This document shows, in pieces, positions 1-64,000 of a stretch of 64,000 bases of DNA. Position 1 is the first letter of the stretch, and each line of letters begins with the position of its first letter. The stretch covers positions 29,716,001 to 29,780,000 of the forward strand of contig NC_081818.1 of NCBI RefSeq assembly GCF_030704535.1, given 5' to 3'. The DNA comes from Vitis vinifera (lineage: Eukaryota; Streptophyta; Magnoliopsida; Vitales; Vitaceae). The translations under genes were made by a program, and so were the position numbers. The notes under the pieces are model-generated. The model was not told the DNA's origin, made no database searches, and was given only the letters and a program-made list of their open reading frames with translations.

Positions 1-2719
1 GATGGTTAGGGAGGATTATTTGGGTTATTTCATATAATATTAGGAACTAATTTTAAAAAAAAAATAATTAATAAAAAAATGAAAAAAAAAATCTAATTAT
101 AAGAGAAAATAGAAACAAAACTTCTTTAATTTTGTAAAAGAAAATGACCTAAAAAGTATATTTTACTAACATATATAACTTTAATTCAATCTCAAATCTT
201 CTTATAAAAGAGAATGGAAATAACAACAATATTAATAATAATAATAATAACAACAACAACAAACATATAGGAATTGCATTTTATTGATTATTTTATGAGT
301 TAGCTAATATTAAACTCATCCGATTGATTGCAAATATCATATGACATTCATATTAAATTGATCGTAACATATGTTATTTGTGTGTATACAGGGTTGTGAA
401 TGAACATGTATGCACATATCTCTATGTGCGCGCATGCATGTGAATGATTCAACGTGTGTGTGTGTAATAGTTGCTCTAATTGACTTACTGAAATGAGGAG
501 AAGAAAAGAAGAAATTGATTTTAAAAATTGACTGGTAATGTAGGTAAAGTATATTGGAATGGGAAGAAAAAGAAGAATAGAAAAGATGAAGAGAGTTAAT
601 AAGATGGATTTGAGGGGTGATGGGGACTCAAAAGAAGTGTATGATTGTGTTTTGAGAAGGATAAAGAAAGATGAGGCCTTTTGCTTCTCACCTACCCAAC
701 CCAGCTTGTGATGTCCACCAAAAAGTTTTTAGGGTTTTTGGCTTTTGGATGGTCTCGAATACAAAGCATCTTAGGCTTGTAAATCACTTTATTTCCTTTT
801 TCCATTTTGTGATGTAAATGGCATAAGGAAACACACCAAACCGACTCACTAATTAGACCAGGCAAAAATACGAACAAACTGGTAATGTTGAGTGTAATAA
901 GGAAACTTGGTGTTGATTGATGCAACTTGACCTCCATGACTCTTATCACCGAATAAAATTTCAAGTATAATTGCATATCGTCTCTTTGGAAAAAGGTTTG
1001 GAAAAAAAAGCCAAGTTGGCAAGTTCATGTACAAAGAAATTTAGGCTACAAATAGGGCAAGATGCCTTGTTGATTGGACCACAGAACATGTAGAGAGATT
1101 TGGTTAGCTGATTTCAACTTCATGTGGGCTTGTGACCTTCTGCTTATTTCTTGAGATTTTAGTGTATTTTCTCTTTGACTTCTTCAATTTTGAACAAACC
1201 CACTTGTGACACTTGCCCTAGCTAGATCACAAAGTTTCAACCATTAATTTGATCTTTAGAGCTGTGGGTGTGTGTATATATATATATACTTATGATAAAG
1301 ACAGACCATTCAACATTGACAAATGACACCGATCTTGTAGGTGTAACTTCAACTTGAAACCACATGTTCATGATGAAAAAATGAAAAAGAGAAAAAAAGA
1401 GAGAAAAAAAAGGCTAGTCATGAGGGACCCTTGCTATAATCCCTCATTCAACCCTCAGATTACGACATGATTTTGGTAGACTGAAGCCATCTTAATCTGC
1501 AAACCAGCAATAGGTTTTTGCATACGCTCCTCAAAGTTGAAGATTCTTTCTCTTCTAAGTATAAAGGTAAGATCAGTGGCCAGTTAGTAACACGTGATTA
1601 AAAGGTTGAGATCATAGCTCACTTTGGAAAAGGTGAATATGCTCTCTTGATAGAGAAATTGAGCAGGAATAATCTGAGTCAGTGGCCATTAAATCATAGA
1701 AAGTCTAGCCAAGAGTGAAATCACCACTGTGGTGGTATCAGGACCACCTAATCTCTCAAAGATTTGGTGATGATTATTTTTAAAATGCCTAATCAAGTGA
1801 TGACAAGCTAAGCATATTTACCTAATTAAACATCTATGTATAATTAATTAGGTAAAGCATATGAGATCCTTTCAAAGCTCAAATCATTAGGGAAGGCCAA
1901 GCCTCGAGTAATCAGTTTTTCACTTGACAACAGAAAGATAATCATACTTTGTCGCCATGATAACTATCTCAATCGGTTAATCGATAACTAATTATCACTG
2001 TGAAGATTGGATGATGTAGCATAGGCATACCTTCTGATAAGTTCAACTCATGGGAGGGTATGCACCCACTGCCTAGGTAATAAAAGCACAACATCCATGA
2101 AATGTCAGTCTATTTCGTCATACTTATTGATTCTAATTCAATACACCTTGATCGCTGGATTTCTTCGGTATGTGTAAACATGAATCAAAAGCTCTCACAC
2201 CCAGGTTTAATTAAATGATCGATCCTAATTTGTAGTATTTCATGTTTCATTATTCCTTTGAACTTCAGCCTCAGTATATATATGAATTGTTCATATATAG
2301 TATGACAAGGCATTAGATGCATTCCTGGGAATCATCTGACCAGTTTTGATTTGGGGGCATGGCATTGTACTTCATATAATGGACTTCTGGAAATGTGGGT
2401 TGGGTACATAGAATTGAACACGTTTTTCCATTCAAACACTGAAGGAATAGCAATGAAGGTGGTGGGGTGTCTGAACTGAATCAGGGGCAAGATCCATGAT
2501 TCCAGTCAGGATACTTACTGTGAATTTTAATGGCCACAGTCCCATATACTAAATGTAAATAACTCTGAGGAAGACTTCTAAGTCATCTCATGGGTCATTT
2601 TTCCACACTTGATCAAGCAATTCAAGAACACTGTTCTGGTAATTAAAGTAAAACCAGAACCAAGATGTACGTGCCTTGTTCTTCACGGAAATTAATAGAC
2701 CGATCACTAACATCACTTC

Positions 2720-2723
<4 letters not shown>

Positions 2724-2751
<28 letters not shown>
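2724..2751. repeat. (TA)n microsatellite
   Basis: About 14 uninterrupted TA units in intergenic DNA. It is likely length-polymorphic between alleles. Confidence 0.9.
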
Positions 2752-2754
<3 letters not shown>

Positions 2755-3646
2755 TTGACCATAAATGTTAGAAACTCTTGAATAGAATATTAGAAAGGTA
2801 AAATTCATTAGATAACATCAATTAATCTGTTTATGAAAATTTAGATGCAAACTGAAATCTGTCCCCATTACAATATAAATTTATATACCCACATGCTTCA
2901 GTTAATACAACATGAGGTGGGCTTATGAGGTCCAGTCTGAAGGGCACATGATCTTGTCTTTAGAAGTTTGTTGCAGTTGGTAAGAATTGGACTCATATAA
3001 TGATGACCATATTAACTAAGAAAGGAGCTAGAGTCCAACACAAATAAGAAAAAGATTGTCAGCAAATGAAAAAAAAAAAAAAAGAAGGAAAGAAAGAAAT
3101 CTTTCTCTCTAGACTCCAATAGCTGGATTGCAGAGAGAATGGATTAATGGGGGCTAGACAGTTGCAACTATTAAAAGGTACACTGGTCATTTCATGGGAC
3201 CCCTGGGGGGTACCTTCACATGTTAAAGGAACATTTTTACAATGCTTGTGGAGCTTCCACTGGTCTATTCTATTGAGGTATGCAGCTGGACATGCAGTAA
3301 GGGGGACTATAGAGACACCAGTACAAAAATGAAAATTAAATGGCCGGAATCTGTTATCAAATAGTGCATAGGAAAGAAAAATGGGCTCTCATGCTGCCAT
3401 GACCTTGTGTTCTCTGCACTAAGCCAACTACGGACACCCATCAGTTCACCACATATTTGCAGTTAATGATATGTTGAGAAGGAAGAAGTATCCTTATAAA
3501 GATACATGGATCTTGACTTTCATTTTTTTGTCTGCTTCCAACCCTCCAGGCAGCTAGCTAGCCACCCGCTAAAATCTGATAGACGGGAGTGTCTGAAAGG
3601 GGTTCAACTATTTAATAAACCCATCAGAATTCTTATTTTGTTTGTT

Positions 3647-3840
3647 GCAATTTGGTAACGTATTCATGAGGGACTTATGCTTCTTCCTTGCCTTTACAGT
3701 TTGAAATATTGCTTGCATGGTCGGGAATATTAAACCACTTCTGCCATTTGGTAATGGCATTCATGAGGGACTTATGCTTCTTCCTTGCCTTTACAGATTG
3801 GATTACTTGCATGGTCAGGACTAACCATTTCCTAGTTGAA
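3647..3840. repeat. 97-bp imperfect tandem duplication
   Basis: A block containing ATTCATGAGGGACTTATGC followed by TTCTTCCTTGCCTTTACAG begins at 3662 and recurs at 3759. The downstream TTGCATGGTC match also recurs. The two copies have diverged outside the central 38 bp. No gene is associated. Confidence 0.8.
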
Positions 3841-4830
3841 GAACACGAGTTATAAATATATTCAAAACCATTCACAAGTGCATTTAAGAGACCACTATGC
3901 GGATTCCCAAAGGTATCCTGCCCAGGGGTTTTCCTTCAATCCAAACAATTTCACGAGAGAGATAGGAGTGTCTGTGCGGTACTACAAGAACCTAAAAAAC
4001 AAAAAACAAAAAATAAAAAATAAAAAATAAAAATAAAAAATAAAGTAAAATTTTTTTAAAATAAAACATAAAAAATCAAGAGCATCTTGTGACCTTAGTA
4101 AAAACATATCCCAAGTTTTATTCTCACTAATTTATAAAGAAATGAAATTGCTTCAGTTTGCACCGCTCCACCATTGATCTCCTTTTTTTTGAATCTGCCT
4201 GAACTTTTATCATAAAATTTGTTAAAATCCATCTCCATGCTTAGCTGTTTTTGATATTTAAATTTCTTTACAAAGTCCTAGTTGGCCATATTAGTACGGT
4301 GTAAATATACTTTTAAACATTCAGTTAACTTCTAAACTGTAAGCTAAGCTACATGTGTTGTGATCTATCATCACTGCTGATGAGTTAAAGCAACTTGTGT
4401 TCGCTTACTGAGCTTCTCATCCATTTTCACACAAAACGAAATGTTGCAGAGAGGTAACTTCATGGATAGAGCTGGGTTTCAAACATTATTCAGATGGCTA
4501 CATAGAAATAAGTCATGGCAACCGATAGAAATCACATGGTCTAACATATAAAATTTGAAAAGCTCGAGTTCGGAGCATGAAATCATACTCAAGAAAACAG
4601 AACTTACAGATATTGATCATTTGATCTAACCAGCAAATCAAAGCAAAATGAATTTATTCTTAGTCAATTCATATAACACAAAAATGTGAGATATACACTT
4701 CTGTTCTAGCACTAAAGGACTAGTACTGATAGTACTGATCTCTTCCCGTGCAGGCCAGAGTGAGTTTTAGGCCTAGAACATAGAAGAGACACAAGGATTC
4801 TGGTGATAAAGAACCCCAAAAGAACCCCCT

Positions 4831-6048
4831 TCAGAAAAAATCAGGACTTTCATCTAATGAGATATCAGTAAGGTCTTCTTTTCCTTGAGCACCGCCTTCT
4901 TCAAATAGCCACTTCTCAAGGAATGACAATGGCACTTGGTCGCTGAGATCCGGCTTGCTTTCTTCCTGGAAAAAGCTTGCCTCAGGGGATTTAGATTGGG
5001 AAATTTCAGAATTGGAAGAGTCCAAGGAGTCGAATCCAAAGAGCATTTCATATGCTTCAGTTAATTCAATGTCTTCGTTGTTTGCTGCACTTGGGGTCCC
5101 TTCACTAGAGGTGGAATCGGTCCCAGCAGTGTTGATGAATGAATTTTGAGTGGTAGCTGAGCTTGCTCTAGCTTGCTTGGGCGAATTTCTCATCCACCCT
5201 TCTAGCAACCGAGCAATGTTCTCAGTACTGGATGCATAGGAAGATGCTTGACCAGGTCTTGTGCAAGTCTGATAGCCATTAGTGGGGTTCAATTGATCAG
5301 AGGAACTGTGTGGCTTCTCCAGAGACAAGGCCTCATGAAGAGCTTGCTTAGCCATGTGGATATCAGTTTGAAGCCTTCTCTCCCACTGGCCTCTTGAGAT
5401 TGACTGTGATGCTAGGGACACATCTCTAGAGTGACCATCTGAGGATGAGCCTGTTTGAAGCTTTTTCAGCTTTTTCTTCAAATGGGTATTCCAATAGTTC
5501 TTGATGTCATTGTCTGTTCTCTGAGGAAGATAAGAAGCTATGGCAGCCCATCTGCGCCACATCCACACTCCCATTACAAACCACACCAAACCCACCAAAA
5601 TAAACAGAAAAAATTTGAGAAAGAATCTCCTGTTTTTACCTGTTGCCCAAAAGAGCTTGAAGGTGAATGATCATCCTCTCCTCATGGTCGGTAAAGTTAC
5701 CTCTTTTGATTCCAGGCCGGAGGTAGTTAGTCCATCTAAGCCTGCAACTCTTACTGCATCTAAGCAATCCTGAAAACCCCAATAGAACACAACATATGAG
5801 TAAGACAGGATCAACACCTCCTCCTTACCCTTTTTTTCCTCAGAAGGAGATAACAAAAAGAAATTGAATTGTGACAGCCTAACAGAAAAAGGCAATTACA
5901 GGAAAAAGTTTTAACCTGTATTAGTAGGAACAGCCCTCCAATTCCCCGGACCATGTTCCTGGATATAAGAGACTAGTATGATATCTTCTTCAGGTGTCCA
6001 TGGTCCTTTCTTCACACCGATTTTATCACAGCAAGGTGGTCTTCCCAT
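4831..6048 (-). CDS. MYB60: R2R3-MYB transcription factor, MYB60 type
   Basis: Nuclear DNA-binding transcription factor. Three exons read on the minus strand: 6048-5916 (133 bp), 5769-5640 (130 bp) and 5551-4831 (721 bp), giving 327 residues. The 133/130-bp first exons are the canonical R2R3-MYB layout, and all junctions are GT-AG. The start is MGRPPCCDK, typical of the family, followed by the R2 and R3 repeats (about residues 14-115) with their regularly spaced tryptophans. The C-terminal region carries [14 protein letters not shown] (195-208) and [12 protein letters not shown] (about 295-306). I recall both as features of Arabidopsis MYB60 rather than its relatives MYB30, MYB94 and MYB96. 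In Arabidopsis and grape, MYB60 is guard-cell specific and promotes stomatal opening. Alternative: another subgroup-1 MYB, which the C-terminal motifs make less likely. Confidence 0.92.
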
Positions 6049-6187
6049 GTCACCTGCTTCTCCTACCAGTCTTCTTAATTTCTTTGAGGGCTCTACACAA
6101 AATGGGCTTCTCCCTCTCTCCTTTACCCTCCTCCTTTTCTTCTTCTAAAAGCCAAGACAAAGCTTCTAAGCCCAACGTTGCCTGATC

Positions 6188-6266
6188 TGCATATATAGAA
6201 AAGAGACCTGAGAGGATGAGGACGCTGACCTAAAAGTAGCAAAGGGCAACCCAAGAGTCAAAAAGA
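6188..6266 (-). promoter_or_regulatory. proximal promoter of MYB60-type gene: TATA box and DOF-type AAAG cluster
   Basis: On the minus strand a CTATATAT TATA box lies at about 6197-6190, roughly 145 bp before the ATG. That predicts a 5' leader of about 110 nt. Immediately upstream, four AAAG cores occur within 66 bp: 6200-6203, 6233-6236, 6241-6244 and 6262-6265. All are in the same orientation, opposite to the gene. AAAG is the binding core of DOF factors, and clustered DOF sites are known to drive guard-cell expression of MYB60 genes. The motif is short, so function here is inferred from its clustering and position. Confidence 0.55.
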
Positions 6267-8544
6267 TGACAGCAAGAGCATTTACTCATGGCCAAGCTAA
6301 AGTCAGCTGTGACACTACCTCTTCTGCCTCGCAAAACCGCGTGGGCATTCAATGAGCGTCCACTGGGAAAACCCTAATCTGGTTGATACCTCTAATCCCC
6401 ACATGCCATCAAACCCAGTAAAAACAAAAAACCCATCAAAACTAAGCCTTTGGTAACTCCCTCCCAACTCTCAATGCAGTTGCTTTCCAAGAATTTATTG
6501 CTTGCTGTTAAGTTTCCCATGGGACTTTTCAATCTGTAAACACCCACTACAGACAGTGTACAGCTTTCTCCTGGTTCTGGGTTCAACATTGAAAACCCGT
6601 ATCAATAAGCACTAACCCTATCTTTGAAAATGCTTGGATAATTAATAGATTATTGGCAGTTGAATCAGTCAGCAGCAGGCACATAGGCCCACTTGTATGA
6701 CCCCTTCTTCCTTGGCCAGCCAGCGGTGGCCAATTCTTGACTTAATGTTTGATTACTTCTTCATCCAAAATCAGTATCATCCCAGCTAAAAATCAAGCAA
6801 CTTCAACTCTTTAAAAAAAAATATACAAATATCCACCGTTGCTTGTGGTCCTTACCAAAAGGGAATGCATATATATAGCTATAACATTAACTCTGAGATT
6901 TTCTGTCCTTCCAAACAACTTGAAAATTTTGCGCTATAGCTCCCCAATTTGGTTAGTTTTCATATATATCTTTTGGTTAGCAAAAATTAAAAAAGAATTA
7001 GTTAACATGTATATATTTTATAGATTTTTATGGTCATAGTGGTGGATTAATTGCATTATTTGTAGGGTTGTGAACAGAACATGTAATAAATTTGAAAGCG
7101 GTGCATGCATGAAGTGTTCAAAGCACAAGAGAGAATAGAATTAGACAAGTGCCACGAGACTATACTGGCCTGGCAAAGGCTGCTGAATCAAGTCTTGTTG
7201 GACCGTCCAAAACGTCTAGTTTTTTTTTAATAGAAATATAATTTTTAACTATGCTTTTAATTTTATAATAATAATACACAAGTGTGCGATTTTTATTTTT
7301 TTATTTTTTTAGTTATTAATTTAAAACTTTATAAAAGTAAAATAAGAAAATTATTATATAAATTGAATCACAAAGAGGAGCTCATGACTCGAGTCAAGTA
7401 GGTTCAAGACGTCTGTCATGTAGATCATTTTGAAATTAAAAAATTTATTTTTAGTTATTTATTTATTACTACTAGAATTTAATATTTAAATTTTTTATAC
7501 AAATAGTTAAAAGACAAATATATATAATTTATGATATATAGAAGATTTCTACTTAATTTATCATATTGTAAAACTTACATATAAAAAAAATAACAAGACT
7601 TGACTTTTGGACAAGAAAGAATACAATTCAAATCTTAGAATTAAGGAATAAAATGTCGTAACGAAAGTCACTCACATCATTTCATTTTCTTATATGTTTT
7701 TTGTTTTTTCAAATATATTAATTCCTCATTTTGGAAGTCAAATTTATAATTTTATTAATTAAATAAACACATTTTTACAATTTTATTTGACAAATTTTTA
7801 TATTTTTATCTTAATTAATAGTTGAAATGATCATTTGTATTAATATTACAAATTTTTATTAAATATTAAACACCATTCTACATAAAATAAAATAAAATAT
7901 TATAAATATATATATATATTTTTTATTTTTAATTATATTAAAATTTTCTATAAGTTCTAAACTTGTATTAAAATTTTGAAAAATAGCTAAAATATTTCAC
8001 CTAATTTTTAAAAATAAAAAATAACATTTAGAGACACTTTCTTGTTTTATTTGTACTTTTTTTTTTTTTTGAAGGATTTAAAGAATTTAATAAAAATTAA
8101 GAATAGTAGTAATTGAATGAATTGACTTGGACCCATCAATTTGTAAGTGGAAAGTGATGGCTTAAAAGCATTGGCCACACATGCTTCTAATTAATGTAAC
8201 CAGCTATTTATTATTAATAAATATGGTCCCCTCTATGAGGATTTTAATATCCAAAGAAAAATAAAGAGATTCTTTCAATTCTCAAATCTATTTCCATCTG
8301 TCCAATTCTTGGAATAGTAAATAAATCAAATTAAATTTTTTTTTTTAAAAAAAAGAAAGAATTATTGCATATGATATGATAAGACCATTTCTTCCAGATA
8401 TTTCTGAGGTGACAAAGAAATAGTCCTCAAATAGACTACCGCATAATTAAGACAAGGTACTCCTCTGTCTTAGAAGAAAATAGTTGGATTAAATTAACAA
8501 TTTGTGAAGGTATGGTTGGGATTTTTTTGAAGAAAAAAAAATCA

Positions 8545-9275
8545 AAAAAGATAATAACCTCCATATAAAAGATTAAAATTCTTTGAAATGTAATTTAAAA
8601 AAATAATAATTTTTAAAAGTTATTTAAAATTTGAGATATTAAAAAAAGTAAGGACCACCTTACAAGATTAAATACTCTTGAATGACGTATAATGAAATAG
8701 TACTGTAAGAAAAATGGTGAAAATAAGCTATCGGAGAGTAAAAAAGCAAGGACCACTTTACAAAATAAAATACTGCTATCTAATTAATAGTGAAATGGTG
8801 CGGTGAGGAAAGAGTGAAAAGAACCCATGGAGGAGCAAAAATATAATGATCCCTATGTAAAATATTAAAACTTTTTGACATATAATTTAAAAATATAATA
8901 ATTTTTAAAAATTATATAAAATTTGAGATATTAAAAAAAGCAAGGACCACTTTGCAAGATTAAATACTATTATCTGACTAATATTGAAATAGTGAGGTAA
9001 GGAAAGAGTGAAAAGAACCCAACGGGGGGAGCAAAAATATAATAAAATATTAAAACTTTTTGACATATAATTTAAAAATATAATAGTTTTTAAAAATTGA
9101 GATATTAAAAGAAGTAAGGACACTAAATACTCTTAAGTCATTGATAGTGAAATAGTACTGCGAGGAAAAGATGAAAACGACCCATCAAAGAGTAGAAATA
9201 TAATAATCCTATATAAAATATTAAAGTTTTTAAAAATATAATAGTTTTTAAAAATTGAGATATTAAAATTTTTTT
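8545..9275. repeat. degenerate tandem array, unit about 175-290 bp
   Basis: An AT-rich block recurs four to five times. Each copy has AAAATATTAAAACTTTTTGA-like sequence, then ATAATAATTTTTAAAA, then GAGATATTAAAA, then AGCAAGGACCAC, then AATACT and GTGAAATAGT, then GAGGAAAGAGTGAAAA. Copies begin near 8558, 8850, 9040 and 9210, and one lacks its front half (near 8730). There is no coding potential. It looks like an old minisatellite made of a duplicated intergenic segment. Confidence 0.75.
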
Positions 9276-11427
9276 TTTAAATTTTAAAAATAATTTTTAA
9301 AGATATAAAATAAGTTGATTTTTTTACATAAGCATTATTATGTTTCATATAGGAGTTATTATTTAAAAAAAATAGAAATTATATCCAAATAAGTACTAAA
9401 TTAGTTGATTTTTATTCTTTTAAAATTGTAGAAATCACCATAGTGTGTCTTAATCTCGTTTTCTAAACATGTTTTTGAAATAATTTTAATTTTTAACTAT
9501 ATTCGAATTTTTAATTAATCATTCTGTTCAAATTATTTCATCACAAATTCATAACAAAATTTATGTGCAAACATATGGATATTGGCATTAGTTTTTGCAT
9601 CATATGTATAAATATATTTAATTTGTTCAAGTTGTTGTTACAAGGATTTTCTTATCCATGATAAAAAAAAATAAAAAAATTATAATGATTTATTAGAAAT
9701 TTAATTAATATAATTTCATATTGACATTCTTTAAAATAAATTAGGGGTTAAATTGATACAAGATCAAACTTCCCAATAATTTTTAATATAACTTTGTGAA
9801 TTTAATTTGATTGACTCTCTTATTAATTTATTAAAACCTAATAAAAGTATTAAATTAGGCAAAAATATAAATAAATAAATAATGTAATTTTCTTCATTCT
9901 CCTCAAATTTTCTCCGGTTAAATTTTTTTTAAAATTTTTTTTTTTCATATTCCACCTCTTTAAATTGCTTAATTTATATCAAAATTTGTTCACCATACAT
10001 CTCATACCCTCCAAGCTACTTGCACCAAAGTGTCAATTGGGATATGCTATATTAATCTTTTCTGACATTGCCTTTAAATAAATGGGTGACCATTTCTTGA
10101 GTTTTTTAAAATATGGCCCATGCCCCCTAATTTACTCACATTAATCATTGCCACTACCCTTCATCATTTAATCAATTGGCTAAAAAATATACCCCAAAAT
10201 CTTCCTACTTAGCCTTGTGATTAAAGTACTAATTCCCCAAGCCCACTACCTCGGAAAAAGCAAGACAGTGAAAAAAGTTCTAAAAATTGAATTTATAAAT
10301 AAACATTTTTAAAATAACACTTGAACAAGAATATTATATCATATGATTGATGAACCCTTAATCTAAACCGACCAAGGTGAATCTAATTGTTTGATTTGAT
10401 TTAATTGGGATTTTTTTAACCATTTAAATTTGATTTAGTTTGAGATAGGAGTGTGTTCTTTTGAACTAAGTCAAACAGAAATCCATATCCTTAGATAAAA
10501 TATTTTTATAATAAAGTTTTCTCTTTGAATAAAATTATGTTTGGATTTTTTTTGATTAAAAGATTTGTCTTTTAATTCTTTCTTTTCTAATTATTAATTG
10601 AGAGTTTAAAGAAATTTGCACCCTCTAATTTTGTTGAATTGCAGGTGATTTGTCTAACCACAAAATCCTCTTATTTCCTACCCAATCTAATAAGAGCGTT
10701 TTAGAGTTAATTCAGCTAATACCCATGGTATGTTATTTACTTTCCCGAGTTCACCATCCTCCTCTTACTTATAGTCTTTAACAACTTCTATTTTTTATTT
10801 TTTTATTCACGTTCCTCTTTTTAGGCTTTGACTAGGGTCTTAGTATGATTTAAACCTTGACTTAACTTAAATATTGGTATGATTAGACTTTTGACTTGAT
10901 TTGGATTTTGGCATAACTTGGGCTTTGACTTGACATAAACTTAATTTGACTTAATTGTGGTCTTAACATATACAACGTCGATTGATGACTTAAATAACTT
11001 GATTATTAAATTTAAGATATATTATGTTAATTTCGATTTAAAGTTTGAAATATGAGATTTTGAAGATTTTGATAAATCAAAAAAATATTTTAAAAATTAA
11101 AGATTCATTGAAGTTTCTTTTAAAGATTTGAATATCTTTTGAAGAGATTCGTTCAACTCTTATCTTCTAAATTGTTTTTAAAATTTGATTTTCAAAGCTT
11201 TTGATGAAATCAATCTTATTATAATGATTGAAAACATAATATTTGAGTAATTCTGTAACACTTGGAAAGATTACTAAATTTGAAAGTATTGAAAATGGAT
11301 AGAGGCAATGATAATAAACTCTAGATCATAGGAAAATTACCAAGAAAAAAAAAAGTTCAAAACTACACAAATTATATTATGAAAAGAACGAGTATCTATT
11401 CATCTTCTAGAAAAAAAAAAAAACATC

Positions 11428-11635
11428 CATGCTTGGAGACTGATTCGATTTGATTAAGTACTACATTGAAGGGTACCCATCCCTATATGATATCAAAATT
11501 GACGAGGTCAATGGGTATGGTACCCAAAACACATGCTTGGAGACTGATTCGATTTGATTAAGTACTACATTGAAGGGTACCCATCCCTATATGATATCAA
11601 AATTGACGAGGTCAATGGGTATGGTACCCAAAACA
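11428..11635. repeat. perfect 104-bp tandem duplication
   Basis: The segment 11428-11531 is followed directly by an identical segment 11532-11635, each starting CATGCTTGGAGACTG. I see no mismatch between the copies. The identity implies either a very recent duplication or an assembly artefact. No gene is associated. Confidence 0.93.
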
Positions 11636-14600
11636 CGAGGCGACTACTAATGGGATGGCCATGAAATCGATGACATTGTGAACCATAATTGCATCATGGT
11701 GTTCATCATCATTCATCACCTCGGACCAGGGAGCTCGGTACAACAGCAGCCTTTTGACTTTGGATTCTATGCTAAATTTTCCATACTTGTTATTTATGAT
11801 TTCGCCTGGAATTTCAGACGAATCAGACCTGAAACCCACCTCCTCGGCCTCAAGAACACAAATCTTTGACCTCAAGCGTCACCCCCACGCCACCATTCAA
11901 TTCATTTCCCATCAAAGTTTGCTTAATTCCCTCCCTTTCTTTCTTTTTTTTTTTAAAAAAAAGAGGAAAACTGTTTGGCTGTAGACGAAGAGAGGACATT
12001 GATTTTGGTCCATACGCTTTCTAGATGATTTGGACTGCACCATGTGCCTGAGGATCTCCCATTCACCTCTCAATAAAAACTCTCTGACAACCTACCTCCT
12101 TTTCTCTTTTTCCTCTCTTTCTTTTTCTTCTTTGCAGAGGCACGAGTGTCTGGTTTGTGATTCACTATTTTGGTTGAAATTTGCTGCTTTTAATTCTCAA
12201 CCACCAAGTATCCTTTGGAGTCATTTTTTTTTTTTTTTAATATTCAGTTTCTGGTTCCGTTTGGATCCTGAGAAAGTTGAGAGAAATACAAGAAACTGAA
12301 GACAATGTTTAATTTTAATTTTAATTTTTTGGTAAAAATAGAGTGAATTTTGACAACAAGGGAAAACTATTTTTGATTTTCAATTCCTAAGTAATAATTA
12401 AAAATTATGTTTGGAAACAATTTTTTTGAGCTCTCAAATCATATTTCTTTTATAAATCTTGATGCTGACTTTGCCACTCTTTAAGCTACACTAGAATGAT
12501 AATTGTTGAAAAAATCCAGAGACAGTGGCCCATTACTTGACTATACTTAACCTAATATTTAGGTATAGCCCCAACATCAATTGGTGGCACATCAATAATC
12601 AAATCACCCTAATTCAACCCCATAATGTTTTAGGCGTTTACCCATTTGCTACTTACAAATTATAATAATAATAAATATATATTTAAAATAATAAGTCTAA
12701 TGCCACGTTGGAATGCCACTCTTGAGATCCATATTAGATAGCATTATCCACTATGATACGGATAATATAAAATAAGATCCGAATATGAAAAATATGAACA
12801 ACTCAGATTCAAAATTTTGGTATGATTGAATTTTGAAAAAAGAACAATGAGGGGTGAGTGATGAAGATGGAGCTACCACCTTAGTTGGCAAACACATGAA
12901 AACAGTTGTCAAAAGGGGTGTGAGCCCACCTAATGTTGGGCCCATTGGGCCTTTTAACCGTACACGTGGCCGCATATTTAAGGTTTGTGGAGAGGCCCAT
13001 GTGTGGCAAATAATTGTGACCAACTACCATAAATGGGCTTTGGTAGGTGAAAGTAGTCTATAAATTACAAAAAGTTGCTTTTAAATTCAGATCCGTGGGC
13101 TTGGGCCCACATGCTCACAGATCGGTTTGGTTGTTTACCGGAAAGCACGTGAGGGTTTAGCCTTTAGGTTGTGGGCATCATATCACGGTTAGAGCCCATT
13201 AGAATCGACCAACCCAAGCTCATGTATAAAAATCGGTCAAGGCCATTCGACTAAACCACGTGTTGTGGGCCCTTGACACCTATTTTTCCGATGATGGTCC
13301 AAGATCATTTCAGAAGGGCCCAAAAGTTCATAGGCTGGTTCGAATCATTCATTGGAGAAATGGGCTCAACTCTAGTCCAACCCAACTTTTAATGAATTCA
13401 GGAAGTTTGATTTGTAATTTGGAGTTGGGACCCGAAACTTAATTATTAAGTTAAGCTATATATTTAAAATAAATTTATTACAATAATTTTATTTTAAAAT
13501 TTTAAAGTTATAACCCAACCTGATTTTATAACAAACCAACAAATCTAAACCCGCCTTCATAAATCCGAGCTTAATCTGAATTTAGATGAGTTTAGATTAG
13601 GTAACTTAAAATTATTGTAATAATTCATATGTCACCCGTTTGAGCTTTCCCAGTAATTAAGTTTTTAAGATAGTGGGGGAATGCCCAAATTATATCTATC
13701 ATTTAATAAACAATTTGGTTGGAAATAATGTTTTTATTAAAAAAATAAAATAAAATAAAATTAGGGCGTATGAAAATTAATTAGTTTTTCTCGTCCTCTT
13801 AAAATCATATATAAATAATACCTACTTTTTTTTTTTCTTCTAAAAATCATCATTTTGTTGTTTAAACATATCGAGCAAAAATACTTTTTCTTTTATGATA
13901 TCTAAACAATAATTGAATCTTCATAAAATCCTTTATAATAAAAAAAAACCAAAAATATTTTCATCATAATAACTCCCAAATAAACTCTAAAATTATTGAT
14001 ATTATGAAATATTTGTATCTTACTTTCTATGAGGACTAAAATTTAGGCAAATTGATTGAGTTGATGGTTAATATGAGTTCAACTCAATTTAAGAAACAAC
14101 TTTTAACCTCTTACCTATATAAACTAACTTTATCCAATTTAAATTGATGGAATTAGTAAGACTCGAGTCAAATTATATAATTTAAAGTTTATCTATAATA
14201 ATTTTTTACTATATCTTTATATCAAAATTTGAAATAGTAAATAATTTAAAGACAACATTAAAAAAGTAAAATACATTGAAATGACTTTATAAAATAAATA
14301 AATAAAATATATAGTATAATATAATTTGATGTTTTTTTTTCTTAAATTTGAAAAAGTAAATATTATTAGATGAATGATATACTTTATAAATATTATAAAA
14401 AAAATTAATGAAAAAGTTTGATTGAAAATCTTCTAAACTCGCCTAATTGTTGGTATCTAATTAAATGAGGCAAACCCACCTAAATTACACCCTTACCTTT
14501 CAGATAATATCATATATGGCATAAAAATAAATAAATGATTATTCAAAAATTTAAATACAATTATGCTAGGTGGCAAAAAAATCCCAGAAACAACCCATCC

Positions 14601-14999
14601 ATAGTTAATGCATTTAATCAGAAGGAGTATAAGGTAAAAAAACAGCTCGGATCATGCCACGAGCTTCGTCGGAAGATAAAGTAGAAAACCCCTCTCAAGT
14701 CTCACCAATCAAACCAAACCAATAAAACGGAAGGATTTCCACACGCATTTGCTCGGAAAAACATGAATCATGCCGTAGAAATCCAGAACAGGAGCGGGTG
14801 ATTTGACTGGGAAAGGCTCTCCTCGCATCTCTGTGCAGTGGTGCAAAAGTGGTGGGTCCAATGGTGGGGATGTTACTTGTCTTCTTCTGATCCCACCCGA
14901 AACGCGAAAAACCAAGAGTGGGCTGAGCGTGTTTTCTGTCGCTGTCGGATTGAAGAATTTGATGTGAAGTCTTTGGAGTCTGGGTGGGGAACAAAGATG

Positions 15000-16368
15000 G
15001 TAAGTTCATATTTCATAAAGCCCAAGAAATCTCAAATTCCATTTCCTTGGCTAAAACCCCACTCGTTTCTGCGTAAACCGCGTGGACCTTTGAACCCGTC
15101 TGCCGACTTAACACTTACGAATTTCACATTTCTTTCTCAAAATTATTAAAGAGTGTCGGTCTAATTTTAAAAAATTGAGATATTCTCGATATTGTCGGTA
15201 TAATTTTTCCTTTTTTAGAAATTATTTTTATGTATAATTCTTATTTTATTTTTTTATGCTTTCTTAATTTTTAATAAAATAGTGAAGGTGGGGGAGGGAT
15301 ATTTTTTTTAGCCTAGATTGATATTTGTGAATATATGGTGAGGCATGTGTCCGTACACCTGGTACTTCTGAATCAATGTGGGGGTCTGCGACTCCACAAA
15401 GAGACAATAAGGTTTTTTTTTTAATTGTACTCTTTTGTGAATGGCTCGTACCTTTTACATTTTTCTGAATAACCCCAAAATTATGAATATGTATATATAA
15501 TTTTTATTATTATTTTAAAGTTTACTTTGCGTAAATCATTAAAATTCTAGAACGTCAAAGGTTGACAGAGAATGGTCTGCCCAACAAAAAGGAATTTTTC
15601 AAAGCAAATACGGTAGACTACCTAGTGGGATATCGAGAGAAGGCACTAGAAAATAATACAAAAGAAATAATAAATTTTCAGTATTTATGGTAAAAAAAAT
15701 ATAATTTGTTCCCATGTTTGGTTACTAAGTTATGATTTTCCTTTGTCATGAATTTTTTTATTTTTTATTTTTGTTCAGAAGTTGGTGGGGGGGTTTGAGA
15801 AGGAAAACTTTGCATTTAATAAACTTCCCTTAAGGGGATTCTCTAATGGAATAAACCCAAAAAAGGGCGTTTTTATTTTTTAATTTTTATTATTAATTTA
15901 ATGCTGATTGATTTTCACATTGGGTAATTTTTTTATTTTATTTTCTCACCCAACAGGGTTCGGTCGGTCCAATCTTTTCCCACCTCCCAAACGGGTCCTG
16001 TGGAAATTCTCAGAAGTAATAATATGAAACTGACGTAAATTTTCCATTCATTCAACCCGAAAGAAAGGCGTAAACTTTCAATTTTACCCAATTCTGATTT
16101 CTCTCTGTTGTCTTGAGACTCCAAAACAGACCCTCCAACTGATTAAGCTTTCTCCACATCTATCTCATAACGGTTCTCAGAATTCCTAGGCTCTAAGCAA
16201 CCGAAGGATTAGCTCAAGCCCAAGTAGATGACATGTTATTTTCTATCCTTAGTTTTCGTTCAAAATTCCATATAAATCTCTTCAATTAGGTCAGATTTCA
16301 ACTTCTTTCGATCATATTTTTGTGTAGTGATATGGATTTTTACATTGGTTTTGGGTTTTTTTTTACAG
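15000..16368 (+). other. probable 5'-leader intron of the DUF1666 gene
   Basis: A strong donor (ATG then GTAAGT at 15000) lies at the end of a GC-richer stretch (about 14.8-15.0 kb). A long pyrimidine tract with acceptor TTTTACAG ends at 16368. This would join an untranslated first exon ending at 14999 to leader sequence from 16369, 160 bp before the CDS start. The 1.37-kb intron contains only AT-rich sequence and homopolymer runs. The first exon start is not determined. Inference from splice signals only. Confidence 0.5.
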
Positions 16369-16528
16369 GTGGAGGGTCCTTTTTCTCGAGAAATTCAATG
16401 GAGGAATGAGTTTCATGAAGCGCTCCGTTTCCCCTGTTTTGCTTAGAACTGAATTAAGAGATTGGTGGGTTATATTGATGTGAACCCCATACAGGTTTCT
16501 CTACAATTCCCATTTTGGATTGATCCAA

Positions 16529-19500
16529 ATGGGTTCTGTTAATCAGTTTTTGTACCAGAAGATGGTTCTCTTCGCTCAATCTTTCTGGGTTTCTGTTTCT
16601 ACCTACTTGCTTCCTCTGTTTTCTTTCATCTTCAGATACTTCTTCAGGTATTCATGGTTTCAATATTTTTATTGTTAATGCAAAAGCTTTATTGTTTTCC
16701 CATGGATTGATTTATTTTTTCTCTGTTTTCAGATTTCAGGAAGATGATAAGTCTGGAACGAAGAATTTGAATTTGAATTGGAATGGTTCGGAGAACCCTC
16801 CTCAAGAAATCAAACAAACTGATCTGAATTGCGCAGACCCAGACAAAGAGGCAGAAACAGAAGATGGAGAAGAAGCAGAGCTTGATGCTGTCAAACTTGA
16901 GGATTCGGAGGTTGAAGAAGAGACACCGAAGTCCTTTCTCAGTTTCAAGTTTCAAGCTTATGAAGAGTTCGCCAAAACCCTTGGAGGGAATGGCGATCCT
17001 GTTAGCCCTGAAACCATGAGCACCAACAAGCATGAGTTCATGCATGGGAAGGAAGTCAGCTCTTTCATGGAAGAGCCAGAGGCTGTGAGCTTCACTGTGA
17101 AAGAACTATATACAAATTCCAATGATGGGTCTTCACAGGAAAACGATTTCTCGCAACAGAACTCAGAAGCAGAGGCTGTTCATGGAGAAGTTTCAGAGAT
17201 TTCTCCGAAACTAGATCAGCTTTCTGAAAACGAACTGCCTCATGTTTCTGAAAAGGAAGTTCAGTTTCTTTCTCCAGAGGACGTTTTGGCCTCAGATTCT
17301 AAGTCCGAGGAGTCTACTAATTGGAGCCCTGATTTGTCTCAATCAGTTGATTCGAATAGCAATGAATTTTTGTCTGATAAAGATTTTGAAGAGCTCGATA
17401 ATTTGATAGACATAGGTGGGCAGCAAATAGATTTGAGGGAATTGATGAAGGGAGTTTTAGGCACAGAAGATGATGATTTCCATCAAGAACTTCAAAGACT
17501 GGAAGAATCTGAACTGAATGGTTCAGATGCCTTGGCCTCAGGAATGTTGTCTGAGGAAGATTTTCATGGAGAAAGGGTCAATCCTGAAGAGGAAGAACAT
17601 GGTGGCCAGGCCGGTGGAAACAAGAATAATTTAGATGAGACTGAAGATTCAAACAGATTGGAAACACTGTGGGAACACCAAGAATTGATCGAGCAGCTGA
17701 AGATGGAACTGAGAAAGGTCAGAGCCACAGGCCTGCCCACAATCCTTGAAGAATCCGAGTCCCCAAAGATGATGGAAGACCTCAAGCCTTGGAAGATCGA
17801 CGACAAGAAGTTCCAACACGAAGAGCGAATGGATGAGCTCCACAAGATATACAAGCTTTACAGTGAGAGGATGCGAAAATTCGACATCTTGAATTACCAG
17901 AAGATGTATGCAATAGGTCAGTCCTTCTGTCTTTGTTTTCTTCATGATTACTTGTTTTGAAAAGTCTTTATTTTCCTAAGATCTTGCCATTGAACTAGAC
18001 CATTCAAATAATCCTCCATTATTATACAAGGGACAAGGGCCCAGTGAATCTGGTTAGGTGGGTTGAGGAGAAAATGAAAAAATTGTTCTCATTCAAGCTG
18101 TTCGATGATTTTAACTATCCTAGGATTATGAAATATGAATGGGATTGAGCATACAGAGGAAATCCATTTAAAACATTGATGAAAAAAATCTCGGTTTGGT
18201 GAAGGCTCATGTCAGTAGTTTTTAATGCCACCTAACTTCCATTTAAGGGCGAGGATTGCATTTCAAACCTTGTTTTATTAGGGAATGTCTTTACCTAATT
18301 CCCAATTCTTGTCGGCTTAAACCTATTTTTTGGTACTTTGGAGAACATTGTAGTAGTGAAATGCACTTTGGAGAAGCTATATGCACCAGAAAGGCTTACT
18401 TTTGGCCTAATGATAGTGCCTTTTGTGCTATGTTTGAGGTTTAGGTGTCTGGTTTTCATGTGAATGACCCCACTTCTCATGTGTTTCATGACCATATCAA
18501 TAGGTTTTCTCCAGTCGAAGGACCCACTCCAATCCATTTCAGGCCAGAAATCTTCAGTTCCGGCATTCACGTCTCTTCTGTCCCAGAACTTTCGTCGCAA
18601 AAAGTCTGAAACCGACCCAATGGTGAAGTTCATTAAGGAGTTGCATAGTGATCTAGAGATGGTTTATGTGGGGCAGTTGTGTCTTTCATGGGAGTTCCTC
18701 CATTGGCAGTATGAGAGAGCCCTTGAGCTCTGGGAATCTGACCCTCGTGGGATTCGTAGATACAATGAAGTTGCAGGAGAATTCCAGCAGTTTCAAGTCC
18801 TGATGCAGAGATTCATAGAGAATGAACCATTTCAAGGGCCTAGGGTCCAAAACTATGTCAAAAATCGCTGCGTTCTTCGCAATCTTCTTCAAGTTCCTGT
18901 CATGAGAGGTGACTACTCATAAATACACCACTTCAAGCACTGATACTCATTCCCTAATCACATTCTCCATTCCACTGCAGAGGACAGCTTGAAGGAGCAA
19001 AAAAGGGCCAGAAGAAAGGGACCAGACAATGACACAATCACAAGCGATATGCTAGTTGAGATCATGGAAGAATCCATCCGAATCTTCTGGCGATTTGTCA
19101 GAGCCGATAAGCTCGAGTCCAAGGGGAGGAAGGGGACTCATGTGGAACTCCAAAACCCAGAAGAATCACAACTTTTCATAGAGATTCGAACAAGTCTTCA
19201 AAAGGTTCACTTCCAATCTTCTCATCATATTCTTATTCTCTTTTGCTTTATATAAGCTCACTGAAATGGTCCTTTTCCTCTTTGAATTTGTTCTCTACTG
19301 GGCTGCAGAAGGAGAAGAGGCTGAAAGAGATACTGAGGAGTGGGAACTGCATATTGAAGAAGTTCCAAAAGCATAGGGAGGATGATGGAGATCAAGTGCT
19401 TTACTTCTTCTCTCAAGTGGACATGAGGCTGGTGGCAAGGGTTCTAAGTATGTCTAGAATAACATCAGAGCAGCTAGTTTGGTGTAGGAATAAGCTGAAC

Positions 19501-19563
19501 ACTATTAATTTTGTAAGCAGAAGGATACATGTAGAGCCCTCATTTTTCCTTTTTCCATGTTGA
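16529..19563 (+). CDS. DUF1666 family protein (annotated 'ribosomal protein L34Ae'-like in plants)
   Basis: Five exons read from frame and GT-AG junctions: 16529-16647, 16733-17916, 18504-18908, 18981-19204 and 19309-19563, giving 728 residues. Residues 12-39 form a hydrophobic segment (MVLFAQSFWVSVSTYLLPLF and onward), probably a membrane anchor or signal. Residues 40 to about 400 are very acidic, Glu/Ser/Asp-rich and low complexity. The part after KMYAIGFLQSKDPLQ (about residue 435 on) is the conserved DUF1666 region. It contains SWEFLHWQYERALELW, a run of basic and helical sequence, and QVLYFFSQVDMRLVARVL near the end. The family is plant-specific and of unknown biochemical role. The 'L34Ae' name found in databases should not be read as a ribosomal function. 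The first-exon ATG is chosen because it joins the large exon in frame and supplies the hydrophobic N-terminus. Confidence 0.88.
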
Positions 19564-20961
19564 TTACTAGCTTATTTTTAGGTATAAGCATTGTGACCTT
19601 TTTAACACCTATTTTCATTTTACATTAATATAAAGAGATCATTGTTAGGTGCATGTGATTGTTCAATTGCCATCTTGGCCTAGATGTTTTTGCAAAGATG
19701 GAGACATGAAGTTTACTTATTTCAACCTCAACATTTTTCAAGTCTATGGAGGGCCAAGCCAGTCAGATCTAACCCAACCCAATTGCGGCTCAGGGCAGAA
19801 CTGGGCTTGAGCTCTACCCAACCCCTTCTAATATGTTTGGTTATGAGAAAATACAAAGAAAAAAAAAAATTTAGTTACATTTAGTTCTTAGAAAGTGACG
19901 AGGAAAAAAGAAAGATTTTTTCATTTTTGTCTATCATTAAAATAAGATTAAAGAAGCAAGTAAAAGTCATTTATTAATTTTAAATCTGTTTTTTTTTTCT
20001 TTTCTTTTCACTTTTTCTTCTTCACTTTATTATTATTATTTTTTTTTGTATCTTCTTTTCCACCCATTTTTCAAAACTATATATAGAGTAAGGAACGTGA
20101 TGAGCAAGCTCATTCAAACCTAGTTATACACCTAATAGAGGAATGAATTGGGTATTAGTCACTTTTTAAGAAAATGATTTAAAAATGATTAAAAGATAAA
20201 GAAAATAGTTAATAAAGAGCAAATGTTAAAAGAGTTGAGAAAATGAATGCAAACTCTGTTAATAGTGGTTTGACAATTCGCCTGAAGTCAACTTTCACTC
20301 ATACTTCTCAAACTCCCATCCTAATTGAGTATGAGTTCCACTAAAACTTCAAGGGTTCAACTTCAATTCTTCAATAGGTATTCTTGGATTCAAGATTTTA
20401 ACGAATGCCTTGTAGATGCACTTGAAAACTATGGTTCATGAATGCTTTTACACACTCTTACATATAAGCAACTCGAAATCCCCAAAACACACAACTTGAG
20501 CTCGACATGTTGAGCAATTGGTTTGACCAATTCACTAATTATTGTAGATTAAATGTACCTGTAGGTAACCATTGGGATTTTGGACTTCAATTGATTGTGT
20601 AATTAGTTTGACTAATCCTTGATCTTGCCTTAATGGGTTAAAACTTGTTGCTAGAAGAGAGGGGTACACAAAATTGATTGAGCCTAGCTTAACTCCAAAT
20701 AAACTCTTTTAAGCAAGTTTTGAAAGAATTAAGGTCATAGGTTTAACAAAATTACAAATTTTTGAAGATGTGATCAATTTAAGCTCAACAAATGATTATT
20801 TTTGAAACCTTAAGTGCATGAAATTTTTTTGAAAACTCAAGCGAAATGAGTGAATTATCAGTGAAAAACTCATGCATTTTGAATTATTTAATTTTTACAT
20901 AAAAGAGAAGAAAGAAGTGAAATGAGTTATTAATTTTAAATTATTTTTTATTTTTCTTCAC

Positions 20962-21012
<51 letters not shown>
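20962..21012. repeat. compound (TA)n(GA)n microsatellite
   Basis: About 11 TA units are followed directly by about 15 GA units. A similar compound repeat occurs at 29884-29921. Confidence 0.92.
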
Positions 21013-21015
<3 letters not shown>

Positions 21016-21405
21016 AATATAAAAAAAATCAAATGTGACTAAATTTAGTTAGAAATTTATGAATTTCTAAATTATTTAATTTTTAGAAAAAATTATGATA
21101 GGATGTAACAGGATAAAATTATTTGAAATGATGTAACTAACTTTTCATTTTCCAGTCTAAAAATATTAAAACATATTTTATTTCATATAATTATTAGACA
21201 ATAAGATTTTTTTAAAATATAAATGTCATATAATCAAATAATAATTAATTAACATATGACTTATTATTTATAGATTATATCAAACCCTTAAAATTGTAAC
21301 TCCTCTTAGCTTACCCTTTCAAAAAACCTCTTATTCAAACATCTTCATCCCATTTTCCAATACCATTTTCACTTAATCTTTTACCTCAAAATGACTTAAA
21401 TTTTA

Positions 21406-21665
21406 GGATTAATTGATTAAAAGGGATGAAAACATCCCAAATTTGTAAAACTAGCATATTCTACTCTTGAACTTGAAGAGTAACCCAATTTTAACATAAA
21501 TACCGTTCAATATTTTCATTATTTACATGTGTATTTTAAAGGAAAATGATATTTTTACAAGAAAAAAGTGAGAGTACTCTTGTTCAAAATGGATATTATT
21601 TTGGATTAAAAAAAAAATGTTAGATTTACAATTTCATGTTTTTTTCCTCTTTTAATCGGTTATCC
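21406..21665. mobile_element. 260-bp Tourist-like MITE, copy 1
   Basis: Terminal inverted repeats of about 17-18 bp: GGATTAATTGATTAAAAG on the left, and the reverse complement of the right end reads GGATAACCGATTAAAAG. The element is flanked by TTA on both sides (21403-21405 and 21666-21668). That TTA duplication is typical of PIF/Harbinger (Tourist) MITEs. It has no coding capacity. A second copy of equal length is at 31935-32194. Confidence 0.75.
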
Positions 21666-23232
21666 TTAATATTTATATTTATATATTATATGTTTTTTTA
21701 ATTTAATTGATAAATTATATATTGTAATAGTTTACCTTTTATTTTTTAAATTTAATTTTTAATTTTTAATTTGTTTCGATGATGTTTTTTGTTATTTTAT
21801 AATGATGTTTTTTTAGTTATTTGATATGAATTTGTATGGATGACTTGAATTGTATTATTTTCTCTGAAAACTACTAAAAATTAATTTTTTTAAAAAAATA
21901 TTTTTAATAATGTTACCCAAAAAGCATCACTATTTGTATGTTGTAGATATAGATAATTAAAAGAAAAAAAATGTATTGTTAAGCATTATTATAACCACTT
22001 TTAATAAAAATAAAATATAAATTTCAATCCTTTACAACACTACTAGTTTTTCAAATAAATAATAAAGAGTTTAAAAATAGAATTAAAATAATTTTATTAT
22101 ATTTTAGTTTTTTTTATCTTTTTCATTGTAATTAAATAAGAAATTTTTTGATTATTTTAATAGTTTTTTAGATTGAAATAGTATAGATTAAATTAAGTTA
22201 GTAATTTTAGATTTTTTTTTATAAAATGATAAAATAAGGGTATTTTATTCATTAACTTAAAATAATAAAATTAAAAAACAATAAGTAATCATAATTTTTT
22301 ACTCAACCTCAATTCATTCCTACTTCTCACTCCGTAGATTCTAAATTTAATGTCCAAAACTCTTTCCTTGGCAAAATAGGGAAGTGAGGCTTTTAAAATG
22401 CTTTTAGATTGAGTTAGATGTGACATTGAAAACGGTTGCCCTTTCTTTTTGCTTCAACAATAGATAAAAATAGAGGCAACAAAGCCACCTTACTTAGATC
22501 CCTAGATTGCGTTATTGGATTAACGGAAGTCATAAGACAAATTAATCGTACAAGGACATTCGACTTATTAAAGGCAATGACTTTCATCTACGTAAAAGAT
22601 AATCGATTTTTCCTATTAACATGTCTTCTGCTAGGATTGGGTGTCTGGTGGTATCTTTTGCTAGAGCCCTCATTGGTTCAACCAACGGCTTGCTCGCCTG
22701 AGTATTCTCTCATTTCTTATCATAATTTCTCTAATTTTTATATAGAAACGAAGAAATAAGTAAATTGAGTTTGAAAAAATAAATAAAAATAATTTATTAA
22801 ATTAAAATTTGATTTTATTTATTTATTTTTTAATCATATTTGTTCTAAAAAATTTTAAAAACCAAATATGAGGTTAAGGTGATGCCCATATGTCAATATT
22901 GAAAAGAGATAAAAAAAAAGTCATGAATGATTATTATTTATTAATTAAAGAGAAAATGATATTACATCAAATTGATAAGATTGATAAGAATTTAGAAAGA
23001 TAAAGATTTTGTTTATTAATTATTAAGAGGAAAAAGGAAAAGAAGAAAGGGTGTGTTTACTCTAAAATTTATATCTGAAAGATCTCTTAGTAATTGTTCA
23101 TAAATTCATACCCTCTAGATTGAACCTCTTTAAGACATTTAAATGAAGTTGAGGGGCCCCTTTGGAAAATTGAGAAACTTAACCATTCAATGAATCTCAT
23201 CCGTTCATAGGATTCATCACGGCCATCGGATC

Positions 23233-23262
23233 TAGGGTTTTGGATCCCAAAACCCTATATAT
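23233..23262 (+). promoter_or_regulatory. core promoter of RPL34: paired telo-boxes and TATA box
   Basis: Two telo-box motifs face each other: TAGGGTTT at 23233-23240 and AAACCCTA at 23250-23257. The second overlaps a TATATA box (23256-23261). A pyrimidine-rich stretch follows before the ATG at 23337. Telo-boxes are established elements of plant translation-machinery genes, which fits the gene downstream. Confidence 0.7.
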
Positions 23263-23336
23263 TCATTTCTCTCCCATTGCGCAAAACCCCTTTTGTTTCG
23301 GTCGTCTTCAGCAGAGGGAGGTGAGAGTGCTTGAAA

Positions 23337-24984
<1,648 letters not shown>

Positions 24985-27608
24985 AAAATGAGAGAGTGAT
25001 TAAGCGAAAAGGTTTTGAGTTTTATTATGCTTGAGTGAAATTTTGGCTTAGGTGGTGGTGGTGACGAAAGGTGGAAAATACCATAATGAGGTCTGTCTCT
25101 GAATTTGAAAGACATCTTAGTTTGTTTTGAGAATGATTATTAGGTTTCCCTATTTGTTCACTTCAATGACAATTTGATTTGGAATGTATCGTTTTATGAT
25201 ATATTATGCTTTGACTGCCCTTTAATCTTTATTCTTCTATTGAATTTTGGTATACATTCACCCTGAATGTCTCAAGCTGGAGGCAAATTCCCTGGTACAA
25301 TGGCCAAGAAAATTAGGCTGCTTCCATACAAGAACCTCGTTTTCTTTGTGTTCTTGCTTTTTTATTTAATTTTTCTTGTTCCATACTTTATTTCATGAGG
25401 CAGTATAGGCCATCTTGGCTCTCTCCTAAGATCTCGACTTTCTGAGTTTTTGAGCTTTGTTCCCACCACTTCAAAATGAGTTTCAGAAATTTCTTCTGTC
25501 TTGCACTGTTGGGGCTAATTTGGTAGCCTTATGGCCAGAAAAGGAAAAAGAATTTTATAATTTAAAAAACCAATGTTTTATTTATTTTTGCCTGTTTTAT
25601 ATGGAGGCTTGGAGGATGATTAGGTATAGGTATGATGGTGATAATTCTCTTACATAATGTGTACATGAGTAGTGGAAACAAATAGAGCTCTTCGGACCCT
25701 CTTGATGATGGTCTGCTGGGCCCCCAAGGGTCTAGTATTTGTAATTCACCTTCATTTTTGTTTGAATTTATTTGAGATTCTTTTGAATTACTTTTATTTT
25801 ATGCATATATATATATATAAAGAAAAATGATTTTGAAAAACCTCACTCACTTTAGCAATGGGTAAAAGGTTGGCAAGAAGGTTTTTTAAATTGGAATTTT
25901 TTTAATGATATTTTAAATTATAAAATATGTTTTTTAAATAATTTGTGAAATATGAACTTTAGATTAGGGAAGAAAATTGTCAATCTTTCATTGTTGATGA
26001 ATGATAAATTTAAAAAAAATTATATTTGATACTATTCATCCAATATATAAACCAGAAAACCAATGATTGAAGAGATGCTTTCTTGAATTCAATTAAAATA
26101 GAAGGAAATTACTTTTTTTTTTTAAAAAAAAAAAATTGAAATTATTAAGATTTGATTTAAATATAAGGAATCGACTATTTTTAAAACTACCGGGAACATT
26201 CAACTACTTCACATCATAACTAATTTTTCTAGGGCCGACATCAATATCATTCTTACTATTATTCCTGATCAGAATTGGCTTCTTGAGAATTTTCATTACA
26301 GGAGTGAAGTTTCATGGGCTCCAAATCAATCCCAGGGTTGAAATTCACTGCTTTCATACCTCCGATCTCCCACAGCCATATGTGAGAGATGGCATGAAAA
26401 CCCCAAGCATTTTATCAAGTGATACCCATTACTCTTTCCATAATGTTTTTAAAAATAGTTTTTAAGAATAATTCTTAAAAACATATCTCAATTCTTTAAA
26501 AAGCAAAATTTTATTTCAGAATTCAAATATAAAAAATAGTTTTTTAGCTTATTATTTGTGAAAGAATTATATATTTATATACAATATATACAAAAAAATT
26601 TTAGGAAATCTTCATATTTTCATTTGTTGTTATTGAGACCACTAAAAAAAAAAAACCTGAAAACAACTTAAATTATTCTAAAAAACATGTTTTTCTAACA
26701 AATTCTGAAAAATTTGTTTTCTAGTAAAAGTTTGTGAAATATGTTTTAAAGCCGGTTTGACAATATTTTTTTAAAGTGTTTTTAGTCCAAAAAATACTTT
26801 AAAAATGTTTTTCAAGATAAATAAAAAAATAGATGTTTAGTAATATTTTGAAAAATACTTTTAAAAATTCAGGAAAACATTTTAAGTGTAATTTAAAGAA
26901 GTAGTTCGGAGGTGTTTTTTTTTTTTAAACGCTTAAATTTTTTTTATATATTCCTAAAATACCATTTTCCCACATCCTTGGCTTTCTTTTCACTCTCATT
27001 TTCCTTGTCACTCTTCTCTTCTTCTTTCACTTCCCTTTTATAAAAATAATTTTTTAAGTTTTTTTTTTACAATATAAATGTTTATATAATTTTTTTTGTA
27101 ATAAAAGTTTTGTATTTATTATAATATTTTTATTTTATAATAAATGTAATTTTTAGTAATTTATTAATATCAAAAGTATTTTTGTACTTATACAATTAGA
27201 ATTACTTTTTTATATTCTCGTAAAAGCCTTTTTTTCCAAGAAATACCGTAAAAGAAAACACTGTTCGTGAAAATACTTCTGCTAGAAGCATTGCCCAACG
27301 GGCTCTTAGTACGCTCTAAAGAACAAGAAACTGTTTTACGCCTTTTCTTTTTCCCTCTGAAAATCGCTTGAATAATTGAAACAAACCATATACACAGCAA
27401 ACATGTGAGGTTGAAATATAGGAAACTGTACAGTAGACCGGAAACAGACTGCCATGACTTCATGACAGCTTTTCCGATTTGCTTCTTCGAATGGATAAAA
27501 TACAAAGAAATACATTGCATACAATTGAGTTTGATTTGAGAAGCAATTCAAAGCAGCACTTTGGAGAACAGAACAGAACATTTTCCTTCTAACACAGCAT
27601 TTTGGTTA
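24985..27608. other. intergenic region between RPL34 and the NAC gene
   Basis: The 3' flank of RPL34 is followed by AT-rich DNA. It includes one copy of a dispersed AT-rich repeat (about 26440-26750; related copies near 30470-30740 and 33480-33640). A TIR-bearing element follows at 26751-27303. The remaining sequence up to 27608 is the 3' flank of the minus-strand NAC gene. No further gene is seen. Confidence 0.5.
26751..27303. mobile_element. TIR element, probable hAT-like MITE (about 550 bp)
   Basis: The left end GCCGGTTTGACAAT and the reverse complement of the right end, GCCCGTTGGGCAAT, match at 11 of 14 positions. The right end continues into GCTTCTAGCAGAAG, a palindromic word. The interior is AT-rich and non-coding. 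I could not find a clear target-site duplication, so the superfamily is a guess. It ends about 300 bp from the stop codon of the NAC gene and may lie in or near its 3' UTR. Confidence 0.5.
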
Positions 27609-28963
27609 TTATGTATAGCCTTTGTTTGTGGAATAACTTGTGGACATCTCACTGGGACATGGAGGAGAGTCCCATGGGAGATTAAGCTTCCATGGATCAG
27701 CAACATTTGAAGGCAAGCTGAAAGGAAATCCAATAGAGCGAATGTTCCCACATGGATTATTAGCTTGTCCTGCACTTGCGCTCTTCCTGAAGCCTGTGTC
27801 TTCTTCTCCAGTGTGGATGTTTCCTTGCAGATCCTCTGGTAAACTGATTGAGAAGCCATTGAATTGCTGCTGTGGCCCTCCAAAGTCGATGCTGTCGGAG
27901 CCCAGGGGAAGATTCAAAAGCCCAGGGGACGATCCTGGAACTTCAAGAGGCAAAAACATGGAGCTGTTCTGGAGGTCTCCTGCATTTGGGATGGGGAACA
28001 TAGATGGCTTGCAGGCAGCTGGGTTAATGGCTTTGTAAGAGGGAATATCTAGAGCTGAGAAGCTAGCAGGTGAAGCCTGCTGTAAATCATTATTGCAGCA
28101 TAAGTCTATGGATGATCCATTTTCAGTTGTGCAAGAGATGTTCTCTGAACTGAACTGTGTGCAGTGGGCACCATGGGAGAGTATATCAGCTGTCATAGCT
28201 GTTGCAGGAAATGGGGGAGAGACCCAAGAGTGGGAGAGAGCCCTCTGTGCCATGGAGTTGGTTTTCTTGAAGATCCTGCAAATTGCCCATGAATCCTGTT
28301 CATTCATGGAGAGAAAAAAAAGAGAAAAAGATTCAATCCATGTTGAAAAGAAGTACAGGAAAAAAAAGGTTTGTGTAAGACTGAAAAACTTACATTTGGA
28401 GGAAGGCTTTTATCCAAGAGCTTCTTGGGTGGGGCTGAGTCTCCAAGAGAAGGAAGCCTGAACTCATGCATCATCCAGTCAGTTTTGATCCCTTTAGCAG
28501 CTCTGCCTCTGTAGAAGACGAGGGATTTCTTCAGTCCAATACACCTGGTGCCATCAGAGGAGTAGATGGGGCGGTCAGTGCCAGTGGCCTTCCAAAATCC
28601 AGCTCCAGTCACCCTGTTGGGTCTAGCACTGTTTCTGTATTTTCTGTCTCTTGGGCAGTAGAAATACCACTCCTTCTCCCCTGTGGTCGCCAGCTCTTCT
28701 TGCAGAAACCCAACAACCAAAGATTGAAACAACAGTTGAATATAAAAGGAAACCAGAAGATTTGTTTATGTTGGTATCTTACTTGGAAGATCCCATGGAT
28801 CATATTTGTAGATATCCACCTGCTTGATCAGCTCAATCGGCAGAGACCTCTGCTGAATCTTCCTCTTTAGGTAGAACCCCACAAGCTCCTCATCTGTGGG
28901 ATGAAACCTGAAGCCAGGCAGCATGACATCATCCATTTTATCAGTATCATTCCTCTCAGCCAT
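27609..28963 (-). CDS. NAC domain transcription factor, FEZ/ANAC009-like
   Basis: Plant-specific nuclear transcription factor. Three exons on the minus strand: 28963-28783, 28698-28394 and 28295-27609, giving 390 residues. The N-terminal NAC domain (about residues 14-175) shows all five subdomains. A is [19 protein letters not shown] ends in [11 protein letters not shown] includes [21 protein letters not shown] includes [20 protein letters not shown], and E is [11 protein letters not shown] at the start of exon 3. The exon boundaries, after DPWDLP and before DSWAICRIF, are the usual NAC positions. The C-terminal half is Ser/Pro-rich, the presumed activation region. The MDDV-LPGFRF start, the [17 protein letters not shown] block and FKKTN followed by RALSHSWVS resemble Arabidopsis FEZ, which controls root-cap stem-cell divisions. 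Clade assignment is from memory; a related NAC clade is possible. Confidence 0.93.
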
Positions 28964-29883
28964 TATCCCTCTTCTTCCCTGATCTCCTCAAACCCGGTTA
29001 GGAATCAGAATCAATGGACTCTCTAAACTGATATGGGAGTGAGCTTTTGGAAAACTAACACCAACCCATCAATAGAAATTACAATTCACTTGATTCAAAG
29101 CCATTATATGCCTCCTGATAAGGGGCTTGACTGCGCAGCTTGAGCCGGGTTTTATGGTGGCTGTAAGGGGGAGTGTTTATCAGCGAAGATCACGATGACT
29201 TTATGAGAGCAGGTGAAGGAAAGCTCTGTGAAGAACAGCTAGCTACAAGGGAGTGCAGTTTTCAATGGAGCTCAGGGCTGCCTGCTTCTCCTCCTCCTCC
29301 TCCTTTGGCATCCATTTGGGGTTTGTTTAAATCAAATTTAAGGACTCCAAGAGACTACAAATCAGCAGTTTTTGGGGATTTTCATTGAAAATCTATTCAC
29401 ACTTCTCACGAATACATCTCTTTTGATCTCTTCCTCAAATGAAGACAAGTCAAGTGACAAAGCTAGCTCCCATGTCATAGTTTCTTGCCCTTAAAATAAT
29501 GTTTCTTTGAATTGTTTTTTGTAACCTATGCACAGACCATTTTCCCAAGACATGGAGAAAGCTCAAATCTATATTCAATCAACGTAGAGATTCTCTGCAA
29601 ATTCCTCACAGACCCCTTTGGAGGAAAAAAGCAAAAAGAAAAAAAAAATTCAGTTTAGTATCCCTAGAATAAAAAAATGCCATTTCTATTCCATTCCTCT
29701 CAGAGCTTCTATTCCTCATTCTTTCTGTTACATATGAACACGTGACCTGTCAGAGTGGACATTTTGGACCCTCTTCAATAATCATTTGGACCCTTCAAAA
29801 GGACCCCCACAACCACCTCTCTTTCAGGGTACCCTAATGAGAGAACCCCGTATTCACATTTTGAAGAAGTAAATCATAATAAT

Positions 29884-29921
29884 TATATATATATATATAT
29901 ATATAAAGAGAGAGAGAGAGA
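29884..29921. repeat. compound (AT)n(GA)n microsatellite
   Basis: About 11 AT units run into about 8 GA units in intergenic DNA. Confidence 0.9.
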
Positions 29922-31934
29922 TTTGTCCACTTGATTGTTTTGGCAAGAAGGGTATGGGTTTATAATTTAATGATGTAACAATAAATTAAAAGGACTAATT
30001 TTTAACATCACATAATACTTTTTGGTATTTTACTAAAATACTTTATTCACTCTAAATTATATACATGTAAAATAAAAATATGATTAAGATAAAAATAATA
30101 TGATCAACAATATAAAAATACGAGCAAGATAGAAAAAGTATGACTAGGCATGATGATGAGAAAGGTTTGAATTTCAGTTGAAACCTTGAAGCTTCCATTT
30201 GCCAAAGTGCCAAGTTTAATAACCCTAACATTATTGAATTCATGTCACCAATGTCATGGTAGTTGAGATTTTTTATTTTTGATTTTTGATTTTTTCACTT
30301 CTTGGTAGGCATATTCAAATATTTCAACCTTGATTCTATCATAACATCATGAAATATGCCCTAAACACTTCAATAATTAGTATTGGTGACAAATTTAGGA
30401 TTTAAAAACTAGGATATGTCATCTAACTTTTTAGGGTAACAAGTTACCATTTAGTCATAATATTTAGGTTTTTGGGAAATCTTTTAAAAAACAATTTTTC
30501 TATACAATATACTTATATACCATATAAATGTTTTCAAAGTATTTTTCATATTTTCAATTATTATTTAATATAATATAAAAAAATAAACTAAGAACAACTC
30601 AAATTTATTTTAAAAAATAACTTATTTTTTCAATAAATTACTTTCTATTATAAACTTGTCAGTCATGTTTTCTGAATTAAAAATATTTTTTTTTAATTCA
30701 AATGTAAAACTATTTTTAAAAACAATTCAGAAATAAATCATAGTATTTTATTTTGATATCATTCGCTATCATTCTTCTTAAAGAGGAAGCATCAAAATTT
30801 TTATGATTTTGATGAAGCATGAGTCAATTCCTTAGATTTTGCAAGCATCGAACTACAAAATCCTCAAATTTCAAAATTTGGGTTTTAAGTCATAAGGATT
30901 GGGATTAGGGCTACTACTTTCTCAAAACCACGTGATATGCAAAAAGACATCACTACCCATGCCCACCATTATTTCACCCCATACAAGCCATGGCCAATTT
31001 TGTCTTTCCAAACCACTAAAATGCCCCTAAACTTTTAACTAAAAAATATATGCATCTGCATAAGTTTGCTAACCCCCATGTCTCCTTCTTTGAAAACAAG
31101 GCATTAAACCAATAATAAATGGGTGAAATTATGAGGGTCGAATCCCCAATTGGGGGACTCCAAAATTAGTGAAATTTCCCAAATGGAGGGCCCTCGTTTG
31201 AAACCCATTTTGTCTGTTGCTTGGTTGGCCTAGGGCTTTGGAGTCCATGCATCCAACACAAGTTGAGAAACTGGTCAAGTTTAAGCTTTTTCCCATATCT
31301 CTTTCTCAGTGAAAATTTCATTTTTCCAATGGTCCAAATCCTCATGAGAGTCATTGGTTAATGGTAAATGGTTCTAATTTTCAAATGGTTTTGTTAAAAT
31401 ATGCACGCAAATTCCTTTGTAGCTAAAATTTCTGTGCCCATTTTTTCCATGGAGGGTTTTGAACTTTGAAGATTTTCACAAGTTTGGAAATTTGGAAATG
31501 GTATTTAACTCGTCTCCTTTGAATTTGTGATGATGAATTCTAAGAAGGTATCTCATAAAATTTAGAGAATTATTGGAGGGTAAGCTAATTTATTCTTGAG
31601 ATACGTATGCTAAGCAACAATAAAATATTAATTTTTCTATCACCTTTAGATAAAAAAAATTCTGCTTTTTGAGAAATCAAAAATTTTTTCTTAGTTTTTT
31701 TTTCTTTTTAAATTGTAATTATTTGACTATTTTTACTAAAAAAATAAATAATTTTTAAAAAATAATATAAAAGATAAAAAAATATTACTTCTCATATAAG
31801 TTTTATTTTAATTTATGCTAAAAGTCATTTAGGACCATATTTTTACTTTATTTTGTAGTTAAAGCCAAGAGGTCATTAAAATAATCCCATTTTTATTGTA
31901 TTCTTAGTTTACGTGTGACAAGTGATTAAAAATA

Positions 31935-32194
31935 GGATTAATAGATCGGAAAAGGAATAAAACATTCTAAATTTATAAAACTAACCTCCCCTATTATTGA
32001 ACTTGAAGTAACCCATTTTTAATATAAATACATTTCAACATTTTTATTATTTATATGTATGTTTTAAAAGAAATTATTACTTTTACAAGAAAAAAAAACA
32101 TTTTTGTCAAAAATTGATATTTTTAATATTGAAAAATGGTGAAGGGTAAGTTTTCCAAAGTATGAAAGATTTCATTCCTTTAATCGGTTATCCC
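31935..32194. mobile_element. 260-bp Tourist-like MITE, copy 2
   Basis: Same family and same length as the copy at 21406-21665. It begins GGATTAATAGATCGG and the reverse complement of its right end begins GGGATAACCGATTAAAGG. Internal landmarks AACTTGAAG, TAACCCA and TTTTACAAGAAAAAA lie at matching positions. The target-site duplication is less clean here (ATA/TTA), suggesting an older insertion. Confidence 0.7.
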
Positions 32195-34450
32195 TTAAGA
32201 GTAAAATATATAAACAAATTGACGTAAATAAAAGGATTTTGTTCCTTCAATTATGTTTTTATACCCATACAATAAAGAGTGATGAAAAGAATAAAAAGAG
32301 ATGATTTTTTGTGTTATAATAAACTAAAAATAGTAATGATATAATTTAATCTCATAAATATAAATTTATTAATAGTTTACCATGTTTTTATTAACCAAAC
32401 GGGTTTAAACCGATCTAAACTTATATTTTTGATATTAGATTAGGAGCCCTTGAACGAATAAGCTATCCTTTTAAGTAACCTAGGGGTAGGTCCGGTCCCT
32501 CGACACGCTCAACAATACTAATACTTTAGAATTGATTAAGACAAAAGAAATTTTGTTTTCAAGATAGAAGTCAACAATAACATCTTCATTAATCAACAAT
32601 ATCTGATAATTAATAATTAATTAGCAATTGACATCAACTTTATATTAAACAATTACATTATACGTTGATAAATCTCGCTTTCGATGTTGCGATCTTTGAA
32701 AGCAACCCTAATCCTCCTATTTCCTTAATGATGATTTACTATTCAAACCTTATCTTATGTGAGGCCATTAGAGAAACCCCAAGTAGCTATCTTGAGCCTA
32801 TAAACATTGTTCTTAAAAATCAATCATGGGTGGGCTTTCATCTTAATTAAATCCAATACCATGAAAATTGGCTATATGGTTGAGGTCAGGGGGAGGGTGG
32901 AAATCCAAGTGAATAGTTTATTGGAAATGGGTAGGTTTCAAATTGATGGTGAGGTTTGAGATTCCAATATGGGTGTTTTTGCCCTTTGAAGCATTGAAAC
33001 AAAGAGCAAAGGACAAGACCAAAACAAACTTGAGGTCTCATTACTAATCATAATTTAATTTAATTTAATTTATTTTATTGTTGTTTTTAAGCTTTAAATT
33101 ATGTTGGTGGTGTGCTTTAATTCAGACCCCATTCAGGGGATTTTTCAAATCCAACCATGATTTGAAGAATTGACTAATTAAAATTATCAAAAGGAATCAT
33201 GATTCAGACTATTGGTATCTTAAGAGACAAGATACCATTGGTTAGAGTTTGATATCCAATTCTACTTTCCAACTTACCTTGATTCTGTTTGCATGGTCAA
33301 AAATGGTGGGGCAAAGAGAAAAAACAAAAAAGATTAATATAAAAAAATATAAAAACAATCAAATTTAAATTTATAACTTCTTTTTTTATTTATTTATAAT
33401 ATTTTCAAGATTTTTTATGATAGGAATAAGATTTCATTTGAGAAATTAAATATGAAACAACTATTTTCTCCATTCTTTTAGATAATGTAAAAGTATGCAA
33501 AACATTTTTTGTATTTTAATTATTATCAAAATATCTATTAAAAAAATCTTAAAATACCTCAAATTTATTTTAAAAAACAACTTATTTTTCAACAAATTTT
33601 CAAAAATCTATCAAATATATAATTTTTCAGTTAATCATTTTTTTTAAACAAGGGTTACAAAGATAACCCTTACTTTTCCCTCTATTTTTCCCACAGTTTC
33701 CTTTTCCTTATAGTTTTCCTTTTAAGACTGAATTCGTTCTGACCGAGTTGTTTGGAAATTGTCATTGTTTGCATCATTTAGTCCAAATGTCAGCAAAGAA
33801 TACCTTCCCCTTTTTATCTCCTTACAATATTAAATATTTTTTTTAACATGTATATTTATATTCAACTTAACTATTTTTATTTTGATTTTGAAAACCGGTT
33901 TCAAAAAATTATAAATTTTTTAAGACAGTTAGTTTTCAAAAATAGAAAATTGTTTTTGAAATCACATGGCCAAAAAGTGCTCCTATCTTCTAGGTTTTTC
34001 TCAAGCAGATGTTAATGCGAATCATCAAGAGAAAACTACATGGTAAAGTCTTTGGCTATTTGCTATGAGAAATTCAAGTAAAAACTATTGACTAATTTTA
34101 AAACCCTGAGAATGGCTGCATGAGCAGGGGGCAACAGGAATAGCTCGCCAATTCACAACTCACCTCTACAGGGAGAAGAAAATGAGCAGATTTTGGGTGA
34201 AAATGGTATAAATTATCAATACCATTTGAAATGGGCTGAAGGTTGGAAAGGTAATGCAGGGCCAGAATGGTTTTATAAATTACACCATAACTCTGTTCCC
34301 GAATCTGAATTTTCAGGTATAAGGAAAAATGCCACTCAATATAAAGCTATGCCTTAATCTTCTACCCTACAAAACTGAAACCAGTGACAAAAATGGATGG
34401 GCAACATCTTTCCTTCATTGTTCGACCTTGGTCCACCACAACTGCAAGCC

Positions 34451-35692
34451 TCAAGCAGTCACTGGCTGCTTATTAGCAAATGCTATGCCCTTCTCGATGC
34501 TGGCCTTCAACTCTGGCTTAAGAGCCTCCAAGGCCTTAGCTTCGTACTCAGTCAGTCCTTGGAGGTCAGAGGGTATCACAGCTTCAACCCCCTTTTTTCC
34601 GAGCTTAATTCTGGATGCAAAGAAAGGGAGTTCGGTCAGCTCTGACTGCACGTATGAGCATTCATACACATCTGTATCTCCGTCCAGAGCACGGAGAGAT
34701 GACTCGACAAATCTGGCAGCAGCATATGCCATAGACAGTGTTGCAGAGCCTGCACCTGCCTTTGCCTCCACAACTTCAGTCCCAGCATTCTGGATCCTTA
34801 CAGTCAACTCTTCCACTTCTTCATCAGTGAAACTCACTGACGGTTTTGTCTTTGACAGGAGTGGTAGAATAGTGATCCCAGCATGTCCGCCCACCACTGG
34901 GACATCAACATCAATGAGTTTCAGATTCTTCCTCTGTGCTACAAATGTGTTTGCCCTAACGACATCCAGAGTTGTAACACCAAATAGCTTCTTCGGATCA
35001 TAGACACCCTTCTGCTTCAGAACTTCAGCAGCAATTGGAACTGTTGAATTGACTGGGTTGCTGATGATGTGAATGAAGGCATCAGGGCAGGTATCAGCAA
35101 CAGCCTCGACCAAATCCTTCACTATGTTGGCATTGATGTTAAAGAGGTCATCACGGGTCATTCCCGGTTTTCTTGGAACCCCGGCTGGAATGACAACCAC
35201 ATCTACACCTTTCAAAGAATTGGGTAATTCAGCTGCTCCTGTGAAACCCAGAACCTGAGAGGGGGTATTGCAGTGACTCAGATCAGCTGTGACTCCTTTG
35301 ACATTTGCTATATCATACAGATGCAGAGTAGAGACCAATGGAGACATCTTGATGAGAAGTGCTAAGGGTTGACCAATCCCTCCAGCAGCTCCAAGAATGG
35401 CCACTTTGAAAGATGAAGCACGAGGCTGAAAACGAGTGATGGAGTCACTGTTTTGCTTTACAGCTTTGGGTGCAAAAGAATCTCTAAAAGCAGCAGTACT
35501 TTCCTTGCCCAAAAAAGAGGACTCGGATTCACAGCTTACAGATGTTGCTGCCTTGAGACCGCTGAAATTCCTAAGATAGTTAGGAGAGTTGAATCGCAAA
35601 CCAAATGGCTTTGATTTCGAAACCATACATGGCTTGGAGTTGCATGAAGCAGTTGATGTGGTAAAAAAATTTGCCGTTGATGTTGCTGCCAT
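34451..35692 (-). CDS. pNAD-MDH: NAD-dependent malate dehydrogenase, chloroplastic
   Basis: Interconverts malate and oxaloacetate with NAD(H) in plastids. It is an uninterrupted reading frame of 413 residues. Residues 1 to about 92 are Ser/Thr-rich and basic, as expected for a plastid transit peptide. The mature part begins near SSFKVAILG. Visible motifs are the nucleotide-binding GAAGGIG (101-107), substrate-loop arginines in [10 protein letters not shown] (171-180), SNPVNS (211-216), TTLDVVR with the catalytic Asp (243) and GGHAG with the catalytic His (270). I start at [10 protein letters not shown]; upstream in-frame codons lie beyond a splice acceptor (CTCTTATCAG, AG at 35702-35701) and are probably intronic. 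The Arabidopsis plastid NAD-MDH is about 403 residues, so this is full length. The non-plastid isoforms lack this long N-terminal extension. Confidence 0.95.
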
Positions 35693-37250
35693 CTTGCAAT
35701 CTGATAAGAGGCAACTTTTATTTATTAGGTGAATGAAGTAAAACACACATTTGAAGTTAAAGAAAACAGAGAAACTGGTTGGCCAATAACTTGATCTACT
35801 AGATCAATAAAATCCATAGAAAATACATTTAAAACTTCAAATATAAAGACAATGATAGCACCACACTTGCCAAAAACCTTCCAAACTTTCAAACATTTAT
35901 GTTAATATCATCCTCACAAACTACACCTAATAAACACATTTTTGTCCACAATACTATGATCCATAAGTAAATGCATCAAAATGACACCTCACTTGAGATA
36001 GTTTTGTTGTGCTCCATTGACACAAACCAATTCAGATCTTTATTGACAAGGCCATAGTTTCTCAACACTAGATATTTTTATGGCACCAAAATACAAAAAT
36101 TAGAATGCACAATAATTAAGTTGATTCAGCCAGCAGAAGAAAGCCCATTCTTGTATTTTAAAATAAATCATAGTAGTAAAGGAATGTACAGAGTCAAAAA
36201 TCTAAGAGAAACTAACAGAGTGTATGGCTATTACAGTGCACAACTAGATTTGATGCAAGCTAATGCACAATAATTAGATTCCTACTCTAACCCATACACG
36301 GATTTCTTTATTTTACACACTAGGTATTCCTGGGCTTAAATTTCTTGAGCTTTCACATTGATGCAACCCAAGGGCCATATAAGAAGCCTAAGCCCATGCC
36401 CAATACCAATCTTTGGGCAGCAACATCAAGAGTATTTGACCCACGGACAAGGACCTAAGATGCTAGGGGGCAATCGCTGCCATTAACTCGTCCAACAGAC
36501 TAGACAAAGGCACAGGAAGTTCAAAGTCCCAAGAGCTATCACTTTATACAAAAGGGAGACCTCAGAATGAATAGCTGTAACTCCATGTTTGATTTAGCAA
36601 CTTAGCACACTTAATTGTGAGCACGGGACCACTGAGAATACTCTCTGACCCTAGCAAGATGGTTATAATCACCTAGCCTAAGGTTGAGTTAAGTAGTCCT
36701 AGGAAAGTGTGGATATGAAAGGTTGCCCTTCCCACAAAAGTTATGCATCACCAGAAACCCCAGCCTTTTCTCTTGAGAGAAAAACTGATGTCTAAGTTGC
36801 TCATCAGCATGTTCATGCTGATGCTCTCCACCAGCATATTTTTTCAGGTCTGAAGCAGTCTAAAAGATTAGATGAATGAACCCATAGAGAACCCAAATTA
36901 TCAAATTCACTTTCAAACAACCTACTACATCATGTCATACATCTTAATTTTCTGCTTCTGCTTTACAAAAATTGTGCAACTTCATTGCATATGACTATCA
37001 GTCAAACAAATCATACAAAATGAAAGGCAACAAAGAGTACAGACCAGAGAGTACAACAATCATCCAGGATTGGTCAACCATTTTACACACACACACACAC
37101 ATGCACTCATATTGATAGTTTTTTTTTTTCTCTTTTGGTCCTTGTTGAAACTTGAGCCTGGAACCTTGTACATGTTCATTTGACTGAACCATGATAGCAT
37201 ATAAATTGCATTTGAATATCAATGATAGAAACATTTTGGCATCACTTTTT

Positions 37251-37462
37251 TGTTAATGTTACTGTATACAATTTAGGAAGTTATATAATTTAGGACTCTA
37301 TCAATATTAGCTGTACAGATTGACTTACCATGTATAGATGCTGAATATTAGGAATCAGTTAGACTCCGTGTATAGCATATGCTTCTGTATATAGATGGTG
37401 GCAAAGGATAATAAACAGGAGGTGAGTTCTCGGTTTCTGTGGGGTTTTCTGAGTGTTTGACA
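37251..37462 (+). repeat. left LTR of the Copia element
   Basis: 212 bp, starting TGTTAATGTTACTG and ending GTGTTTGACA. It is 96% identical to the right LTR by my count. Confidence 0.95.
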
Positions 37463-37470
37463 TGGTATCA

Positions 37471-38341
<871 letters not shown>

Positions 38342-40611
38342 TTCTTCAAAGCAAAGGGATCATCTCTCAGCATTCTTGTCCTTCGACACCACAGCAAAAC
38401 GGTGTTGCTGAGAGGAAAAATCACCACCTTCTTTATGTGGTAAGAACTCTTTTACTTGACTCATCTGTTCCTCCTTGTTTTTGGTGTGAAGCACTTTCTA
38501 CTGCGGTTCATTTGATCAATCGCTTACCCTCTCCTATGTTAAATCATGTTTCTCCTCTCTCTAAGTTGTTTGGTCATTCTCCTTTATATTCTGATCTTCG
38601 TACATTTGGTTGCGTTTGTTTTGTGCATCTCCCTACTCATGAAAGACATAAACTTACTGCTCAGTCTATTAAGTGTGCTTTTCTTGGTTATGCTATCCCT
38701 CACAAGGGTCATGTTTGTTATATCCCCATGCTCGTCGTATACGAGTTTCCCGAAATGTGATTTTCTTTGAAAATCAATATTTCTTTCCATCTCATGTTGA
38801 GCTGCCATCTACATCTGTATCTCTTCTGCCTAGTTTTTCTGAATCCCCAACAATTGTGGAAAGGTTCAAACCTGGCTTTGTGTATGAAAGATGTAGTCGA
38901 CATGAGTCCGGTTCCACTTCCTTTGTGCCCTCTTCCGATCTTAACCCGACGCCTGATCTTGCTCCTGCTTCCACCGCTCTTCGTCGGTCTACTCGTCTTT
39001 CTCAACCCCCTAATTGGTATGGATTCTTCTCTCCTATCTCTTTTGTTGCTACTTTATCCACTATTTTTATTCCCTATTGCTACAAACAGGCCATGGAACA
39101 TGAGTGTTGGCAAAATGCAATGCAAGCAGAACTTCAAGCACTTGAGGAGAATCATACTTGGGATATTGTTCCTTGTCCTCCTACAATCAAACCTATTGGG
39201 AGTAAATGAGTTTTCTCTGTAAAACTTCGTTTTGATGTCTCTTTGGACCGGTACAAAGCTCGTCTCGTAGCTCTGGGTAACAAGCAGGAATATGGGGTTG
39301 ATTATGAGGAGACATTTGCTGCTGTTGCCAAAATGACCACGGTTCGAACCATCTTAGCTATTGCCACTTCACAGTCATGACAACTGCATTAGATGGATGT
39401 GAAGAATGTTTTTCTTCATGGTGATCTCCAAGAAGAGATTTACATGAAGCTTCCCACTGGTATGACTAATTTTTCTCCTCATGATGTCTATAAGTTCAAA
39501 CGTTCTTTGTATGGGCTCAAGCAGGCACCCCAGGCTTGGTTTGAGAAGTTTCACAGTACAATTCTTTCCTTTAGTTTTACCCAAAGTCAATATGATTCTT
39601 CCCTCTTCTTCCACACGTTTGTGTCGGGTATAGTCCTTCTCTTGGTTTATGTGGATAATATTATCATTACTAGCACTGACTGTGGTTTGATTACTAAGCT
39701 TCAGCGGCTGTTACATACAACTTTTCATATGAAAGATCTTGGACAGCTCACATACTTCTTAGGATTGGAAGTTCATCATCGGGCCAGTGGTATTTTCGTG
39801 AACCAACATAAGTATATTCAAGATCTTATCACTTTGGTTGGTTTGGAGGACACTTCCTCTGTTGACACTCTTATGGAGGTAAATGTCAAATACAGGAAAG
39901 ATGAAGGGGACCTTTTGGATGATCCTACTCTCTATCAGCGCCTGGTTGGGAGTCTTATCTACTTGACCACTACTCGACTTGATATCTCCTATGTTGTTCA
40001 TCAGTTCAGTCAGTTTATGTCTTCTCCTCGACATCTCCATCTTGCTGCATTTCGACGCATCATTCGCTATCTTCGAGGTTCACCTACTCGTGGGTTGTTC
40101 TTTCCTACCGGTTCCTTTCTTCAACTTGTTGCCTATAGTGATGCTGATTGGGCTGGGTGTCTAGATACACATCAATCTACTACGGGTCGGCATATGTTTT
40201 TAGGTGATGCCTTAATTTCTTGGAGATGTATGAAAGAAGATCGTGTTTCTAAATCCTTTACTGAGGCCAAGTATCGTGCCATGTCTACTGTTTGTTCTGA
40301 AATCGTATGGCTATGCGGTCTTCTTGAGGAGCTTGGGTTTCCTTAGACTACTTCTACCCCTCTTCATGTTGATAGTACTAGTGCTATTCAGATTGCCACC
40401 AATCCCGTTTTCCATGAGCGCACCAAGCACATTGAGGTTAATTGCCACTCTATTCGAGACACCTTGGAAAGTCGGGTGATATCTCTTCCTCACATCTTTT
40501 CTGATCTCCAAGTGGCTGATGTCTTCACCAAAGCTTTGACTCGACAACGACATCAATTTCTTGTTGGCAAATTGTTGCTGGTTGACTTACCAACATCAAT
40601 TTGAGGGGGGA

Positions 40612-40823
40612 TGTTAATGTTACCGTATACAATTTAGGAAGTTATATAATTTAGGACTCTATCAATATTAGCTATATAGATTGGCTTACCATGTATAAAT
40701 GTTGAATATTAGGAATCAGTTAGACTCCGTGTATAGCATATACTTCTGTATATAGATGGAGGCAAAGGATAATAAACAGGAGGTGAGTTCTCGGTTTCTG
40801 TGGGGTTTTCGGAGTGTTTGACA
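40612..40823 (+). repeat. right LTR of the Copia element
   Basis: 212 bp, starting TGTTAATGTTACCG and ending GTGTTTGACA. It is directly preceded by a G-rich polypurine tract. Confidence 0.95.
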
Positions 40824-42597
40824 TTTTTCTCCTTCCTGCAATGCCTCAACACAACTACAACTATGATTTTTTGTGAATGAACCAAAATAAAATAAAATAA
40901 AATGAAATAAATCTGGAATCATTCTACACAAACATCATTCCTCTTACTGGACAGACCTTACAGATTCAAAGTTTTATTTATTTTTTTCATCAGAAGCAAC
41001 AAGATTCATTGGTTAATCATTAAAAAGAATATGAAGGGCAGGCAGTCCTTGCTGAAAGAAAACTAGGAGTATAAAATACAATTGAATCAATTCACCCCTA
41101 CGCTAGTTAATTGTCCATGATGGGTTTAGAATAAAAAATAACAACTCTAAACCTTCATCACATCCCTGCTCTTGGCCTTACCTGTTTTTCCTATTATTGA
41201 GTTTACACTAGTTTCATCTCAGAGTAGTGGAGAAGGCCTAAAATACTGAGATTCACCAATGGCTTGCTTCTTCTGTTGCATATACCTGAAGCCACATGCT
41301 ATGGCATAAACAAGTTCAACATATCTAAAAATGCTTAGATGGAAAGTTGGATAAGGTACTAAAAAAATATAGTAACATCAAATACTCAATATTTATCCAC
41401 CAAATGCCAAAAGGGCATAGGCCTATTACATCCCAACACAAAGGGGCAAATGCACCATTTCTACCTTCAAGCCATCTCTTATTCTATAGTTGACCTTTTT
41501 CTCCGCATGCTTAGTTTCACCATTGGTTTTTCAAGTGTCACTACTCAAGCTCCTTTTGGTTTTTCTCTAGCCAATGAACCATTCAATCATCACTCTCAGA
41601 TAAACTAGTTTGGACTTTGCAAAATTTGTTGTTTCAACATGAGCACTTGCTAAAACATCCTGATTGATTTTTGCTTCCCCATATGCATGAGCCAGTGAGC
41701 TTCTAATGCTCTCCTGTATGTATATGGAAGAGAGGGAGAATGAACATATAAGGCCATTTACAATAGATTTTATTACAGTCAAAGACCAACGTCCTTTTGT
41801 GTCTAGTGGTCCCATTGAGAGAAATAATTAATATACTCGATACTCTCTGAAATACTGATGAACTTTACAACATTTATATCAGATTTGAAAACATTGCGTA
41901 TGGTCAAAATCATTGAAACATTACACCTAACTATAATCACTACGTAATTGATTCCCAAGTCCCAAACCGTATCTCTACATCACTGTCTAAGACTAACCAT
42001 CAGAGTTAATACCGACGACGCATACTCGAACAAATTATTTTAATGATACAACAACCTTCTCCCAAACTCATCAATCAAACAGATCTTAGAGAAAATCATC
42101 ACAATTGCATAAAATAAACACACAAACTGAACTGAATCCATGCATGCATTTCACAAACTTCGCCAGAAATGACTGAAGCAAAAATTACAAATCACAGATT
42201 CGAGAGCCTCAAGATCTGAATCAAGCTCACAAATCAAAATTGCACACACAGAATAAAATAAAATAAAAAAACCCACTCCAACAACAAAAAGCCCTGTTTT
42301 GGCTGCTGAGAAAGTGCAGGAAAGCAAATGAAATTAAGACTTAAACCTTTCGACTCTTCATTACACAAAATCTTCACTCAAACCTTCATTACACAGCTAC
42401 ATGAGCTATCCAAATTTCAATCCAGACCACCAAACCAAAAACTTGAAAAATGAAATAAAAAATAAAAATAAAACAAAACACCGCATTCAGTACATCAATG
42501 TCCGCTTCTTTCATTTATTTTCCAGTATTTTCTCGGCAACCAAACTTTAAAATAGAGAGATAGAGGGAAAAAAAAAGGAGAAAAAAAACACATCTAC

Positions 42598-42672
42598 CTC
42601 AAGCTTCGGATATTCGTGGTCTGTTAGCTCTCTTTGCCCTATCGTCCAAGAAAAGCGGTGAGGCTTTTTATA
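42598..42672 (-). promoter_or_regulatory. TATA box and short untranslated first exon, probably of malate dehydrogenase
   Basis: On the minus strand TATAAAAA lies at 42672-42665. A start site near 42640 would give an untranslated exon of about 40-50 nt ending at 42598 with donor GAG then GTAGATG. The sequence on both sides is GC-richer than its surroundings. Assignment to malate dehydrogenase rests on the acceptor just before that gene's ATG. Confidence 0.5.
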
Positions 42673-43440
42673 CTCTGAAAGTACCGTCGCAGTGTCACCG
42701 AATCTACCGAAATGGTGCCTTTTCCATCCTCCAAGTCTCGGCCGTCCATTTTTTGACGGTTGTGATTGCTCCCCTTGCAAACGTGGTGCCATTTTGAAAT
42801 GACAGCAAGTCGTCGTCGGGTGGCCTGGGCTGGGCTCTAATGCGGAGCCCGACTTCGTCGGGGGCCCACTGGACTTGGTATGTAGATTTTTACCTATTGG
42901 CCACTGGACTGGACTTGGTCAGGGGCCATTCTACAAATAACACACCCAACCACACCACTTTTGTCTTTTTATCTAATTATAATTTTGAGTTAAATAGAAT
43001 ATTTCAAAATGTGAAAAAAAAAGAAAAAAGAAAGATATAATATCGCTTTTATTATGAACTAACCATAATCCACGCGTCAAGTTGACTGGTCTATTTAGCG
43101 GAGGCGGCATGCGGAAGAAATTTAAAACGACGCCGTTCGGTAAGGCAACTTCAGCGAAACATGGATTGTGGAGTCACAGTCAAAGCAAAAGACTAAGAAT
43201 AAAGCAAAAATGAAGACAGTTGCTCGCCTCCAACAGCTAAAAGCTCTGGCGTAGCCTTCAAGTTCAAAGTTTCAAACATCCAATAACACTGCTCCAGCCA
43301 TCGTTTTCTTTTTCTCGAATTCCACGAGCTAAACCCGTCAAATTTGTATTTTTCAAACTTGTTTTTTTATTATGCCCACATATATATATATATTTTTTTG
43401 TTCGTTTTCTTTTCATATTTTCATCCTGCCCTCTGGTCGT
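42673..43440. promoter_or_regulatory. likely shared (head-to-head) promoter region
   Basis: This stretch lies between the minus-strand TATA box near 42670 and the plus-strand leader exon of the galactosyltransferase gene, which ends at 43450. It is locally GC-richer and contains the palindrome-like AAACGACGCCGTTC (43125-43138). Open frames here, such as 42547-42792, look like chance frames in promoter DNA. Confidence 0.45.
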
Positions 43441-43450
43441 CCATCCTCAG

Positions 43451-44149
43451 GTATGCAGCTGGTATCCGTGTTATTTTCTTGGAATTTTGATTGTTTTAAG
43501 GTGATTTGAGGTCGTTCTTCTCTGGGTCTCTGTGATTTGTTTCAGTTTTTGAATCTTTGCTTCTGGGCTTTATTGATCGTTTTGTTTTTGCTAACATTAG
43601 CGGTGGATTTATCTTTTCTATGTTGGAGTTGGTTTGAGGATTTTTTTTAGAGTTTGTTGGTATGTTTGTGTGATTTTTGTTGGCGGGTTTGGGTGATTTC
43701 TCCAAGAACTGGGAGGTTGAGGATTGAATTGCATGGATAATCTGGTTTTGAGTTTCATTTATGGAGCTGGAGTTTCCTGGTTAATATGGCTTTCCATTTT
43801 GATTTTGTTTTGTATTTTGGGTTTGTGGAATGTTAGATTGTTGTAGGATTTTTTGTAGATTGTCCAAAGTTGATTGAATTATTATCCTGTATTTTTTTTT
43901 TCAGAGGTTATCATTGATTGCTTATTAATTTTCCCAATTGAATGAAGGTCTTGCATGACCAAATATGGAATATCTATACTTGGATACTCCAATATAAACT
44001 AGATAGTTTATAGATTTTCTTTTCTACAAAACTATTTATGCTCACTTTTGCTAATAATATTGCTGGCCATGTATTTTCTGCGCATCTTCATCAGTCCATC
44101 TATGTTTTATCTGAAATTTTTTTGTTTCCTTTCTGCTTAATCTTCACAG
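43451..44149 (+). other. 5'-leader intron of the GALT1-type gene
   Basis: Donor CCTCAG then GTATGCAG at 43451 and acceptor TTAATCTTCACAG ending at 44149 define a 699-bp intron, T-rich in sense orientation as plant introns are. The leader then continues to the ATG at 44526 and contains several upstream ATGs. Inferred from splice signals and base composition. Confidence 0.55.
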
Positions 44150-44525
44150 GGTGAGGGGCTGTTTGATTATTTGATTGGGGTTTACAGTTTTGTATGGAAA
44201 CCCTTCCCTATGGTTGGTTGTTAAAGTGCTTTCCTAGTGGTATTGTTATTGAAAATGGATCAATTGATCACGCAGCTGACTAATAGATTGGAGATGTATG
44301 GAATTTTTTTGGTTGGAATAGCCTAGCAGAAGAGTCTCTTGCTCCAGACTTGTCCTGCATTTCCTCCAAATGCTTCTAGTTTTTAGCTTTCACTTCAGAG
44401 AGAATATAATTTCAGATGGTAATAGGCATTTGAGCAAATAAGAAGGTTCTGGGATTTCAGTTTTAGATTTGAATACCACGGAATTTAGGCTTATAATAGT
44501 TGGATGTAGAGTGGTACCGGAGAAA

Positions 44526-47500
44526 ATGAAGAAATGTGCTGGAGGTCTTTTGGTTGGCTCCTTGTTTATGTTGCTGGTTTTGAGGTATGGTGTAATGAAA
44601 AGTCCAATTGGGTTTGAGCCAATTCAAAGTTCGTTTATCTTCAATGTATCTAATCCTCTTGAATGGGTTCAACCTCGGGCTCCACCTGCAGTTCAAAATC
44701 CCGAAAATTCCAATAAATCTGTATCCCCTGATACATTTTCTGGCCTATTTTCGCGGAGAAATTTCTCAAGTGAAGTGCTAAGTTCTTTACAGACATGGAA
44801 CTGCATGAAACACTTGACTAATCATTCTCGGGGCTTGCCTAATGCATTAGAAGCTATCAGAGAAGCTGGGGCTGCATGGGTTAACCTTATGGTTTCTGTT
44901 GAGAAGGAACAACAAGGTGATACAAATGAAAGCTCACTTGGTCAATCAAAGGAGAAACAGTGTCCCCATTTTCTCAATAAAATGAATGCCACAGAATTGG
45001 GTGACAACAGTTATAAATTACGTATCCCATGTGGCCTTGTTCAGGGATCTTCAGTCACTATTATTGGCATTCCAAATGGCCTTCTTGGTAATTTTCGGAT
45101 TGACTTAACAGGTGAACCACATCCAGGGGAGCCAGATCCTTCCATTATTTTGCACTACAATGTTCGACTTCATGGCGATAAGATAACTGAGGACCCTGTC
45201 ATTGTCCAAAACACATGGACTGCAGCTCATGATTGGGGTGAAGAGGAGAGGTGCCCCTCAACCGTTCCCAGCAGTAATAAGACAGGTATCAATACCTGTG
45301 ATATGCTGTGCTTTTAGATTTGTAAGGTTGTACATGAATTCTAATGGTATATCATATTTTGGGCTTGCATTTGTTTATAATTATATTGATGCTGAAGGGG
45401 TACTATTTTTCTATCTTTCTTTTCATTGGTTATTATTTTTGTTCTTTGTTTCTTATCGCTTGTTTACACTATACTTAACTCTATGATGGGAAACTTCAAT
45501 TCACCCTTCATTCCCTTTCATTACATTCAAAAGAAAAGGTTTAGCATACTGTGGTTGGTTTTTTCCATTTTGTCATCCATGCTTAGAAAATCCTTTTCCA
45601 ACATTCTGTCTGTTTTGAGGGTATTCTTGGTTTCTCTTTTAATACATAGTTCATGGGAAAATTGTTACTAAAGCATATTTATGTCAATTTTTCTCAGGTA
45701 ATTTAGTAAAGAATCAATACATCCCCTATTGGTTTGCCCACAGTACCATCTCTGCTTCCTTTTCTGCCACCATCAACATGATGTGCACAAACATCATGTA
45801 GAACCACCTCTGGCCCTTACCCCGTGTAATTAACAGATATATCTGGATGGTATACTTAAAAATAGAAAAAGTGTTCTATTATTTATTTTATTTCCAACTC
45901 GATATTTTGCCTTTTGGCAAAATACAAATGACACTGATAAGGGTGCAAGAGATATAAATTAGAGATGTTCACTAGCCTGATCTTGAATAAACAGAAAAAC
46001 CACCTCTGCTTCAAGTCCAATGTAAAATTTGACAATAAAAAGATTCTGACCAGAAAGTCAAGGATAGGAAATTATGGGGTTCAATTTATAAACATTGCTG
46101 GAATACGTACAATCACCTCAATAAACAACATCATGATTGCTGAAAGGAAAAATAAAATGATTGGAAGGGAAAATACAGGGAGAATACTATCCTTATGAAC
46201 TTCTGATAAAAAATACTATCCTTATGAACTGTTTCACTTAAAATTTTTCAGTTTGTGTATACTTTGGATATGTCAATGAGATATGTGTGACGCACATTCC
46301 CCTCAACAAAAACACCCTAACTGCTGAAAGAAAAAGTTGCTAGATGATTTATAAGGAAAACGTAGGCAGACATACAATCCCTGAAAACTGTTTCATGTAC
46401 ACTTTCCCATGTCTGTATAACTTGGACAGCTCCATTATATGTATATATGTGATGATGCTAAAAGTTACCATCTTCCTGTTTGCATCATAAACAGTGGATG
46501 ATTTGATCCAGTGCAATGAGATGGTGGGTAAAAATGATAGCAACAAGTTGACAGCTAGTGAATCTCCAAAGATTTCTACACACTCAACCTTGTCATGGAA
46601 CAGAGCTAGAGCCAGGCGGTACTTTCCATTCAAGCAAGGGTATCTATCTGTTATGACGCTTAGGGTAGGAGAAGAAGGGATTCAGATGACAGTTGATGGA
46701 AAGCACACAACATCCTTTGCTTACCGTGAGGTAACAATTCCTGTTTCCCACTTAAGTTGCTTCTCCACCTGAGGGAAAAATGCTTTTGTTTCTCAACTTA
46801 CTTTCTTGGCATGTGATGTTCTCAGAGTTTGGAGCCATGGCTTGTCAGTGAAGTAAGGATATCTGGAGACATAAAGTTGATCTCTGTAGTGGCCAGTGGG
46901 TTACCCACATCAGAAGATCTTGAACACATTGTTGATCTGGAAACACTGAGATCAGTTCCAGTTCGACCTCGACAGCCAGTGGATCTCTTCATTGGTGTCT
47001 TTTCTACAGCCAACAATTTCAAGCGTAGGATGGCTGTTCGGAGGACATGGATGCAGTATTTAGCAGTGAGGTCAGGGGCAGTTGCCGTGCGCTTTTTTGT
47101 TGGTCTGGTAGGTTTCGTTTGTATGTTTCTTATATCACCAAATTTTTTCTCATCCTTATCATCAGTGTTCCTCGCTTGGAAGAATGTTCCTTTAGGCCTT
47201 TATGTAATACCAGCTACTGTAAATCATACAGAAGTTTTTGCTACCTTTTTGTCTCAGGTTTCTCCTGAATATTAGTTGAAACATTTGTCTGAAATTTGCA
47301 CTTTGCTGCAGCATAAAAATCAGATGGTGAATGAGGAACTCTGGAAGGAGGTGCAGACATATGGAGACATTCAGCTGATGCCTTTTGTTGACTATTACAG
47401 TCTTATAACCTGGAAGACCATAGCAATTTGCATCTTTGGGGTAATTTTCCACCTCCTTCTGGTGACAAAGAAAGTTTATCATATGTGCTCATTTCCTCTT

Positions 47501-49175
47501 TTTAATAGACTGAAGCTGTTTCGGCCAAGTATGTGATGAAAACAGATGATGATTCATTTGTTCGTGTGGATGAAGTGCTTGCTTCTTTAAAGAAGACCAA
47601 AGTGACTCATGGGTTGCTGTATGGTCTTATTAACTCTGATGCTCGACCTCATCGTAGTTCTGACAGTAAATGGTACATCAGCCCTGAGGTAGTTCTCACT
47701 CCAGTGCAACTTTTAATTTCTCATTATTGGATTAAGAAGTATAAGAAAACTACTAGATTGAATGAAAACAAAATTCTTCAAATGTATTAAGAATCTCGAA
47801 AGTAAAGGGATGACCTACTGCAAGTTCAATTAAGACAGAACGGGACAAGGATATGCGTAAACATGATAATTATTTGACTTTTGATAGGCAAGATAGGACT
47901 TTCGTTACCACTGCCAAACAGTCGGAATAATGCAATGTATATCATCTTCATGGTCATTATTGTCATTTATTATTAGTGAAATGCAGTTGGATTGAATCAG
48001 TTGAATAAAACAACTCGTTTTTTATTTTTGAAGGAATGGGCAGGAGAAACTTATCCACCTTGGGCACATGGTCCTGGTTACGTGGTGTCAAATGACATAG
48101 CAAAAACAGTGTACAAGAGACACAAGGAAGGTCATTTAAAGGTATGTTAATTATATCTGCTATCTTTTGGTTTTTGAAATCCACGACTTGTTGCTTCCTT
48201 TTTTTTTTTTTTTTTTTTTTCATTCTTTTGCTGAAGATTTTTTGCAATGCTCACTGTCCTCCATGTGTTGTAGAGGATTATCCATTTTAGTTGGGAGATT
48301 GCGTTTAGCTAAGGATCTTATGTTGCCCCCAAATGGAATAGTAGTTTTAAGATTGCACTCTTTTATCTTTTAATGTCAAGGTTCGATGTCATAGAGGCTT
48401 CATTTTAGTAAGTGGATTGATATCCATCATGTTTTTTTCTCCACACTAAGACCCTGAATTTTCCCAGCTATCTCTTGTTCTTACAGTGTCTCGAACTTAA
48501 GCCACTCCTTACCAGTGCAATCATTAGTTTCTTGTGCACATGGCTAAACTATCTTTACCAACTCTCTCATCCTGTCTTCTATTAGTGCTACATTTAGCTT
48601 CTAACAGCTATATTTATGTCTTCCTCTATCTTCTCTTCTTGTCAATTATCCATCTCAATATCCTTATATGCCTCAGCTCATTTTATGGGGGAGTGTTATT
48701 TTTTTGAGTTCCCAACATACTATGACATGGCTTGCATCGAATTTCTCTTCACTATATTGGTTTTCCCTATTTATTAAATAATTTCTAAAGTTCTTTGGCA
48801 AAACAAGAAAAAGCAGGCAAAAACGTACTTTGGGAAACATTTATCACTTGCAATTGAATGTTATAGTGATGATTAAATAAGAATTTTTTAATTGTTCAAA
48901 GTACTAAATGGCATGTTGGTGAACCAACAATTTTGCTTGACAACGAGATTATATGTGTGCAGATGTTCAAGCTGGAAGATGTAGCAATGGGGATCTGGAT
49001 AGCAGAGATGAAGAAGGGGGGAATGGAGGTTAGTTACATAAAAGAAGAGAGGGTCTATAATGAGGGGTGCAACGATGGGTACGTTGTTGCCCACTACCAA
49101 AGCCCCCGCGAAATGCTCTGCCTGTGGCAGAAGCTGCAACTAGGAAACGGAGCTAAATGCTGTGGGAATCGTTAA
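44526..49175 (+). CDS. GALT1: beta-1,3-galactosyltransferase with galectin domain, GALT1 type (CAZy GT31)
   Basis: Golgi type II membrane enzyme. Seven exons: 44526-45285, 46495-46730, 46826-47107, 47312-47440, 47509-47688, 48034-48141 and 48963-49175, giving 635 residues; Arabidopsis GALT1 is about 643. The N-terminus [20 protein letters not shown] is a short cytoplasmic tail plus membrane anchor. A galectin-like lectin domain follows (about residues 170-355; landmarks [29 protein letters not shown] and [15 protein letters not shown]). The GT31 catalytic domain begins near [20 protein letters not shown]. It has the metal-binding DDD at residues 482-484 ([13 protein letters not shown]) and a final [12 protein letters not shown] block. 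GALT1 adds beta-1,3-galactose to N-glycans for the Lewis a epitope. Its close GALT2-6 relatives act on hydroxyproline of arabinogalactan proteins. The overall match to GALT1 is strong, from memory. Confidence 0.93.
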
Positions 49176-51102
49176 GCTGGTAGTTATATAACTTTACTGG
49201 GCCTTGGGCATTGAATTGAAGGTTAACTAGAGTTCTTCAAACAGAAACCGAGACAAAACACACCATGCAGAAACTCAAAGTAACCAAGCTGAACAAGTAG
49301 AGACATTAGTTCAATCCTTAGCCATATATATTTTTTTTCTTGTAGATATATGAACCGATACCAGATGTACTTGCAAATAGTAAGGGGCCAGTGGTTGGCT
49401 TACTAGATGTTGGATTTATTATGGTTTGAGTGATCCCAGCATAACCTGGAGGAAAAGAGAGTTGTTTGTATAGGGCGTAATCCATAGGAAGGAAGCAGTT
49501 ATGCTGTATGACATTCTATAACATTCTTTGATTCATAATTCTACTGTTTCTTCTGTCAAAAAGGTCACTGTAATGTGGGTGCCACAGCCTCAATATTGAA
49601 TATACCTGGATTTTCAAGTCCATTTTTTGGTTTTGTGTGGCCATCGGAGAACCCCATTTTTGTCAAGAGTGGTATGTAAAATGACTAATGTGGTAGGCTG
49701 GCAGATGGGTGTTTCCTGATTCTATGTTTTTGTGATTTGTTCACATTTCTGAGTGCTTGGATTATTGGATAATCTTCAAAAGCAAGAACACTATTGTAGT
49801 AGTTGCAGCCATTTTCAGTTGGGAGGATGTACAGAGGAGTATTGGGAAACCCCACTTCCATACAAAGGTGGGATGCAAATGTGGTGAATTGGAAAGATGG
49901 GTCTTTCATAATTTTATGTTTTTGTGATTTGACTTGGGAAAATTATTTGGTAATTTTTAAATTTTCTGTATAAGGGAAAGAACCAATAGAAATGGGCCCT
50001 TATAACTTTAATATTTGTCTATTTAAAAGGATATATATAGATGTATTTTAGACATCATTTACATTTATCTATGATATTTCTTATTTTGCATATTTTGCTA
50101 TTTATGGCTTCCCTTATTCTTCATAGAGGAGAATGATACATGTGGGGATGATCTTCTGCATTGATGATCTTGATGGTTTATTTTGATTAAGATTGCAGTT
50201 ATATTTGATTGTTTATCACATCATGATCTTTGGATTGTGACTTTAGTTATCTATCATGGTTCATACATTTTTTCTTATTTGAAAGTATTGTAAAACTTAT
50301 ATAATTATTATTTTATTACAAAATTGTCAAAATGGGGGGATTGTTAGCAACCTAAACTAACTAGTTTAGGTTGACAAGTTTATTTCAAATATTTTTAGAT
50401 TTGACTCTATATACTTATTTGATTTTACATCGGCATTGAAAATACATGATCATCCCGAACTCAAATATAAGATGGTATGCATAAGTATAGTTAAGAATGT
50501 TTGGTGAATAATGTCATGCATTTGGTTGAAAAACATAAGACTTTTAATAGGAGCACTCAAGTGACTTTATGTATTCCCAATTAGCCCATGCTTTGATCGA
50601 GATTGTTCAAAATGGTTTACCCCATTCCTTTGAATGGTTGAGGAGTTCATTAAGGGGATACAAGGGATACATCCTAAACTTAAATATGAGTGTTTTTCAT
50701 TTTTTCTTTATTTAAGGTTTGTAATAAAGAATTGGGCTTATTTTCAATTTTAATATTTTAAATTCTCTCAATAGTTTTAATTTTCCTAATATTTTATTTT
50801 ATTAATTTTTAAAACTTATTTATTCATTTAATAATTTTGATACTTTTTAAGTTTTATTTATTTTATTTAGTGTATAATCTCATATTGAGTTAAAACATTA
50901 AGATTAATGTGCCTTGGAATTCTCCGAGTCAATGACCTTGATTATGACTTTGAATCATGAGAGAGAAATAAATTATCAAACATAATGATCCCATAATAAT
51001 AATCAAATTTTAGTTTTATTTGTATATTGGTGATAACATTTCTCCATGTATTTTTGATATGGTAGATACACCTTCTAATTAAGTCCATGCAGCATAGATT
51101 AC
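49176..51102. other. 3' flank of GALT1 and spacer of the first array unit
   Basis: The first 450 bp are the galactosyltransferase 3' flank. From about 49640 the sequence belongs to the cysteine-rich peptide array: two partial promoter copies and a decayed first exon (listed separately). The stretch from about 50170 to 51000 is repeated at 60335-61340 and, in part, at 55150-55580. No other gene is present. Confidence 0.6.
49640..50000 (-). pseudogene. decayed first copy of the cysteine-rich peptide gene
   Basis: On the minus strand, 49812 down to about 49776 reads MAATTIVFLLL, matching the start of the three intact paralogues. Similarity then stops within the signal peptide; there is no cysteine exon. 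Upstream (49820-50000) the promoter matches its paralogues, with ATGCAAATGTGGT, GTAATTTTTAAA and GAAAGAACCA at the right spacing. A second partial promoter copy lies at about 49640-49740, so this end was itself duplicated. Clearly non-functional. Confidence 0.75.
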
Positions 51103-51427
51103 TCAGGGCTTCAGTTTTGGATCACAGCACTCTTTACAGGAAGGCTTCGGATCATACACACACAGGCAGCAAGCACTACATGTATCATCACAGCCTACAT
51201 TCAGAAAAAAAAAAAATGGAATCAAATGAAGATATACATGTACATTAGAACTAGAAACTTCGGTTAATTGGAGATGATATATACGTGATCAAACCTGCTT
51301 CAATTCCAGTAGCAGATGAAGATGTCTTGATGGCATATGGAAGGCGAGGGTTGGCTTCAGCCTTGAGCATTGAGGAAGTAAAAAACACCAGGAGCAACAA
51401 GAACACCATTCTAGTAGTTGCAGCCAT
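51103..51427 (-). CDS. small secreted cysteine-rich peptide, paralogue A
   Basis: Two exons on the minus strand, 51427-51295 (133 bp) and 51194-51103 (92 bp), with a 100-bp GT-AG intron, giving 74 residues. Residues 1 to about 25 (MAATTRMVFLLLLVFFTSSM, then LKAEA) are a signal peptide. A short linker NPRLPYAIKTSSSATGIEAG follows, then a 29-residue tail with eight cysteines in the order C-x3-C-x2-CC-x-C-x7-C-x2-CC. I do not recognise the family. The size and secretion signal suggest an apoplastic defence peptide, protease inhibitor or signal, but function is unknown. I use the second in-frame ATG because the upstream one directly abuts the TATA box (TTTATAAA, 51472-51479). The intron and promoter are conserved in paralogues B and C, which supports this as a real gene family. 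Confidence 0.8.
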
Positions 51428-51886
51428 TTTCAATTTCCAGGATATGCAGAGGTGTTCTGGAGAACCCCACATTTATAAAGAGCAGAGGTATGCAAATGTG
51501 GTAAACTGTACAGTTGGGTACATGTCATGATTTGTCTTTGGAATATTAATATTGGGTAATTTTTAAAATTTTCTATAAACTTAAAAGAAAGAACCAGTTA
51601 TGGTTATGTTGCTGGATTAAAGTGGGTAGGATCCTCAAATCATTGTCTGGTTGAATGGAGGCTAAAAATATTTTATATAGAAAAAATATGGTCATAAACA
51701 ATGATTTTCATGTTACAAAGTTTAAATTTTGCTTGCCACTTGAAATATTAACACAAGGACTTAAGGCAGATTACAATGGGATTAGACCATATTCATGTTT
51801 TAAGGATTACAAAATTTTTTAGAATCAATATTTTAATAATAGAAAGTTTTCTTATTTTCAGTCTTAATGTTTTTTTTGTTCCTTTT

Positions 51887-52963
51887 GGCTATGTTTGGTT
51901 TCCGGAAAATGCAAGAGAAAAAAAATTGGAAGGAAAAATGGAAAGAAAGAAAAAGGTAAGGAAAGTAATATAAATTTTTTCGCTTGTTTGGTTATCCATG
52001 AAAAATTCAAGGGAAAAAAAAAATTATTTTCTTTTGTTTGGTTAACTATGAAAAAAAAGTCAAGGAAAAATGAAAGAAAAATAAATTCAATAATTTGTCT
52101 TTATCAATTTATAGAATAATAAAATAAATTTTATATTTTTATTTTCTAAAAATCAAGGCTGTGCTGAGCCAAGTTTGCTGGTCAAAGTCTGTGCACTTGG
52201 TTGCAGGGTCCAGGGTTTGGTTGAGTTGTTGAATGGTGTCTTGATACTGCTTCAAGCAATCAGCCCATGCAGCCTTCTCGCGCTCGTTGCGGCACTTGGA
52301 CCCCAGCCACTTGTTGTGGCTCTGCGCGGTGAGGGCTCGCTCCATGGCCACCTCCATAGCCATCTTTCGGAACTCGGACTTCTGCTTGGGCGCATTGTAC
52401 TTGTGCCCACCATGGCTCATGAAGTACTTGCATGGTGCCGGATATGGCGTTTTGTCGCACCACCAGTTGACGTCGCCGGAGTCAGAAGCCGATAGGGTGG
52501 AAGAGAAAAATGACAAGGAAAGCATAAAAATTGCAAATAACCCGAGCTTTATCGCCATTACAGGGGTTGTATTTCTCTAGGTTGCAGTGGCTGTGGCTCT
52601 GGTGACGGGCTTGTTTATATAGGATAGTGAAGTGATGGGATACAGGTTGGCTTGTTTTGAATATGACTATGAGGAATATGCAAATAAATAAATCATGTTT
52701 CTGAATTCAGTTCTGCAGTGAGAGAGAGACGGGGGCGGGGGGGTGTGCTGTGAAGAACCCGATAAATTTTTCCCAACTTTCTCTCTTATTTTCCTCATTA
52801 TTTTTTAAGGAAAATAGTAGGGAAAATATTATGATATTTTCCATCATATTTTCCTTTATATTTTTTTTCCATCATATTTTCCATGTAATCCAAACTAAGG
52901 AAAATAATTTTTCACATGATTTTTTTTCCTTTCCTTAGCATTTTCCGGGAACCAAACATAGCC
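51887..52963. mobile_element. 1,077-bp TIR element carrying a captured pectinesterase fragment (Pack-type)
   Basis: The terminal inverted repeats are 25 bp with one mismatch: the left end GGCTATGTTTGGTTTCCGGA (51887 on) mirrors the right end finishing at 52963. TTT on both sides (51884-51886 and 52964-52966) is a likely 3-bp target duplication. The equivalent site in array unit B, near 57310, reads straight through without the element, which confirms an insertion. Subterminal regions are AT/purine-rich with repeated TTGTTTGGTTA words. The centre (about 52145-52740) is strikingly GC-richer and derives from a host pectinesterase gene. The 3-bp duplication suggests PIF/Harbinger, but the T-run leaves this uncertain. 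It has no transposase, so it is non-autonomous. Confidence 0.85.
52139..52558 (-). CDS. truncated pectinesterase N-terminus (PMEI-like domain) inside the TIR element
   Basis: A 139-residue open frame. Residues 1 to about 24 form a signal peptide (MAIKLGLFAIFMLSLSFFSS, then TLSA). Residues 25-135 match the inhibitor-like pro-region of plant pectinesterases: C34-x8-C43 with CDKTPYPAPC, the helical RKMAMEVAMERALTAQSHNK, then ADCLKQYQDTIQQLN and FDQQTWLSTAL. The match stops abruptly at WLSTAL, where a normal gene continues through the pro-region into the catalytic domain. The last few residues and stop come from transposon sequence. The upstream part of the gene came along as well: CTATATAA on the minus strand near 52620 is about 60 bp before the ATG. 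The frame could encode a secreted, truncated inhibitor-like protein if transcribed. It is best regarded as a captured gene fragment of unproven expression. Confidence 0.75.
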   Translation of the reverse strand: MAIKLGLFAIFMLSLSFFSSTLSASDSGDVNWWCDKTPYPAPCKYFMSHGGHKYNAPKQKSEFRKMAMEVAMERALTAQSHNKWLGSKCRNEREKAAWADCLKQYQDTIQQLNQTLDPATKCTDFDQQTWLSTALIFRK

Positions 52964-53292
52964 TTTATGTTTGATTTAATTCAACTAAGACCACTCCTTT
53001 TAATGAAATATATTACCTAAGAAGAACAAATGTTTAATGATAAAAATAAATAAAATTATATTGAAATAAATATAAATATTTAGAAAGTATAATGAAGAAT
53101 ATGAATTTCATGGTAAGTATTCCTAATAAGATAGAGTAAACAAAATTTAGCAAACTTATGAACTAGTATTTCTTTATAATGATTACTTTTATTAAAGGAT
53201 TTAACTAATTAGAAAATTATTAACATAAGAAAGTGAAGAAGAATATGGAAAATGAAAAGGATTTCTGAAAATGTTCTTTATCATGAAATTTG

Positions 53293-53493
53293 ATTATTTT
53301 TTACTTTAAATATTCAATTAAAATACTAAGGTCATATTTGATTTATATATATATATATATCACTGATATTATCTCATGTCAATCAAATATGGAGTTATAT
53401 ATGTTATCATTTCTTTTATCATATTTCATGTTGTCTCTTGTAAATTAAATATGACCTTAGTATTTTAATTGAATATTTAAAGTAAAAAATAAT
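53293..53493. repeat. perfect 47-bp inverted repeat with 107-bp loop
   Basis: The left arm 53293-53339 and right arm 53447-53493 are exact reverse complements by my reading. The sequence includes ACTTTAAATATTCAATTAAA and CTAAGGTCATATTT. Only the left arm exists in units B (near 57635) and C (near 62580), so the right arm is an inverted duplication private to unit A. Confidence 0.88.
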
Positions 53494-54019
53494 ATATTTG
53501 ATTGACATGATATATATATTAATCTTAATTTAAAATATAGGAAATACATGTATTATAAATATATATATTTTTATTTTTTATATGAGTTATTTTAAAAATA
53601 ACAAATTTTATTAAAAAATTTAATTCATAGATATAAAAGAAACTAAGAAAATATTTATAAAATATATTGTAAAATAATGCTAATGTATGTATTATTTAGT
53701 ACATATAAATTATTTTTATATATTAAATAAAATAACATAAAATTTTTTATTTATCAATTTTAAATATTTTACTCATAAATATTGTTGATGAATAAATAAT
53801 TTATTATTTACTACATTTTAAATTATTGAAAATTTTCTAAATAACATTAAATATAAGAGAAATTTCATATTTTTCTAATAAGAAATATTATAATGCAACA
53901 TAATTTTATTTTAAAATAATTATCTAATATTGAATTTCTTCATTCTAGAAATTAAATATAAATATGATATAACATATTCCATTAGATATATTAGGATAAT
54001 ATATTTGAAGTTATTTTCA

Positions 54020-54240
54020 ATCAAACCCTATTTATAAAAAACAGTGGTATACAAATGTTGTAAATTGTACAAGTGGGTACATGTCATAATTTTATTTGTT
54101 GTATTGTAACTGATTTGTTGTTGGAATATTATTGGGTAATTTTTAAATTTTTCTATAAATTAAAGAGAAAGAACCAATTATGCTAATGTCATTCAACTTG
54201 ATTGATCAAGTGGTTTGAATCCTCGAATCATCTTTTAGTT
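54020..54240 (-). repeat. gene-less promoter copy, unit A
   Basis: Matches the promoters of the cysteine-rich peptide genes: TTTATAAA, then GGTATACAAATGTTGTAAA, GGGTACATGTCAT, TTGGGTAATTTTTAAA and GAAAGAACCA in the same order. No signal-peptide or cysteine exon lies downstream of it (to the left). Confidence 0.75.
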
Positions 54241-54474
54241 GAACTACTAAAAATTTTGGTATGTCCTTTTTAGTAAATATTGGTGAGAAAAAGTAATATG
54301 AATTTTAAGAAAGCTACTAATTTTCTTAAAAATTCAAAATTTGGTCGTGATTTCAAATGAAAACACAAAGACTTAACGCAAATGAGTATTTTCTTAAGAT
54401 AGTATTTTATACTTTTATGGTGCCATATCAATATATCATGGTATAACCTTACAATGAAATCGAACAAATATATT

Positions 54475-54738
54475 ATTAGTCCAAAGATTGTTCTAATCAA
54501 ATTTTGATAATTACAAAATGAGGTAAAGTTTACTAAGGTTGAGAAAAAGAAGATAATTACAATAAATATGCTATTATTACAAACTCATCTAATCATTATA
54601 TCAGCAATTAGTCCAAAGATTGTTCTAATCAAATTTTGATAATTACAAAATGAGGTAAAGTTTACTAAGGTTGAGAAAAAGAAGATAATTACAATAAATA
54701 TGCTATTATTACAAACTCATCTAATCATTATATCAACA
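54475..54738. repeat. 132-bp near-perfect tandem duplication
   Basis: The segment beginning ATTAGTCCAAAGATTG at 54475 is repeated from 54607 with about one mismatch near its end. It is absent from the equivalent places in units B (near 60240) and C (near 63710), so it is recent and private. Confidence 0.9.
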
Positions 54739-54787
54739 AAGGAGACTACTCTATCTAGAGTTCTGAATTTATTTTTGCCCAACCCAA

Positions 54788-55110
54788 GGCTATGTTTGGT
54801 TCTCAAAAAATTTGAGGAAAAATGTAAGGGAAAAAAAATACAAAGAAAAAATAGAAGGAAAGAAAAAGTGAAGGAAAATAGAAAATAGATTAAAAGTTGA
54901 TAAATTATTTTTATTTTTTACTTCAAACTCATTTTATTTATTTTAACTCATCAATATAAAGATTAAATAATTTTAAAATATATAAGTTTTTAATTAGTTT
55001 TAATTATATTTGATTTTCTTTTATATTTTTCATAGGACAATCAAATATGAAAAAATCATTTTCCTTTGCATTTTTTTTTCTTTTCTTAATATTTTCCAAG
55101 GAACCAAACA
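54788..55110. mobile_element. 323-bp MITE related to the Pack-type element
   Basis: It begins GGCTATGTTTGGTTCTC and ends AAGGAACCAAACA. The purine-rich subterminal sequence resembles that of the 51887-52963 element. Unit C at about 60893-60915 shows the uninterrupted flank (CCCAACCCA then AGTTTTTACAATAC), confirming an insertion. The right end is a few bases short, and the target duplication is unclear. Confidence 0.7.
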
Positions 55111-55591
55111 GTTTTTACAATACACCTTGTAATTGTGATCTTGACACATGACCACTTTAGAGTTTATTGCTCTCTATGTATTTCCAATTAGCCCATGCTT
55201 CCACCGAGATCGTTCAAAATGGTTTACCCCATTCCTTCAAATAGTTGAGGAGTCCAAAGTACATGGGTACAATGTACATCATGAACTTGAATACGAGTGC
55301 TTTTATTTTATTTTATTTAAGGTTTGTAATATTTAATATTTAAAATTCTCTGAATAATTTTAATTTTCCTAAGATTTTATTTTATTAACTTTTAAAACTT
55401 ATTTAATTATTTATTTTTTAAATAATTTTGATAATTTAAATTTTTTATTTATTTTATTTTGTGTATAGTCTCATACTGAGTCAAAACATTAAGACTAATT
55501 TGTCTTGAGGTCGTCTAAGTCAATGACCACAATTGTGACTTTGAACCATGAGAAAAAGAAATAAATTATCAAACATCAATAATAATAATAA

Positions 55592-56397
55592 GGGGGTTGT
55601 TATCACAACATCCTTTTTGTTAAAGGTAACACTTTTTTATCATATATTTTTTTTTCCATATATACTCTTTTTAATAAAGAACTCTCTCTAACATCCTCTC
55701 AACATATTAAACCTAAATTTTAATTTATTAAGGCTGCGAATCATATACGAAATACAATGAATGACGAAATTCAATTATTTGATGATAATTTTCAGGTAAG
55801 ATTTATAACTTTCATTTTTTTTAATAAAGAAATATATATATTTATAAAATAATTAAAAAAAAAATCGGCAACCTGAGTGGGGCTCCGACGTCCTGGGAGG
55901 ACGCGGTTAGGGTTTGGAGCAGGGATGAAAGTCGACAACTACCGGCGGCAATAGCTGGGCTAAATTTTTTGCTAATAATAATTATAAAAATCGAATTTTT
56001 TATATTGTTTATTTCACATTAAAACATTGAATATAATAAAATCATTTTACATACTATACTTTTGGTAAAAAAATCATTTTATAATTTATTATTTAAATAA
56101 ATTATTTTGTTTTAAAATATAAGAAAAATATGAAAAACAATTGAGTGTGAAAAAATAAAAGAAATGAAAAAAAACAAAACAAAGTTTACGTGGGGTGGGG
56201 GGTTGGGTGGGTAGAGATGAAAAAGAAGATAAAAAAAAAAAAAAAAAGAATGCTAAAATGTGGGGTGGGGGTTGGGAAAATAAAAAATAAAAAAAGGATG
56301 TAGTTGGGGAGGAGAGGGGAGAGGAGAGAGGGGGAAAGGTAATTTAGAAATGTAAAATGCTGCATTAATAAAAATGGTGTTCCGACTAGCAATTGCA
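55592..56397. mobile_element. about 0.8-kb TIR element, Mutator-like
   Basis: Private to array unit B: units A and C read through the equivalent site (near 50990 and 61355). The left end GGGGTTGTTATCACAACATC and the reverse complement of the right end, GCAATTGCTAGTCGGAACAC, align imperfectly and continue to a shared TTTTT-TTAA block. Flanking AAT triplets allow a 9-bp TAATAATAA duplication, which would suit Mutator, but the local microsatellite makes this weak. A GC-rich patch lies at about 55866-55960, unlike the rest of the element. Confidence 0.6.
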
Positions 56398-56511
56398 TAA
56401 TAATAATAATCAAAATTTAATTTTATTTATATATTGGTGATAAAATTTCTCCATTTATTTTTTATATGGTAGAAACATCTTCTGATTACTAGTCCACGCA
56501 GCATAGATTAC

Positions 56512-56850
56512 TCAGGGCTTTAGTTTTGGATCACAGGATTCACAGCACTCTTTGCAGGTAGGCATCGGATCATACACACACAGGCAGCAAGGACCACATC
56601 TACATATACCTTCACAGCCTACATTCAGAAAAAAAGAAATGGAATCCAATTAAGATATACATGTATATTAGAACTAGAAACTTTGGTTAATTGGAGATGA
56701 TATATATGTGATCAAACCTGTTACAATTCCAGTAGTAGATGAAGATGCCTTGATGACATATGGAAGGTGAGGGTTGGCTTCAGCCTTGAGCATTGAGGAA
56801 GGGAAGAACACCAGGAGCAACAAGAACACCATTCTAGTAGTTGCAGCCAT
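56512..56850 (-). CDS. small secreted cysteine-rich peptide, paralogue B
   Basis: Two exons on the minus strand, 56850-56718 (133 bp) and 56618-56512 (107 bp), giving 79 residues. The first exon is nearly identical to paralogue A (MAATTRMVFLLLLVFFPSSM, then LKAEANPHLPYV): a signal peptide plus linker. The tail has ten cysteines rather than eight. An extra C-G-P step follows the second cysteine, and an ESC insertion precedes the conserved end DPKLKP. The central CC-L-C-VYDP and C-KE-CC are unchanged. The splice sites and promoter (TTTATAAA) are intact. No known family is recognised. The odd-looking additions keep frame and keep the cysteine count even, so the gene is probably functional. Confidence 0.8.
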
Positions 56851-58064
56851 TTTCAGTTTGCAGGATATGCAGAGGTGTTTTGGGGAACCCCACATTTATA
56901 AAGAGCAGTGGTATGCAAATGTGGTAAACTGTACAGTTGGGTACATGTCATGATTTGTCTTTGGAATATTAATATTGGGTAATTTTTAAAATTTTCTATA
57001 AACTAAAAAGAAAGAACTAATTAAGGTTATGTTGCTGGATTCAAGTGGGTAGAATCCTCAAATCATTGTCTGGTTGAATGAAGGCTAAAAATATTTTATA
57101 AAGAAAAAAATGGTCATAAACAATAATTTTTAAGTTACAAAGTTGAAATTTTGCTTACCACTTGAAATATTAACACAATGACTTAAGGCAGATCATTACA
57201 ATGGGATTAGACCATATTCATGTTTTAAGGATTACAAAATTTTTTAGAATCAGTTTTTTAATAATAGAAAGTTTTCTTATTTTCAGTCTTAATTTTTTTT
57301 CCTTTTATGTTTTAATTAATTCGACTAAAACAACTCCTTATAAGGAAATATATTATCTAAGAAGAACATATGTTTAATGATAAAATAAAATAAAATTATA
57401 TTAAAAGAAAAATAAATATTTAGAAAGTATAATAAAGAATATGAATTTCATGGTAACTATTCCCAATAAGATAGTTAAAAAAAATTAGCAAACTTATGAG
57501 CTAGTATTTCTTTATGATGATTTCTTTTATTAAAGGATTTAACTAATTAGAAAATCATTAATACAAGAAAGTGAAGGAGAATATGGAAAATGAAAAGGAT
57601 TTTTGAAAATTTTCTATATCATGAAATTTGATTATTTTTTCCTTCAATATTCAATTAAAATACTAAGGTCATATTTGGTAAAAGGGATACAATATGACAT
57701 AAGATAAAACAAAGGACAATATATCTTATTTTATGTTTGATTGATAATAGAATACGATAAATATGTATTATAAATATATTTTTTATTATTTTTATATTAG
57801 TTATTTAAAAAAATTATTAAAAATTTTAATTTGTAGTTAAAAAAGAAACTAATAAAATATTTAATAAATACATTATAAAATAATACTAATGTATGTATTA
57901 TTTTTAGTACATATAAATTATTTTTATATATTAAATAATATGACATAAAAAATTTTATTTATAAATTTTAAATATTTTAATCATAAATATTGTTGATGAA
58001 TAAATAAATAATTATTTACTACATTTTAAATTATTGAACAATTTTTAAATAACATTAAATGTAA

Positions 58065-59605
58065 TGAAAATTGATTTATTGATTTTTCGTCTTTTATCGC
58101 ATCAAAACACAATTTATAACCTAATTCACTATTCTATAATCATTTGTACCCAACCAAAACTGGTTTTAATACAAACTATCGTAATATAGTGGTTTTTAGT
58201 TGTCATCCATTAGGATAAATTATTCTCGGTAATTAAGGCTTAAATGGAGAAAAAGAAATGGTTGTGATAAAGTGCAGTTCATGATGAAAAATCAAAATAA
58301 CAATAATTTCTAATTGAGAAGAACAATAAAATGTAAAAGAAGAGAAAATTAATAGGAAAAGAAATTCTCAGAGTTAGGATTTTCTAGAAAACAATTTCTA
58401 TGGGGAATAGATGTTGAGATCTATTTTTTATCAAGTTAGATTGAAAACCTAAATTTTCATTTAAACTGATTTTAGATTTAACTTTAAGTCTAAACTTAAT
58501 TTCTCATCAAATTAGGTTATTTAATCTAAAAGATCGATTTAAATTATATATTCAATTCATCTTAAATCATTTTCCAATGATTCATACAATGCAATTATTT
58601 GATCTCATCAAATATAATTTTAAGAATTTAATAAATCTACTTAGTTTGCAATGTAATAGTCATTTAAGATAATTTGAAAAGAAAAATCCTCAAAATCTAA
58701 GTAATCAATCAATTGGATCAAATTACCTTGGAAATTAAAACTCATTTTTCTAATTCACCATAGATCTTGCTTTTAGATTTTCCTTCCTTTGAGAAAACGA
58801 GAATTAGTTACTCATGCTTGTAGATTTAATCTCACAAGGCATGTTTGGCTAGTGAGAAAATTTGGGAAAATGAAGGAAAATAGAGAATTCTATTAAGAAA
58901 AAGAATCTAGAAAACTCTATAATCAATAGTGTTTTACATGAGAAATTCAAGTTTCAATTTATAAGCCAAGGTCAAGTGGACACTTAGCAACCTCTCATTG
59001 GTCTTCTAGAACCTTCCAGATTTACAAATTTGGAGTTTATCATCAAAATCAAGATTTCGCATGAACTTTGGCCAATTTGTACAAAGACCATCAATTTTGC
59101 ATGATTGTGCGAAATTCAGTCAAGTAGTAGTAGCAATAGAGGTTTTCTAGATTGTTTCGCAACTTCAAGCAAAATTTTGCATAGTGGTGCGAAATCCATT
59201 ATTTTCACTGCAACAAATTCGTTGCATTCCTCTTTCTAGTTTGATTCGCATAGTCATGCAAAATTGCAATATAAGGCTTTTAGCTCTTCTTTGTCAATTC
59301 TTCAATTTTCTTCTTTTTACTCTAAGTTAATTACCTCCAATAAGTCCAAATCCTAATTCAAACCAATTTCATTACTTCTTTCATTATGCATTTGAATCAT
59401 CATCAATATTATTTGCCTTCTTCAAATCGATTAATTTCTTTGTTAACTCAATTCATCAAAATCACACCTTGAAATGTCTTCAAACTTCACAAAACTTGTT
59501 AATAACTCTTACAAGGATAACAACATGTTAATCGGGTATTTTAGATATAATTATTACTCAAAATATGTGAAACTTATGAGAATTATTATCCAAAATATGT
59601 TTTTT
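58065..59605. mobile_element. insertion of about 1.5 kb private to unit B, probably retroelement-derived
   Basis: In units A (near 53860) and C (near 63110) the flanking sequences (TAAATAACATTAAAT and TTTCATATTTTTCTAATAAG) are adjacent; in unit B they are 1.5 kb apart. The insert has no coding sequence. It contains repeated words such as TTTCGCA, GTGCGAAAT and TTTTGCAT, and a line resembling the MITE end (GGCATGTTTGGCTAGTGAG near 58838). A solitary LTR or a non-coding retroelement piece is plausible. I could not identify its ends with certainty, and it appears decayed. Confidence 0.5.
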
Positions 59606-59799
59606 TTTAGTAGTAATAAGAAATTTCATATTTTTATAATAAGAAATATTAGAATACAACACAATTTTTATTTTAAATAATTATCGAATGTTGAATTTAT
59701 TCATTTTAGAAATTAAATATAAATTTGACATAACATATTCCATTATATCTAAGTAAGATAATATATTTCCATTTATTCTCAATTAAAAGGATATACAAA

Positions 59800-60030
59800 C
59801 CCCATTTATATATAAATAAAAAAAGTGGTATGCAAATGTTGTAAATTGTTTAAGTAGGTACATGTCATGATTTTATTTGTTGTACTCTGACTTATATGCT
59901 TTTGGAATATTATTGGGTAATTTTTTAATTTTTCTATAAATTAAAGAGAAAGAACTAATTATGCTAATGTTGTTGAACTTGGATTGATCAAGTAGATAGA
60001 ATCCTTAAATCATTATCTAGTTGAACGGAC
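59800..60030 (-). repeat. gene-less promoter copy, unit B
   Basis: Contains GGTATGCAAATGTTGTAAA, GGTACATGTCATGA, TTGGGTAATTTTTTAA and GAAAGAACTAATTATG in promoter order, with no peptide exon on the left. It is the counterpart of the copies at 54020 and 63260. Confidence 0.75.
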
Positions 60031-61183
60031 TAAAAATTTTGGTATGTTCCTTTTAATAAACATTGATAAGAAAAAGTAATATGAATTTTAAGAAACTTAT
60101 TAATTTTCTTAAAAGTTTAAATTTGGTCGTAACTTCAAATGGAAACATGCAAATGAGTGTTTTCGTAGGAGAGTGTTCTATACTTTTATTGTACCATATC
60201 AATATATTATGATATAACCTTATAATGAGATCTAAAAGATATATTATTAGCCTAGAAATTCTCCTAATCAAAGAACCCAATACAAATTTGATAGCATAAT
60301 TAAATATTGTCAAGAATCCACAGATCCTGAAACTACTTTTGATGATTTATTTTGATTATGATTGTGATTATATTTGATTATTTATCACATCATGATCTTT
60401 AGATAGTGACTTTTATTATTTATCATGGTTTATACATTTTTTTTCCTATACAATGCTTTTTATTGTTGTTTACCTATAAGTCATTTGTTTTAGGCAAGAG
60501 AAATTGCATGATGTATGAAATCATTTTGAGAGTATTGTAAGGCTTATATAATTATTATTTTATTACAAAATGGTCAAAATGAGGGGATTGTTAGCTACCC
60601 AAACTAGTTAGTTTAAGTTGACAATTTTATTTCAAACATTTTTAGATTTGACTTCATATACTTATTAGATTTTACATCGGCCTTGAAAACGCAAGATCAT
60701 GCTGAATTCATACATAGAATGATATACATAAGTATAGTTGAATATGTTTGGTAAATAATGTCATGCAGGGGTTGAAAAATATAACAATTTTAGTGGGAGC
60801 ATTCAAGTGATTTTTAAGGGCTCTCAAGGGCTTGTAATGATTTTTCTGTGATTTACTTATTTTATTTAGAGTTCTTGAAATTATCCTTACCCAACCCACT
60901 AAAGTTTTTACAATACACCTTTCAATCGTGATTTTGACACATGAACAGTCTACAATTTATTGTCATTATTCTCTATATATTTCCAATTAACCCATGCTTT
61001 AAGTGCAATTGTTCTAAATGGTTGACTTCATCCCTTCAAATAGTTGAGAAGTTCACTAAGGAGCACATGACTACTTTTCATTTCTTTTTTAATTGAGTTT
61101 ATTTTCAATTTTAATTTTTAAAATTCTTCGAATAATTTTAATTTTTCTAATATTTATTTTATTAAAATTTTAAACTTATTTGA

Positions 61184-61208
61184 TTATATATATATATATA
61201 TATATATA
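61184..61208. repeat. (TA)n microsatellite
   Basis: About 12 TA units in the unit B/C spacer. Confidence 0.9.
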
Positions 61209-61485
61209 GTTGATGATTTTGATTTTGATTTTGAAATAGTTAGCATGATATCGAGTTGAAACATTGAGACCAATATGTTTCGGGACCCTCCGAGTCAATG
61301 ACCATGATCGTGACTTTGAACCACGATAGAGAAATAAATTATCAAACATAATGATCCCAAAATAATAATCAAATTTTAGTTTTATTTATATATTGGTGAT
61401 AAAATTTCTCCATTTATTTTTTATGTGGTAGATACACCTTTTTCTAATTACAAGTCCATGCAGCATAGATTACTCAGGGCTTCAG

Positions 61486-61798
61486 TTATGTGGAACAGCA
61501 CTCAAAGCAGTGAGGCTTCGGAAGATACACACACAGGCAGCAAGCATCACATGTGTCACCACAGCCTACATTTAGGAAAAAAAGAAATGGAATCAAATTA
61601 AGATATACATGTATATTAGAACTAGAAACTTTGGTTAATTGGAGGTGATATATATGTGATCAAACCTGTTACAATTCCAGTAGTAGATGAAGATGCCTTG
61701 ATGACATATGGAAGGCGAGGGTTGGCTTCAGCCTTGAGCATTGAGGAAGCGAAGAACACCAGGAGCAACAAGAACACCATTCTAGTAGTTGCACCCAT
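61486..61798 (-). CDS. small secreted cysteine-rich peptide, paralogue C
   Basis: Two exons on the minus strand, 61798-61666 (133 bp) and 61565-61486 (80 bp), giving 70 residues. The signal peptide and linker match paralogues A and B (MGATTRMVFLLLLVFFASSM, then LKAEANPRLPYV). The tail keeps the eight-cysteine pattern C-x3-C-x2-CC-x-C-x7-C-x2-CC. It ends early at ST instead of DPKLKP, and the loop reads VYLPKPHCFE instead of VYDPKPSCKE. It is therefore shorter and less acidic than A. The splice sites are conserved. The TATA region here reads CATTTAAAAAG, weaker than TTTATAAA in A and B, so expression may be lower. Family unknown. Confidence 0.77.
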
Positions 61799-62775
61799 TT
61801 TCAGTTTGCAGGATAGCAGAGGTGTTTGGGAGAACCCCACATTTAAAAAGAGCAGTGATATGCAAATGTGGTAAACTGTACAGTTGGATACACGTCATGA
61901 TTTGTCTTTGGAATATTAATATTGGGTAAGTTTTAAAATTTTCTATAAACTAAAAAGAAAGAACCAATTATGGTTATGTTGCTGGATTCAAGTGGGTAGG
62001 ATCCTCAAATCATTGCTGGTTGAATGGAGGGTAAAAATATTTTATATAGAAAAAATTAATGGTCATAAACAATGATTTTCAAGTTACAAAGTTTAAATTT
62101 TGCTTGCCACTTGAAATATTAACACAAGGACTTAAGGCAGATCATTACAATGGGATTATACCATATTCATGTTTTAAGGATTACAAAAAATTTTAGAATC
62201 AATATTTTAATAATTGAAAGGTTTCTTATTTTCGTCTTAATTATTTTTGTTCCTTCTAAGTTTTAATTACTTCGACTAAAACAACTCCTTATAATGACAT
62301 ATATTATCTAAGAAGAACATATGTTTAATGATAAAAAATAAAATTACATTAAAAGAAATATAAATATTTAGAAAGTATAATATAGAATATGAATTTCATG
62401 CTAACTATTCTCAATAAGAAAGTAAAAAAAAATTAGCAAACTTATGAACTAGTATTTCTTTATAATGATTTCTTTTATTAAAGGATTTAACTAATTAAAA
62501 AATCATTAACTTAAGAAAGTGAAGAAGAATATGGAAAATGAAAAGGATTTTTAAAAATTATCTTTATTATGAAATTTGATTATTTTTTACCTTAAATATT
62601 CAATTAAAATATTAAGATTATATTTGGTAGACTTGATATAAGATGGAATAAGATAAAAAAAAAGAAAAAAAAAAGAATAACATATCTTATTTCATATTTA
62701 ATTGACAATGGAATATAATAAGTCGTCTTAACACTTATCATATCAAATGTTCAACTAAAGATGAGATACGATGAA

Positions 62776-62840
<65 letters not shown>
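62776..62840. repeat. long (TA)n microsatellite
   Basis: About 30 TA units with one ACA interruption near the start. It lies where units A and B have only short AT-rich sequence, so it is expanded in unit C. Confidence 0.92.
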
Positions 62841-62842
<2 letters not shown>

Positions 62843-63259
62843 TTATTTTAAAAAATAAAAAACTTCATTAAAAAATTAATTTGTAGTTAAAAAAACAAAA
62901 AAGAAATATTTATAAAATATATTGTAAAATAATACTAATGTATGTATTATTTAGTACATATAAATTATTTTTATATATTAAATAATATAACATAAAAAAA
63001 ATTATTTTTAAATTTTAAATATTTTAATCATAAATATAGTTGATAAATAAATAAATAATTATTTACCACATATTAAATTATTGAACAATTTCCAAATAAT
63101 GCTAAATGTAGGAGAAATTTCATATTTTTCTAATAAGAAATATTAAAATGCAACATAATTTTTATTTTAATAATTATTGAATTTATTTATTTTGAAAATT
63201 AAATATAAATATGACATAACATATCTCATATTATATTTAGATTTATTTTCGATTAAAAG

Positions 63260-63480
63260 GATATGCAGACCCCACATTTATAAAAAAAAAAAAACAACGG
63301 AATGCAAATATGGTAAATTCCAAGAGCGGGTATATGTCATGTTTTTATTTGTTGAATTGACTGATTGGTTTTTGGAATATTATTGGATTATTTTTAAACT
63401 TTTCTATAAATTAAAGAAAAAGAACCAATTATGCTAATGTTGTTGAACTTGGATTCAAGTGGGCAGAATCCTCAAATCAT
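63260..63480 (-). repeat. gene-less promoter copy, unit C
   Basis: CCCCACATTTATAAA, GGAATGCAAATATGGTAAA, ATTATTGGATTATTTTTAAA and GAACCAATTATGCTAATG appear in promoter order. An A-run replaces the sequence between the TATA and the ATGCAAAT motif. No peptide exon lies beside it. Confidence 0.75.
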
Positions 63481-63877
63481 GGCTAAAAATTTTGGTAAGT
63501 CCCTTTTAGTAAATACATCAGTAAGAAAAAGTAATATAAATTTTAAGAAAGCTATTAAATTTTTTAAAAGTTTAAATTTTGGTCGTGGATTCAAATGGAA
63601 ACACACAAGGATTTGAGGCAAATGAGTATTTTCTTAGGAGAGTATTCTATACTTTTATTATACCATATCAATATATGTATAACCTTACGATGAGATCTAA
63701 CAGATATATTATTAGCCCAAAATTTTTCCAAATAAAAGAACCTTATAATAAGAACCCCAACACAAATTTGATAGCATAATTAAATATTGCTAAGAATCCA
63801 CAGATATTGAAACTACTTCTGAATCAATCAAATCAAGGTGATTTCCTTTACAGTAATTGGTCTGCATATTCTCATGA

Positions 63878-64000
63878 TCATGCAGCCATGCACCCAATAC
63901 CATATCTAGTATTGGGAAACACAAGAAACAGGCCACTGCAAACTATCCCCACCATCAATGGAAAACTCTCCATCACCTCATCCATGTCCTTCTCATGTCC
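63878..64000 (-). CDS. possible 3' end of a gene running off the window
   Basis: On the minus strand one frame is open from the window edge for 40 codons. It reads EKDMDEVMESFPLMVGIVCS, then GLFLVFPNTRYGIGCMAA, then stop. It has mixed composition and a hydrophobic stretch, and it lies just outside the repeat array in less AT-rich DNA. It could be the last exon of a gene to the right. There is no recognised domain, and a chance frame of this length is possible. Confidence 0.25.
   Translation of the reverse strand, partial: GHEKDMDEVMESFPLMVGIVCSGLFLVFPNTRYGIGCMAA

Follow-up and report, generated by a model that had tools for sequence, protein, structure and literature searches.

A Pack-type PIF/Harbinger element of grapevine carrying the 5' end of a pectinesterase gene

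Positions 51887-52963 of the window, i.e., the 64,000-nucleotide stretch of the Vitis vinifera genome analysed here (NC_081818.1, 29,716,001-29,780,000), are a non-autonomous transposon of 1,077 bp at C14. We consider it very probable that this is a Pack-type PIF/Harbinger element that took up first the 5' end of a MOT1-type gene and then the 5' end of a pectinesterase (PME) gene at C16, that it came to occupy two loci, and that it lies here in a TTT site of an otherwise empty array. The features are:

51887..52963, no strand: complete non-autonomous PIF/Harbinger element with captured cargo (terminal inverted repeats, target duplication, two empty sites, C10 copy)
51887..51911, + strand: left terminal inverted repeat (TIR), GGCTATGTTTGGTTTCCGGAAAATG (end-to-end comparison)
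52939..52963, - strand: right TIR (end-to-end comparison)
51884..51886, no strand: TTT target-site duplication, left copy (empty-site alignment)
52964..52966, no strand: TTT target-site duplication, right copy (empty-site alignment)
51887..52155, no strand: left arm, common to the transposon family, ~269 bp (comparison with relatives)
52752..52963, no strand: right arm, common to the transposon family (comparison with relatives)
52153..52697, - strand: captured PME segment, 139 bp upstream plus codons 1-135, with TCA common to gene and arm at the junction
52142..52558, - strand: 139-aa open frame with a signal-peptide-like start (by eye) and a truncated PMEI domain (ORF list, Pfam)
52614..52621, - strand: captured TATA box TATATAAA, ~60 bp 5' of the ATG (sequence and comparison with the parent)
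52698..52731, - strand: what is left of the sequence upstream of a previous cargo, a MOT1-type molybdate transporter gene (match to the source gene and to elements L011-L013)

The terminal 25 bp match each other inverted at 24 of 25 positions (chance ~4e-13 under a simple base model), as near-perfect as an initial annotation of this DNA had described them. It had also pointed to TTT on both sides and to an empty site in the neighbouring array; the former is proven to be a duplication by empty-site alignment, and the latter is real, with two empty sites (near 57303-57306 and 62254-62256) instead of one. The left flank (50565-51884) resumes in 60971-62255 and the right flank (52962-54496) in 62252-63731, a third array unit matches across 56400-57677, and when the flanks are joined and aligned with the two empty units the occupied site has one additional TTT. 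Owing to this single additional TTT, the site is read as a 3-bp target duplication accompanied by two empty sites. The insertion at C14 probably postdates the duplication of the array, exact loss of the element from two units being the less likely alternative. The array units carry short secreted-peptide-like ORFs (MAATTRMVFLLLLVFF...) that resemble one another from unit to unit, at 51251-51427 (- strand) with relatives in 56400-57300 and 61361-62255; the one copy scanned (61622-61894) matched no Pfam family. Elsewhere in the window, a ~325-bp element-like stretch (54788-~55112) opens with the same end, GGCTATGTTTGGTT, and has a decayed right end, a lone related end, GGCATGTTTGG, stands at 58838 with no partner seen, and recent-looking tandem duplications are found at 11428-11636 (104-bp unit, 100%) and 37760-38341 (297-bp unit, 99%).

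Save for a G-rich tract of ~20 bp, the content of the element is accounted for by its arms, the PME segment and the MOT1 stub. There is no transposase inside it, i.e., it is non-autonomous as Pack-TYPE elements are, and it shares with them a host-gene cargo with a source elsewhere and the presence of more than one genomic copy. Searches of the window's own genome (495.6 Mb, 21 contigs) gave a second full copy at C10:12485095-12486179 (best 40 of 747 candidates scored), which is 97.5% identical and has its own TAA duplication. A 28-base terminal pattern occurs at 66 exact genomic sites and its reversed control at none. Complete elements (n = 21) were picked for their resemblance to the window element and for the terminal pattern, a choice that does not make cargo frequencies genome-wide ones; omitted from the counts were L023 and L044 (single arm or broken end) as well as L015, L017, L018, L021, L024, L027, L035, L040, L041, L043, L045, L046 and L050-L052 (no full end pair within the fetched stretch, or unresolved). 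Identical 3-bp flanks border 18 of the 21, with TAA or TTA in 10 and TTT, TTG, AAA (2), ATA, TAT (2) and GTA in the other eight, and the flanks mismatch in L020, L022 and L028b.

The initial annotation had left the superfamily among Pack-MULE, Harbinger and CACTA, and it can be settled as PIF/Harbinger based on the 3-bp duplications and on a 6.47-kb family member (L033:501-6970) that has a DDE_Tnp_4 (PF13359) fragment between the same arms (E 5.2e-12), in broken ORFs of which two of the three tested had no Pfam match. The TTT duplication of the window element, being neither TAA nor TTA, counts against this assignment, though the same is true of 8 of the 18 clean duplications, its own included. 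The 9-bp duplication of Pack-MULE (Mutator) elements is absent, as only 3 bp are added relative to the empty sites, and these 3 bp are likewise not the 8-bp duplication of hAT. Pack-CACTA termini generally begin with CACTA or CACTG. Such ends are absent from the window element, whose termini are GGCTATG; the Pack-CACTA terminus used as input in PMC8903248 is CACTACAA.

The core was found at three places (DNA search, all three candidates scored), namely the window, the C10 element and a PME gene at C16:16960113-16960657, which is 97% identical and the only genomic source detectable by DNA search. Its homology runs from 139 bp 5' of the ATG to the final codon of WLSTAL, the junction at which the initial annotation had expected parental homology to end, and beyond it the gene continues with TNLDTCRAGF and then the pectinesterase domain. 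The parent thus encodes both a PMEI domain (model positions 3-156) and a pectinesterase domain; a second PME-like open stretch lies downstream of it (by eye). The next-best genomic relatives are PMEs with 51-55% protein identity at seven places, followed by weaker ones down to 29%. With this parent, the second copy at C10 and many places having the same ends, the proposed Pack-type gene capture is supported. The GC-rich core with a PME pro-region frame is confirmed, as 270 C/G are found in 541 bp of core (111 in 468 bp of arms) and the ORF 52142-52558 has a Pfam PMEI match (4.8e-22) that covers model positions 3-116 of 156, its final four residues, IFRK, coming from the transposon arm. The TATA box TATATAAA that had been noticed about 60 bp before the ATG is at 52621-52614, with the ATG at 52558, and occupies the same position in the parent gene.

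Compared with the C16 gene, the cargo of either copy has 15 differences over 545 sites, and they are the same 15 in both. Within the coding part, 13 of 220 sites differ in codons 6-74 and none of 186 thereafter (p 0.0003), and two further differences fall within the 139 bp upstream. Aligning window 52153-52697 with L010 4001-4545 (the C16 gene) shows, in gene orientation, an identical final 186 bp and differences in the first two thirds. Eleven codons are changed, and of the six that we judged polarisable by paralogues five point to a change in the gene with the older state kept in the element, and one, codon 69, has the opposite polarity with the change on the element side, some calls depending on the nearest of outgroups that are 51-55% identical. 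Given that both copies carry the same 15 sites and that most changes are on the gene side, the donor of the segment may have been another allele than the C16 reference gene. Selection, a non-reference donor allele or conversion between elements could each underlie these differences and the contrast between the two copies described below, all of which was noticed post hoc in a single pair. We dropped dN/dS between cargo and gene (0.019 / 0.092) as a sign of selection, as the stem contains the branch of the functional gene, on which five of the six polarisable codons changed.

Four family members (L011-L014) contain the 5' end of a MOT1 gene, the source of which is on C9 (L048; MFS_MOT1 1e-59). 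In the PME elements the PME segment is followed, on the side of the right arm, by a MOT1 stub of ~32 bp, which agrees with the source gene at 27 of 32 bases, ~30 bp 5' of the source ATG, and with L011-L013 at 27-29 of 30-32 bases; the matches to the source and to L011-L013 each exceed the best of 200 shuffles. The presence of this stub in the PME elements implies that PME replaced an earlier cargo, and on these alignments the simplest reading would be that it took the place of most of an older, L011-L013-like MOT1 cargo. L014 is without the stub (7/8 bases only), which counts against this reading and makes a predecessor of the L011-L013 kind the likelier. The left arms of the PME and MOT1 elements fall into a single clade (100/100); the right-arm tree unites them at 45/81 only, which again counts against. 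Arm and PME gene have TCA in common at the left junction and one base at the other junction (by eye). L011, L012 and L013 also have in common a 290-bp deletion in the MOT1 cargo, and L014 is undeleted; reading this 290-bp segment of L014 as an intron was rejected, as in the source gene it is part of the open MOT1 frame and the difference is therefore an internal deletion in L011-L013.

We thus propose the following order of events. An ancestral element would have held the 5' end of a MOT1-type gene, and in a later event the 5' end of the C16 pectinesterase would have been placed between the left arm and the remnant of the MOT1 upstream region. The resulting PME element would then have come to lie at two loci, C14 and C10, presumably mobilised in trans by a transposase of the family, and the C14 copy would have entered a TTT site of the array, the other units staying empty. 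The captured segment includes sequence above the TATA box, which is expectedly untranscribed, and its source was probably DNA rather than mRNA. Capture at the DNA level could have proceeded through repair or through template switching at stalled forks, guided by short microhomology (TCA and one base), and these junctions fit the template switching of Pack-TIRs as presented in PMC8277862.

Between the C14 and C10 copies 22 aligned sites differ, none of them in the 417-bp ORF. Ten of the 22 are in the G-rich tract and MOT1 stub, the G-rich part of which is poorly aligned; without this stretch, a single difference is left among 540 core sites, as opposed to 11 among 468 arm sites (Fisher p 0.0019). 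There are no differences at all at element positions 179-703, a tract that covers arm, ORF and leader. C>T or G>A accounts for 9 of the 11 arm changes (polarised by the majority of relatives), and the core, rich in C/G as it is (270), has one change (p 9e-5). For comparison, arm/core divergence is 1.1-1.8x in three MOT1 pairs, leaning weakly the same way, and 0.6-1.2x in ten RING pairs. One possible, if less probable, account of these figures, compatible with the order of events given above, is that the cargo was recently copied from an old element into another through their common arms (gap repair or gene conversion), leaving arms that are older than the cargo. Both the contrast between core and arms and the unbroken identity across arm, ORF and leader would follow. 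However, within the set of 21 elements no arms are closer to those of either copy than the arms of the other copy, no independent arm pair is required, and such copying is not separable from selection within one genome.

As for the capture step alone, it is rather unlikely, though worth weighing, that the element is a hybrid as in Pack-CACTA, formed when two neighbours, one on each side of the PME 5' end, transposed jointly after loss of their inner termini. The junction data are also compatible with this model, which is set out for Pack-CACTA in a review (PMC13317346). In separate trees L014 is the neighbour of the left arm (91) and L011-L013 are those of the right arm (98), and the MOT1 stub is L011-L013-like and missing from L014. 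However, the right-arm grouping failed to reappear in a repeat tree run, the topology tests reject no alternative (p-AU 0.226, 0.237, 0.44), and the 8.5 kb surrounding the C16 PME gene hold no match to the arms (E up to 1e-3). A hybrid origin of the arms, suggested by the separate trees, thus has no support from the topology tests, and we kept the model as a rival for capture only.

Stepwise capture by a Pack-type element leaves the question of what the cargo does, and a function appears doubtful from its sequence. The initial annotation had it carrying its own promoter, which stands insofar as 139 bp with the TATA box and leader were captured, i.e., a core promoter, and does not stand for the rest of the PME upstream region, which is absent; upstream of the PME segment there is instead the MOT1 remnant and then the transposon arm. 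The same annotation proposed that a secreted truncated PMEI-like protein might be made from the element under duplicated cell-wall gene control; its signal peptide would be a putative one, judged by eye. A complete PMEI domain is a four-helix bundle. The PMEI domain of the ORF is incomplete (3-116 of 156) and short of what a functional PMEI protein has. Searching PDB sequences with the 139-aa ORF gave a weak PMEI match (E 0.044), and a single-sequence structure prediction (pLDDT 47) was set aside as too poor. With only the core promoter captured and the PMEI domain ~40 positions short, we regard the cargo as, in all likelihood, a passenger. Firing from the TATA box and leader that were taken along is nonetheless conceivable, and its product would be a short transcript or a secreted peptide that is truncated and probably not inhibitory. 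The small secreted-peptide-like ORF at 51251-51427 (-) has its ATG 459 bp from the element, on the same strand and with the element pointing at it, and chimeric or read-through transcripts into it are possible.

That selection maintains an expressed ORF or core promoter, for a truncated PMEI-like secreted peptide or for transcription toward the ORF 459 bp off, strikes us as improbable. The lack of substitutions in the ORF, the low divergence of a C/G-rich core beside arms with mostly C>T or G>A changes, the fact that no MOT1 or RING pair has so large a contrast, the intact ORF in both copies and the TATA box retained at C14 all speak for it. Against it, there is a single copy pair, the contrast was spotted post hoc and the MOT1 pairs lean weakly alike; the identical tract takes in non-coding sequence and is equally well explained by conversion of cargo between elements; the PMEI match is incomplete; and one base is lost at the TATA box of the C10 copy. 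We would likewise give little credence to a broader proposal, that core promoter, signal peptide and most of the PMEI domain are preserved by selection or repeated inter-element copying while the arms decay, and that the TATA box could drive the small ORF. An ordinary PME pseudogene of the array whose inverted repeats arose fortuitously is practically out of the question, as its one merit, an ORF that derives from PME, is outweighed by the empty sites, the TIR match, a second copy with its own duplication and the same arms around other cargos. An ordinary pectinesterase locus was rejected too: homology stops at WLSTAL and at 139 bp 5' of the ATG, so that the PME locus at C16 is not colinear over the 1.08 kb, and a second element with the same TIRs exists, the two points on which the initial annotation had made capture depend.

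Recognised host fragments are present in 13 of the 21 elements: PME (2), MOT1 (4), RING (5), MADS (1) and protease-like (1). The RING label comes from Pfam on the L026 ORF only, with L020, L022, L047 and L039 assigned by their common core (78-98%), and the MOT1 label from Pfam on the source gene, through which the four cargos were assigned. The RING core has further matches in the genome. The L019 cargo, a putative DEG7-like protease going by the appearance of its ORF, has no Pfam match in that ORF and a 93% match at C14:17692737-17693438 (best 40 of 81 candidates). L038 288-1973 is a family member with MADS-box N-terminal fragments (SRF-TF 3.4e-19), its repeats recognised by eye, and related copies of its MADS core occur elsewhere in the genome (best 40 of 67 candidates). 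PME, MOT1 and RING cargos are read toward the left arm and the MADS and protease-like cargos toward the right arm, and we claim no rule of orientation.

The window element is an unusually complete case in which parent, junctions, predecessor cargo, sister copy, transposase-bearing relative and two empty sites are found in one genome. It provides sequence evidence that a PIF element is able to swap cargo and an example of a captured segment diverging less between copies than the surrounding transposon arms, and it makes the retention of captured promoters and signal peptides testable across accessions. No report of a pectinesterase-bearing transposable element was found among the literature matches listed. 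Pack-MULEs and Pack-CACTA resemble the window element in having captured gene fragments flanked by terminal repeats (PMC13317346); the family described here has neither a 9-bp duplication nor CACTA ends and its transposase fragment is DDE_Tnp_4. Pack-TIRs of animals, for which gap-filling and FoSTeST models were put forward in 2021 (PMC8277862), have similar breakpoint microhomology and multicopy elements following template switching, but they are animal systems, and our element is known from end products only. Pack-TYPE PIF-Harbinger transposons described in 2022 (PMC8903248) are likewise non-autonomous, with TIRs, target duplication, coding cargo and several copies, but their hosts are rice and maize, and 'Vitis' and 'pectin' are absent from the main text. 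The Pifvine families of grapevine (Benjak et al. 2008; PMC2528002) are PIF/Harbinger elements with transduplicated gene fragments, 20-35-bp TIRs and 3-bp duplications that are mostly TAA or TTA. Pifvine cargo sits in the long 5' region of transposase-bearing elements, whereas the window element is ~1.1 kb long and carries a PME 5' end that succeeded an earlier MOT1 cargo. Gene-carrying PIF elements of grapevine have thus been published since 2008, and the present element is a well-documented further example.
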